Assembly: GCA_019240115.1 (NCBI GenBank)
Contig: JAFAYV010000028.1
Location: forward strand, 1 to 34,324
Length of the DNA: 34,324 nucleotides
Source of the DNA: Solirubrobacterales bacterium
GTDB lineage: Bacteria; Actinomycetota; Thermoleophilia; Solirubrobacterales; Solirubrobacteraceae
Direction: 5' to 3'
Shown here piece by piece: positions 1 through 34,324 of the stretch; the stretch's first letter is position 1; every line of letters starts with the position of its first letter. The position numbers were made by a program, and so were the translations under genes. A model generated the notes under the pieces. That model saw only the letters and a program-made list of their open reading frames with translations, was not told where the DNA came from and did not search any database.

Positions 1-381
1 CTCCCCCAGGTTGCCGCCGTGCTTGTTGAAGGCGTGGCGCACATCGGCGCCGGTGCGGTTGCGGTTGTCGGTGAGCGCCTCGATGAGCAGCGCCACCCCG
101 CCGGGGCCATACCCCTCATACAAAACCGTCTCGATGTTGTCGGTGTCCACCGCCTCGCCGGTTCCCTTGGCGATCGCTCGCTCGATGTTGTCCTTGGGCA
201 TCGAGGCGTCGCGGGCCTTCTGGACGGCGAGCGCGAGCGACGGGTTGCCGTCGATGTCGCCCCCGCCCTCGCGGGCGGCGATCGTGATCGCGCGCGTCAG
301 CTTGGTGAAGTGCTGGCCGCGACGCTGGTCGACGACCGCCTTCTTGTGCTTGATCGAGGCCCATTTGGAGTGGCCGGACAT
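1..381 (-). CDS. yebC: YebC/PmpR family transcriptional regulator (TACO1-like), 3' end cut by window edge
   Basis: The first 127 residues are present and the gene runs off the left edge without a stop. The protein opens [14 protein letters not shown], the signature start of the YebC/PmpR/TACO1 family, followed by the conserved stretch [18 protein letters not shown] and by NIERAIAKG and LYEGYGPGG. The family is about 240-250 residues, so roughly half is missing. Members are described as DNA-binding regulators in some bacteria and as translation activators for difficult proline stretches in others; which applies here cannot be told. In many genomes yebC neighbours ruvC, which would lie beyond the edge. 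A TATAGT box on the minus strand (389-394) ends seven bases before the ATG, so the transcript is probably leaderless. It is divergent from the mutase gene. Confidence 0.95.
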
Positions 382-388
382 ACCGGCA

Positions 389-396
389 ACTATAGG
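389..396. promoter_or_regulatory. Overlapping divergent -10 boxes between yebC and the mutase gene
   Basis: Read on the minus strand, 394-389 is TATAGT, a near-consensus -10 box seven bases from the yebC ATG. Read on the plus strand, 391-396 is TATAGG, which could serve the mutase gene starting at 432. The two boxes share four base pairs, so the two promoters could exclude each other. No convincing -35 was seen for either. The assignment is inference from position and sequence. Confidence 0.45.
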
Positions 397-431
397 TCCG
401 GCACCCCGATCAGGCATCATGCTCGTCCGAG

Positions 432-1808
432 ATGGCACAGCTCGGTGGCGCTCAGATCTTCAAGGCCTACGACATCCGCGGGGTGTTCGGCGAGGACATC
501 GACGCGAGCACCGCGGTCGACATCGGCCGCTCCTTCGCGCGAGTCATCGGGTCGCTCGAGGGCCGTCCGACCTCCGAGCTGCGGCTCGGGCTCGGTCGCG
601 ACATGCGCCTGACCGCGCCCGAGCTCGCGCGAGCCTACGCCGAGGGCATGGTCAGCGAGGGCGCGACCGTGCTCGATGCCGGCCAGGTCGGCACCGAGAT
701 GCTCTATTACCTCGTCGGCGCGCGCGAGCTCGACGGGGGGCTGATGTGCACCGCGTCGCACAACCCCAAGCGCTACACCGGGGCCAAGCTCGTCGGCCGG
801 GGCGCGCTGGCGCTGTCGGGCGAGTCGGGAATCGGCGACGTCCGCGACCGGATCGCCGACGGCCTCGGCGAGGCGCCCGGCGGCGGGTCGGTGCAGGAGG
901 TCGCGATCGACGATGAGTTCCGGGCGGCGGCCCTGGCCACGATCGACGCCAGCGCGGTCAAGCCGCTGCGCGTCGTCGTCGACGGGGGCAACGGGATGGC
1001 CGGGCCGATGGTCGGACCGCTTCTGCGCGAGCTGGGGCTCGATCTCGTCGAGGCCTACTTCGAGCCCGACGGCAACTTCCCCGATCACGAGCCCAACCCC
1101 CTGCTGCCCGAGAACCGCGAGTTCATCATGTCCGAGGTCGTCAAGCAGGGGGCCGACCTCGGCATCGCCTGGGACGGTGACGCCGATCGCTGCTTCTTCA
1201 TCGACGAGACGGGACGGTTCGTCGACGGCGACTTTCTGACCGCGCTGTTGACCGAGACGCTGCTGGCCAAGTCTCGGGGGGCGACGGTGCTCTACGACGT
1301 GCGCGCCAGCCGCGCGGTCGCCGACACCGCGGCGCGCGCCGGCGGCCGGGCGCTCATCAACCGCGTCGGGCACGCCTTCTTCAAGGCGCGGATGCGCGAG
1401 GAGGACGCCATCTTCGGCGGCGAGGTCTCGGGGCACTACTACTTCCGGGAGTTCTACAACGCCGACTCGGGCACGCTGCCGGCGCTGCTCATCCTCGAGC
1501 TGCTCTCCTCACGCGAGGTCCGCATGTCCGAGCTTCTCGAGCCGTATCGGTCGCGCTACTTCATCTCCGGCGAGATCAACTCCGAGGTCGATGATCAGGA
1601 GCGCAGGCTGGCCGAGATCGCCGAGCGCTACTCGGACGCCCGCCTCACCCACCTCGACGGCATCTCGATCGACTACGACGACTGGCACTTCAACGTGCGC
1701 GCGTCGAACACCGAGCCGCTGCTGCGGCTGTGTCTGGAGTCGCTGCGCTCGCTTGAGCACATGGCGGCCAAGCGCGACGAAGTGCTCGGCCTCATCCGCG
1801 ATCGGTAG
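432..1808 (+). CDS. manB: Phosphomannomutase/phosphoglucomutase (alpha-D-phosphohexomutase family)
   Basis: This 458-residue protein has all four active-site signatures of the phosphohexomutase superfamily. CTASHNPK holds the phosphorylated serine (Ser109), DGDADRC (about 248-254) binds Mg2+, [10 protein letters not shown] reads the sugar, and RASNTEP near residue 430 binds phosphate. It begins IFKAYDIRG a few residues after the ATG, which is typical of the bacterial PMM/PGM branch, and length is normal. It interconverts hexose 1- and 6-phosphates in the cytosol, supplying GDP-mannose or UDP-glucose pathways. Substrate preference between mannose and glucose cannot be read from sequence, so the symbol is provisional. 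Only a weak purine stretch (GAG) precedes the ATG. Confidence 0.93.
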
Positions 1809-1876
1809 TTTCCCCCGGCGCCGGCTCGGGTCTGCGCGGAGCGGCGAGCCGTGCGCGGGGCCGATACGCAGAGCGG

Positions 1877-4171
1877 ATGGCCGCCCACCGACGCACCGGT
1901 GGCGCTGTGTCGCGCGAGGAGTCCGCGCTGCCGTTGTCACCAGACGAGCCTGATCACGAGGAGCTGCTCGCGCAGATCCCGGCGATCCTGTACACCGCCG
2001 ACCGCGGCGCCGGAGGCCGCTGGCACTACGTCAGTCCCCAGATCGAGACGATCCTCGGGTACTCGCCGCAGGAGTGGTGCGCCGACCCGACGCTGTGGGC
2101 TCAGCGCCTTCACCCCGACGACGCCGCCCGCGTGCTCGCCTACGAGGACGATCCCGGCCGCGACGGGGAGGACGCGATCGAGTACCGGCTCCGTCACCGC
2201 GACGGCCGGATCGTCTGGGTCCGCGACGACGCCATCCTGCGGCCGGGCGCCGACGGCGTGCCGCGCTGGCAGGGCCTGCTCTCCCAGATCACCGACCGCA
2301 AGCTCGCCGAGGCCGAGCTCGAGCTGCGCGCCGCCCAGCAGGCCGCGGTCGCCCGCCTGGGCGAGCACGCGCTCGAGGGGATGAGCATCACCGACCTCTG
2401 CCACGAGGCGGTCGCGGCCGGCACCCGCCTGCTCGACGTCGAGATCGGAGCGGTCCTCGAGCTGCTGCCCGGCCGCGAGCAGTTCCGCTTGCTCGCCGCG
2501 CGGGGGCTGCCCGAGCCGGCCACCTCACGCGCGGTGCCCGCCGGGCGCCTGTCCCAGGCCGGCTACACGCTCCTCGCCCGCCAGCCGGTGATCGTCACCG
2601 ACTGGGACACCGAGGATCGCTTCCAGCGCTCGGCGGTGCTGACCTCCCAGCACGCCCGCAGCGGCATCACGGTCGCGGTCGAGGGCCGCACCGGACCCTA
2701 CGGCGTCCTCGGGCTGCACTCGGCGACCGGCCGGCGCTTCAAGCCCTCCGACGTCGACTTCGCGGTGGCGCTGGCCAACGTGCTCGGCGACGCCTTCGAA
2801 CACAAGCTGACGGCCGAGGACATCCGCCACCGCGCGCTGCACGACCCGCTGACCGGCCTGCCCAACCGGATCCTGTTCGTCGACCGGCTCGCCCAGGCGA
2901 TCGCCCGCCTGCGGCGCCGCAGCGGCACGTCGGCGGTCCTGCTCGTCGACCTCGACCGCTTCAAGCTGATCAACGAGAGCCTCGGCCACGACGCCGGAGA
3001 CGAGCTGCTCGCCGCCGCGGCGCTGCGCCTCAAGCACATCGTCCGCTCGTCGGACACCGTCGCCCGCTTCGGCGCCGACACGTTCGGGATCCTGCTCGAG
3101 GAGATCTCCGGCGAGCACGACGCGATCGAGATGGCCCAGCGGATCGCGGGCGTGTTCACCCGCCCGTTCGTGCTCGGCGGCGACGAGCACTTCCTCACCG
3201 CGAGCCTCGGGATCGCGTTGACCGGCACCGGGGAGCGCGCCGATGACCTGATGCGCGACGCCGAGGCGGCCATGCACCGCGCCAAGGATCGGGGCCGCGC
3301 CCGCTACGAGCTCTTCGACGAGCGCATCCGCGGCCGGGCGATCTTCCGCCTGCGGGTCGACAACGACCTACGGCGCGCGCTCGAGCGCGACGAGTTCATG
3401 CTCCACTACCAGCCGCTCGTGTCACTGGGCGACCTATCGATCGTCGGCGTCGAGGCGCTCCTGCGCTGGGAGCACCCGCAACGCGGACAGATCTCTCCCG
3501 CCGAGTTCATCCCCGTCGCCGAGGAGAACGGCCTCATCAACCCGCTCGGCCGCTGGGTGCTCGACCACGCCTGCCGCCAGGCCGCCGACTGGTCCCGAAT
3601 GCGGCCCGACGCGCCGCCGGTGTCGATGTCGGTCAACCTGTCGGTCGTCCAGTTCCGCCATCCCGGCCTCGTCGAGGCGGTCGCCGGAGCGCTGCGCGAG
3701 TCGGCGCTCGACCCCGAGCTGTTGACGCTGGAGCTGACCGAGAGCGTGATGGAGCGCGATGTGGAGGGCCTCGGCGAGGCGCTCGAGGCGCTGAAGGCCC
3801 TCGGCGTGCGGCTCGTCCTCGACGACTTCGGCACCGGCTACTCATCGCTGTCCTATCTCACCCGCCTGCCGCTCGACGCGCTCAAGGTCGACCGCTCATT
3901 CGTCGACGGGCTTGGCTCCGAGCCGCGCGACACGGCGGTGACCGAGGCGATCGTGGCGATGTCGCGGGCGCTCTCGCTGAAGGTCGTCGGCGAGGGCACC
4001 GAGACCGAGTTGCAGGTCACTGAGCTGGCGCGGCTCGGCTGCGATCTCGCGCAGGGCTTTCACTTCTCGCGGCCAGTGCCGGCGCAGGAGATCACGCGCA
4101 TGCTGCAGGCCGGTCCCGCGTGGCTGAACGCGTCGCCTGACGCTCCCGCCGGGATCGACCCTCAGCGGTAG
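1877..4171 (+). CDS. PAS-GAF-GGDEF-EAL protein, probable c-di-GMP phosphodiesterase with degenerate GGDEF site
   Basis: This 764-residue soluble protein has four domains in order: PAS (about 30-145), GAF (155-310), GGDEF (315-485) and EAL (495-750). The GGDEF signature is degenerate: RFGADTF at 397-403 has GADTF in place of GGDEF, so diguanylate cyclase activity is unlikely. The inhibitory I-site RxxD is kept as RSSD at 390-393, five residues upstream. The EAL domain looks active, with VEALLRWEHP (Glu526), NLSVVQF, LTESVME, DDFGTGYSSLSYL, KVDRSFV and VGEGTET. In known proteins a degenerate GGDEF often binds GTP and activates the neighbouring EAL. No transmembrane segment is seen, so PAS and GAF would sense a cytosolic ligand. 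A TACGCA box six bases before the ATG suggests little or no leader. Confidence 0.93.
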   Translation: MAAHRRTGGAVSREESALPLSPDEPDHEELLAQIPAILYTADRGAGGRWHYVSPQIETILGYSPQEWCADPTLWAQRLHPDDAARVLAYEDDPGRDGEDAIEYRLRHRDGRIVWVRDDAILRPGADGVPRWQGLLSQITDRKLAEAELELRAAQQAAVARLGEHALEGMSITDLCHEAVAAGTRLLDVEIGAVLELLPGREQFRLLAARGLPEPATSRAVPAGRLSQAGYTLLARQPVIVTDWDTEDRFQRSAVLTSQHARSGITVAVEGRTGPYGVLGLHSATGRRFKPSDVDFAVALANVLGDAFEHKLTAEDIRHRALHDPLTGLPNRILFVDRLAQAIARLRRRSGTSAVLLVDLDRFKLINESLGHDAGDELLAAAALRLKHIVRSSDTVARFGADTFGILLEEISGEHDAIEMAQRIAGVFTRPFVLGGDEHFLTASLGIALTGTGERADDLMRDAEAAMHRAKDRGRARYELFDERIRGRAIFRLRVDNDLRRALERDEFMLHYQPLVSLGDLSIVGVEALLRWEHPQRGQISPAEFIPVAEENGLINPLGRWVLDHACRQAADWSRMRPDAPPVSMSVNLSVVQFRHPGLVEAVAGALRESALDPELLTLELTESVMERDVEGLGEALEALKALGVRLVLDDFGTGYSSLSYLTRLPLDALKVDRSFVDGLGSEPRDTAVTEAIVAMSRALSLKVVGEGTETELQVTELARLGCDLAQGFHFSRPVPAQEITRMLQAGPAWLNASPDAPAGIDPQR

Positions 4172-4809
4172 GCCGACCGCCCGGCGACGACCGGGGAGAC
4201 CGTCGTGACGCGGCACTCGCTCGCCCCCCCAGGGAGGGCGACGCGCAGCGGGGCGGTGTCGTTGGGCGCGATCACCTGCAGGGCCTCGGCGGTGGCGCAG
4301 GCCCGGCCGAGATGGCTGACCCCGAGGCGGAAGGAGGCGACCTGCCCCGGCGCGAGCGTGACCGCGGACAACGGCGTGTGCCCGAAGAAGTCGTCGGTGG
4401 TGTGGACCGGCGTCGTCGGCAGCGGGCTTGACTCGCGGCCCAGGAACTGGATGCCGGGATAGCCGACCATCGCGCAGCTGGCGCTGCCGGTGTTGCGCAG
4501 CGCGAACCCGAGCTCGCCGTGCCCGGTGGCCCCCTGCTCGCCGATGAACGAGAGTGCGAGCCCGGCGGCGCGGCACGTCGACGACCCGCTCGTCGACGGC
4601 GGCGCGGACGTGGCGGTCGTGGGCGTCGAGCCGGGGCGGGCCGTGCGCGTCACCGTCCGGGTTCTCGTCGGCGCCGGAGTCGGGGTCGTGCTCGCCGTCG
4701 ACGGGGCGGCGGTGGAGCCGGCGCCCGAGTGCGAACTCGAGCCCGAGCCGCCGCAGGCCGCCAGCGCGAGGCAGGCAAGTCCGATCGCGCCGGTCGCCGA
4801 GATCCGCAT
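4162..4809 (-). CDS. Secreted lipoprotein with DUF4232-like domain
   Basis: This 215-residue protein begins MRISATGAIGLACLALAAC, a lipoprotein signal peptide with lipobox LALAAC, so the mature protein should be anchored outside the membrane through Cys19. A low-complexity Ser/Thr/Pro/Ala linker (about 22-75) follows. The C-terminal part resembles the actinobacterial DUF4232 domain: CRAAGLALSF, ELGFALRNTGSASC, GYPGIQFLG, a hydrophobic VTLAPGQVASFRLGVSH strand and a final Cys pair. Function of DUF4232 is unknown; it looks like an extracellular beta-sandwich. The start was chosen because it gives a proper signal peptide, while longer in-frame versions would translate repeat DNA. Its 3' end overlaps the upstream convergent gene by ten bases. 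Confidence 0.85.
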   Translation of the reverse strand: MRISATGAIGLACLALAACGGSGSSSHSGAGSTAAPSTASTTPTPAPTRTRTVTRTARPGSTPTTATSAPPSTSGSSTCRAAGLALSFIGEQGATGHGELGFALRNTGSASCAMVGYPGIQFLGRESSPLPTTPVHTTDDFFGHTPLSAVTLAPGQVASFRLGVSHLGRACATAEALQVIAPNDTAPLRVALPGGASECRVTTVSPVVAGRSAYR

Positions 4810-4908
4810 CGTCACTGTTTCGGCCCCGGGGGCCGGCGATCCTGCCCGGGCGGCGGCCCGGGAGCCACCTGCCAACATCATTGCCAACCCGATGCAGCTC
4901 GCCCCCGG

Positions 4909-5062
4909 AACCCAGCGCCTCCGCGAAGCCTCGGCGGTCGGAACGGAGCGCCCCCGCGAAGTTGGAACCGAGCGCCCCCGCGAAGCCTGGGCGGTCGAAA
5001 CCCAGCGCCCCCGCGAAGCCTGGGCGGTCGGAACCCAGCGCCTCCGCGAAGCCTCGGCGATG
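4909..5062. repeat. Tandem repeat, 33-bp unit, about five copies, upstream of proline dehydrogenase
   Basis: Units start at 4909, 4942, 4966, 4999 and 5032. The best unit begins AACCCAGCGCCCCCGCGAAG and ends CCTGGGCGGTCGG. The second copy is 24 bases because an internal nine are missing, and the last runs into the region just before the proline dehydrogenase ATG at 5068. CCCAG and CTGGG within the unit at 4999 can pair into a small hairpin. The remaining part of this intergenic region (4810-4908) shows nothing I can assign. Confidence 0.9.
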
Positions 5063-5067
5063 AGCCG

Positions 5068-6441
5068 ATGACCACGGCCCGTCCGGCGCCCGACGCCGTC
5101 GATCCCGAAGCCGTGGAGTCCGAGCTGCAGCGCGTCGGTCGCGAGCTCGCGGCGGCCTTCCCGTCGAGCTCGCGGCAGCCGCTGCGCGCGTTCGACGCGC
5201 GCGCGATGGAGCTCGCCACCGGCGATCAGGAGCTCCGCGCCGCCCTGTTTCGGTTCGTGGACGTCGTGCCCGCCTGCCGGTCGCTCGACGATCTCGCCCA
5301 CCATCTCACCGGCTTCCTCGGCGAGGTCGGCGAGACCCCTCCGCCGCTGGCGGCCGCCATGCGGATCTCGCACACCCGCGCTGGCCGGGCCGCGCTCGGA
5401 GCCGCCGCGGCGGGCGGCGTGCGTCATCTCGCGCACCGCTTCATCGTCGGCGAGTCGCCGCAGAGCGCGCTGCCGACCTTCCGGCGTCTGTGGAACGGCG
5501 GCGTGGCGAGCTCGGTCGACCTGCTCGGGGAGGCGACCGTCACCCAGTCCGAGGCCGATCGCTACGCGGCGCGCTGCAATGACGCGATCGCGGTCCTGTC
5601 GCGGGCCACGGCCGGCTGGCCGACCCGGCCGCGGCTGGAGGCCGACGGCTCAGGGCCGGTGCCGCGCGCCAACGTCTGCGCGAAGGTCTCGGCGCTGACC
5701 CCGCTGCTGGCGCCCGAAGCGCCTCGCCGCGGCCAGGACGACGCGGCCCGGCGGATGCGCCCGCTTCTGCGCGCCGCGCACGAGGCCGGCGCCCACCTGC
5801 ACATCGACATGGAGTCGCTGGACTCGCGCGAGGCCGTGCTCGACCTCGTGCTCGAGCTGCTCTCCGAGGACGAGTTCGCCGCCGGCCCCTCCTCGGGGCT
5901 CGTCCTGCAGGCCTATCTGCGCGACTCGCCCGACCAGACGGAGCGGATCGTCGCCTGGGCGCGGCAGCGATCGGCGGCGGCGCCCCCGCTGACCGTCCGG
6001 CTCGTCAAGGGCGCCTATTGGGATCACGAGCTCGTCCAGGCCCGCCAGCACGGCTGGGAGGTGCCGGTGTTCGAGGACAAGGCCGACTGCGACCGCAACT
6101 TCGAGGCGCTGAGCCGGCGGCTGCTCGACGCCGGATCGAGCCTGCGGGTCGCGATCGGCTCGCACAATCTGCGCTCGGTCGCGCATGCGATCGCCTACAA
6201 CCGAGTCTCGGGGGGCGAGGACGTCGATCTCGAGCTCCAGGTTCTGCGCGGCCTCGGCGATGACCTCGCCCACGCGCTCGCCGCCCGCGGCTTTCGGGTC
6301 CGCGCCTATTGCCCGGTGGGCGATCTGGTCGCGGGGATGGCCTACCTCGTGCGGCGCCTGCTGGAGAACACGAGCAACGAGAGCTTCCTCTCGGCCCAGG
6401 CGCAGGGCGCGTCGGTGCAGGAGCTGCTCGCCGCCCCGTGA
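5068..6441 (+). CDS. Proline dehydrogenase (FAD-dependent, PutA-type PRODH domain)
   Basis: This 457-residue protein matches the PRODH domain of PutA. Key stretches are RLVKGAYWDHE, LRVAIGSHNLRSVAHA, RAYCPVGDLVAGMAYL and RRLLENTSNESFL, which build the FAD-binding barrel and proline site. It oxidises L-proline to 1-pyrroline-5-carboxylate, passing electrons to the quinone pool. The PutA DNA-binding and aldehyde dehydrogenase domains are absent; the dehydrogenase partner is the next gene, whose GTG overlaps this stop codon. The ATG at 5068 was chosen because upstream sequence is tandem repeat and homology begins soon after. No Shine-Dalgarno sequence is visible because the repeat array ends about six bases before the start. 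Confidence 0.93.
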   Translation: MTTARPAPDAVDPEAVESELQRVGRELAAAFPSSSRQPLRAFDARAMELATGDQELRAALFRFVDVVPACRSLDDLAHHLTGFLGEVGETPPPLAAAMRISHTRAGRAALGAAAAGGVRHLAHRFIVGESPQSALPTFRRLWNGGVASSVDLLGEATVTQSEADRYAARCNDAIAVLSRATAGWPTRPRLEADGSGPVPRANVCAKVSALTPLLAPEAPRRGQDDAARRMRPLLRAAHEAGAHLHIDMESLDSREAVLDLVLELLSEDEFAAGPSSGLVLQAYLRDSPDQTERIVAWARQRSAAAPPLTVRLVKGAYWDHELVQARQHGWEVPVFEDKADCDRNFEALSRRLLDAGSSLRVAIGSHNLRSVAHAIAYNRVSGGEDVDLELQVLRGLGDDLAHALAARGFRVRAYCPVGDLVAGMAYLVRRLLENTSNESFLSAQAQGASVQELLAAP

Positions 6442-8021
6442 CGAGGATGACCGCGACCGAGCAGACCCCATTCGCCAACGAGCCGGTGCTCGAGCTGCGC
6501 CGCGCGAGCGTGCGCGCGGGGCTGCAGGAGGCGCTCGCGACCGTCGAGGCGCGGCTGCCCGTCGAGGTCCCGGTGCGCATCGGCGCCGACCGGCGCGCCG
6601 GCGACGCGGTCATCTCGACCGATCCGGGCGCGCCCGAGCGGGTCGTCGCCCGCGCGGCGGCCGCCACGTCGGATGAGGTGCAGGCGGCCGTCGCCGAGGC
6701 GTCCCGGGGCCTGGCGCGGTGGCGGGCCGTCGCTGCCGTCGACCGCGCGCGGGCGCTGCGGGCCGCCGCCGCGTGGCTGCGCGAGCGGCGCTTGGAGCTG
6801 ACCGCGCTCGAGGTCCGCGAGTGCGCCAAGCCGTGGCTGGAGGCCGACGCCGACGTGTGCGAGGCGATCGACTTCCTCGAGTACTACGCGCGCGGAGCGA
6901 TCGAGCTGTCGCGCGGCCGCGAGCTCGTGCAGGTCTCCGGCGAGCGCAACGACATGAGCTACGCGCCGCGCGGCGTCGTCGCGGTCATCTCGCCCTGGAA
7001 CTTTCCGTTGGCCATCCCCTGCGGCATGACCTCGGCCGCGCTCGCGGTCGGCAACGCGGTCGTCCTCAAGCCCGCCGAGCAGTCGCCGGCGCTCGCGGGC
7101 GCGCTCGTCACCGCGCTGCGGGCCGGCGGGATCCCCGACGCGGCGATCTCGCTGCTCCCCGGCGAGGGTGAGGTCGGGGCGGCGCTCGTCGCCCATCCCG
7201 GCGTCCACGCGATCGCGTTCACCGGCTCGCTGCCCGTCGGGCGCGAGATCGTCCGCAGCGCCGCCGTCGTCGCCGAGGGCCAGCATCACTTCAAGTCGGT
7301 CGTCGCCGAGCTCGGCGGCAAGAACTGCGTCATCGTCGCCGCCGACGCCGACCTCGACGAGGCGGTGCCCGCGATCGTCGGCTCGGCGTTCGCCTATGCG
7401 GGCCAGAAGTGCTCGGCCGCGTCGCGGGTGCTCGTCGCCGAGCCGATCGCCGACCAGCTGCTCGAGCGCCTGGCCGGCGCGGTCGAGGTCCTCGTCGTCG
7501 ACCAGGCGCAGACGCTCGGGACCGACGTGCCGCCCGTGATCGAGGCCGCCGCCCGGGAGCGCGTGCTGCGCTACGGCGAGCTGGCCGCGCGCGAGGGGAC
7601 GGTCGTCGCCTCGGCGCCGCCGCCCGACGAGCCGGGGTGGTTCTGCCCGGCCCTCGTCGTCGCCGACCTGCCCGAGAACTCGTCCGTGCTCTCCGACGAG
7701 ATCTTCGGACCGGTGCTCGCGGTCCAGCGCGTGCGCGACGTCGAGCACGCCTGCGACGTCGTCGACGGCCTCGCCTTCGCCCTGACCGGCGGCCTGTTCG
7801 CCCGCGATCCCGAGACCGTGCGACGGGTCCGGGATCGCACGCCGGTCGGCAACCTCTACGTCAACCGCGGGATCACGGGGGCGATGGTCGGCCGCCAGCC
7901 GTTCGGCGGCAACCGGCTGTCGGGCACGGGCCTGAAGGCCGGTGGGCCCGATTACCTGCTGCAGTTCGTGGCGCAGCGGGCGGTCAGCGAGAACACGATG
8001 CGCCACGGCCTCGTCGTCTGA
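6438..8021 (+). CDS. 1-pyrroline-5-carboxylate dehydrogenase (PutA-type aldehyde dehydrogenase)
   Basis: This 527-residue aldehyde dehydrogenase has catalytic Cys325 in AGQKCSAASR, Glu291 in AELGGKN, the NAD-binding ISPWNFPLAI and the FTGSLPVG loop. The C-terminal GNLYVNRGITGAMVGRQPFG is typical of P5C dehydrogenases. It would oxidise glutamate-gamma-semialdehyde to glutamate. The GTG at 6438 overlaps the proline dehydrogenase stop as GTGA, a usual translational coupling. An ATG at 6447 is the alternative, but its GAGG lies directly against it, too close to act as a ribosome site. The adjacent PRODH supports the assignment over other aldehyde dehydrogenases. Confidence 0.93.
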   Translation: MTRMTATEQTPFANEPVLELRRASVRAGLQEALATVEARLPVEVPVRIGADRRAGDAVISTDPGAPERVVARAAAATSDEVQAAVAEASRGLARWRAVAAVDRARALRAAAAWLRERRLELTALEVRECAKPWLEADADVCEAIDFLEYYARGAIELSRGRELVQVSGERNDMSYAPRGVVAVISPWNFPLAIPCGMTSAALAVGNAVVLKPAEQSPALAGALVTALRAGGIPDAAISLLPGEGEVGAALVAHPGVHAIAFTGSLPVGREIVRSAAVVAEGQHHFKSVVAELGGKNCVIVAADADLDEAVPAIVGSAFAYAGQKCSAASRVLVAEPIADQLLERLAGAVEVLVVDQAQTLGTDVPPVIEAAARERVLRYGELAAREGTVVASAPPPDEPGWFCPALVVADLPENSSVLSDEIFGPVLAVQRVRDVEHACDVVDGLAFALTGGLFARDPETVRRVRDRTPVGNLYVNRGITGAMVGRQPFGGNRLSGTGLKAGGPDYLLQFVAQRAVSENTMRHGLVV

Positions 8022-8030
8022 CCCGTGGCC

Positions 8031-8119
8031 GGTTGACGTGCCGCCGGGGGCGGTTGACGTGCCGCCGGGCGGCGGTTTGACGCCCCGCCGGGCGGCGGTT
8101 TGACGTGCCGCCGGGCGGC
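8031..8119. repeat. Tandem repeat, 21-23 bp unit, four copies, each with TTGACG and a GC palindrome
   Basis: Copies start at 8031, 8052, 8074 and 8097 and read GGTTGACGTGCCGCCGGGCG with small length changes. Three carry GTTGACGTG or TTTGACGTG, while the third has TTGACGCCC. Copies 2 to 4 contain CCGCCGGGCGG, a short inverted repeat that could fold. The array fills the gap between the P5C dehydrogenase stop and the small membrane protein. Whether it ends transcription, starts it or does neither is not shown by sequence. Confidence 0.88.
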
Positions 8120-8151
8120 GGTTCATCATTTCCGTGGAGGTGGTCGTCACG

Positions 8152-8535
8152 ATGTCACCTGTCGTCCGGATCGCGTTCGCGATGGGCCTGCTGCTGGCGG
8201 TGCTCGTCAGCGTCCGCGCCCGTGCGCCCGGTCGCGCCGTGACCGGCGCCGACCTCGGCAGGCTCGTCGCGGGGGCGCTGCTGCTCTACGGCGCCGGCGC
8301 GGCGGCCGTGCTGACGCATCGCTCCGCGCTCGCCGCGCCCGCCTTCGCCGGTGGGATCGGCGTCGCGGCGCTCGCCGCCTGGCTGTCGCGCGGCCACGAC
8401 CAGGACGATCCCCCGAGCGGCGGCGACCCCCTCGACGACCCGACCCCGCCGGCGCCGGGCTTTGACTGGGAGCGCTTCGAGCGCGACTTCCGCGACTGGG
8501 AGACCGGTCACCGGACGCCCGCCGGGCGCGTCTAG
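8152..8535 (+). CDS. Small membrane protein of unknown function
   Basis: I do not recognise this 127-residue protein. It has three hydrophobic stretches: IAFAMGLLLAVLVSV (about 6-20), VAGALLLYGAGAAAVL (38-55) and AFAGGIGVAALAAWL (63-79). A hydrophilic acidic tail follows, ending FDWERFERDFRDWE, so the tail may pair with another protein. The ATG at 8152 is preceded by GGAGG at 8136-8140, eleven bases away. A GTG at 8134 is in frame and would add six residues. Its stop codon overlaps the convergent pdxT stop by four bases. Confidence 0.65.
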   Translation: MSPVVRIAFAMGLLLAVLVSVRARAPGRAVTGADLGRLVAGALLLYGAGAAAVLTHRSALAAPAFAGGIGVAALAAWLSRGHDQDDPPSGGDPLDDPTPPAPGFDWERFERDFRDWETGHRTPAGRV

Positions 8536-9320
8536 ACGTCCGCGCCCCTCACGCTTGCCGGCGCGTCGATCAGCCCGAGCAGGAGCGCGTGGAGTCGTGG
8601 CTCGCCGGTCAGCTCGGGATGGAAGGAGACCGCGATGACCGTGCGCTCGCGGACGGCCACCGGATGCTCGTCGACGGCAGCGAGCACCTCGACGCCCTGA
8701 CCGACCTCGGCGACCCAGGGCGCGCGGATGAACACCGCGTGGAGCGGCCCACCGGGAACGCCGGCGATGTCGAGGTCGGCCTCGAAGGAACGCAGCTGGC
8801 GCCCGAACGCGTTGCGCTGCGCGCGCACGTCGAGCACGCCGAGGTGGTCGCGGTCGAGCATGATCAGTCCCGCGCACGTCCCGAGCACCGGGGTGCCGGC
8901 GGCGGCGAGCTCGCGCAGCGGGTCGCCGAGGCCCTCGCGCTCGATCCCGAGCGACATGACGGTCGACTCGCCGCCGGGCAGGACGAGGGCGTCGAGGCCG
9001 GTGAGGTCGGCGGGGATGCGGACCTCACGCGGCTCGGCGTGCAGGCCACGGAGGATCCGCGCGTGCGCCTCGAAGTCCCCCTGGAGCGCGAGCACGCCGA
9101 CGTTCGGCCGGTGAGCGGCGTGCCGGCAGTCATCGGCGTTCGGGCGCTCACCCGCGTTCAGGCGCTCACCGGCGTCTGGGCGGTCACCCGCGTTCGGGCG
9201 CTCACCGGCGTCTGGGCGGTCACCGGCGTTCGGGCGGTCACCGGCGTTCGGGCGGTCACCCGCGTTCGGGCGCTCACCGACGACCGACCGGCCGCCGGCA
9301 CCCGGATTGGGCGGGAGCAC
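8532..9320 (-). CDS. pdxT: Pyridoxal 5'-phosphate synthase glutaminase subunit PdxT with repetitive N-terminal extension
   Basis: From residue 74 this is a normal PdxT: VGVLALQGDF, PGGEST (115-120), GTCAGLIML with nucleophile Cys149, and SFHPEL with the catalytic His. It releases ammonia from glutamine for PdxS. The unusual part is residues 1-73: a short leader, eight hexapeptides of the form GERPNA/GDRPNA (15-62), a decayed copy DDCRHA and AHRPN. The GTG at 9320 lies two bases after the pdxS stop, which favours it as start. The only in-frame start codon near the core is GTG at 9095, inside VGVL, which would clip the first strand. The family is about 190-200 residues; this form is 262. Whether the extension is translated is inference from the open frame and tight coupling. 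Confidence 0.9.
   Translation of the reverse strand: MLPPNPGAGGRSVVGERPNAGDRPNAGDRPNAGDRPDAGERPNAGDRPDAGERLNAGERPNADDCRHAAHRPNVGVLALQGDFEAHARILRGLHAEPREVRIPADLTGLDALVLPGGESTVMSLGIEREGLGDPLRELAAAGTPVLGTCAGLIMLDRDHLGVLDVRAQRNAFGRQLRSFEADLDIAGVPGGPLHAVFIRAPWVAEVGQGVEVLAAVDEHPVAVRERTVIAVSFHPELTGEPRLHALLLGLIDAPASVRGADV
9135..9278. repeat. Tandem repeat, 18-bp unit, eight copies, in frame within pdxT
   Basis: Eight contiguous 18-base units run from 9135 to 9278. The plus-strand unit is GGCGTTCGGGCGCTCACC with a few variant positions (GTT/GTC, CTC/GTC, first base G or C). On the minus strand each unit encodes Gly-Asp/Glu-Arg-Pro-Asn/Asp-Ala (one Leu for Pro). A decayed ninth unit lies at 9117-9134. 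No indel has disturbed the 18-base period, and the variants change one residue conservatively or are silent, as expected if the repeat is translated. Confidence 0.95.
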
Positions 9321-9322
9321 GG

Positions 9323-10228
9323 CTACCAGCCGCGCGCGGCGAGCAGCTGCTCGGACTCGAGCTTGGAGGTCTCGAGGCTGGCCATCGGATGGCCGAGGCC
9401 GTGACTGGCCGCCGCCACTCGCGTGGGATCGCGGTAGTGGGTGGTGGCCTCGACGATCGCCCGGGCGCGGGGCGCGGGGTCATCGGACTTGAAGATGCCC
9501 GAGCCGACGAACACGCCCTCGGCCCCGAGCTGCATGACGAGCGACGCGTCGGCCGGCGTGGCGATCCCCCCCGCGCAGAACAGGACGACGGGGAGCCGGC
9601 CCTCGGCAGCGACCTGGCGCACGAGGGGCAGCGGAGCGCCGAGCTCCTTGGCCGCCGTGGCCAGCTCCTCGGGCCCGAGGACGGTCAGGGCGCGGATCTC
9701 GGTGCGGATCTTGCGCAGATGGCGGACCGCCTCGACGATGTCGCCGGTCCCGGCCTCGCCCTTGGAGCGGATCATCGCCGCCCCCTCGCCGATCCGTCGC
9801 AGCGCCTCGCCGAGGCCGGTGGCGCCGCAGACGAACGGGACCTTGAAGTCCCACTTGTCGATGTGGTTGGCCTCATCGGCGGGCGTCAGCACCTCGGACT
9901 CATCGATGTAGTCGACCTCGAGCGCCTCGAGCACCTGGGCCTCGGCGAAGTGCCCGATGCGCGCCTTGGCCATCACCGGGATCGTCACCGCCTCCTGGAT
10001 CCCCTGGATCATCGCCGGGTCCGACATCCGCGCGACGCCGCCGTCGCGGCGGATGTCGGCGGGCACGCGCTCGAGCGCCATGACCGCGGCGGCACCCGCG
10101 TCCTCGGCGATCCTCGCCTGCTCGGCCGTGACGACGTCCATGATGACGCCGCCCTTGAGCATCTCGGCGAGGCCCGCCTTGACGGTGAAGGTCGCTTCGT
10201 CGCGCGGCGTGTCGCCGTTGTCGGCCAT
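9323..10228 (-). CDS. pdxS: Pyridoxal 5'-phosphate synthase lyase subunit PdxS
   Basis: This 301-residue protein is a clear PdxS. Lys88 in [11 protein letters not shown] and Lys156 in [12 protein letters not shown] are the two catalytic lysines, and [20 protein letters not shown] is the family start. It condenses ribose 5-phosphate, glyceraldehyde 3-phosphate and ammonia to PLP inside a dodecameric ring, with ammonia delivered by PdxT, the next gene. Length is normal. A minus-strand TACACT box (10236-10241) ends seven bases before the ATG, so the message is probably leaderless. The promoter lies within 46 bases shared with the divergent thioesterase-like gene. Confidence 0.97.
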
Positions 10229-10235
10229 GGCGGCC

Positions 10236-10267
10236 AGTGTAGCCGCGCCACGCGCGCCCGCTAGGTT
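10236..10267. promoter_or_regulatory. Divergent leaderless promoters of pdxS and the thioesterase-like gene
   Basis: TACACT on the minus strand (10241-10236) sits seven bases from the pdxS ATG. TAGGTT on the plus strand (10262-10267) sits seven bases from the ATG at 10275. Both fit a TANNNT -10 box at the distance expected when transcription begins at or beside the start codon. Neither gene has a Shine-Dalgarno sequence in the gap. No clear -35 was found. Confidence 0.55.
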
Positions 10268-10274
10268 GACGGCG

Positions 10275-11105
10275 ATGATCCCCGAGGCGGTCTTCGTCCG
10301 CGACGGCATGGGCTTTGCGGCGACCGAGCTCGCGCTCGGACCGTGGGCGCCGGGCGCTCTGCACGGCGGCGCGCCCGCGGCGCTGCTCGCGCGGGAGTTC
10401 GTCGACTTCGCGCAGGGCGCGCCGCTGCGCCCCGCGCGGATCACCTACGAGTTCATCCGGCCCGTCATGCTCGGGCCCCTGTCCGCGCGGATCGAGGTCG
10501 TCCGCCCGGGCCGCCGTGTGACGCTGCTCGACGGCTTCCTGCGCGACGGCGACGGCGTCGAGGTCACGCGCGCCCGCGCGCTGCTCCTGGCGCCCGCCCC
10601 GTTGAGCGCCGGCGAGCTCGAGCCGCCGCCGTTCCTCGGTCCCCAGGACGGCGAGCCGACCGACTGGTCGTTCCCGACGCCGATGTTCGCCACCCACGCG
10701 ATGGAGATCCGCCTCGTCGAGGGCGCCCTGCGCCGGCCGGGTCCCGCGGTGGCCTGGTTTCGCCTCCGCCAACCGGTCATCGCCGGTGAGGCGCCCGCCG
10801 GGATCGAGCGGATCGCCGCTGCCGGAGACTTCGGCAACGGCATCGGCTCCGAGCTCAGCTGGGAGGACCACTCGTTCATCAACGCCGACCTCACCCTCTC
10901 GGTCCAGCGCGACCCCGTGGACGAATGGGTGGCGCTGCAGTCCCGGATGCGGGTCGTGCAGGGCAGCGTCGCCGTCGCCGAGAGCGTGCTCTGGGATCGC
11001 GAGGGCCGCATCGGCCACGCCCTCCAGTCGCTGCTGGTCGCGCGCGAGGACCGCGGCGCGGACGCCGGCAGCGGCGGCCCGCCTATTTCAGGCGGAAGGC
11101 CTTGA
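10275..11105 (+). CDS. Acyl-CoA thioesterase-like (double hot-dog) protein
   Basis: This 276-residue protein looks like an actinobacterial TesB-like double hot-dog thioesterase. The N-terminal half has [46 protein letters not shown] and a [24 protein letters not shown] strand; the C-terminal half has [24 protein letters not shown] and [14 protein letters not shown]. The HGGAPAALL helix is characteristic of acyl-CoA binding hot-dog folds. The substrate is unknown. The start is supported by the -10 box seven bases upstream. The 3' end overlaps the convergent RpiR gene by 23 bases. Confidence 0.8.
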
Positions 11106-11979
11106 TGCGCACGTCGTAGGACTGCGCGTCGCGCGCGTAGACGCCGTAGGCCAGCGCCTGGATGAGCGACAGCAGCGCCGTGTGCGAGCGGACGAACGCG
11201 GGCGTGTTCGACGAGTAGTAGAGGCGGATCCGGGCCAGCCGCGCGACCTCGGAGAGCGTGGCGTCGGTGATCGCCAGTGTCGCCGCCTTGCGATGACGGG
11301 CGAGCTTCATCGTCCGCGTGATCAACGGATGCGGCCGCCCGGCCGAGAGGCCGACGACGAGCGTCTGGGAGTCGATCCGGCTCAGGCGGCCGAGCGCCTC
11401 CTGCGACGGGCTGGCGACGATCTCGGCCCGCAGGTCGAGCAGCATCAGCAGGTGGCGCAGGTAGCTTGCGAAGAACGCCATCTGGTCGGTGCCCGCGATC
11501 AGCACCCGTTCGGCGGAGACGATCGCGTCGACCGCGGACTCGACGTCGGACCGCGCCAGCTTGTGCGCGGTGTCCTCGACGTTGACGTGGTCGGCGGCCA
11601 GCGCGGCCTCGAACTCGGTGTGGTCGAGCGAGAACAGCGGCGTCGTCGATCCCAGCGGATCGCCGATCCCGTTGCCCTGGCCGGTCCCGCCGCCGACCCG
11701 GCGGCGGTACTCGTCGCGCGCCGCCTGCTGCAGCTCCGGAAAGCCCTCGAACCCGAGCGCCTGCGAGAAGCGCACCACCGTGCTCGACGACGTGTTCGCC
11801 CGCCGCGCGAGCTCCTCCGCCGTCTGGAACGCGGCCTCGTCGAGATGGTCGACGATGTACTGCGCGACGTCCTTCTGCGACCGCGAGAAGTCGTCGAACC
11901 GCGCCCGCACATACCCCGACAGCGTCTGGTGGCCGTGTGTGACCTCGGGGCTGGGGATCGGAACCGACGCGGGCTTCAT
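11083..11979 (-). CDS. RpiR/MurR family transcriptional regulator (HTH plus SIS domain)
   Basis: This 298-residue protein has the RpiR N-terminal HTH (about 20-95), with SQKDVAQYIVDHLDEAAFQTAEELARRANTS and the recognition stretch SSSTVVRFSQALGFEGFPELQ. It is followed by a SIS sugar-phosphate-binding domain (about 125-270) with VLIAGTDQMAFFASYL and LVVGLSAGRPHPLI. Such proteins control sugar or amino-sugar genes in response to a phosphosugar. No sugar operon adjoins it, so the target is not evident. A hairpin (11996-12013) lies just upstream and could be its operator or part of its leader. Confidence 0.88.
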   Translation of the reverse strand: MKPASVPIPSPEVTHGHQTLSGYVRARFDDFSRSQKDVAQYIVDHLDEAAFQTAEELARRANTSSSTVVRFSQALGFEGFPELQQAARDEYRRRVGGGTGQGNGIGDPLGSTTPLFSLDHTEFEAALAADHVNVEDTAHKLARSDVESAVDAIVSAERVLIAGTDQMAFFASYLRHLLMLLDLRAEIVASPSQEALGRLSRIDSQTLVVGLSAGRPHPLITRTMKLARHRKAATLAITDATLSEVARLARIRLYYSSNTPAFVRSHTALLSLIQALAYGVYARDAQSYDVRIKAFRLK

Positions 11980-11995
11980 GGGCAGCGATTGAGTT

Positions 11996-12013
11996 CGACG
12001 CCCCCCGGCGTCG
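11996..12013. other. Perfect 7-bp inverted repeat upstream of the RpiR-type gene
   Basis: CGACGCC at 11996-12002 pairs with GGCGTCG at 12007-12013 around a CCCC loop. It lies 17 bases before the regulator's start codon and after the end of the small membrane gene. It could be an operator for autoregulation or a weak terminator without a T-tract. Sequence alone does not decide. Confidence 0.4.
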
Positions 12014-12092
12014 TTCCTTCAAGCCAGCCCGCGACCTCGTCCCGAGGCCGTCTCTGTCGGACTCGCCGCGATGCACGGCGTCCCCGACCCGG

Positions 12093-12296
12093 CTACGAGG
12101 TCCGGCGAGCCTGCCGGAGCTGCTCCAACCGCTCCTGGTTCTGCTTGCGCTCGGCCAGCACCTGGGCCACGACGTACACGATCAGCACGTTGGCGATCAC
12201 CCCGATGCCCCCGAACGTGATCAGCAGCGCCAGCGTCTGCCCGAACGAGCTCGGCGAGCTCCCGAGGCCGAGGATTCCGCTGGCGATCGTCAGCAT
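12093..12296 (-). CDS. One-helix membrane protein with basic coiled tail, unknown function
   Basis: This 67-residue protein has one transmembrane helix, about residues 22-46 (TLALLITFGGIGVIANVLIVYVV), and a charged C-terminal tail (ERKQNQERLEQLRQARR) likely to be helical and cytosolic. I do not recognise a family. A minus-strand TATCAT box (12303-12308) ends six bases before the ATG with no Shine-Dalgarno sequence, so it is probably leaderless. This promoter match is the main support for the gene and its start. Confidence 0.65.
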   Translation of the reverse strand: MLTIASGILGLGSSPSSFGQTLALLITFGGIGVIANVLIVYVVAQVLAERKQNQERLEQLRQARRTS

Positions 12297-12409
12297 GGTC
12301 GGATGATAACCCGCGGGCTGCCCGAGTCGACGCCGATCGTGGGTCGTGCAGCGCGAGGGAGCGAGCCAGAAGGGGGTGGCGCGACATCGGCCGCCTCCGT
12401 CGTGAGCCG

Positions 12410-12446
12410 CATGTCGTCTGACCCCCGCCAGGCGGGGGTCGTCCGA
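12410..12446. other. Strong GC hairpin upstream of the tRNA gene
   Basis: GACCCCCGCC (12418-12427) and GGCGGGGGTC (12429-12438) form a perfect ten-base inverted repeat around a single A. An outer TGTCG/CGACA pair extends it to 12410-12446. No T-tract follows on either strand. The rest of the 12297-12539 gap holds no gene I can support. Confidence 0.5.
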
Positions 12447-12522
12447 CACGCGCCTGCCCGTGATCGCCTCGTTGTCGCCCCGCCCCCGGGGTACCGCTCC
12501 CGCGCATCGACCCTCCGCGCGG

Positions 12523-12528
12523 TAGCGT
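12523..12528 (+). promoter_or_regulatory. Candidate -10 box of the tRNA gene
   Basis: TAGCGT lies 11 bases before the first tRNA base, a normal distance for a short 5' leader. The same hexamer stands six bases before the ATG at 12767. No good -35 was seen. Confidence 0.35.
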
Positions 12529-12539
12529 CATCGGCGGCC

Positions 12540-12613
12540 GGCCCGGTAGCTCAGTTGGTCAGAGCAGCGGACTCATAATCCGTCAGACGCAGGTTCGAGT
12601 CCTGCCCGGGCTA
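12540..12613 (+). tRNA. tRNA with CAT anticodon, probably elongator tRNA-Met
   Basis: A full cloverleaf can be drawn. The acceptor stem is GGCCCGG/CCGGGCT (one G-U pair at the end), the D-stem GCTC/GAGC, the anticodon stem GCGGA/TCCGT with loop CTCATAA, and the T-stem GCAGG/CCTGC with loop TTCGAGT. The discriminator is A and CCA is not encoded. CAT may be elongator Met or the lysidine-modified Ile tRNA. The acceptor lacks the initiator mismatch at 1-72, which argues against fMet. Confidence 0.93.
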
Positions 12614-12766
12614 CTGGAGCTCATCCGCGGCTCGCGGTGGGGCCTGGCGCCCCCGCGGCGTGATCGAGTTCGCCGCGGCCGCCCCGACCTGTGGCGGGCG
12701 AGCACGTGCCGGAGAGGCCGTCGTGGCTCGGATGCGATCGGTGGCCCGGAGCGGTAGCGTGTCGGC

Positions 12767-13129
12767 ATGAAAACCACCCGTGACGGTCTCATCCTGCTGA
12801 TCGCGGCGCTGCTCGTGGCGGCCGCGTTCGCGGCCTCGGCGGCCGCTTCCGGCAGCGCGCCGAAACAGCCGCCGTGCACCAAGAAGGCCCTCAGCGCCGG
12901 GCTCAAGCGCGGTTCGGCGCAGCCGAAGAGCGCGAAGGTTCAGGGGTCGTTCGGCTGCGCCGGCGGCTGGGCGTACTCGGGCATCGTGGTGGGCGGCAAG
13001 CACGGCTTCGACGCCGTGGCCGTCTATAAGGCCAAGAACGGCGTGTGGGTGGCCGTCAATCGCGCCAAGCCGTGCCGGACGCACGCGATTCCGAAGAAGA
13101 TCTACAAGGGCGCCTGCACCACCAGCTGA
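12767..13129 (+). CDS. Small secreted protein with four cysteines, unknown function
   Basis: This 120-residue protein begins with a clear signal peptide (KTTRDGLILLIAALLVAAAFAASAAASG). The mature part is basic and has four cysteines in PPCTKKAL, GSFGCAGGWAY, AKPCRTHAIP and GACTTS, enough for two disulfides. The CAGGWAY stretch recurs in my memory of actinobacterial exported proteins of unknown role; I cannot name a family. The start is supported by the signal peptide and by TAGCGT at 12755-12760, six bases before the ATG, indicating a leaderless message. Confidence 0.75.
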   Translation: MKTTRDGLILLIAALLVAAAFAASAAASGSAPKQPPCTKKALSAGLKRGSAQPKSAKVQGSFGCAGGWAYSGIVVGGKHGFDAVAVYKAKNGVWVAVNRAKPCRTHAIPKKIYKGACTTS

Positions 13130-13221
13130 CGCGCCCCGGCTCGCCGGCGACCTGAGGGCGGTCACGGATGACTGCCCGCTAGGCCGTGCGTCCCGCCGTC
13201 ATGGCCCAGCACGGTCGCGCG

Positions 13222-13272
13222 AGGACGCCGCCTTCGTGCAGACCCCGAAACGGGGTGGCGAACCGGCGTCCT
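13222..13272 (+). ncRNA. Candidate structured element upstream of the H-NOX gene
   Basis: AGGACGCCG (13222-13230) pairs perfectly with CGGCGTCCT (13264-13272). Inside it TTCG pairs with CGAA, and the tip is ACCCCG-AAA-CGGGGT. The result is one long, slightly bulged hairpin of 51 bases, 93 bases before the H-NOX start. No T-tract follows, so a simple terminator is unlikely. It may be a leader structure or a DNA element. I do not recognise it as a known riboswitch. Confidence 0.4.
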
Positions 13273-13364
13273 GCGGCCCGGACGAATATACGATTGCCGG
13301 ATCCGGGCGGCGGAGCCGATCCCATTCTTGTCACGGGGGGCGGCGAGGCCGGGAGCGTGAGTTC

Positions 13365-13901
13365 GTGAAGGGCATCGTCTACAACCTGCTCGAGGTCTGC
13401 GTCTCTCGCGAGTACGGCGAGGACATGTGGGATGACCTCTTGGCCGCCGCGGGTGTCGATGGCGCGTACACGTCGGTGGGCAGCTATCCGGATGAGGACC
13501 TGTTCGCCCTCGTCGCGGCGGCCTCCGAGGCTCTCGGCAAGCCCCCGAACTCGATCATCCGCTGGTTCGGGTGCAGCGCCATGCCGCTGCTCGCCGGCCA
13601 GTACCCGAGCTTCTTCGAGCCGCACACGAGCACGCGGGCGTTCGCGCTGACCCTCAACGGCATCATCCACCCCGAAGTCCGCAAGCTCTACCCGGGCGCT
13701 GACGTGCCGACGTTCAACTTCGACGGATCGACCGATGACCTGTTGGTCATGGGCTACTGGTCCCCGCGCAGGCTGTGCGCGTTCGCCGAGGGCCTGCTGC
13801 AGGGGGCTGCCCACCACTACGGCGAGCAGATCGTCATCGAACAGCCGCAGTGCATGCTGCGGGACGACGCGCGGTGCGTCCTGGAGATCTCGCTGCGGTG
13901 A
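13365..13901 (+). CDS. H-NOX haem domain protein (stand-alone nitric oxide sensor)
   Basis: This 178-residue protein is a single H-NOX domain. Its numbering matches the family: proximal haem ligand His102 in IIHPEVRKLYPGADVP, Pro115, and the haem-propionate motif Tyr131-x-Ser133-x-Arg135 in GYWSPRR. Position 140 is Phe, not the Tyr that stabilises bound oxygen in oxygen-binding members, so the protein is predicted to bind NO or CO and exclude O2. GTG at 13365 is the start, with GGGAG nine bases upstream and family homology from residue 2. The GTG of the histidine kinase overlaps its stop (GTGA), so the two should form a signalling pair in the cytosol. Confidence 0.95.
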   Translation: MKGIVYNLLEVCVSREYGEDMWDDLLAAAGVDGAYTSVGSYPDEDLFALVAAASEALGKPPNSIIRWFGCSAMPLLAGQYPSFFEPHTSTRAFALTLNGIIHPEVRKLYPGADVPTFNFDGSTDDLLVMGYWSPRRLCAFAEGLLQGAAHHYGEQIVIEQPQCMLRDDARCVLEISLR

Positions 13902-15289
13902 CCGAGCCGTTCGAGGACGTGGGGAGCGCCGAGGTCGTCCGTCTGCGCAGGCGGCTCGATCGCGAACGCCGCGCGCGCCAGGAAGCTGAGCGGATCTCGG
14001 AGCAGGCGACGCGCGAGCTCTACGAGCGCCAGCAGGAGCTGGCGCTGATGGTGGCCGTCGCGCGCGCCGCCAACGACTCGGCAGATGTCCCCGACGCGCT
14101 GTCACGCGCCATCGGACACGTCTGCGAGTACATGAAATGGCCGGTCGGCCACGTCTATCTGGCCGACGCCGCCGTCGGGCTGCGGCCGACCACGATCTGG
14201 CACATCGATGATTCGGAGTGCTTCGAGACCTTCCGCCGGGTCACCGAGGCGACGCCCCTGGCCACCGGCGAGGGGCTCGGCGGGCGGGTCCTTGCGACCG
14301 GCCGGCCGGTCTGGCTGCCCGACGTCACCGTCGAGGCCAACTTTCCGCGGGCCCGGCTCGCCGCGGACATAGCGGTGCGGGGCGGCTTCGGCTTTCCCAT
14401 CCTCGTCGGTGCGGAGGTCGTCGGCGTGATGGAGTTCTTCACCGACTCGGTGCAGCCCGCCGACGCGCGACTCCTCGAGCTCATGGCGAAGATCGGCACC
14501 GAGCTCGGGCGCGTGATCGAGCGTGACCGCGCGCGCGCCTCCGAGCAGCGGCTCAACCGCGAGCTCGCGGGGCGGGCGACCGAGCTCGCGCGCTCCAACA
14601 CCGAGCTCGAGCAGTTCGCCTCGATCGCCTCGCACGACCTCCAGGAGCCCCTGCGCAAGGTCAGGACGTTCACCGAGCGGGTCCTCGCCAACGAGGCGGG
14701 GCAGCTCTCGGAGCAGGGCCGGGACTATCTCGGGCGCGCGAACGCCTCAGCGGCGCGGATGCAGACGCTCATCCAGGATCTGCTGACCTTCTCCCGGACG
14801 GCCACTCGCGAGCGATCGTTCGCCGCGGTCGACCTGGGCCGGCTCACCGCCGACGTGCTCGAGGATCTCGAGGCGGCGGTGCAACGGTCCAAGGCGACGG
14901 TGGTCGTGGGCGCGCTGCCGACGATCGACGCCGATGAGCTGCAGATGCGCCAGCTCATGCAGAACCTGTTGACCAACGCGCTGAAGTTCCGCCGCGAGGG
15001 CCGGTCACCGGAGGTCTCGATCGACGGGATCGTGTCCGACGGCACCGCGGAGATCCGCGTGCGGGACAACGGAATCGGCTTCGACCCCCAGTACGGCGAC
15101 CGGATCTTCCGCGTGTTCGAGCGCCTCCACGGCCGGTCGCGATACGACGGCACCGGGATCGGCCTCGCGTTGTGCCGCAAGATCGTCGAGCGCCACGGGG
15201 GCACGGTCCGCGCCGACGGCGTGCCCGACGTCGGTTCGACGTTCACCGTGGCGATCCCCGTCAGCCAGGGGTTGCCCACACCGCGTTGA
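13898..15289 (+). CDS. GAF-domain sensor histidine kinase, probable H-NOX partner
   Basis: This 463-residue kinase has no membrane segment. It contains an N-terminal coiled coil (about 12-48), a GAF domain (50-205), a second coiled coil (207-240), a HisKA domain with phospho-acceptor His246 in ASHDLQEPLRK, and an ATPase domain (about 350-455) with N box QNLLTNALKF, G1 DNGIGFD and G2 GTGIGLAL. The ASHDLQEPLRK form is typical of phytochrome-like kinases. The GTG start overlaps the H-NOX stop as GTGA. In known H-NOX/kinase pairs, NO binding to H-NOX inhibits autophosphorylation. No response regulator is in the window. Its end lies 12 bases from the convergent next gene. Confidence 0.95.
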   Translation: MTEPFEDVGSAEVVRLRRRLDRERRARQEAERISEQATRELYERQQELALMVAVARAANDSADVPDALSRAIGHVCEYMKWPVGHVYLADAAVGLRPTTIWHIDDSECFETFRRVTEATPLATGEGLGGRVLATGRPVWLPDVTVEANFPRARLAADIAVRGGFGFPILVGAEVVGVMEFFTDSVQPADARLLELMAKIGTELGRVIERDRARASEQRLNRELAGRATELARSNTELEQFASIASHDLQEPLRKVRTFTERVLANEAGQLSEQGRDYLGRANASAARMQTLIQDLLTFSRTATRERSFAAVDLGRLTADVLEDLEAAVQRSKATVVVGALPTIDADELQMRQLMQNLLTNALKFRREGRSPEVSIDGIVSDGTAEIRVRDNGIGFDPQYGDRIFRVFERLHGRSRYDGTGIGLALCRKIVERHGGTVRADGVPDVGSTFTVAIPVSQGLPTPR

Positions 15290-15301
15290 TCGATCGGGGG
15301 A

Positions 15302-16198
15302 TCAGGCCGTGGCTGCGAGGCCGAGGATCGCCCGGGCCTGCGCCGGCGTGGCCGCGCGCCGCCGGCCGCTCTCGATCAGGGCCACGACCTCCTCGACGAG
15401 CTCGCGGTTGCGCGGCGTGCGTTCGCCGGCGTAGTCCTCGAGTCCGACGCGGAGATGACCGCCACGCTGGAGCGCGGCCTCGGCAACGCCCGTGGCGACG
15501 ACGTCGCCGCCCTGCACCGCCACCAGCCAGGGCAGTCCGCTGCCCTCGAGCATCGCCAGGTAGGCGTCGAGGCTCGCCTCGGTCGGGGGCAGCCCGAAGA
15601 CCATCCGGCCCCCGAGATACAGCTTGATCAGCGCGCCGGCGGGGAGCGCGCCGGCCTCGTGGACGGCGAGCGCGACCCGCAGGAAGCTCGGATCGAAGAT
15701 CGAGATGCTCGGGGCCAGGCCGAGCTCGGCGCAGCGCCGCACCATGTACCGCGTGTCGGCGAAAGTGTTGACGTAGACCTGATCGACCGCCGTCGGCAAC
15801 CCGGCGTCGTCGAGCGTGCCGAGGGTGACCGAGCCGGGGTCGACGAGCCCCATGGCGTCGATCCCCGAGCGCGCGAGCGCGACGTGATGGGCCCAGCGCG
15901 TCTCGATCGCGATCCCCGGCCCGCCGCTGGCCATGGTGGCGTAGAGCAGCACGTCCGGATGCGCCGCCCGGATCGGACGCCACGCCTCCAGATAGGGCGC
16001 GGCGGCGTGGACGCCGTCAGGGACCCACATCGGCTCGTCGTTGTGGTTGTGCACGATCGCCGCGCCCGCCCGCACGCAGGCCAGCGCGTCCTGCGCGATC
16101 TCCGACGGGGAGCGCGGGACGTGCGGGTTGGCCTCCCGGGTGGTGGCACCGTTGAGGGCCACCTCGACGATCCGCACGTCAGTGCCGTCGATCTCCAT
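15302..16198 (-). CDS. Beta-keto acid cleavage enzyme (BKACE, DUF849) family protein
   Basis: This 298-residue protein belongs to the family of 3-keto-5-aminohexanoate cleavage enzyme. IVEVALNGATT opens the barrel, AAIVHNHND carries the zinc-binding histidines, LYATMASGG and GLVDPGSVTLGT follow, and GGHLRVGLED is the family's C-terminal signature. These enzymes condense a beta-keto acid with acetyl-CoA to give acetoacetate and a new CoA ester; substrates vary widely. No lysine fermentation genes are nearby, so the substrate is unknown. It is downstream of the ferritin-like gene on the same strand, with a 60-base gap. Confidence 0.9.
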   Translation of the reverse strand: MEIDGTDVRIVEVALNGATTREANPHVPRSPSEIAQDALACVRAGAAIVHNHNDEPMWVPDGVHAAAPYLEAWRPIRAAHPDVLLYATMASGGPGIAIETRWAHHVALARSGIDAMGLVDPGSVTLGTLDDAGLPTAVDQVYVNTFADTRYMVRRCAELGLAPSISIFDPSFLRVALAVHEAGALPAGALIKLYLGGRMVFGLPPTEASLDAYLAMLEGSGLPWLVAVQGGDVVATGVAEAALQRGGHLRVGLEDYAGERTPRNRELVEEVVALIESGRRRAATPAQARAILGLAATA

Positions 16199-16258
16199 CG
16201 CGGCACATCAAATCACCCGCTCTTTGACGGCACGGCGCCGACGCGTCCGCCACACCGG

Positions 16259-17143
16259 TCAGCCGTCGGCGAGCACCCGCGCGGCGGCGCGCAGCACGCC
16301 GGCGCGGTCCTTGTGCGCGCGCTCGTAGTCGCGCGTGCGCTTGACCTGCTCGGAGTCGCGCCGCGCGAGGCGCTCGATGACCTCGGCGACGTTCAGCTCG
16401 TCGTAGCCCGGCCACGGCTCCTCGGCCCGGAGCGCGGAGATGCGCTCGAGCACGGTGCTGCGATTCTCGTGCCCGCGCTCGTAGGCGTCGATCGCGACGA
16501 GCTCGATTTGGGAGAGGGTGGCCAGGCGCGCGACGATCTCCTGGGCGTTGCGCCCGTCGTAGCTCGGGATCGCGAGGTCGTCCGGCGCGGGCGCCGCCGG
16601 CGCGGGCGTGGGGCTCTCCTCGCCGCCGGCGATCTCGGCGATGACCACCGCCGAGCTCAGCTTCGGGATCTCGCGCAGGATCCGGTCGAGCATCCGCTGC
16701 TCGTCGGCGAGGATCGAGCGCGCCAGCTCCGCCGTCTCCTGGTCGCCCACGGCACGGGCGAGCCGCTCGATCGCGGTGTAGCTGGCGATCTCCCACGCCT
16801 CGGCGGCATACACGTCCCTCGCGTTGCGCAGGACCTTGTCCTCGCCACCGGACCCCCGGAGCAGATCGAACGGAGCCTTGCTGACGGCCAGCGCCTGGCC
16901 GAACATGTCCTCCCAGAAGCCGACGACCGCGGTCACCGGGTTGGCGCGCTCGCCGAGCTGCTCCAGGCGCTTGCCCACCCGAGCGCGATGGTCGCGGGTC
17001 TCGGCGAGATGCCGCTCGAGCGCCGAGCGGTAGTCGCCGCTCGGGGTCATGGGAATCTGGGACTGCAGCAACCGGACGAGCGCGTCCTCGCTCGCTCGGG
17101 CCTCCGACAGATAGCGCAGCAGCTTTCTCACCGACACGTCCAT
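16259..17143 (-). CDS. Ferritin-like (DUF892-type) helical protein with a duplicated C-terminal module
   Basis: This 294-residue protein is predicted to be almost all helix. Residues 1-165 resemble the ferritin-like DUF892/YciF group (VRKLLRYLSEARASEDALV, RHLAETRDHRARVGKRLEQLG, AAEAWEIASYTAIERLA, LADEQRMLDRIL), though I cannot confirm metal ligands. After an Ala/Pro linker come two copies of one module of about 48 residues, starting SYDGRNAQEIVARL and GYDELNVAEVIERL and ending YERGHENRSTVLERI and YERAHKDRAGVLRAA. A LexA-type box covers its promoter, so damage-induced expression is likely. Function is unknown; a stress-related role is inferred. Confidence 0.8.
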   Translation of the reverse strand: MDVSVRKLLRYLSEARASEDALVRLLQSQIPMTPSGDYRSALERHLAETRDHRARVGKRLEQLGERANPVTAVVGFWEDMFGQALAVSKAPFDLLRGSGGEDKVLRNARDVYAAEAWEIASYTAIERLARAVGDQETAELARSILADEQRMLDRILREIPKLSSAVVIAEIAGGEESPTPAPAAPAPDDLAIPSYDGRNAQEIVARLATLSQIELVAIDAYERGHENRSTVLERISALRAEEPWPGYDELNVAEVIERLARRDSEQVKRTRDYERAHKDRAGVLRAAARVLADG

Positions 17144-17181
17144 GGGCTCATCCGATCACTCGAGGTGTACGAACGAACCCC

Positions 17182-17203
17182 ACCATAGACGAACGCGTGT
17201 TCG
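17182..17203 (-). promoter_or_regulatory. LexA (SOS) box with adjacent -10 for the ferritin-like gene
   Basis: CGAAC-GCGT-GTTCG at 17190-17203 matches the actinobacterial/Gram-positive LexA operator core CGAAC-N4-GTTCG; only the outermost bases (A and C) differ from the full TCGAAC-N4-GTTCGA. On the minus strand TATGGT at 17187-17182 makes a good -10 box directly beside it. Bound LexA would block this promoter. The box begins 47 bases upstream of the ATG at 17143. The rest of the 17144-17319 gap holds nothing else I can assign. Confidence 0.65.
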
Positions 17204-17319
17204 CAGTCGCGCGACCTCGCGGACACTGGGTCGGCGGAAGGCCGACCGCGAAGCCGATCGCGAGCATGACCAAGGAGCGTGGTCGCCGTCCCTCGCCGTG
17301 GTCCAGCGCGTGGAAGCGG

Positions 17320-17823
17320 TCACCTCTCGCTCGCGGTGGCGTCGAGGCGCTCGGCGATCACCACCGCCGCGCGCTCCTGCGCGGCGTACGTCGCGCGCAG
17401 CGCCGGCTCGACCTCGGCGTCCTCGGCGCTGACCGGCGGCGGATGATCCATCAGCAGCGCCCGCACTTGCCCGCCGAGCGACTCCCCGCCCACGACGTCG
17501 GCGAGCCCGGTCAGTGCGTCGGCGCGCACCCGCGCCCCCTCGACGAAGGAGCCGATCACCGTCTCGCGGGTCAGCGGCACCCGGCCGAACACCCGCGCGT
17601 GCAGGACGGCGGGATTGACCGCGTGCGGACGGACGAGGTCGCGGCGGTCGTTGGCGGTCATGCCGGCGGCGATCGCCAGGTAATCGATCGCCCGGGTCAC
17701 GCCCTGGGCATCGACGGGCAGCGAGGCCTGCAGCTCGGGCGTCAGGCGCGAGCGCAGCGTCGCGTGCTCGGCGGCCGCGTCGCCGAGCAGCGCCTCGACG
17801 CGATCACGGTGCCTGCGATCCAT
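17320..17823 (-). CDS. Hypothetical helical protein
   Basis: I do not recognise this 167-residue protein. It is soluble, Ala- and Arg-rich, and probably mostly helical (for example RVEALLGDAAAEHATLRSRL and TRAIDYLAIAAGM). The ATG at 17823 was chosen; a GTG three codons earlier and a TTG eight codons earlier are also in frame. Its start overlaps the tail of the acyl-CoA dehydrogenase pseudogene by 20 bases, an arrangement typical of coupled genes, so it may once have been part of that operon. Codon use looks like that of its neighbours. Confidence 0.6.
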   Translation of the reverse strand: MDRRHRDRVEALLGDAAAEHATLRSRLTPELQASLPVDAQGVTRAIDYLAIAAGMTANDRRDLVRPHAVNPAVLHARVFGRVPLTRETVIGSFVEGARVRADALTGLADVVGGESLGGQVRALLMDHPPPVSAEDAEVEPALRATYAAQERAAVVIAERLDATASER

Positions 17824-18843
17824 CTCGTCCACGGTAGTCGGCGCCAAGCTTGCGCAGCAGCCCGCGCTTGATCGCCGGGCGTTGGTCGAAGGTCAGCAGG
17901 AAGCCCGCCTCGCGGTAGCGGCGTGGCCCGGCGGAGGCGGCGAGCACCCGGGACTGCCGGCGGCGGCGAGCTCGATGCCGGCAGCTTGGAGAGCGAAGGC
18001 GGCGATCCGCGCGCGCACCGACCCGATCCCGTCCATATCGGCGCTGGCAAGCTCGTCGCGCAGCGTCACGAGCCGGGCCGCCAGCCGCTCGTCGTCGAGC
18101 TCTGAGAGGCATCGCGCCGCCAGTCCGAGGCCGAGCGCCCCGTTGCGCCACAGGCCGTCGCCGTCGGCCCAGCCCGCGTGCGGCTCGACGGCGATGACCC
18201 GGCGCTCGGGCACCGTCACGCCGCCGAAGCGCAGCGAGCCGGTGGCGCTCCCCCGGACGGCGAGCAGCTCGAGCGGCGAGAACTGCAGGCCCGGCGCCGG
18301 CACGTCGACGACGGCGCGCACGATCCGCTCGTCCGCCGTGCGGGCGACGACGAGCGCGGTGTCGACCGTCCCGTCGCCGGTGAACCAGAGCGCCTCTCCA
18401 TGCAACCTTCACCGGCCGGCGGTCGCGGTGGCGATCAGGGTCGCGGGCCCCGGCCGCAGCCGGCGAGGACGAGCCCGCCGCGGCGCCGGCCCGTGCACCG
18501 ATCGGGCGCAAGCTCGTCACGCAGCGGACACGGGGCGCCGGTGACCGCGCCGACGACTCCATGGTGCTGGACGGACTCCATGGTGCTGGACGAAGATGAA
18601 CGTCGTCTTCAGACAGCCGCAGGCGAGCGCCTCGATCACCGCGCAGGTCTCGGCGAGGTCGGCGTCGAGGCCGCCGGCGGCGCGGGGTCCGACGAGCCCG
18701 TACAGACCGGCGGCGGCGATCGCGTCGAGCTGGTCGACCGGCGGCCCGCCGTCGCGATCGACCGCGTCGCACACCGGCGACAGGACCTCACGCGCCACCC
18801 GTCGGGCGGCGACCACGGCCCGCTCGCGGCGAGGCGCGCTCAT
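17804..18843 (-). pseudogene. Acyl-CoA dehydrogenase, broken by a tandem duplication, frameshifts and a stop
   Basis: Pieces of one acyl-CoA dehydrogenase follow each other in different frames. The start MSAPRRERAVVAARRVAREV and FVQHHGV lie at the upstream end; LHGEALWFTGDGTVDTALVVA and the mid-domain are in the middle; and REAGFLLTFDQRPAIKRGLL is the C-terminus. Lesions I can see are a perfect 19-bp tandem duplication (18555-18592), which shifts the frame; a frameshift near 18451-18465; an in-frame TGA at 18411-18413, probably from TGG; and a one-base frameshift near 17945-17960. Removing one 19-bp copy restores VQHHGVVGAVTG in frame. The protein would have oxidised an acyl-CoA. Assembly error could explain one lesion but hardly all. 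Confidence 0.8.
18555..18592. repeat. Perfect 19-bp tandem duplication inside the acyl-CoA dehydrogenase pseudogene
   Basis: GACTCCATGGTGCTGGACG occurs twice without a gap (18555-18573 and 18574-18592). Nineteen is not a multiple of three, so the duplication alone would destroy the reading frame. The perfect identity suggests it is recent. Confidence 0.95.
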
Positions 18844-18856
18844 CCTCCACCTATAG

Positions 18857-19249
18857 CGCGGCTGCCAGGCGGCGGCGCGCAAGATGGTCGCGGGACGCGG
18901 CGGCGCGATCGTCAACATCTCGGGCGTCGCCGGGCTGCGCGGCGCCGGGGACTTCACGACCTACTGCGCCTGCAAGGGAGGGGTGCGGCTGTTGACCGAT
19001 TCGCTGGCCAAGGCGCTCGGGCCCCGCGGCGTGCGGGTCAACGCCGTCCATCCGGGGCTGATCGACACCGCGATGGTCAACCGGGACCTGCCGCTGGCCA
19101 CCGAGTGCGATGCCGGCGCGGTGCCGCTGCAGCGCTTCGGCGCCCCCGACGACGTGGCCGATGCGATCGTATACCTCGCCAGCGACCGGTCGGCACACGT
19201 CTCGGGCGCCGCGCTCGTCGTCGACGGCGGCGAGTTCTCGGCCATCTGA
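18857..19249 (+). pseudogene. N-terminally truncated short-chain dehydrogenase (SDR) remnant
   Basis: Homology to classical SDRs begins abruptly at CQAAARKMVAGRGGAIVNISG, directly after an in-frame stop, and continues to the normal end LVVDGGEF. The catalytic YCACKGG (YxxxK) and HPGLIDTAM are present. The N-terminal Rossmann half with TGxxxGxG and NNAG, roughly 130 residues, is missing, so NAD(P) cannot bind normally. An ATG at 18884 could still start a 121-residue product. The break lies against the start of the divergent acyl-CoA dehydrogenase pseudogene, as if a deletion had joined the two. Confidence 0.75.
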
Positions 19250-19313
19250 GTCAACCGGGGCGTAATCGGGGTAGCCCGTGCTCGGCGGCCCGGCCGCCCC
19301 GCGACGGCAAACA

Positions 19314-19355
19314 AGCACGACACAGCGAGCACGACACAGCGAGCACGACACAAGG
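19314..19355. repeat. Tandem repeat, 14-bp unit, three copies, at the ribosome site of the SDR gene
   Basis: AGCACGACACAGCG is repeated at 19314 and 19328, with a third copy AGCACGACACAAGG from 19342. The last copy has changed so that its end supplies the AAGGAG Shine-Dalgarno sequence for the ATG at 19364. A change in copy number would alter the leader length. Confidence 0.88.
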
Positions 19356-19363
19356 AGACGACG

Positions 19364-20101
19364 ATGAGCGCGAATGACAGAGTGGCGGTGATCACCGGCG
19401 CCTCCAGCGGGATCGGCGAGGCGACGGCCCGGGCGCTGGCCCGGGACGGCATGGACGTGGCGCTGCTCGCCCGCCGCCGGGACAAGATCGACGCGCTCGC
19501 CTCCGAGCTCGGCGGCGACGGACGCCGCGCGATCGCGATCGAGACCGACGTCACCGACCGCGACTCGCTCCTCGCCGCCGCCCAGCGGGTGAAGGACGAG
19601 CTCGGCGGCGCCGACGTGCTCGTCAACAACGCCGGGCAGATGCTGCTCGCTCCCTTCTCCTCCGACCAGGTGCAGGAGACTCGGCGGATGATCGAGATCA
19701 ACCTGCTCGGCGCGATGGTCGCCACCGAGGTGTTCCTCGAGCAGCTTCGGGACGGTCCCTCCGACCTGGTCAACATCTCCTCGGTCGCGGGCCGGACCGC
19801 CCGCCCGGGCAACTCCGTCTACGCCGCCACCAAGTGGGGGATGAACGGCTGGTCGGAGGCGCTGCGCCAGGAGCTGGCGCCCGAGATCCGCGTCAGCGTC
19901 ATCGAGCCCGGGGCCGTCGCGACCGAGCTGACCGATCACATCACCGACGAGGAGGCCAAGCAGGGCGCCGAGCAGATGTATCAGGACGTCGATGCCATCT
20001 CCCCGGACGAGATCGCCGAGATCATCGCCTTCACGGTCGGCCGACCCGACGGCGTCGCGATCAACGAGGTCCTCGTCCGCCCGCGCGGCCAGGCGTTCTA
20101 G
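19364..20101 (+). CDS. Classical short-chain dehydrogenase/reductase (SDR)
   Basis: This 245-residue protein has all SDR signatures: TGASSGIGEATARAL for NAD(P) binding, DVLVNNAG, a catalytic Ser in VNISSVAG, and YAATKWGMNGWSEALR with YxxxK. It ends RVSVIEPGAVATEL and a short tail. Arg residues after the second strand (LLARRRDK) suggest NADP(H). The substrate is not evident; the closest general type is the YdfG/serine-dehydrogenase-like clan. AAGGAG six bases upstream of the ATG supports the start. It is followed after 16 bases by another SDR-fold gene, so both are likely cotranscribed. Confidence 0.92.
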   Translation: MSANDRVAVITGASSGIGEATARALARDGMDVALLARRRDKIDALASELGGDGRRAIAIETDVTDRDSLLAAAQRVKDELGGADVLVNNAGQMLLAPFSSDQVQETRRMIEINLLGAMVATEVFLEQLRDGPSDLVNISSVAGRTARPGNSVYAATKWGMNGWSEALRQELAPEIRVSVIEPGAVATELTDHITDEEAKQGAEQMYQDVDAISPDEIAEIIAFTVGRPDGVAINEVLVRPRGQAF

Positions 20102-20117
20102 GACCGAAGGAGCCGCC

Positions 20118-20783
20118 ATGACCACCATCGCGATCGTCGGCGCCGGCCCCGGCCTCGGGGCCGCCGTCGCCCGCCGGTTCGGGGCCGAGGGCTTCGCCGC
20201 CGGCGTCATCTCGCGCAATCAGGAGCGAGCCGACGGGCTCGCCGCCCAGCTCGTCGCCGACGGGGTCCAGGCGCGGGGGTTTGCCGGCGACGTCCGAGAC
20301 CCGGCCTCGATCGGGCGGGCGCTCGAGTCCGTGACCGAGAAGATGGGCCCGATCGAGGTCCTGCAGTTCAGCCCGCTGCCGCAGAAGGACTTCATGCGGC
20401 CGGTGATGGAGACGACGCCGGCCGATCTCGTCGGGCCGGTCGAGTTCTCGATCTACGGTGCGGTGGCCGCCGTGCATCAGGTCGTGCCCGGGATGCGCTT
20501 CCTCGGCGCCGATCGCGGCACGATCCTGTTCGTCAACGGCGGCACGGCGCTGCAGCCGCGGGCGCACCTGACCGGCACGAGCGTCGCCTTCGCGGGCCAG
20601 CGGGCCTACATCGAGCTGCTCCACGAGACGCTGCGCGAGGACGGCATCCACGTCGCCCAGCTCGTCATCGGCGGCGCGATCGTCGCCGGAGACAAGGACA
20701 AGGATCCCGAGGTGCTCGCCGGGGTGCTGTGGGACCTGCACGACAGGCGCGACCGCCTGCGCGTAGAGGTCGCCACCGGATAG
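20118..20783 (+). CDS. SDR-fold protein lacking the catalytic Tyr/Lys pair
   Basis: This 221-residue protein starts with a Rossmann motif IAIVGAGPGLGAAVARRF and NADP-type SRNQERADGL, followed by GDVRDPASIGRAL. The region where YxxxK should stand reads TGTSVAFAGQRAYIELLHETL, with no Tyr-x-x-x-Lys, so ordinary SDR catalysis is doubtful. It ends after AQLVIGGAIVAGDKDKDPEVLA, shorter than most SDRs. GAAGGAG before the ATG supports the start. It may bind nucleotide in a regulatory role or use other residues. It lies directly downstream of the classical SDR. Confidence 0.8.
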   Translation: MTTIAIVGAGPGLGAAVARRFGAEGFAAGVISRNQERADGLAAQLVADGVQARGFAGDVRDPASIGRALESVTEKMGPIEVLQFSPLPQKDFMRPVMETTPADLVGPVEFSIYGAVAAVHQVVPGMRFLGADRGTILFVNGGTALQPRAHLTGTSVAFAGQRAYIELLHETLREDGIHVAQLVIGGAIVAGDKDKDPEVLAGVLWDLHDRRDRLRVEVATG

Positions 20784-20883
20784 CGATGTCGCGCGCCGCC
20801 GGCGGTCGCGGGGCGGTGATCGGAGCCGGCTGAGCGACGACCGCCGTCCGGGGCGAGAGCCCGTGCTATGAATCGCCCGCGCC

Positions 20884-22284
20884 ATGGATCTCGATCTGCT
20901 CGTCATCGGCTCGGGTCCAGGCGGTCAGCGAGCCGCGATCCAGGCCGCCAAGCTCGGCAAGCGCGTCGGGGTCGTCGAGCGCCGCGATCGGATCGGCGGG
21001 GTCTCGATCCACACCGGGACGATCCCCTCCAAGACTCTGCGCCAGTCGATCCTCGAGGAGATCGCCGGCCGCGGGGCCGATCTGCCCGATCCGCTGCATC
21101 CCGAGCGCCAGCAGACCGCCTCGCTGCGCTTCCTCTACGACCGCACGGCATCGGTCGTCGCCTCCGAGACCGCCGTCGTGCGCGAGCAGTTCCGGCGCAA
21201 CGGCGTCGGGCTGCTGATGGGTGACGCGCGCTTCGTCGACCCGCACACGGTGCACATCACCGAGCCCGGCCACCAGCACGCCGAGTCCGAGGTGACCGCG
21301 CACAACGTCGTCATCGCCGCCGGGACCAAGCCGGCCCGCCCCGCCGACGTGGACTTCGACGATCACCACGTGATCGACTCCGACGGGGTGCTCCACCTCG
21401 CCCTGCCGGTGCCCAAGACGATGACGATCGTCGGCGGCGGCGTGATCGGGATCGAGTACGCCTCGATGTTCGCCGCGATGGGCATCCGGGTCACGCTCGT
21501 CGACGCCCGCGAGCGGCTGCTGCCGTTCCTGGACCGCGAGATCAGCGTCGCGTTGCAGTTCCTGCTGCGCCGGCGCAACGTCACCTTCCGCCTCACCGAG
21601 ACCGTGACGAGCGTCGAGCGCAAGCCCGACCGCGTGATCACGAACCTGACGTCGGGCAAGCAGATCGTCTCGCACACCCTGCTCTACGCCACCGGCCGCC
21701 AGGGCGCCGTCGACGAGCTGGCGCTCCAGAACGCCGGCCTGGCGGCCGACAAGCGTGGACGCTTGACCGTCGATGAGGAGTATCGCACCGAGGTCGAGCA
21801 CATCTTCGCCGTCGGCGACGTCGCTGGTCCGCCCGGTCTGGCCGCCACCGGGATGGAGCAGGGCCGGATCGCGGCGCTGTCCGCGTTCGGCGAGCCCTGC
21901 CAGCACCTGCCCGAGCTCGTCCCCACCGGCATCTACGCGATCCCCGAGATCTCGTTCGTCGGGCGCACCGAGGAGCAGCTGACCGAGGCCGCGATCCCCT
22001 ACGTCGCCGGGACCGCGTGGTGGCGCGAGCTCGCCAAGGCGATGATGATGCGCGAGGAGGAGGGGATGCTGAAGATCCTCGTCTCCCCCGAGGACCGGCG
22101 GCTGCTCGGCGTCCACGTCATCGGCGCCCAGGCCACCGACCTCGTCCACATCGGCCAGGCGCTGATGGATCGCGACGGCGGGCTCGACTTTCTCGTCTCG
22201 GCGGTGTTCAACTACCCCACGCTCGCCGAGGCCTACAAGGTCGCGGGCCTCGACGCGATGAACCGGATGCGCGACCTCGGGTAA
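20884..22284 (+). CDS. sthA: Soluble (Si-specific) NAD(P) transhydrogenase
   Basis: This 466-residue flavoprotein resembles E. coli SthA. It has an FAD motif (VIGSGPGGQRAAIQAAKLGKRVGVVE), a second nucleotide fold (TIVGGGVIGIEYASMFAAMG), an FAD-contacting IFAVGDVAGPPGLA and the dimer domain YAIPEISFVGRTEEQL. The disulfide of dihydrolipoamide dehydrogenases (TCLNVGC) is replaced by VSIHTGT, so both cysteines are gone, as is typical of transhydrogenases. It moves hydride between NADPH and NAD+ in the cytosol and balances reductant. Length is normal. It stands alone, 15 bases from the convergent next gene. Confidence 0.95.
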   Translation: MDLDLLVIGSGPGGQRAAIQAAKLGKRVGVVERRDRIGGVSIHTGTIPSKTLRQSILEEIAGRGADLPDPLHPERQQTASLRFLYDRTASVVASETAVVREQFRRNGVGLLMGDARFVDPHTVHITEPGHQHAESEVTAHNVVIAAGTKPARPADVDFDDHHVIDSDGVLHLALPVPKTMTIVGGGVIGIEYASMFAAMGIRVTLVDARERLLPFLDREISVALQFLLRRRNVTFRLTETVTSVERKPDRVITNLTSGKQIVSHTLLYATGRQGAVDELALQNAGLAADKRGRLTVDEEYRTEVEHIFAVGDVAGPPGLAATGMEQGRIAALSAFGEPCQHLPELVPTGIYAIPEISFVGRTEEQLTEAAIPYVAGTAWWRELAKAMMMREEEGMLKILVSPEDRRLLGVHVIGAQATDLVHIGQALMDRDGGLDFLVSAVFNYPTLAEAYKVAGLDAMNRMRDLG

Positions 22285-22299
22285 GACCCGCTCGCCCGG

Positions 22300-23538
22300 T
22301 CAGCCGGTCACGTGGCCGGCGATCTCCTCGGCGATGGCCAGCGACGACGTGGCCGCCGGCGAGGGGGCGTTGCGCACCCACACCACCCGGTCCGAGACGT
22401 CCAGGCGGAAGTCGTCGACAAGCGATCCGTCGCGGTCCACCGCCTGGGCGCGCACGCCGGCGGGCGCCCGGACCGCGTCGGCGGGGCGCAGCTCGGGGAC
22501 GTAGCGCTGAAGCTCGGCGATGAACGAGCGCTTGCGCACCGAGCGATACAGCTCGCCGGCGCCGGCCCGCCAGTGCCGGCGCATCATCCGCAGCGTCCCG
22601 GGCCAGGTGAGCGTCTCGGCGAGCTCGCGCGGGCGCCACTGCGAGCGGCGGTAGCCCTCGAGCGCGGTGGCGAGCACCGCGTTGGGGCCAAGCCACACCG
22701 AGCCGTCGACCTTGCGCGTCAGGTGGACGCCCAGGAACGGCAGCGACGGGTCAGGAACCGGGTAGATGAGCCCCCGCACGAGGCTTTCGCGGCCCGGCGC
22801 CAGGCTCCAGTACTCCCCGCGGAAGGGGACGATCCGCGGTTCGGCGCGCTCGCCCGAGGCGCGCGCGAGGCGGTCGGACCACAGTCCGGCGCAGACGACG
22901 ACGCGGTCGGCGGTCAACGTCTCGCCGCCGGCGAGATGGACGCGGCCCCGCCCGGCCCGGCCGCCCGCGGGCTCGATCCGGGTCACCGGGGTCGCGGTAC
23001 GCACGTCCCCGCCGGCGTCGCGGACCTCTGCCGCCATCGCCCGGGCGACGCCGGGGAAGTCGGCGATCGCGGTCACCGGCGAGTGCAGCCCGGCGACGCC
23101 GCGCACGTGCGGCTCGACCTCGGCGAGCTGCGCGCCCTCGAGCCAGCGCAGCCCCGGCACCTCGTTCGCCGTCGCGCGCTCGGCGAGCCGGCGCAATCGC
23201 TCGCGCTCGGACTCCCGGGTGGCGACGACGACCTTGCCGCACTCCTCGTAGGCGACCTGTTGCGCGGCACAGTAGTCGCGCATCAGGACCCGGCCGCGGG
23301 CGCACAGGCGCGCCTTCAGCGAGCCGGGGGTGTAGTAGATCCCGGCGTGCACGACGCCGCTGTTGTGCCCGGTCTGATGCCGGGCGAGCTCGGGCTCCTT
23401 CTCGAGGACGATGACCTCGCCGCCCGCATCCGAGCGCGTCAGCAGCCGCGCGGTGGCCAGCCCGAGGATCCCGCCCCCGACGACGACTACGCGCACCGTG
23501 TCCGACTCGATCGCCACCACATGCGACCACGATCGCAC
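22300..23538 (-). CDS. lhgO: L-2-hydroxyglutarate oxidase family FAD enzyme
   Basis: This 412-residue protein matches LhgO: the FAD motif RVVVVGGGILGLATARLLT, HQTGHNSGVVHAGIYYTPGSLKARLC, FRGEYWSLAPG, GLIYPVPDPSLPFLGVHLTRKVDG and the C-terminal VWVRNAPSPAATSSLAIAE. It would oxidise L-2-hydroxyglutarate to 2-oxoglutarate, donating electrons to the quinone pool. The start is uncertain: GTG at 23538 gives a 14-residue extension before the FAD motif, and GTG codons at 23520, 23517 and 23496 are also in frame. The last starts closest to the motif. It convergently faces sthA. Confidence 0.9.
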   Translation of the reverse strand: MRSWSHVVAIESDTVRVVVVGGGILGLATARLLTRSDAGGEVIVLEKEPELARHQTGHNSGVVHAGIYYTPGSLKARLCARGRVLMRDYCAAQQVAYEECGKVVVATRESERERLRRLAERATANEVPGLRWLEGAQLAEVEPHVRGVAGLHSPVTAIADFPGVARAMAAEVRDAGGDVRTATPVTRIEPAGGRAGRGRVHLAGGETLTADRVVVCAGLWSDRLARASGERAEPRIVPFRGEYWSLAPGRESLVRGLIYPVPDPSLPFLGVHLTRKVDGSVWLGPNAVLATALEGYRRSQWRPRELAETLTWPGTLRMMRRHWRAGAGELYRSVRKRSFIAELQRYVPELRPADAVRAPAGVRAQAVDRDGSLVDDFRLDVSDRVVWVRNAPSPAATSSLAIAEEIAGHVTG

Positions 23539-23616
23539 AGCGCTGCCCGCCTCGTCTCAGTCGCCACCGGACGGAAAAAGCGAATGCGGGGCTCGCGTTG
23601 CCCGCGCGGTCGGCGG

Positions 23617-24597
23617 TCAGAGCGAGCGCAGCGCCGGCAGCAGCTCAGCCTCGGCCCACCGCAGGAACGGCTCCTGGTGCGCGCCGCCGATCTGCACGAG
23701 GGCGACCTCCGTGAAGCCGGCGTCGACGAACCGCCGGATCGCCTCGACGTGCTCCTCCACATCGGGGCCGCAGCTCAACGCCTCCCCCACCTGCCGGGGC
23801 TCGACGAACGCGGTGGCGGCGTCGAAGGACTCCGGATTGGGCAGGTCCGCGTTGACCTTCCAGCCCAGGCCGAACCAGCGGAACTGCTCGTGGGCACGTC
23901 GCACTGCGGTCTCGCGGTCGGCGTCGTAGCTGAGCGCGAGCTGGCCGACGCGGGGCTTGCCCGCGCCGCCCGCCGCATCGAACATCTCGCCCAGCGCGGC
24001 GTTCGGCTCCACCGCGATCATCAGGTCCCCGTGGCGTCCCGCCAGCCGGCAGGACTGCTCGCCGGACACTGCGATCCCGATCGGAATCCGCTCGGTGGGC
24101 AGATCCCACAGCTTGGCCTGCTCGACGTCGAAGTGCGCGCCGCGATGGTTGACGCTCTGTACCCCGTCGAGCAGCCGGGCGATGATCTGCACCGCCTCGA
24201 CGAGCATCTCGAGGCGGACGCCGACCGCCGGCCAGCGCTCGCCGACCACGTGCTCGTTGAGGTTCTCGCCGGAGCCGAGCCCGAGTCGGAAGCGGTTGCC
24301 CGAGAGGATGCCCAGCGTCGCCGCCTTCTGGGCGACGATCGCCGGGTGGTAGCGCATCGTCGGGCAGGTGACGTAGGTCATGAGGCCGATGCGCTCGGTC
24401 GCCTGGGCGGCGGCGCCGAGGATCGCCCAGGCGTATCCGGCGTGTCCCTGCTCGGCGAGCCACGGCTGGAAGTGATCGGAGCAGACCGAGAAGTCAAAGC
24501 CCGCCGCCTCGGCGGCCACCACGTCGGCGACCAGGCGATCGGGTCGCGACTGCTCGGTCATCATCGTGTAGCCGAATCGGGTCATCGCCGAGTGCAT
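23617..24597 (-). CDS. F420-dependent luciferase-like (LLM class) oxidoreductase
   Basis: This 326-residue TIM-barrel protein resembles the F420-dependent glucose-6-phosphate dehydrogenase subgroup of LLM enzymes. It has FSVCSDHFQPW, RIGLMTYVTCPTMRYHPAIVAQKAATL, RFRLGLGSGENLNEHVVG and a final VQIGGAHQEPFLRW. The GSGENLNEHV stretch is close to the cofactor F420 site. Mycobacterial glucose-6-phosphate dehydrogenase has a similar layout, but sugar-phosphate residues cannot be confirmed, so the substrate is open. ATG codons at 24597 and 24585 both fit; the second starts MTRFGYT, closer to the family start. F420 use supports an actinobacterial host. Confidence 0.88.
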   Translation of the reverse strand: MHSAMTRFGYTMMTEQSRPDRLVADVVAAEAAGFDFSVCSDHFQPWLAEQGHAGYAWAILGAAAQATERIGLMTYVTCPTMRYHPAIVAQKAATLGILSGNRFRLGLGSGENLNEHVVGERWPAVGVRLEMLVEAVQIIARLLDGVQSVNHRGAHFDVEQAKLWDLPTERIPIGIAVSGEQSCRLAGRHGDLMIAVEPNAALGEMFDAAGGAGKPRVGQLALSYDADRETAVRRAHEQFRWFGLGWKVNADLPNPESFDAATAFVEPRQVGEALSCGPDVEEHVEAIRRFVDAGFTEVALVQIGGAHQEPFLRWAEAELLPALRSL

Positions 24598-24614
24598 CGC
24601 CGCCGCGGGCCGTC

Positions 24615-24660
24615 GCTCGCCTCGGCCGTGTCAGGACTGCTCGCCTCGGCGGTGTCAGGA
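24615..24660. repeat. Tandem duplication, 24-bp period, between the LLM enzyme and the membrane protein gene
   Basis: GCTCGCCTCGGCCGTGTCAG begins at 24615 and GCTCGCCTCGGCGGTGTCAG at 24639, one base apart in sequence. It sits in the gap upstream of the F420-type enzyme's start codon. No other feature is evident in that gap. Confidence 0.85.
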
Positions 24661-24686
24661 ATGGCGCCCATCGGCGTCCGTCGCGA

Positions 24687-25613
24687 TCAGGCGACGAGGG
24701 CGCTGTGGACGAACGCCGTGGCCATGCCGTAGACCAGGTGGAACCCCAGGTCGGGCGTGAGCGCGGCCGGCGACTGGCGCCACGGCGACGGCGCGACGCC
24801 GAGCAGGGGGAGCTCGACGAGCGACACGCCCCACACCGCGGCGCCGAAGCCAAGGCCCGACAGCGCCGTCTGGGCCGGGCTGCACCGCCGGCGCCGCACC
24901 GCTCCGAACGCGGCGCCCCAGCCGGTGCCGTAGAGACCGTGCATGAGAGCGTTGAAGGCGGCCTGCCGGCGGCGCGGAACCCGCGCGCCGGTCGTCTCGC
25001 GCAGCAGCTTGCGGCCGACGTCGCCGGGAGTCGAGCTCGGTTCGCCGTCGGTGGCGCGCAGGAAGGCGACCTGCGCCGAGGTCATCGCCGCCGTCCCGGC
25101 GGCCCCGGCGACCAGACCGAGCGCGGCCGCCGTCACCGGCGAGCGCTTCGGAGCGGCCCCGTCGGGGTCCGAGGCATCGATCGGCGCCGGATCGGGCTCG
25201 GGGCCCGCGGCCGCATAGGCGACGCCGAGCACGAGCGCATCCTCGGCGACCGCCAGCGCGGGATCGGGCAGCGGGGCGCGGCCCCCGAGCAGTGCCCGGC
25301 CCCGCTCGGAGAGATAGGTCGACGCCGCCGCGGTCGCCGCGCCGACGCCGGCGCCGCTGCCGCCACCGATCAGGCGCCCGGCGAGCGCGCCGCTCATGAC
25401 TCGGCCGACGAGCGCCGGGCCGTCGCTGCGCGCCGGGATCTCCGGGTGCTTGTCGCTCGCCAGCTCGCCGGCCGCCGCAAACCCGAGGCCGACCCGCGCC
25501 CATGGGTTGGCGACGCGTTCGCGCGCGGCGAGGCCGGCCCAGGCGCCGAACGTGCGCGCACCGCTGACCGCGCCGAGCACGGCGGCGCGACGCAGCTGTG
25601 ATCTCGTGGGCAC
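24687..25613 (-). CDS. Membrane protein: DUF4126-like N-terminus joined to a YagU/DUF1440-like C-terminus
   Basis: This 308-residue protein appears to have two halves. The first (about 1-130) has SGARTFGAWAGLA and ELASDKHPEIPARSDGPALVGRVMSGALAG, like DUF4126 membrane proteins. The second (about 158-308) has GLVAGAAGTAAMTSAQ, HGLYGTGWGAAFG, LGFGAAVWGVSLVELPLLG and FHLVYGMATAFV, with spaced His-x-x-Tyr-Gly pairs as in YagU/DUF1440. Several Gly/Ala-rich membrane helices are predicted. Both families have no firm function. The GTG at 25613 is the start used. An acidic loop separates the halves. Confidence 0.7.
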   Translation of the reverse strand: MPTRSQLRRAAVLGAVSGARTFGAWAGLAARERVANPWARVGLGFAAAGELASDKHPEIPARSDGPALVGRVMSGALAGRLIGGGSGAGVGAATAAASTYLSERGRALLGGRAPLPDPALAVAEDALVLGVAYAAAGPEPDPAPIDASDPDGAAPKRSPVTAAALGLVAGAAGTAAMTSAQVAFLRATDGEPSSTPGDVGRKLLRETTGARVPRRRQAAFNALMHGLYGTGWGAAFGAVRRRRCSPAQTALSGLGFGAAVWGVSLVELPLLGVAPSPWRQSPAALTPDLGFHLVYGMATAFVHSALVA

Positions 25614-25648
25614 CGCCCGCGGCTACCCGCCGGGCAACCCGGCAAACG

Positions 25649-26266
25649 TCATTCGGCGCCGGCGAGTTCGCGCTCCATCTCCTCGGCGAGCTCGAAATGG
25701 TGGTAGCGGCCGGGCGCTCGCAAGCGCTCGATGACGCGGCGTCGGGTCTCCGGGTCCTTGTCCTGGCTGAGCTTGCGCTTGTAGGTGAAGCGGGTGATCG
25801 GGACGCGGATCCCGACCGTCCCGCGGGCGAGCCGCGCATCCCGCTCGCGGTCGAGCAGCAGCGGCTCGTCGACGTGGCGCTCGAAGTGCTCGACGAGCTG
25901 GCCGAGGACCTCGAGGTTGCGATCGGCGTCGAGGACCTCGGGCACGCCGTGGCAGTGCGCGACCGTGAAGTTCCAGGTGGGGACGGGCGTCGCGCCGGGC
26001 GCGTACCAGCTCGGCGAGATGTAGCCGTGGCGGCCCTGCACGATGATCAGGATCTCGCGCTCCCCGAAGTCGTGGACCTCCTCGTCGGGCCGGCCGACGT
26101 GGGTGACGATCGCCAGCTCCGCGGAGCGCTCGTCGAGGAGGATTGGATAGTGCGACGCGACGAGCCCACCCGGCCCGGCGGAGACGAGCGCCGCCCAGGG
26201 GTTGGCGGCGATGAGCTCGCGCACGACGCTCGGATCGTCGGATGCGAAGAGCGGGTTATGCCGCAT
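25649..26266 (-). CDS. PaiB-like FMN-binding split-barrel protein
   Basis: This 205-residue protein resembles PaiB/FMN-binding negative regulators: MRHNPLF at the start, NPWAALVSAGPGGLVASHYPILL, THVGRPDEE, a LIIVQGRHGYISPSWY segment and PVPTWNFTVAHCHG. The last two are the family's strongest signatures. The C-terminal part has a run of basic and acidic helices (ERLRAPGRYHHFELAEEME). PaiB in Bacillus is linked to control of protease and sporulation genes; here it may be a flavin-dependent enzyme instead. The ATG was chosen because family homology begins at its second residue. Confidence 0.85.
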   Translation of the reverse strand: MRHNPLFASDDPSVVRELIAANPWAALVSAGPGGLVASHYPILLDERSAELAIVTHVGRPDEEVHDFGEREILIIVQGRHGYISPSWYAPGATPVPTWNFTVAHCHGVPEVLDADRNLEVLGQLVEHFERHVDEPLLLDRERDARLARGTVGIRVPITRFTYKRKLSQDKDPETRRRVIERLRAPGRYHHFELAEEMERELAGAE

Positions 26267-26339
26267 GCCGCGATTCTGCCAGTCATCCGACGCGGCCCGG
26301 CGTCGGGGGACGATCGGCTCGAGTCGGCGCGCGAACGCC

Positions 26340-26693
26340 TCAGCCGGGGTCGGCGGCGAGCGCGAAGGGGCTGCCCTCGGAGTCCCGGCAGACCGCCCAG
26401 CGCTCACCCGGATGGATCACCGCGCCGCCGAGCTCGCGCACGCGCTCGAGCGTCCCGGCGAGGTCGGCCACGGCGAAGTAGGGCAACGAGACGGTGTCGC
26501 CCGGACCGCGGCCCCGAGCGTGGACGCCGACCGCCGGGCCCGCGCCGTCCGCGGCACCGTCGCCCCGGGTCTGCCAGCCCTCCCCCTGCCCGGCCTCGCG
26601 CGGCGCGAGCTGCGCATCGAGCAGCCCCGACCAGAATCGCCGGGCGCGTCCGGTGTCGTCGGCGGGGAACTCGATCAGCGCCGGCCGGACCAC
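26340..26693 (-). CDS. VOC (glyoxalase/bleomycin resistance fold) family protein
   Basis: This 117-residue protein has the VOC pattern: VVRPALIEFPADDTGRARRFW, then SLPYFAVADLAGTLERVRELGGAVI and WAVCRDSEGSPFALA at the end. The F-x-v-x-D-l-x-x-t-l-e-r-v-r-x-l-G-g stretch marks the second beta-alpha-beta-beta-beta unit. Function cannot be assigned; one Glu near the end (DSEGSPF) could be a metal ligand. The GTG start is separated by one base from the stop of the DUF4383-like gene upstream, so translation is likely coupled. Confidence 0.8.
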   Translation of the reverse strand: MVRPALIEFPADDTGRARRFWSGLLDAQLAPREAGQGEGWQTRGDGAADGAGPAVGVHARGRGPGDTVSLPYFAVADLAGTLERVRELGGAVIHPGERWAVCRDSEGSPFALAADPG

Positions 26694-26694
26694 G

Positions 26695-27240
26695 TCAGGT
26701 CTGCGGGCGGGTCTCGGCGTCGGGGTCCACGGCCGGGTCCTCGGCACGGTCGCGGGACGATCTGCGGGCGCCGGTCGGCCGGGCCATGGGCCACTCCGCC
26801 GGCTCGGCCACCTCCCGGCGCCGACGCGGGACGAGCACGTTGAAGAGCAGGATGGCGGCGCAACCGCCCCACCCGACCTTCGTCCACGTGTTGGCCGCCG
26901 CCATGCCGAGGACGTTGCCGCTGATCGCCGCGATCACGGCCGCAGCGCCGAGCGCGATGCCGACGATCAGGCTCATCGTCTTGGCCACGAAGTGCTGGGC
27001 GGCCCCGAACAGCAGCACCCCTCCGGCGACCGCGGTCAGCATCCCCGTCCAGCCGTTGACGCCGAAGATGCCGAAGAACACCTTCCCCTCCACTGGCGCG
27101 CTGCCGTTCGGGAAGTTCGAGAAGGGCAGGAAGTGGTGCTGCTTGTAGAGGAAGTACAGGCCCGCCGCGTCGAGGATCGTGCCCAGCAGGAACGCTGGTC
27201 CCCGGGCCAGGCCCGGACCTTTCTCGATCCTTCTCGCCAT
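26695..27240 (-). CDS. DUF4383-like four-helix membrane protein
   Basis: This 181-residue protein has four predicted membrane helices (about 14-30, 58-80, 88-110 and 122-140). The GIFGVNGWTGMLTAVAGGVLLFG region matches DUF4383. A basic, Pro- and Asp-rich tail follows the last helix. Function is unknown. A minus-strand TACGTT box (27247-27252) ends six bases before the ATG, so it appears to have its own leaderless promoter, although it lies downstream of the photolyase on the same strand. The VOC gene follows one base after its stop. Confidence 0.75.
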   Translation of the reverse strand: MARRIEKGPGLARGPAFLLGTILDAAGLYFLYKQHHFLPFSNFPNGSAPVEGKVFFGIFGVNGWTGMLTAVAGGVLLFGAAQHFVAKTMSLIVGIALGAAAVIAAISGNVLGMAAANTWTKVGWGGCAAILLFNVLVPRRRREVAEPAEWPMARPTGARRSSRDRAEDPAVDPDAETRPQT

Positions 27241-27319
27241 GAGCTCAACGTACCCGAGCTGACGGCGAAAATCACAGGCCCGCCGTCCGCGAGCGGACGT
27301 TCCGGCCCGGACCGGGCCG

Positions 27320-28717
27320 TCAGCCGTCGACGCGGTAGCGCTCGAGCGCCCGGCGCCGGGCCTCGGCGTGCTCGACGATCGGCTCCGGATAGTCGGTGCC
27401 GACCCGACAGCCGCACTCCTGCTGGACGTCGTCGGGCATCCGCCACGGCTCGGCGAGGAAGTCGTCGGGCACCTCGGCGAGCTCGGGGACGTAGTGGCGC
27501 ACGTACTCCCCGTCGGGATCGAACCTGTGCTGCTGGCGCGACGGGTTGAACATCCGCCTGAACGCGGGCGCGGGATCGACGCCGACCGACGCGATCCACT
27601 GCCAGTTGCCGTTGTTGGAGGCCTCGTCGCCGTCGAGCAGCAGGCGCATGAACCATCGCTCGCCCCAGCGCCAGTCGATCGCGAGGTCCTTGGTGAGAAA
27701 CGATCCGACGACGAGCCGGGCTCGGTTGTGCATCCAGCCCTCCCGGCGCAGCTGGCGCATCCCGGCGTCGACGACCGGAAACCCGGTCCGGCCCTCGCAC
27801 CAAGCCTCGAAGTTCTTCTCCGAGCGGCTCCACTGCATCCCGCGGTAGCGCTCCTGGAACTCCGAGCGCGCGTTGCGGGGGTGGTGGCCGAGCACATGCG
27901 CATAGAAGTCGCGCCAGCACACCTGCCGGCGCCATGCGTCGGCGCTCGGGGTGCGCTCCAGCCGCTCCTCGATCTCCCGCGGCGAGACGCAGCCGAAGTG
28001 CAGGTAGGGCGACAGCCGCGACACCGCCCGGCCGCTCAGCGTGTTGTGCTCCTCGGCGTACTTCTCGATCGGGCCGCCGAGGAAGCGGCTCAGCGCCTTG
28101 CGTCCGACGGTCTCGCCACCCCGCGCGGGATCGTCGACCTCCTGCCGGAGCCCGAGCGACGTCAGGCTCGGCAGCGTGCCCGCCGCCGCCGTACGCCCGG
28201 GGTCGGGCAGCGACCCCGGGGCGCCGAGCACGTCGCGCCGCGGCTGGCGCAGCCAGTTGCGGTAGAAGGGGGTGAACACTGTGTACGGCTTGCCCGACCC
28301 GGCGCGGATCGGCTCCAGCGCGTCGATCGCGAACAGCCCCGGATGGGGCATGACCTCGACGCCGATCTCCTGCAGCGCGTCCTTGACTTCGCTCTGGCGG
28401 CGGCGGGCGAACGGCCCGACGTCCACGCTGAAGTGAAGCGCTGTGGCATCGACCTCCCGAGCCAGCTCGGCGAGCTCGCGCGCCGGGTCGCCGCGACGGA
28501 CGAACAATCGGCTGCCGCGCCGGCGCAGGGCGTCGTCGAGGTCCCGGAGGCACTCGAGCATGAACTGGGTGCGCGGTCCCGACGCGTGGCGGCCGCCGAG
28601 CAGCCCGTCATCGAAGCAGAACACCGGGATGACGGGCTCCCCGGCGTCGCGCGCCGCCCGCAGCGCAGGGTGGTCGTGGACGCGCAGGTCGCGCCGGTAC
28701 CAGACGAGCGTGCTCAC
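27320..28717 (-). CDS. phrB: Deoxyribodipyrimidine photolyase (cryptochrome/photolyase family)
   Basis: This 465-residue protein is a full class I photolyase: TLVWYRRDLRVHDHPAL at the start, FSPYLHFG-type RLSPYLHFGCVSPREI, WRDFYAHVLGHHP, AWCEGRTGFPVVDAGMRQL and the FAD-binding DGDEASNNGNWQWIASVG. It repairs cyclobutane pyrimidine dimers with blue light and FADH-. GTG at 28717 is the start, with GGAGG at 28726-28730 eight bases away. In-frame upstream starts would translate the repeat DNA. It lies in the cluster with the SRPBCC and epimerase genes behind the MerR-DICT promoter. Confidence 0.96.
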   Translation of the reverse strand: MSTLVWYRRDLRVHDHPALRAARDAGEPVIPVFCFDDGLLGGRHASGPRTQFMLECLRDLDDALRRRGSRLFVRRGDPARELAELAREVDATALHFSVDVGPFARRRQSEVKDALQEIGVEVMPHPGLFAIDALEPIRAGSGKPYTVFTPFYRNWLRQPRRDVLGAPGSLPDPGRTAAAGTLPSLTSLGLRQEVDDPARGGETVGRKALSRFLGGPIEKYAEEHNTLSGRAVSRLSPYLHFGCVSPREIEERLERTPSADAWRRQVCWRDFYAHVLGHHPRNARSEFQERYRGMQWSRSEKNFEAWCEGRTGFPVVDAGMRQLRREGWMHNRARLVVGSFLTKDLAIDWRWGERWFMRLLLDGDEASNNGNWQWIASVGVDPAPAFRRMFNPSRQQHRFDPDGEYVRHYVPELAEVPDDFLAEPWRMPDDVQQECGCRVGTDYPEPIVEHAEARRRALERYRVDG

Positions 28718-28766
28718 GCTGATCGCCTCCGCTCGCCCGCCGGCTTGCTTTCGCGCCGGGCGCGCG

Positions 28767-28961
28767 CTCGGCATCCGGCCTCGCCAGATCGCGCGCCGCG
28801 CGAATCGTCCAGCTCTCGGCATCCAGCCTCGCCTGATCGGGCAGCGCCGGCGTCATCCAGCTGGCTCGCCTGTAAGTCGGCTGCGTGAGTCATCCGGCTG
28901 CTGATCGCCTCCGCCTGCCATCCCGGCCGACATGTCTGGCGGCGGCGTGAATCATCCGGCT
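28767..28961. repeat. Imperfect 48-bp tandem repeat between SRPBCC and photolyase genes
   Basis: Copies start at 28767 and 28815 (CTCGGCATCC, then GCCTCGCC); a third, lacking its first 11 bases, runs 28863-28899. Each ends with a TCATCCGGCT-like motif, and the same motif at 28951-28961 includes the SRPBCC stop codon. The 15 bases around the photolyase Shine-Dalgarno region (28718-28732) recur exactly at 28900-28914. So the ends of both flanking genes appear to have been copied into the gap. Confidence 0.8.
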
Positions 28962-29428
28962 CGCGTCGCGGCGAGCGCGTCGAGCAACTGGGGCACCGCG
29001 CGCTGGCGGTAGTCGAAGATGAGGCGCACATCGCGCCCGACCAGCAGCGGATGAGCGAGCTCGCCGACCGGGCCGAGCGGCAGCTCGTAGTGGACCTCGT
29101 CGCGCACGAGGGTTCCGGCGCCCGCGGCGGCGAACGTGTGGCGGTGATGCCAGAGCCGATAGGGCCCGCGGACCTGGCGGTCGACGAAGCCGGACTCGGG
29201 CTCCCACTCCTCGATGCGCGACGTCCAGCGCAGCGGCGCGCCGCGGTAGCGCAGGCGGTAGTCGATCCGGGTGCCGACCTCCATCTCGATCGGCTCCGAG
29301 CTCAGCACCTCGAAGCGCAGCCACGGTGGCGTGATCAGCTCGAGGTTGCGCGCCTGCGCGAAGAAGGCGAACACCGCCTCCGGCGATTGCGCCACGCGCT
29401 GCTCGCGCTCGAGGCGGTGGATGGCCAT
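28952..29428 (-). CDS. SRPBCC (START/Bet v1-like) family protein
   Basis: This 158-residue protein shows the SRPBCC ligand-binding fold: REQRVAQSPEAVFAFFAQARNLELITPPWLRF, then WTSRIEEWEPESGFVDRQVRGPYRLWHHRHTF and a VRDEVHYELPLG strand, ending in a helix VGRDVRLIFDYRQRAVPQLL. Such proteins bind small hydrophobic ligands. In several bacteria a similar protein accompanies the TIGR01777 epimerase and photolyase. Its ATG is five bases after the epimerase stop, so the two are translated from one message. Confidence 0.9.
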   Translation of the reverse strand: MAIHRLEREQRVAQSPEAVFAFFAQARNLELITPPWLRFEVLSSEPIEMEVGTRIDYRLRYRGAPLRWTSRIEEWEPESGFVDRQVRGPYRLWHHRHTFAAAGAGTLVRDEVHYELPLGPVGELAHPLLVGRDVRLIFDYRQRAVPQLLDALAATRAG

Positions 29429-29433
29429 CGCGC

Positions 29434-30348
29434 TCAGCCTCCCAGGACGTCGGCGAGCGCCGGCTCCAGCTCGGGATGGCGGAAGCTGTAGCCGAGGGCG
29501 CGGAGGCGGTCGGGCACGACCCGCGCGCCCTCGGTGACCATCTCGGCCATGTCGCCGTAGAGCAGCTTGATCGCGAAGCCCGGCACCGGCAGCACCGCGG
29601 GACGGCTGAGCACATGGCCGAGGACGCGCGAGAGCTCGCCATTGGTCACCGGGGTCGGCGCGGTGACGTTCACAGGTCCGTCGGCGTCGGCGTCGCCGAC
29701 GCAGTGCAGCAGCGCGCCGATGACGTCGTCGAGGTGGATCCAGGGCACGTATTGGCCTCCGCCGGCGACCGGCCCGCCGACGCCGAGCCGGAAGAACGGC
29801 AGCATCTTGGCCAGCGCGCCGCCGCTGGGCGAGAGGACGACGCCGGTGCGGGTGTACACGACGCGGACGCCGGGGGGCGCCGCTTGGGCCTCGCGTTCCC
29901 AGGCGACCGTCACGTCCGCGAGGAAGCCCCCGCCTGCAGGCGCCGACTCGTCGATCGGCTCTGAACCGCGGGGTCCGTAGTAGCCGGTCGCCGACTGCGA
30001 GATCAGCACCGCCGGGCGCTCGGACTCGGGCAGCCCCGCGATGCCGGAGACGAGCGAGCGCGTGCTCAGGACGCGCGAGTCCCGGATGCGGCGCCTGGCG
30101 TCGTCGGTCCAGCGCTGGGCGACGTCCTCGCCGAGCAGGTGGACGATGGCGTCGACGCGCAGCGCGTCGGGCGGCGGGAGCTCCTCGGTGGGAGCCGGCC
30201 ACGCGTGGACCTCGGCGCCGTCGCCGAGCACGCGCTGGCCGCGTTCGGGGTCGCGCGAGACGGCCACCACCTGGTCGCCGCGCGCCCGAACCGCGTCGGC
30301 GAGCCCGAGACCGATCGTGCCGGTCGCGCCCGTGATCAGGATCCTCAT
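29434..30348 (-). CDS. TIGR01777 family epimerase-like protein (DUF1731 C-terminus)
   Basis: This 304-residue protein has an extended-SDR fold: ILITGATGTIGLGLADAV binds NAD(P), ISQSATGYYG carries the catalytic Tyr, and PGVRVVYTRTGVVLS follows. The C-terminus VPGFAIKLLYGDMAEMVTEG through LRALGYSFRHPELEPAL is the DUF1731 signature of the TIGR01777 (YfcH) group. Its reaction is unknown. ATG at 30348 follows GGAGG by three bases; a GTG three codons earlier is also in frame. It is the first gene of the cluster behind the divergent promoter shared with the MerR-DICT regulator. Confidence 0.92.
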   Translation of the reverse strand: MRILITGATGTIGLGLADAVRARGDQVVAVSRDPERGQRVLGDGAEVHAWPAPTEELPPPDALRVDAIVHLLGEDVAQRWTDDARRRIRDSRVLSTRSLVSGIAGLPESERPAVLISQSATGYYGPRGSEPIDESAPAGGGFLADVTVAWEREAQAAPPGVRVVYTRTGVVLSPSGGALAKMLPFFRLGVGGPVAGGGQYVPWIHLDDVIGALLHCVGDADADGPVNVTAPTPVTNGELSRVLGHVLSRPAVLPVPGFAIKLLYGDMAEMVTEGARVVPDRLRALGYSFRHPELEPALADVLGG

Positions 30349-30397
30349 CGCCTCCACTCCCTCGTCGTCGTTCGCCTCAACACGTCATCACGCCTGG

Positions 30398-30439
30398 AAC
30401 CTAACCACATGTTGGAAAAGATTGAACGCGCTGTATCGT
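30398..30439. promoter_or_regulatory. Overlapping divergent promoters and candidate MerR-DICT operator
   Basis: This is an AT-rich pocket in a GC-rich region. On the minus strand TTCAAT (30426-30421) and TAGGTT (30403-30398), 17 bases apart, could drive the epimerase-SRPBCC-photolyase genes. On the plus strand TTGGAA (30412-30417) and TATCGT (30434-30439), 16 bases apart, could drive the regulator. The near-palindrome CCACATGTTGG (30405-30415) lies between the minus-strand boxes, where MerR proteins usually bind. All of this is inferred from sequence. Confidence 0.45.
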
Positions 30440-31315
30440 TGCCCCATCGCGGCAGGGGCAAACCCAGAGCTCAGCACCGCGCAACTGGCGGCGCGCACCG
30501 GCCTGAGCGCCGGGACCCTGCGGATGTGGGAGGCTCGCCACGGCTTTCCGCGCCCCGTCCGCCTCCCCGGCGGTCACCGTCGCTATACCGAGCAGGACGC
30601 GGCGTTGGTGCTCGAGGTCCTGCGTCTGCGCGAGCGAGGCCTGTCGCTGAGCTCGGCGATCGCGCGCGCGCGCCAGCGCGACCTCGTACCGGCCAGCTCG
30701 GTCTATGCGGGGCTGCGGCGTCGGCGACCCGACCTCGCTCCGGCGACGATGACCAAGCGAGTCGTCCTGCGGCTCACCCGCGCGATCGAGGACGAGTACT
30801 GCGCGGCCGCGGCGCACGGCCTGCTCGTCGCCTCCTTCCAGCGCGAGCGCTTCTACCGGCACGCCGAGCGGCGCTGGGCCGAGCTGACTCGGACCGCCGC
30901 TCTCTCGGTCGTGCTCGCCGACTTCGCGGCGCCGGATGTATCCGCCTCGCCCGCCGAGGTGGCGATCGATCTCTCGGGCCCCCTCGCGCGCGAGTGGACG
31001 TTGATCGTCGACGCGCCCGGCGCCCGCGCGTGCCTCGCCGCCTGGGAGCCGCCCGTCGACGAGGAGCCGGCCGACGCCGACCGGCGCTTCGAGGTGGTCT
31101 GGTCCTTTGACCCCGCCGTGGTCCGCGCCGCTGCGGAGGTGGCGACCGAGCTGCTGTGGACGCTCGCGCCCGACGTCGCGCGGCGGCTGCCCGCGGACGT
31201 CGATGATCCCACGGCGGCTTCCGACCTGCACTTCGCCACCCGGCTGGCGCAGCGGATGGTCGCCTACCTTGCCGAGCTCGCCGAGCCCCCCGAAGCCGTG
31301 CCCGCGCCCGGCTGA
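30422..31315 (+). CDS. MerR family regulator with DICT sensory domain
   Basis: This 297-residue protein has a MerR helix-turn-helix at about 18-80 (STAQLAARTGLSAGTLRMWEARHGFP, then LPGGHRRYTEQDAALVL). A C-terminal domain resembling DICT follows (about 108-240), with REWTLIVDAPGARACLAAWE and RRFEVVWSFDPAVVRAAAE. DICT has been proposed as a sensory domain in light-response proteins. There is no cobalamin-binding signature, so it is not a CarH/LitR-type B12 sensor. No ATG or GTG is available; TTG at 30422 is the best start, but TATCGT six bases before ATC at 30446 leaves the true start open. It is divergent from the photolyase cluster. Confidence 0.85.
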   Translation: MNALYRCPIAAGANPELSTAQLAARTGLSAGTLRMWEARHGFPRPVRLPGGHRRYTEQDAALVLEVLRLRERGLSLSSAIARARQRDLVPASSVYAGLRRRRPDLAPATMTKRVVLRLTRAIEDEYCAAAAHGLLVASFQRERFYRHAERRWAELTRTAALSVVLADFAAPDVSASPAEVAIDLSGPLAREWTLIVDAPGARACLAAWEPPVDEEPADADRRFEVVWSFDPAVVRAAAEVATELLWTLAPDVARRLPADVDDPTAASDLHFATRLAQRMVAYLAELAEPPEAVPAPG

Positions 31316-31357
31316 TCCGAACGCCGGCGCACCCGGATCCGGGGCGACGTGCTGGTG

Positions 31358-31371
31358 TGTGAGCGCTCACA
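31358..31371. promoter_or_regulatory. LacI/GalR-type palindromic operator candidate
   Basis: TGTGAGCGCTCACA is a perfect 14-base palindrome and equals the core of the ideal symmetric lac operator, with the LacI-family CG centre. It lies 186 bases upstream of a secreted aldose 1-epimerase, a gene that fits sugar control. No LacI-type regulator gene is in the window. Confidence 0.6.
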
Positions 31372-31419
31372 AGTTGTGGTTAGCTCTCGTCGGCGCGCGG
31401 GTAAGAAGCGCGCAGCGAT

Positions 31420-31533
31420 CCCGTCGGCGCGTCTCGGCGACGGGGCACTCGAGGAGAGAGAACGGCCCGCCACGCGTCCGCTCCCACGGGCGGGATAACG
31501 GGCCTGGTCCGTCGTCGAAACGAAAAACGACGG
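31420..31533 (+). ncRNA. Structured 5' leader with competing stems before the secreted aldose 1-epimerase
   Basis: Three parts can be folded. CCCGTCG (31420-31426) pairs with CGACGGG (31438-31444). Then GGCCCGCC (31464-31471) can pair in one of two ways: CCCGCC with GGCGGG (31489-31494), or GGCCCG with CGGGCC (31499-31504); the two share bases and exclude each other. Last, CCGTCGT (31509-31515) pairs with ACGACGG (31527-31533), 12 bases before the AGGAA ribosome site. I do not recognise a known riboswitch class. The remaining gap (31316-31556) shows only the operator. Confidence 0.4.
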
Positions 31534-31556
31534 CGGCACGACGAAAGGAAGTGCGC

Positions 31557-32780
31557 ATGCACGATGGCGCAGCATCCCCGCGCCGGGCGCGAGGCGCCCG
31601 AGCCGCCGGCATCACCGTCCTCGCCCTCGCCGCCCTGGGGCTGCTCGGCATGAGCGCGCTCGCTCAGGGCAAGTCGAGCACCAGGAGGCCGACGATAACC
31701 AGCCGTCCCTGGGGGACCTACGGCGGTGATGCGGTCCGGCTCTACACGCTGTCCAATGGCAGCATGAAGGTCAACATCACGAACTTCGGCGGCATCGTGC
31801 AGTCGATCGACGTCCCCGGCCGCCACGACGCGTCGGCCGACGTGACGCTCGGCTTCAAGGACCTCGCCGGCTACGTGGCCAACGACGCCACGCCGCAGCC
31901 GACCGGCGGCTCGGGCACGACGTACTTCGGCGCCACGATCGGCCGCTACGCCAACCGGATCGCCAACGGCACGTTCACGCTGAACGGCACGACGTACCAC
32001 CTGCCGATCAACAACGGCCCGAACACTCTGCACGGCGGGACCGACGCGTGGAACGAGCAGGTGTGGTCGGCGCAGACCTCGACCGCCGGCGGCACCGCCG
32101 CGCTCGCGCTGACCTATGTCAGTCCCGACGGGCAGGACGGCTTCCCGGGCACGGTCACCGCGACGGTGACCTTCAGCCTGGGCAAGGCCAACGCGCTGAG
32201 GATCCACTACCACGCGACGACCACCGCGCCCACGGTCATCAACATGACCAACCACAGCTACTTCAACCTCGCGGGCCAGGGCTCAGGCGAGATCTACGGT
32301 GAGCACCTGCAGATCAACGCCAGCCACTACACGCCAACCGACGCGACCCAGATCCCGACGGGCGCGATCGTCCCCGTCGCCGGGACGCCGCTGGACTTCC
32401 TGACCTCCAAGCCCATCGGCCGCGACATCACCCAGGACTTCCCCCAGCTGATCGTGGCCCACGGCTACGACCACAACTGGGTGCTGAACCGCGGCGCGTC
32501 GACCGGCCTGGTGCGCGCCGCCACCGCCGAGGACCCGGTCTCCGGACGGGTGCTGACGACCTATACCACCGAGCCCGGCATCCAGGTGTACACGGGCAAC
32601 TTCCTCCAAGGTGAGCTGGTCGGCACCACCGGCCGGACCTACCGCCAGGGCGCCGGCTTCACGCTGGAGACCCAGCACTTCCCCAACTCCCCCAACCAGC
32701 CCAACTTCCCCACCACGACGCTGAACCCGGGTCGGCCGTTTGACTCGACGACCGTGTTCGCGTTCTCGGTGGCGAGGTAG
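31557..32780 (+). CDS. galM: Secreted aldose 1-epimerase (galactose mutarotase)
   Basis: This 407-residue protein begins with an arginine-rich signal peptide (RRARGARAAGITVLALAALGLLGMSALAQG). The mature part is a complete GalM: GATIGRYANRIANG, LHGG (His159), NMTNHSYFNL with catalytic His233, HGYDHNWVLN (Asp305) and FTLETQHFPNSPN with catalytic Glu371. It interconverts alpha- and beta-anomers of sugars such as galactose or glucose outside the cell. ATG at 31557 is preceded by AGGAA six bases away. A LacI-type palindrome and structured leader precede it. A glycosyltransferase gene starts 22 bases after its stop. Confidence 0.95.
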   Translation: MHDGAASPRRARGARAAGITVLALAALGLLGMSALAQGKSSTRRPTITSRPWGTYGGDAVRLYTLSNGSMKVNITNFGGIVQSIDVPGRHDASADVTLGFKDLAGYVANDATPQPTGGSGTTYFGATIGRYANRIANGTFTLNGTTYHLPINNGPNTLHGGTDAWNEQVWSAQTSTAGGTAALALTYVSPDGQDGFPGTVTATVTFSLGKANALRIHYHATTTAPTVINMTNHSYFNLAGQGSGEIYGEHLQINASHYTPTDATQIPTGAIVPVAGTPLDFLTSKPIGRDITQDFPQLIVAHGYDHNWVLNRGASTGLVRAATAEDPVSGRVLTTYTTEPGIQVYTGNFLQGELVGTTGRTYRQGAGFTLETQHFPNSPNQPNFPTTTLNPGRPFDSTTVFAFSVAR

Positions 32781-32802
32781 ACGCACCTGGCGTGGCCTGC
32801 CC

Positions 32803-33999
32803 GTGCGCTGCTTCCTCGGCGCGTTCGGGCAGCCCGGCCACGCCTTTCCGATGCTCGCGCTCGGACGCGAGCTGGCCTCCCGCGGCCACGACGTGACTCT
32901 GGAGACGTGGTCGCGGTGGCGGTCCGCCGCCGAGGCCGGCGGGATGCGCTTCGCCCCGGCGCCCGAGTACCCGGTCTTCCCGACCCGGGAGCGACCGTTG
33001 CAGCCCTACGAGGCCGTGGCTCGGGCCACCACCCAGACCCGACCCGCGCTCGCCGCCGCCGAGCCCGACGTCGTCGTCCACGACATCCTGACCCTCGCCC
33101 CCGCTCTCGCCGCCGAGCTGCAAGGCGTCGCCACCGCGACCCTCATCCCGCACGTCTATCCGGTCGGCGGACCCGGTCTGCCGCCCTACTCGATGGGCGC
33201 GCGCCCGGCGCGGACGCGGGTCGGGCGCACGCTGTGGCGCGCCTTCGATCGCCCGGTCCGCCATGGCCTGCGGGTCGGCCGCGATCAGCTCAACGACACC
33301 CGCCGGCGGGTCGGGTTGCCGCCGGTGTCTCGGCTGTTCGGCGGCCTGAGCACCGAGCTGGTCATGGTCGCCACCCTCCCCCAGCTCGAGTATCCGCGCG
33401 CCTGGCCCGACCACGTGCGCGTCGTCGGACCGCTCATGTGGGAGCCCGCCTGCGATGCCGCCGCGCCCCCGCCCGGCAACGCGCCGCTGGTGCTCGTCGC
33501 CACCTCGACCGCCCAGGACCCCGAGCACCGCCTGCTCCGAGCGGCGCTCGCCGGGCTCGCCGACGAGCCGGTGCGCGTCCTGGCCACCTGGAACGGCCGC
33601 CTGCCGATGCGGCCGCTGCCGGTGCCGGCCAACGCGCGGCTCGTCGAGTGGATGTCCTATGCGGCGACGATGCCGCGCTGCGACCTCGTCGTCTGCCACG
33701 TGGGCCACGGCACGCTCGTGCGCGCGCTCTCCTGTGGCCGACCCGTGCTCGCGGTGCCCCACGTCGGCGACATGGCCGAGAACGCCGCCCGGGTCTCGTG
33801 GGCGGGCGCGGGCCTGCGCCTGCCCTGGCCGCTGCTCTGCGCGGCCTCGGTGCGCTGGGCCGTGCGTCGGGCACTGCACCTCGACCGCCTGCACGTTCGG
33901 GCCGCCGAGATCGGCGCCTGGGCGACCGCGCATCCGGGACCCGCGAGGGCCGCCGACCTGGTGGAGGACTTGGCGGCGCGAGCGACGGCGGCGACCTGA
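32803..33999 (+). CDS. GT1-type glycosyltransferase
   Basis: This 398-residue protein has the GT-B fold of UGT/MGT enzymes. It begins RCFLGAFGQPGHAFPMLALGRELASRGHDVTL, an acceptor-domain Rossmann start, and the donor site reads VVCHVGHGTLVRALSCGRPVLAVPHVGDMAENAARV near 305-345. The His-x-Gly-H-G-T pattern matches nucleotide-sugar binding in macrolide and sterol glycosyltransferases. The acceptor is unknown. GTG at 32803 was chosen as it starts the first strand; no strong ribosome site is visible. It may be cotranscribed with the mutarotase gene. Confidence 0.9.
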   Translation: MRCFLGAFGQPGHAFPMLALGRELASRGHDVTLETWSRWRSAAEAGGMRFAPAPEYPVFPTRERPLQPYEAVARATTQTRPALAAAEPDVVVHDILTLAPALAAELQGVATATLIPHVYPVGGPGLPPYSMGARPARTRVGRTLWRAFDRPVRHGLRVGRDQLNDTRRRVGLPPVSRLFGGLSTELVMVATLPQLEYPRAWPDHVRVVGPLMWEPACDAAAPPPGNAPLVLVATSTAQDPEHRLLRAALAGLADEPVRVLATWNGRLPMRPLPVPANARLVEWMSYAATMPRCDLVVCHVGHGTLVRALSCGRPVLAVPHVGDMAENAARVSWAGAGLRLPWPLLCAASVRWAVRRALHLDRLHVRAAEIGAWATAHPGPARAADLVEDLAARATAAT

Positions 34000-34008
34000 G
34001 CTTGGGCG

Positions 34009-34024
34009 CCTCAGGCCGCTGAGG
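34009..34024 (+). terminator. Weak hairpin after the glycosyltransferase
   Basis: CCTCAG (34009-34014) pairs with CTGAGG (34019-34024) around GCCG, ten bases after the stop codon. There is no T-tract. It may help end transcription. Confidence 0.3.
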
Positions 34025-34253
34025 TCAGGACCCTCGCGGCGTCGGCGGTCTACGTGCCGGGATGCCCTGCAGCTCGGGCGCTCCGGCAAGCGTGAGGTCG
34101 CGGCGGTCGCGCCGGGCGGCCAGCGACGCGCCCATCCCCCCGGCAGGGCATCAGGTCGGTGAGCGTGATCCCGGCAACCTAGATGAGTGATTCCGAATTG
34201 GACGCTGCCGTAATGGCTGCGCGAGGGAACATAAACAGGCCGTCGAAGGTCGG

Positions 34254-34269
34254 CGTTGCTCTAGCAACG
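34254..34269. other. Short perfect inverted repeat near the right edge
   Basis: CGTTGCT and AGCAACG flank a two-base centre at 34254-34269. It lies just before the ribosome site of the cut gene at the edge and in a stretch less GC-rich than the rest. It could be an operator or part of an insertion-sequence end. The remainder of 34025-34253 shows no gene I can support. Confidence 0.35.
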
Positions 34270-34289
34270 TCGACCACGGAGGTGGCCTC

Positions 34290-34324
34290 GTGCTCGCCGA
34301 CCTCGACGACCTTCTCATCGCACT
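34290..34324 (+). CDS. Start of a gene cut by the right edge, possibly an IS982-type transposase
   Basis: GTG at 34290 is preceded by GGAGGTGG and begins VLADLDDLLIAL before the window ends. That opening resembles what I recall of IS982-like transposases in actinobacteria (a DLD-LL-ALY start), but only 11 codons are visible. The 100 bases upstream are less GC-rich than the rest of the window, as expected at a mobile element end. The family call is tentative. Confidence 0.35.
   Translation, partial: MLADLDDLLIA

What the first reader, a model, noticed from the sequence alone, without database searches (positions are those of the whole stretch)
9099..9320. PdxT carries an in-frame N-terminal array of eight hexapeptides
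Seen: GTG two bases after the pdxS stop, then eight 18-bp units encoding GERPNA/GDRPNA-type hexapeptides, a decayed ninth, then the normal PdxT core. Period and frame are intact and variants are conservative. Known: PdxT is usually about 190-200 residues and docks on the PdxS ring. Inference: the charged, flexible arm is translated and may affect docking or be a tolerated byproduct of repeat expansion. I know of no PdxT with such an arm.
Basis: partly seen in the sequence, partly recalled or inferred. Interest (0 to 1): 0.75.

Follow-up and report, generated by a model that had tools for sequence, protein, structure and literature searches.

The report
PdxT with tandem-repeat N-terminal arm
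A vitamin B6 enzyme subunit (PdxT) in a soil-type actinobacterium has gained a floppy, repeat-encoded arm of about 73 residues at its start; the arm is almost certainly made, but it looks like a tolerated by-product of a genome that is full of expanding short DNA repeats rather than a new device.

Summary
On the minus strand, GTG (9320-9318) lies two bases after the pdxS stop (TAG). Eight 18-bp units (9278-9135) follow, flanked by decayed copies (9296-9279, 9134-9117, 9116-9099), then an intact PdxT core. The arm is very probably translated: 9320 is the only ATG/GTG/TTG in frame upstream of the core, the next (9095) would remove most of the first core strand, and a second frame carries TGA in nearly every unit. 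It is not unprecedented in kind. Congeners have unrelated, disorder-type PdxT arms of 4-32 residues in a conserved frame, set by a GTG overlapping the pdxS stop (GTGA) in 11 of 26. Another family member has its own 57-bp x2 in-frame duplication at this junction. The window's genome is rich in tandem arrays (309 per Mb against 90 and 185 in two congeners); the pdxT array ranks 8th of 258 in a 21% sample, and others extend conserved proteins outside their domains, e.g. ribosomal protein bL21. AlphaFold2 gives a disordered arm and a confident core. Best reading: slippage-driven, in-frame expansion at a permissive N-terminus, translated and roughly neutral. Functional tuning, as in NeuO or LeuA, is possible but unsupported.

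The parts
9323..10444 (-). pdxS (PLP synthase subunit), ends RGW-TAG at 9323; the ORF start given is the longest and probably too long
   Evidence: Pfam SOR_SNZ 6.8e-105
8532..9320 (-). pdxT ORF, 262 aa, GTG start 9320, stop at 8532
   Evidence: TIGR03800 8.5e-59 over residues 74-247; PF01174
9102..9320 (-). N-terminal arm, 73 residues, predicted disordered
   Evidence: (pLDDT about 41-52)
9279..9296 (-). strongly decayed upstream repeat unit (GGRSVV, 11/18)
9135..9278 (-). eight 18-bp units, G(E/D)R(P/L)(N/D)A
9117..9134 (-). decayed unit 9 (DDCRHA, 14/18)
9099..9116 (-). unit 10 (AHRPNV, 14/18), overlapping the first core residue V74
8535..9101 (-). PdxT glutaminase core (VGVLALQG...), Cys and His/Glu catalytic motifs present

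Best explanation
The array is an in-frame minisatellite that grew by slippage or unequal exchange at the pdxS-pdxT junction, where the PdxT N-terminus is free to vary. Start and frame are set by a GTG beside the pdxS stop, so every junction insertion of a multiple of three bases becomes part of PdxT. Here it yields a translated, disordered arm of about 73 residues that hangs off a normal PdxT core and is most likely roughly neutral. Shown: the array, its frame, the lack of other starts, the variable arms in relatives, the repeat load of the genome, the predicted disorder. Inferred: translation itself, slippage as mutational cause, neutrality.
For: Only one canonical start upstream of the core. 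GTG 9095 would remove three of five residues of strand 73-77. A second frame has TGA in nearly every unit. Edges decayed, middle homogeneous, pair order repeated, as expected of slippage. Congener arms 4-32 aa, unrelated in sequence; gap 2 mod 3 in 23 of 26, and in 12 of 15 whose pdxS stop is not TGA (binomial p 0.0003 against 1/3, relatedness ignored); GTGA overlap in all 11 TGA cases. Other junctions with tandem duplications have periods 57, 12, 33 and 12, all multiples of three. Genome-wide array density 309/Mb against 90 and 185; 16 arrays of score 200 or more in 834 kb. Other in-frame arrays lie mostly outside conserved domains: bL21 tail, macro-domain N-terminus, DivIVA and ABC C-tails, Rho linker. 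PDB chains with extra N-terminal residues sit in assembled complexes.
Against: No peptide or ribosome data. No close relative (the nearest congener PdxT cores are 75-78% identical), so copy-number change and neutrality are untested. The 18-bp units stayed in phase without indels and kept their charge pattern, which mild selection would also give. Only 21% of the genome was sampled for arrays, and not at random.
Confidence: 0.8

Rival explanations
1. The arm is functional: a charged disordered tail whose length tunes PdxT docking on PdxS, solubility or activity, with copy number as the dial, as in NeuO or LeuA.
For: Repeat number changes catalysis in E. coli NeuO (PMC3046976) and kinetics and leucine inhibition in M. 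tuberculosis LeuA (PMC2704214). The array is uninterrupted and in frame, with alternating charges.
Against: No conservation of arm sequence or length in the genus; no similar peptide elsewhere in the genome above weak low-complexity matches; similar arrays extend unrelated proteins; extra N-terminal residues are present in solved complexes.
Confidence: 0.12
2. The arm is not translated: PdxT starts at GTG 9095 or at a non-canonical codon near the core, and the array is an untranslated spacer.
For: No strong Shine-Dalgarno site at 9320 (duplex -4.8 kcal/mol) and a GTG exists at 9095; some relatives start 2-4 residues before the core.
Against: 9095 has a weaker site (-1.7) and would cut strand 73-77; many relatives lack a GTG at that codon; frame and stop pattern.
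Confidence: 0.06
3. Assembly artefact: the array or its copy number is wrong.
For: The genome is a fragmented assembly of 99 contigs, and repeats are prone to collapse.
Against: Units are of five types in a non-trivial order, flanks are unique and both neighbouring genes are intact; an array of about 200 bp can be spanned by reads. Collapse could only understate the copy number.
Confidence: 0.02

Closest known systems
PdxT/YaaE/Pdx2 glutaminase of the R5P-dependent PLP synthase (TIGR03800, PF01174; 2nv2, 4wxy, 2iss)
   Same: Core sequence, fold and catalytic motifs; gene order pdxS-pdxT
   Different: 73-residue repeat-encoded N-terminal arm instead of the usual few residues
M. tuberculosis LeuA (alpha-isopropylmalate synthase) with a 57-bp VNTR (PMC2704214)
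   Same: Biosynthetic enzyme with an in-frame tandem array of a period divisible by three
   Different: Copy-number polymorphism and an effect on kinetics are shown there; neither is known here
E. coli K1 prophage NeuO poly-psi domain (PMC3046976)
   Same: N-terminal disordered arm of tandem peptides, translated from a DNA tandem repeat
   Different: A 7-bp unit gives on/off phase variation there; an 18-bp unit cannot shift the frame. Activity rises with heptad number there; unknown here
Designed PLP synthase with a circumsporozoite antigen fused to Pdx2 (PDB 9cca)
   Same: At least 118 residues ahead of the Pdx2 core in an assembled particle
   Different: Engineered, not natural

Membership tests
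PdxT (PLP synthase glutaminase) | Equivalog profile match above cut-off | tested here: met
   198.6 bits against 105.55
PdxT (PLP synthase glutaminase) | Cys-His-Glu catalytic triad motifs (GTCAG, HPE) | tested here: met
   C149, H234, E236 invariant in the alignments
PdxT (PLP synthase glutaminase) | Adjacent pdxS | tested here: met
   SOR_SNZ protein ending at 9323
PdxT (PLP synthase glutaminase) | Core fold | tested here: met
   Foldseek 4wxy_F E 5.3e-22, 45% identity
PdxT (PLP synthase glutaminase) | Docks on PdxS and supplies ammonia | not testable with these tools
   needs biochemistry
Coding VNTR enzyme (LeuA/NeuO kind) | In-frame tandem array within the ORF | tested here: met
Coding VNTR enzyme (LeuA/NeuO kind) | Copy number differs between strains | tested here: inconclusive
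   No same-species genome found; congeners lack the array
Coding VNTR enzyme (LeuA/NeuO kind) | Repeat number changes activity | not testable with these tools
   needs enzyme assays

The most novel reading that the evidence does not exclude
The arm is a length-tunable disordered tether that changes how PdxT docks on the PdxS ring, with repeat number as an evolvable dial on PLP synthesis.
Probability: 0.08. Interest if true: 0.6.

Novelty: new member of a known kind. Interest (0 to 1): 0.3.

Why it matters
It shows a core vitamin-synthesis enzyme absorbing a tandem-repeat expansion at its N-terminus, in a lineage where such expansions extend many conserved proteins. The wider point is the genome: a natural set of in-frame repeat arms on conserved proteins (PdxT, ribosomal protein bL21, Rho, DivIVA) in which the tolerance and possible use of new disordered tails could be measured.

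Tried and rejected
A dispersed DNA element sharing the unit: a second 18-bp array in the same genome (C30:5580-5723, 74% similar, L032) shares GGTGACCGCC but is read in another frame (PVTAAK); the 10-mer is not over-represented (42 seen, 41.7 expected), so I take the likeness as chance in GC-rich DNA. A shared protein motif: only weak low-complexity hits. A structured RNA leader: folding z-score -2.24, modest, and any self-similar GC-rich array can pair; only one imperfect 17-nt inverted repeat was found; not pursued. ProDH in the window as another arm-bearing enzyme: an ATG directly after its 33-bp array makes that array probably 5' leader. Literature: no paper held both 'PdxT' and 'N-terminal extension', and a search for the 9cca paper gave none.

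Full report
What is there. The window is a whole 34,324-base contig of a 4.03-Mb assembly in 99 contigs, 95.6% complete. Records whose lengths match congener contigs bear the titles Conexibacter sp. S30A1 (3,458,291 bases) and a Solirubrobacterales MAG, so the organism is a Solirubrobacterales actinobacterium (inference from these titles). On the minus strand pdxS ends ...GGC TGG TAG (9323), two bases follow, then GTG (9320). The ORF to 8532 encodes 262 residues: a 73-residue arm and a PdxT core. The arm holds eight 18-bp units (9278-9135), a decayed ninth (9134-9117), a tenth (9116-9099) that runs into the first core residue, and a weak copy on the other side (9296-9279). The core is a normal PdxT by profile, motifs and predicted fold.

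Is it translated? Between GTG 9320 and the core there is no other ATG, GTG or TTG in frame, and none upstream back to the previous in-frame stop. The next one, GTG 9095, is valine 76, inside the first predicted strand (73-77); many relatives have GTC or ATC there, so it is not a conserved start. A second frame through the array meets TGA in almost every unit and the third meets one stop; only the pdxT frame is open. Neither start has a strong Shine-Dalgarno site, which fits coupling to pdxS. Translation is therefore very likely but is an inference.

What relatives show. In 26 genomes of the genus with a readable junction (the window's included), arms before the VGVLALQG core measure 4, 4, 4, 4, 4, 4, 6, 6, 10, 11, 11, 12, 12, 13, 13, 16, 17, 17, 17, 17, 19, 22, 24, 31, 32 and, in the window, 73 residues. 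They are rich in A, G, P, S, T, D, E and unrelated in sequence. The distance from the pdxS stop to the core is 2 mod 3 in 23 of 26. In all 11 genomes with a TGA stop, the sequence TGGTGA provides a GTG overlapping the stop. In the 15 with other stops, 12 keep the same frame (binomial p 0.0003 against one third; shared ancestry is not corrected for). A likely history is that the overlap set the frame, and changes of the stop moved the start a few codons downstream. In 60 further family members most arms are 1-21 residues by the same mechanical rule, which can pick too early a start where the gap is long. G134 (L187) has a 57-bp tandem duplication, 93% identical, reaching almost to the core, although a GTG inside its second copy leaves its start open. 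Shorter tandem duplications appear at the junction in L158 (12 bp), L194 (33 bp) and L006 (12 bp, repeating the first core codons); every one of these periods is a multiple of three.

What the genome shows. In 834 kb of this genome (21%) there are 258 tandem arrays, 309 per Mb, against 90 and 185 per Mb in 400-kb samples of the congeners G011 and G015; 16 score 200 or more, and the pdxT array is 8th. Among arrays of score 120 or more inside coding-like ORFs, most periods are multiples of three. Several lie in conserved proteins outside the Pfam domain: the C-terminal tail of ribosomal protein bL21 (L219, 42 bp x2.8, directly before rpmA), the N-terminus of a macro-domain protein, the C-tails of DivIVA, an ABC ATPase and a GT2 glycosyltransferase, a linker in Rho, and the N-terminus of an aminotransferase; one, in an amidohydrolase, falls inside the domain. 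PdxT is thus one case of a genome-wide process. The sample was chosen from contigs known to be long, not at random, and ORFs were called by a simple GC-position rule.

How it most likely works. Slippage or unequal exchange lengthens GC-rich repeats. At the pdxS-pdxT junction, insertions of a multiple of three bases merely lengthen an N-terminal tail that is already free to vary; others would break the frame of the gene. The arm is predicted disordered (pLDDT about 41-52 against 92-97 for most of the core). Docking is unlikely to suffer: the PdxT chains of solved PdxS-PdxT complexes have 20-32 extra N-terminal residues in their deposited sequences (2iss_D, 4wxy_B), and a designed Pdx2 fusion with at least 118 residues ahead of the core assembles (9cca_G). 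The decayed edges, homogeneous middle and repeated unit pairs in the array fit this origin.

Comparison. It is a PdxT by every test that could be run. As a coding tandem array in an enzyme it works like a known kind: LeuA of M. tuberculosis, where 14 against 2 copies changes substrate affinity and feedback inhibition (PMC2704214), and NeuO of E. coli K1, where an unfolded N-terminal heptad array raises catalytic efficiency with length (PMC3046976). Those cases keep a functional reading alive, but copy-number variation and functional effect are untested here. I found no report of such an arm on PdxT, within an open-access library only.

Noticed in passing
L219:9122-9586 (-), own genome C41:9122-9586: Ribosomal protein bL21 carries a C-terminal tail of a 14-residue unit (ATATEGVSDRA...) x2.8 encoded by a 42-bp array, ending directly before rpmA (bL27).
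   Followed up: partly
window 8033-8123: Intergenic 23-bp array (4 copies) after the aldehyde dehydrogenase-like ORF; period not a multiple of three, as expected for non-coding DNA.
   Followed up: no
window 4906-5059: 33-bp array (about 4.9 copies) before the proline dehydrogenase domain; an ATG directly after it suggests it is 5' leader, not protein.
   Followed up: partly
own genome C30:5571-5734 (L032, L212): 18-bp array (9.4 copies) encoding PVTAAK-type hexapeptides inside a 596-aa predicted protein (membrane-like) without a Pfam match; shares GGTGACCGCC with the pdxT unit in another frame.
   Followed up: yes
L187:489-602 (G134): Independent 57-bp x2 in-frame tandem duplication at the pdxS-pdxT junction of another genus of the family.
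   Followed up: partly
L226:8427-8696 (own genome C52): 23-bp array of 11.8 copies, the second-highest-scoring array in the sample; same period as the intergenic array at window 8033.
   Followed up: no
L135: Serinicoccus sediminis PdxT has a 24-residue arm with an internal DEQPA/DEQPT repeat, starting at a GTG that overlaps the pdxS stop.
   Followed up: no
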